From the NCBI GenBank assembly GCA_011620345.1, contig WOZJ01000059.1, forward strand, positions 1 to 6,825: 6,825 nucleotides of DNA, read 5' to 3'. Of this stretch, positions 1-6,825 are shown piece by piece (positions within the stretch are counted from its first letter, which is position 1; the number at the start of each line of letters is the position of its first letter). The position numbers and the translations under genes are program-made. Under the pieces are notes generated by a model. That model was not told the origin of the DNA. It saw nothing but the letters and a program-made list of their open reading frames with translations, and did no database searches. Source of the DNA: Nitrospirota bacterium (GTDB lineage Bacteria > UBA2233).

Positions 1-42
1 CATCCGGACGAACTATCGTCAAAAGGCCCATCGCCCCGGGAG

Positions 43-408
43 TCACGAGGGGGTCGTTTTGCAAAGCGAGCGTGCTAGGGGGGCTGAACGTGTCCGTTTT
101 CTGGTCAAGTAGGCGCCCAGCACCATTTCGACCTGGGCGTTGCGAAAGCGAAAATCCGGCATGAAAGTAACAGGAGTCTCCAGGCTTTCATGGAGCGCTT
201 GAAACGCTTGGTGCGCGATCTTTTTGTTACGGGTGCGCTCGTTCCCCCCATGGCACTTCGTGCAGGCTAAATCGTGGCTTGAAGAGGTGGGTTCAATGCC
301 CTTATGGCAGGAAAGGCAGCCTTGCTTTTGGATAGAGCCAACACCAAAGGCAAGCCCAAGCACAAGGGCAATGCCCCCTAAAACGGTCAGCCGATGCCAG
401 CCTGCCAT
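43..408 (-). pseudogene. Chimeric or frameshifted membrane-anchored c-type cytochrome remnant
   Basis: The 121-residue frame begins with a hydrophobic helix (about residues 7-25), as in a signal anchor. Two heme c motifs follow, CLSCH (31-35) and CTKCH (49-53), in the style of multiheme cytochromes whose N-terminus reads GCLSCHKGIEP, then CHGG and an AH dipeptide. After about residue 70 this resemblance stops. The next part, with MPDFRF and GAYL (about 84-101), instead looks like the end of a class I cytochrome domain carrying the distal Met ligand. Only about 30 residues separate the second heme motif from that Met, fewer than such a domain usually has, which suggests an internal deletion. 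The last 20 residues are basic and unrelated; another frame stays open from about 109 to the window edge. No SD precedes the ATG at 408. A functional small diheme cytochrome is possible but less likely. Confidence 0.6.
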
Positions 409-452
409 AAGCGACTGAGAAGGGGGGCTGAAAGCCCTTGGAGTCCTAAACC

Positions 453-908
453 TTGATCGTTACCTCGTTACCCTGCGCCGATAACCTCGACGACCTCGTG
501 GCTAGCGGGTTCGTCGTGCCTATCTTTCGGGTTTACGACATTCCCGATGTTATACACTACAGCCCGTCCAACGAAAACCTTACGCCGCCCGAGACCCACT
601 ACCGGCCCGTAAAAGAAGAAGAAATGGGAGAGTTCCCGAACGTAACCGTGAGGTTTTTGCCAAGGCCTTGCATGCAGTGCGAGAACTCTCCCTGTACGAA
701 GGTCTGTCCCGTCAAGGCCACCTACCATAGGCCAGACGGGATCATCGCCATGGACTACGAAAAATGCATCGGCTGCAAGTACTGCACCTATTTCCTAGGC
801 CTTTGCTATCACTTCCTGGCTAGCTCGGCTCCTCCCGGCCCTGTCTATGACGCGGACCTGGTAGGTATGGGCGGTTTCCTTGGCAAGCGCGTCCGTCACG
901 AAGAATGA
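453..908 (+). pseudogene. Truncated 4Fe-4S subunit of a DmsB/NrfC/PhsB-type oxidoreductase
   Basis: This is a fragment of the electron-transfer subunit of a membrane-associated molybdoenzyme or related respiratory complex. Residues about 19-111 look genuine: a linker with VYDIPD and HYRPVKEEE, a first full cluster motif with C73, C76, C81 and C85 followed by P86, then the second motif CIGCKYC (C105, C108, C111). Intact members continue with three residues, a fourth Cys and Pro; here the sequence turns into unrelated TYFLGL and runs antisense through the end of the reductase gene on the other strand. Homology therefore ends at about 785-788. The N-terminal cluster motif expected in a 180-250 residue family member is also absent. 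A TTG at 453 with GGAG at 440-443 could start translation, but the product would lack complete clusters. Both ends appear lost through rearrangement. The exact subfamily cannot be told. Confidence 0.7.
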
Positions 909-2294
909 TTCCAGGCTGGTTTGAGGGACAGCCTGAACCCGCTTGAAAGGCTTGCCGTCTTTTAGGATCTCGTAGAAAGCGAGCGGCTCGTCACCGGCGT
1001 ATGCGGTATTCCAAAGAATGCGTACATCCAGGTCTTTCTTGCCGTAGGGCATGTCCAGCTCGACCCTTGCGTTCTTAGGCGCGCTAAGCCCTTCGTAGGG
1101 CCTTTGGAAGTAGTTCGTCGCATTGCCCAGCGCATCTTTGGCCCGGCCCTCGATTGAGCGCAGTTCGGCTTCGGAGAGCGGACCTTTGAGTTGCGCGGCC
1201 TGGATGTTGGCCAGCAGTTGCCGCTCGTTGCCGATCCCCATGATCGCCGTATCCACGCCGGGGATGCTCAAGGAATACCGAACGGCGAGCTTCGAGGGAA
1301 AGGCGTCAGATCCGATTGTGTGGACGACGTCCGAGGGCGCGCTGGAAAATCTTGGAGTCTTGCCGTAAAACGCCCCGTCCGCAAACACCTTCATAGCGAT
1401 GACTCCCATCCCCTTGGCCTTGGCAAGCGGAATGGCGTTGTACTGGTGGTTAAAGTAGAGCCTGTCGTTTGCGTTGATCGCGACAAGGAGCGTATCGAGA
1501 ATCCCTCGGGAATCCTTTTGAATGGCGTACATATGGGCGGGCGAATTCCAGTGCCCCGTAATGCCTATATGCCCGATTAATCGCTCGTTGCCAGGGTTGA
1601 ACCCCGTGCGGTTCGTCCCGTCGCGCAGGTCTAAAAGCCCTGCGAGCGCGCCAACAGGCCCTGCCTTGGGGTCTGGGTTCTCCAAGCCGGCATAGATCGC
1701 ATCGACATGCTCAAAGCTCTGGATGTTATGGATCTGGACAAGGTCCAGGTAGGCACCTTTAGGGTAATCGCCCCTGCCATCCCCGAAGATCAAAGAGAGC
1801 GAACGCTTGACATCGTCTATGGCGCCCCTGACGCCTTCTCCGTTCGAGCGCGAGCCCGGGCCCAAATCGCCTTCGAACGGCGCCGTATAGCGCATCATCG
1901 TCTTACTTGCCAAAAAGATCTTGCGTCTCAGGGGTTCGTTGTAGACTGGCTCACCGGGGATCAGATCGAGCTTTTGAAAGGCCTTGCCGAAGTTTGCCTG
2001 GCTTGGACCGTAGACGTTCGAGGTGTCGAGGTAGGTCGTACCGAGCATGATCGCCTTCGCGATGAGCGCCACGGGGTCGATCCCCTCGGGCGTCCACTGG
2101 AGTGAGGCTTGGCCGCCCAAACCAAATGTCGTAACGGCTCGGTTCGTTTTTCCCAGCGTTCGGGTAACTAGCGCCCTTGGCCCCTCTGTCGCCGAGGCAA
2201 TTCCCCCGAAGAGGTCCCATGGCCTAGCGACCAGGACCGTTCCCAGTCCCAAGCCGTATCCAAAAAACTTCCTCCTTGGCATTCCCTTGTCCAT
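795..2294 (-). CDS. Tat-exported aldo/keto reductase with C-terminal fibronectin-III-like domain
   Basis: This is a 499-residue member of the aldo/keto reductase superfamily (NAD(P)H-dependent carbonyl reduction on a TIM barrel). The N-terminus carries a twin-arginine signal: RRKFF at 7-11, a Gly-rich hydrophobic stretch, and an Ala-Ser-Ala cleavage site near 33-35. This predicts export folded, with cofactor bound. The barrel spans about 42-390, with the catalytic tetrad visible as D90 and Y95 (LDTSNVYG), K131 (ASKTM) and H189 (VQIHN). Late barrel motifs such as [12 protein letters not shown] (344-355) are also present. Residues about 405-499 form a beta-rich tail ending in [14 protein letters not shown], typical of a fibronectin type III fold, so the protein is longer than the usual 300-400 residues. 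The ATG at 2294 is supported by AGGAG six bases upstream, which overlaps the phosphatase stop codon. The substrate is unknown. The gene looks intact and is last in the operon. Confidence 0.88.
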
Positions 2295-2300
2295 GGTGCT

Positions 2301-2305
2301 CTCCT
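2301..2305 (-). promoter_or_regulatory. Ribosome binding site of the aldo/keto reductase gene
   Basis: AGGAG lies six bases before the ATG at 2294 and overlaps the TAG stop (2304-2306) of the phosphatase gene. It fixes the start at 2294 rather than at the second Met (2282), and suggests translational coupling of the two genes. Confidence 0.75.
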
Positions 2306-3152
2306 ATGGAGTTGGATCGTAGGCTTCAAAAGCGACGACGACGAGCGTGATGTTGTCGTGTCCCCCCCGGGTGTTGGCCATGTTTACAAGCTCCGTGGCG
2401 ATAAGGGGAGCAACCCTGAGCCTGTTGGCCACGTCGGCAACCTCGCCCGGAGGAACGAGATCGCTAAGGCCGTCCGAACAAAGGACCAGGCAGCCCTCTC
2501 TAGGGATCTCGAACACGCCCGTTTCGGGCTCGATCGTATCGGGGGGCGAGATGCCGAGCGCCTGGAGAAGCACGCCCGTCGCCGGGTCTTCCTGCTCGTG
2601 GGCTAGCTTTGTAGCCCCTGTTTCGTCTACCCAAAGCATGGCAGAATCTCCGACGTTCAAAAAAACGACCGCATCGCCAACGACAAGCGCCAACACGAGC
2701 GTCGTCCCCATCATCCAAGCAGGCCTTCTGCGCCCCAAAGCAAGGTTTTCTTTGTAAATCTTGTAGGCAAGCCCAAAGCAAATCCTTCGGATGCGGTTAC
2801 CCACGCAGGCTGGAAGGCCCGACTCTGGGCCTTTGAATACATCGAGGGGCTTAAGGAGGGCATCGAGCAAGTGACGCTGAAGCTTGTCCGCTACCAAAGG
2901 CCGGCTTGGTTCAGTGTCACCGAGCAGCGGGAACACCTCGGAAACCGGAAGGCCCTCTAGGTACTCCTGCCCCAGAATGGCGGCGCGCTCACCCTCTGGG
3001 TGCCCCCCAAGCCCGTCTAGCACGGCGTAGAGCCCAAGCGGCAGGATACGGCTACCGTCGTCGAGCGTTCGAATGACGTATCGGTCCTCATTTTTAGCCC
3101 TGCGCTTGCCTTGGTCTGTCAAGCAGCTCGTCTGGATGCGAAACCGTTTCAT
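2304..3152 (-). CDS. PP2C-family serine/threonine protein phosphatase
   Basis: This is a 282-residue PPM/PP2C metal-dependent phosphatase catalytic domain, about the usual length for stand-alone bacterial PrpC/Stp-type enzymes. It has no membrane segment or added sensor domain, so it should be cytosolic. The Mg/Mn-binding and catalytic motifs are all visible: RAKNEDR (18-24), DGLGGH (46-51), MGTT (148-151), VGDS (167-170), CSDGLSD (225-231) and GGHDNIT (263-269). One oddity is Ala171 where the common GDSR motif has Arg. The family removes phosphate from Ser/Thr, usually against Hanks-type kinases; no kinase gene lies in the window, so the target is unknown. The ATG overlaps the TGA of the BioB-like gene in an ATGA arrangement (3149-3152), and the local SD is weak. 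Translation therefore probably depends on the upstream gene. The reductase gene follows after 9 bases. Confidence 0.92.
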   Translation of the reverse strand: MKRFRIQTSCLTDQGKRRAKNEDRYVIRTLDDGSRILPLGLYAVLDGLGGHPEGERAAILGQEYLEGLPVSEVFPLLGDTEPSRPLVADKLQRHLLDALLKPLDVFKGPESGLPACVGNRIRRICFGLAYKIYKENLALGRRRPAWMMGTTLVLALVVGDAVVFLNVGDSAMLWVDETGATKLAHEQEDPATGVLLQALGISPPDTIEPETGVFEIPREGCLVLCSDGLSDLVPPGEVADVANRLRVAPLIATELVNMANTRGGHDNITLVVVAFEAYDPTP

Positions 3153-4144
3153 GCCTGGAGTGGGTCAAGCCCGAGCGCCCGAACCATCCGAAGCGTCCTT
3201 GAGCCCTCTTGCCCCTTTGCCGTAAGGTAATCACCCAAGAAGGCCGAATCGGCAACTAGAAACCCAAGAGGTTCGAGCACGCCTAAGTGCAGATCCCTTC
3301 CCGCCGCCAAACGAACCTCGGTAGCAGGCAAAAGAAGGCGGAGAACGCAGAGCACGCGAAGGCATTGTTCTGGCTTAAGAGACGGCGCACCCTCCAGCGG
3401 CGTTCCCGGGATGGGGATCAAAAAGTTCACGGGGATCGCGTCCGGCTTGAGTTCTGCAAGGTCTTGTAGCAACCCCGCGAGCTCTTTTAGGCTCTCGCCT
3501 AGCCCCACGATGAACCCGCAGCACAGCTCGAGCCCTCTTTCCTTGACGCGCCTTGCCATTTGGAGCCTGTCTTCGTAGGTATGGCTCGAGCAGATCCTTG
3601 GGTAGACCTCTCTTGGGGCGTTGAGGTTGTGGTTGATGCGGTCGAGCCCGCAGGCCTTTAAAAAATCGAGCGCGGCATCGTCTAGGAAGCCCGAGGAAAA
3701 GCAGGTCTTGAGGTCGAGATCGCGCGCCATGAAAGAAACGGCCTCCCCAATCGCTCGCAAATCAGCCTCTATGGCACCCCGCCTGGCGATCGCCATGCAA
3801 AAACGGTAAGCTCCGCTTGCCTGCGCCTCTTTGGCGCTAGCGATGAGCTCGCTTGCCTTGAGCGGCGCCGAGGGCATAACGACCGTAGGAAACTTGGAAG
3901 ACTGGCCGCAGTAGGAGCAATCCTCGCTGCAACCGCCCTTCTTGGCGTTTTCTAAGACATGGAGCTTGAAGCTGTTCCCAAAATGCGCCCTCCTTAACCG
4001 GATAGCCTCTTTGAGGATGGGCTTGAGCGGCGTTTTTGGGTCCAGGAGGGCTTCGATAAAGCTGGTGCCGAGGGCCGGAATCGAACCGGCACGGAGGAAC
4101 CCTCCGAGGGATTTTAAGTCCCTTGCGTCTACCTGTTCCGCCAC
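3149..4144 (-). CDS. bioB: Biotin-synthase-like radical SAM protein; reading frame starts inside tRNA-Leu
   Basis: From about residue 40 on, the product resembles biotin synthase, which inserts sulfur into dethiobiotin using a SAM-bound [4Fe-4S] cluster and a sacrificial [2Fe-2S] cluster. The radical SAM motif is C72, C76, C79 (GCSEDCSYCGQS). Candidate [2Fe-2S] ligands are C116 (RFCMA), C148 (TCFSSG), C208 (LCCGFIVG) and R278 (RLAAGR). Also present are the NHNL motif at 171-174 and HTYEDRL at 188-194. N175 replaces the Asp found after NHNL in E. coli BioB (Asp155), and VADS replaces the usual GANS near the C-terminus. Residues 1-27 are a translation of tRNA-Leu; the real protein may be about 300 residues. 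The GTG at 4144 is the only ATG/GTG/TTG in frame before the core domain and has AGGAGG 8 bases upstream. Otherwise a CTG or ATC start after the tRNA would be needed. No other biotin genes are nearby, so the exact reaction is tentative. Confidence 0.82.
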   Translation of the reverse strand: MAEQVDARDLKSLGGFLRAGSIPALGTSFIEALLDPKTPLKPILKEAIRLRRAHFGNSFKLHVLENAKKGGCSEDCSYCGQSSKFPTVVMPSAPLKASELIASAKEAQASGAYRFCMAIARRGAIEADLRAIGEAVSFMARDLDLKTCFSSGFLDDAALDFLKACGLDRINHNLNAPREVYPRICSSHTYEDRLQMARRVKERGLELCCGFIVGLGESLKELAGLLQDLAELKPDAIPVNFLIPIPGTPLEGAPSLKPEQCLRVLCVLRLLLPATEVRLAAGRDLHLGVLEPLGFLVADSAFLGDYLTAKGQEGSRTLRMVRALGLDPLQA

Positions 4145-4150
4145 CCCGGC
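4063..4150 (-). tRNA. tRNA-Leu (anticodon UAA)
   Basis: This is a class II tRNA of 88 bases including encoded CCA (4063-4065). The acceptor stem pairs GCCGGGG with CCTCGGC, with one G-U pair, followed by discriminator A at 4066. The anticodon stem is AGGGA/TCCCT around the loop CTTAAAA, giving anticodon TAA at 4114-4116. A long variable arm, CGGAGG-GTT-CCTCCG, and a T arm, GCCGG-TTCGATT-CCGGC, mark it as leucine type. It lies 19 bases after the nfnB stop and has no promoter of its own that I can see, so it is probably cut out of the nfn operon transcript. It shares sequence with the 5' end of the BioB-like reading frame. Confidence 0.96.
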
Positions 4151-4152
4151 AA

Positions 4153-4158
4153 CCTCCT
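4153..4158 (-). promoter_or_regulatory. Perfect Shine-Dalgarno immediately before tRNA-Leu
   Basis: AGGAGG (followed by T) lies two bases outside the 5' end of tRNA-Leu and 8 bases before the GTG at 4144 inside that tRNA. The spacing is the same as for nfnA and nfnB in this window. It is the only good SD in phase with the BioB-like frame, and it would be separated from that frame once RNase P makes the tRNA 5' end. Whether ribosomes use it is inference. Confidence 0.6.
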
Positions 4159-4169
4159 GTTTTGTTTGT

Positions 4170-5612
4170 CTACACGGCGGCGTATTGGAGCCTGAGCCCC
4201 TTTTTGGCCACGAGATAGTCGTGAATCCCCTTGGCTGCGACCTTTGCCTGCCCCATTGCAGAAATAACGGTCGAACCTCCCGTGATGACGTCCCCCGCCG
4301 CGAACAACCCGGGGATAGAACTCATGCCCGTTTCGGTGTTCACGACGACGATGCCGCTTTTGGTCAGTTCGAGCCCGGGCGTCGAGCGGGTAACCAAGGG
4401 GTTGATATCGCAGCCGAGCGCTATGATCGCCGTATCACACTCTATGGTCCAGTTGGAACCCTCGATCGGGATGGGCCGGCGCCTACCCGAGCTATCCGGC
4501 TCCCCCAATGCCATTTCCATGACCTCGATCGCCTTGAGCTTGTAATGGCTATCCCCGATGAATCGAACAGGGCTTGTCAAAAAGCACGTCTTGACGCCCT
4601 CTTCTTCGGCGTGATGGAGCTCTTCTACCCTGCAGGGCGCCTCGGCCCGTGAGCGCCTGTATACGAGCGTGACCGCCTCGGGCTGAAGCCGGATAGAAGT
4701 TCTGGCCCCGTCCATGGCCGCGTCGCCAGCGCCGATGACGACGATGTTCTTTCCGTACTCGATCGGCGTTGCATAGGCCGGGAACAAATCCGCTCGCATG
4801 AGGTTGAGCCTCGTGAGCCATTCATTGGCCGAGTAGACGCCCACAAGGTTCTCGCCCGGGATTCCGAGCATTTTTGGAAGCCCCGCACCCGTTCCTAGCA
4901 AGATGGAATCGTAGCCCATCTTAAAGATATCTTCGATACTCAGGGCCTTGCCGATAACGGCGTCTTTAAATATCTCCACGCCAAGGTATTCGAGCGCCTT
5001 CAGCTCGGACTCGATGACGTCCGAGGGGAGGCGAAACCGCGGGATGCCATAGTAGAGAACACCGCCAGGCTTGTGCATCGCTTCAAAAAGCGTCACCCGA
5101 TGGCCCAAGCGGGCAAGCTCGAAGGCACCCGTGATGCCGGCCGGGCCGGACCCCACGATTGCCACGCTGCAACCGGTCGAAGCCCCCGGCTTGGGGAGCT
5201 CCACACGCCCGGAGAGCCTCTCGAAATCGGCCACGAACCGCTCGATCTTACCGATGCTTACGGGCTCGGTGCGCCTTCCGATCACGCAGCTCTGTTCGCA
5301 TTGCTTTTCTTGAGGGCAGACCCTTCCGCATATGGCGGGCAAGATGTTCTTTTCTTTCAAAACGTGGGCCGCCTCGAGAATCGCGCCTTCGCCCACCAAT
5401 TTGACAAACCTAGGGATGTCGATGCCGACAGGGCAGCCCGCAACACAGGAAGGCTTCGGGCATTCGATGCAACGGAGCGCCTCCTCCTTGGCCTCCTCGA
5501 GGCCAAACCCAAGGCACACCTCCTCGAAATTTCGGCTTCGAACCCCTGGCGATTGCTCTGGCGCCTTGTGGCGCGGAATCTTGATGCGATCTTTTATGCT
5601 TAGGCCTGACAT
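4170..5612 (-). CDS. nfnB: NfnB: large subunit of electron-bifurcating NADH-dependent ferredoxin:NADP+ oxidoreductase
   Basis: This 480-residue protein belongs to the GltD-like flavoprotein family, also annotated as glutamate synthase small chain or sulfide dehydrogenase alpha subunit (SudA). In Nfn it holds two [4Fe-4S] clusters and the bifurcating FAD, and exchanges electrons with ferredoxin and NADP(H). The N-terminal cluster region has C48, C51, C56, C60 (CIECPKPSCVAGC) and C95, C99, C105, C109. The FAD-binding motif VGSGPAG is at 153-159 and FE (176-177) ends that beta-alpha-beta unit. The NADPH site is IGAGDAAMD (293-301) with YRRSRAE (318-324), whose arginines suit the 2'-phosphate. 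GDVITGGSTVISAMGQ closes the FAD site. The ATG at 5612 overlaps the nfnA end by 13 bases and has AAAGGAG eight bases upstream. Pairing with nfnA argues against a true glutamate synthase subunit, since no gltB large subunit is present. Confidence 0.92.
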   Translation of the reverse strand: MSGLSIKDRIKIPRHKAPEQSPGVRSRNFEEVCLGFGLEEAKEEALRCIECPKPSCVAGCPVGIDIPRFVKLVGEGAILEAAHVLKEKNILPAICGRVCPQEKQCEQSCVIGRRTEPVSIGKIERFVADFERLSGRVELPKPGASTGCSVAIVGSGPAGITGAFELARLGHRVTLFEAMHKPGGVLYYGIPRFRLPSDVIESELKALEYLGVEIFKDAVIGKALSIEDIFKMGYDSILLGTGAGLPKMLGIPGENLVGVYSANEWLTRLNLMRADLFPAYATPIEYGKNIVVIGAGDAAMDGARTSIRLQPEAVTLVYRRSRAEAPCRVEELHHAEEEGVKTCFLTSPVRFIGDSHYKLKAIEVMEMALGEPDSSGRRRPIPIEGSNWTIECDTAIIALGCDINPLVTRSTPGLELTKSGIVVVNTETGMSSIPGLFAAGDVITGGSTVISAMGQAKVAAKGIHDYLVAKKGLRLQYAAV

Positions 5613-6445
5613 GGGCTCTGCTCCTTTTGTTTGAGGTACTCCTCCAGCGCCATACGCTCTTTTCCGGCGTACATCCGCTGCCTGGCAACAAGCTCGTCGT
5701 AGTCTACGTCATGGCCGCTGAATTCCGGCCCGTGGATGCATGAAAACTTCGTCTCCCCGCCCACCGTGACCCGGCAGGCCCCACACATGCCCGTACCGTC
5801 CACCATCAGCGTGTTGAGGCTGACCATCGTCGGGATTCCGATAGGTTTTGTCATGTCAGAAACGGCCCGCATCATCGGAACCGGCCCGACGGCGACGACG
5901 TAATGCACCGGCTCATCCTCGAGAATGCCCTTCAGCGCGTCCGTTACGAGCCCTTGCATGCCGGCGCTGCCGTCGTTGGTCGTAATAAGCAATCTATCAA
6001 GAGCCGCTTCAAGCCTGTCCGCGAAGATGAGCAACTCTTTCGTTCTGGCCCCGACGATGCCGTAAACCTTGTTGCCTAGCTCTTTGAGCTTCCTTCCCAT
6101 CGGGAGGATCGCCCCGGACCCATAGCCTCCGCCGATCAGAACGCACGTTCCAAACTTTTCGGCGTGGGTTGGAACCCCCAAGGGCCCTACGACGTCCAAA
6201 AAGCTATCCCCTGCTTGCAAGTCGTAGATCTCGTAGCTCGTCCTGCCGACGGCCTGTACAATCAGCTCGAGCGTGCCGGCCTCGCGGTCAAACCCGCAGA
6301 TGGACAGGGGAATCCGCTCGCCCTTTTCGTCCACCCGGACGATTACGAACTGGCCCGGCTGCACCTTTCGGGCAACCAACGGGGCCTCAATTTTAATATG
6401 GACCGTTTTTGGTGCAATCTCTTGGCGTGTAAAGATTTGGAACAC
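5600..6445 (-). CDS. nfnA: NfnA: small FAD/[2Fe-2S] subunit of NADH-dependent ferredoxin:NADP+ oxidoreductase
   Basis: This 281-residue ferredoxin-NADP reductase-like subunit (also called SudB) oxidises or reduces NAD(H) at its FAD and passes electrons through an unusual [2Fe-2S] cluster to NfnB. The FAD-binding domain covers about 1-98, with RIPLSI (44-49) and VGRTS (66-70). The pyridine-nucleotide domain follows, with IGGGYGSGAILP (104-115); Tyr108 stands where Val is common. VGPVPMMRAV is at 187-196. The C-terminal cluster motif is VDGTGMCGACR, with D216, C221 and C224, then C236 (FSCIHGPEF); the Asp plus three Cys set matches known Nfn. I chose the GTG at 6445. It has GAAGGAG eight bases upstream and gives the normal family length, whereas longer in-frame starts run into the promoter. 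The TAA lies inside the nfnB start region, so the two genes are translationally coupled. Confidence 0.92.
   Translation of the reverse strand: MFQIFTRQEIAPKTVHIKIEAPLVARKVQPGQFVIVRVDEKGERIPLSICGFDREAGTLELIVQAVGRTSYEIYDLQAGDSFLDVVGPLGVPTHAEKFGTCVLIGGGYGSGAILPMGRKLKELGNKVYGIVGARTKELLIFADRLEAALDRLLITTNDGSAGMQGLVTDALKGILEDEPVHYVVAVGPVPMMRAVSDMTKPIGIPTMVSLNTLMVDGTGMCGACRVTVGGETKFSCIHGPEFSGHDVDYDELVARQRMYAGKERMALEEYLKQKEQSPCQA
5621..5627 (-). promoter_or_regulatory. Ribosome binding site of nfnB
   Basis: AAAGGAG inside the end of nfnA, eight bases before the nfnB ATG at 5612. It supports that start and efficient coupled translation of the two subunits. Confidence 0.75.
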
Positions 6446-6453
6446 CGCATGGA

Positions 6454-6460
6454 CTCCTTC
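6454..6460 (-). promoter_or_regulatory. Ribosome binding site that decides the nfnA start
   Basis: GAAGGAG ends eight bases before the GTG at 6445. A nearby ATG (6448-6450) is out of frame and only three bases from the SD, so GTG is preferred. The in-frame TTG at 6574 would put the -10 box inside the coding sequence and is rejected. Confidence 0.8.
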
Positions 6461-6554
6461 TGGCGGGTTTGGTTCAAATGGGGTAGAATGAACTGCCCTA
6501 TTAAATAAAGAAACGATGGCATTGGCCTTTGCAATATTTTGAGATTTTGAGTTT

Positions 6555-6584
6555 ATTGTAGCAGGTCTGTCCAACCCTTGACAA
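6555..6584 (-). promoter_or_regulatory. Sigma70-type extended -10 promoter of the nfn operon
   Basis: On the minus strand, TTGTCA (6579-6584) and TACAAT (6555-6560) are separated by 18 bases, with TGC directly before the -10 box (extended -10). Transcription should begin near 6548, leaving a leader of about 100 bases before the nfnA GTG. The leader is AT-rich at its start, with a tandem CTCAAAAT, and I see no convincing riboswitch or attenuator in it. It is the best candidate promoter for the whole nfnA-to-reductase unit. Confidence 0.65.
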
Positions 6585-6604
6585 CGCGGTCGTTTTACTA
6601 TGGC

Positions 6605-6633
6605 TTTACAAGGGCGCTCGATCGGGCTACATT
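6605..6633 (+). promoter_or_regulatory. Sigma70-type promoter of the tRNA-Glu/tRNA-Lys pair
   Basis: TTTACA (6605-6610) and TACATT (6628-6633) are 17 bases apart. Expected initiation near 6640 is about 16 bases before tRNA-Glu. It diverges from the nfn promoter. A TTGACA at 6578-6583 is also on this strand but has no good -10 at normal distance. Confidence 0.6.
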
Positions 6634-6655
6634 AAAAGGGCAACCGCTACATCTC

Positions 6656-6732
6656 GTCCCCATCGTCTAGACGGCCCAGGACACAGGCCTTTCAAGCCTG
6701 AAACGGGGGTTCGAATCCCCCTGGGGACGCCA
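6656..6732 (+). tRNA. tRNA-Glu (anticodon UUC)
   Basis: This tRNA has 77 bases including encoded CCA (6730-6732). The acceptor stem GTCCCCA pairs perfectly with TGGGGAC, with discriminator G at 6729. The anticodon stem CAGGC/GCCTG encloses loop CTTTCAA, so the anticodon is TTC at 6691-6693. The T arm is GGGGG-TTCGAAT-CCCCC. It is followed after four T bases by tRNA-Lys, and the two are surely co-transcribed. Confidence 0.97.
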
Positions 6733-6736
6733 TTTT

Positions 6737-6811
6737 GGGCCGTTAGCTCAGTGGCAGAGCATCTGCCTTTTAAGCAGAGGGTCGCTGGTTCGAATCCAGC
6801 ACGGCTCACCA
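6737..6811 (+). tRNA. tRNA-Lys (anticodon UUU)
   Basis: This tRNA has 75 bases including encoded CCA (6809-6811). The acceptor stem GGGCCGT pairs with ACGGCTC (one G-U pair), with discriminator A. The anticodon stem TCTGC/GCAGA encloses loop CTTTTAA, so the anticodon is TTT at 6769-6771. The T arm is GCTGG-TTCGAAT-CCAGC. A run of six T (6817-6822) just after it may help end transcription, but it has no separate hairpin. Confidence 0.97.
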
Positions 6812-6825
6812 TTCTCTTTTTTCAT

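Follow-up and report, generated by a model that had tools for sequence, protein, structure and literature searches.

The question raised by this locus is where translation of a biotin synthase gene begins when its reading frame runs, on the same strand, through a tRNA gene. The window, a stretch of 6,825 nucleotides from a Nitrospirota bacterium, carries on its minus strand, in this order, gltA (NADPH-dependent glutamate synthase/NfnB-like, 4170..5612; TIGR01316, 550 bits), a 19-nt spacer that follows the gltA stop and ends in AGGAGGTT, a tRNA-Leu gene with the anticodon UAA and an encoded CCA (4063..4150; ARAGORN, Rfam 57.1 bits), the bioB frame of 331 codons plus stop (3149..4144) and a gene for a PP2C-type phosphatase (2304..3152; PF13672), the last two being taken from the list of open reading frames. 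The phosphatase ATG overlaps the bioB stop codon (ATGA), and the phosphatase is likely translationally coupled to bioB. No local sigma-70 promoter or terminator was found by consensus around the tRNA, and gltA, tRNA and bioB are probably co-transcribed.

As the original prediction had it, the bioB frame is open from a GTG at 4142..4144 through the tRNA into the radical SAM domain, and all positions were confirmed. The GTG, the proposed start codon, occupies tRNA positions 7-9 (the last acceptor-stem base, U8 and G9). The frame covers 82 of the 88 tRNA nucleotides, leaving tRNA bases 1-6 outside the ORF, and codons 1-27 consist entirely of tRNA sequence. The predicted Shine-Dalgarno (SD) sequence AGGAGG (4153..4158) is likewise present; it lies 2 nt beyond the tRNA 5' end, with an ordinary spacing of 8 nt to the GTG. 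Between the tRNA 3' end and the conserved core there is indeed no in-frame ATG, GTG or TTG: the next canonical in-frame start is an ATG at codon 90, 273 nt from the tRNA 5' end, which falls behind the CxxxCxxC cysteines (residues 72, 76 and 79). The GTG at 4144 is thus the sole canonical in-frame start ahead of the radical-SAM motif. A GTG at positions 7-9 is inherent to many tRNA-Leu genes and alone not surprising, while the GTG, the SD and a long open frame together are unusual. In a survey of the leaders of 90 distinct tRNA loci (source genome, sister species and others), a GGAGG in the 20 nt upstream occurred only at the tRNA-Leu(UAA) of the source genome and its sister, and at none of the 88 other loci examined. 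A peptide search of 192 genomes found the tRNA-coded peptide in a long stop-free frame (390 codons) only in these same two, and, among the tRNA-Leu(UAA) genes compared, about half had an in-frame stop or another frame at the matching place.

The sister species, Nitrospirae bacterium UBA2233, is the nearest relative, a different species of the same genus at 96% amino-acid identity. It keeps the tRNA, the stop-free frame, an identical GTG and, in the form GGGAGG, the core of the SD, so that both features whose conservation had been proposed as a check are found in an orthologue; an ordinary ATG after the tRNA, named at the outset as evidence against a start within it, does not occur in this one close relative. 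An assembly error or chimera was ruled out, since the overlap is present in assemblies of two different species. Two differences between the species lie inside the tRNA. Both are synonymous in Gly codons of the bioB frame, and both sit in the variable arm with pairing kept (A-U to G-U; one loop base). Two changes are too few to serve as a test, yet they would fit a doubly used sequence. The lineage is sampled by these two species only, and they are close (bioB dS 0.12).

The same gltA/tRNA-Leu(UAA) order was found in two genomes of another family (G012 and G160), where the leaders carry no SD. In G012 a pheS-like gene follows the tRNA with its own ATG a few bases past it (L176, 1264-1378). These arrangements are naturally read as an older gltA/tRNA-Leu(UAA) pair behind which bioB arrived later, the SD having arisen, or having been kept, only where bioB needs it. 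Insertion of the tRNA into an older bioB leader is disfavoured, as another family has the gltA/tRNA order with no bioB behind it and bioB therefore probably joined the tRNA. The gltA/tRNA-Leu(UAA) order is also common to distant lineages.

The original prediction had named as an alternative a gene that lost its start on coming behind the tRNA; such a gene would now be decaying, with the SD as a relic. This would account for the lack of an ordinary start codon in bioB, and the gltA/tRNA order does predate the link to bioB. However, the product matches the TIGR00433 bioB family at 311.2 bits (curated equivalog cut-off 225; NCBIfam) and contains the Radical_SAM and BATS (PF06968) domains (Pfam). 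C72, C76 and C79 of CxxxCxxC are invariant in 26 aligned proteins, and the Cys and Arg residues of the RFCM, KTCF, LCCG and AAGRD segments align with the [2Fe-2S] ligand positions of E. coli BioB (1R30), which we take to be C97, C128, C188 and R260. A model of all 331 residues superposes on 1R30 with a Z of 41.9 (41.9-44.3 across three solved BioBs). No second bioB was found in the source genome (1.8 Mb, 96.8% complete), while bioA, bioF and bioD all score above their cut-offs; the copy at 3149-4144 is therefore, as far as gene content tells, probably the one the cell uses. Compared with the sister, bioB has a dN/dS of 0.18 (dS 0.12, dN 0.022), within the range of its neighbour genes (0.06-0.21), and judged by these substitutions it is under purifying selection. 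This value contradicts a gene that lost its start and led us to reject a pseudogene; together with the intact frame, the retained motif cysteines and the position of a sole bioB alongside the rest of the pathway, it makes decay after the loss of a start very improbable.

We then considered where a BioB of normal length should begin. The GTG at 4144 lies 71 residues before the cysteine motif, against 42 for an ATC at 4057 and 38 for a CTG at 4045 (bioB codon 34). The closest among 30 more distant relatives mostly start 63-69 residues ahead of the cysteines, and L005 and L006 have one ATG only in the N-terminal stretch, at 66. In these 30 the start was taken as the ATG (else GTG or TTG) that comes closest to a distance of 64 residues from CxxxCxxC, with distances of 45-80 allowed; this range was our choice, and the comparison with solved structures is independent of it. 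An AlphaFold model of the 331 residues with 25 relatives reached a mean pLDDT of 92, with low values for residues 1-20 and a helix at 23-34 that straddles the tRNA end. In the superpositions, residue 4 of E. coli BioB (1R30) corresponds to model residue 20, residue 1 of B. obeum BioB (8VCW) to residue 9, and residue 11 of V. parvula BioB to residue 1. The ordered N-termini of the solved BioBs thus map to model residues 1-20, all of them tRNA-coded, and a BioB of normal length would accordingly have to begin inside the tRNA. Since model confidence is low for residues 1-20, the fold would be complete with any start as far in as about residue 20.

Use of a non-canonical start codon located at the tRNA 3' end or beyond it, for example on a nearly leaderless RNA left by excision of the tRNA, would avoid initiation at the GTG. 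The only near-cognate codons in frame there are the ATC at 4057, the CTG at 4045 and an ATT in the T-loop, and a start at the ATC would keep most of helix 1. However, the sequence shows no SD ahead of the CTG, the ATC or the ATT, and the ATC and CTG starts, 38-42 residues before the cysteines, would give a protein shorter than the relatives (with starts chosen within 45-80) and the solved BioBs. Such a start would also leave the unique AGGAGG unexplained, and leaderless initiation prefers AUG. We therefore regard this explanation as unlikely. The predicted start at a GTG inside tRNA-Leu is, by contrast, supported by the sister species, the N-terminal length of the relatives, the solved structures, selection, the biotin pathway and the unique SD. 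From these comparisons we infer that translation very probably starts inside the tRNA, and we put the probability that it starts at the GTG at 4144 at roughly 0.8.

The tRNA itself appears functional in sequence and shape. It has a cloverleaf, the UAA anticodon, a long variable arm and CCA, is intact in both species, and scores much like the other long-arm tRNAs of the genome. The remaining tRNA-Leu genes found read UAG, CAG and CAA; the overlapping tRNA is the only UAA one in an inventory of 43 tRNAs from an assembly that is 96.8% complete, so that a missed tRNA-Leu(UAA) copy is possible. UUA codons are used at 5.7 per 1000 in the genome, and tRNA-Leu(UAA) is probably indispensable. The genome's tRNA set yielded no tRNA-Leu with a GAG anticodon, even though leucine is most often encoded by CTC and CTT; the UAG tRNA may serve the whole CUN box, or a GAG gene may sit in an assembly gap.

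If bioB is translated from the GTG at tRNA bases 7-9 using the AGGAGG outside the tRNA, the N-terminal 27 residues of BioB would be encoded by the tRNA, the first 20 or so probably forming a flexible tail and the last few beginning the first helix. Only the unprocessed operon RNA could then serve as template for the GTG start, because RNase P cleavage at 4150 would part the SD from the GTG and make the cut RNA unreadable from it. One RNA copy would thus probably yield tRNA or BioB, hardly both. As fast cutting is usual for tRNA precursors, little mRNA would remain, which counts against such a start. The SD and the GTG would emerge from the polymerase about 80 nt ahead of the acceptor 3' strand, and a ribosome might load while that strand is still untranscribed, so that BioB would be made from transcripts on which the tRNA has not yet folded. 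Such a brief loading window could give a low, steady output of BioB without any extra factor, and a low level of BioB probably suffices for the cell.

A further element was noticed post hoc. CCTCCTG at 4043..4049 (minus strand), which spans bioB codons 32-34, is a perfect 7-bp complement, across the tRNA, of CAGGAGG at 4153-4159. By minimum free energy and pairing probability, the SD is predicted to pair with this CCUCCUG in both species with a probability of 0.99. The closed acceptor stem would bring CCUCCUG beside the SD, and folding of the precursor alone might then silence translation before the RNase P cut by hiding the SD. In the sister, three changes in the two arms leave the helix in place and lengthen it from 7 to 9 bp counting G-U. 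CCTCCTG is kept in 2% of synonymous variants of codons 32-34 and is present in 0.3% of genome coding windows, and pairing of the SD to the downstream arm was equally strong in 0.3% of synonymous controls. The fold energy of the precursor is unexceptional, with 16% of controls as low, and among about 41 other tRNAs of the genome one has an equal 7-bp match between leader and trailer. As a regulatory element, this predicted clamp is suggestive only.

Were the clamp to act, the tRNA could be a processing-controlled switch for BioB, in which early loading would give BioB, whereas closure of the tRNA and the clamp would silence bioB and the phosphatase and commit the RNA to RNase P. In that case a working tRNA would act as the sensor of a riboregulator and be its product in the off state. 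Both the switch and this description of it are tentative and, on the present evidence, improbable. Control of BioB and the phosphatase by the demand for tRNA charging, as proposed, has no direct support. A GTG start without regulation, in which the arrangement results from neutral compaction and the levels of tRNA and BioB follow from fixed competing rates, has in our estimate a little better than an even chance. We know of no link between biotin and leucine tRNA, the clamp statistics are modest and TTA is only mildly over-represented in bioB, although the complementarity to the SD was kept and lengthened in the sister despite the changes in its arms, which speaks against an unregulated start. 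With regard to leucine codons, bioB has 5 TTA codons in 331 (15 per 1000 vs 5.7 in the genome), where about 1.9 would be expected, and one of them is formed by the tRNA anticodon loop itself. Because this is the sole UAA tRNA found, the TTA codons of bioB would be read only by the tRNA that bioB overlaps. Feedback on bioB through these codons was considered as well; with so small an excess, one codon of which is forced, the case for it is weak.

Bacterial tRNA/mRNA operons such as tRNA-tufB yield a tRNA and a protein from one transcript. There the coding region and its ribosome site come after the tRNA and both products are possible from one molecule, unlike in the arrangement proposed for bioB. 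Closer to it are the tRNA-Sec genes (selC) predicted to lie wholly inside the 3' end of selB in Alphaproteobacteria, with partial selC/selB overlap in Gammaproteobacteria and a Nitrospirae lineage; this was presented as the first bacterial protein gene with a nested tRNA, and tRNA and full protein were proposed as alternatives (Mukai 2021, PMC8124441). In both cases a tRNA gene would be translated in frame from its own strand, alternative products are proposed, and the evidence is bioinformatic only. However, selC lies at the 3' end of a normally started gene, whose product it extends C-terminally, whereas the bioB tRNA lies at the 5' end and would supply the start codon; and tRNA-Sec is tied to its own elongation factor, while here a canonical tRNA-Leu meets a metabolic enzyme. 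Of the features of nested tRNAs of the selB/selC type (Mukai 2021), an in-frame overlap conserved between species is found in bioB, but the tRNA is not entirely inside the ORF, six of its bases lying outside. PMC8124441 also cites a mitochondrial case from Armadillidium, a tRNA-Lys inside cox1. Like the bioB tRNA it lies in direct orientation within a coding region, but it belongs to a compact organelle genome, is fully internal and supplies no start codon. The tRNA-Leu(UAA) of Streptomyces, bldA, is the sole reader of UUA and has a regulatory role (PMC2000904). It acts in trans via rare TTA codons, whereas TTA is no rare codon in the genome studied here and the link proposed for bioB is an overlap in cis. 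A narrow literature search found no report of a bacterial gene that starts inside a tRNA and nothing closer than PMC8124441.

If the GTG start is correct, the same bases of one strand encode a probably indispensable tRNA as well as the start codon and N-terminus of an enzyme. The locus would then clearly exemplify initiation of translation within a tRNA gene, and the competition of ribosome loading with tRNA folding or with RNase P could be tested on it directly. Gene-calling programs usually do not allow a coding region to overlap a tRNA and may truncate or miss genes of this kind.

Elsewhere in the window, gltA forms the second gene of an NfnAB/SudAB-like pair (FAD/NAD-binding subunit, then gltA; 4170-6574), which shares the strand of the tRNA and bioB and lies upstream of them. 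A ferredoxin-like ORF (453-908), whose second 4Fe-4S motif is seemingly cut short, is adjoined by a short cytochrome-like ORF with CxxCH motifs (43-408).
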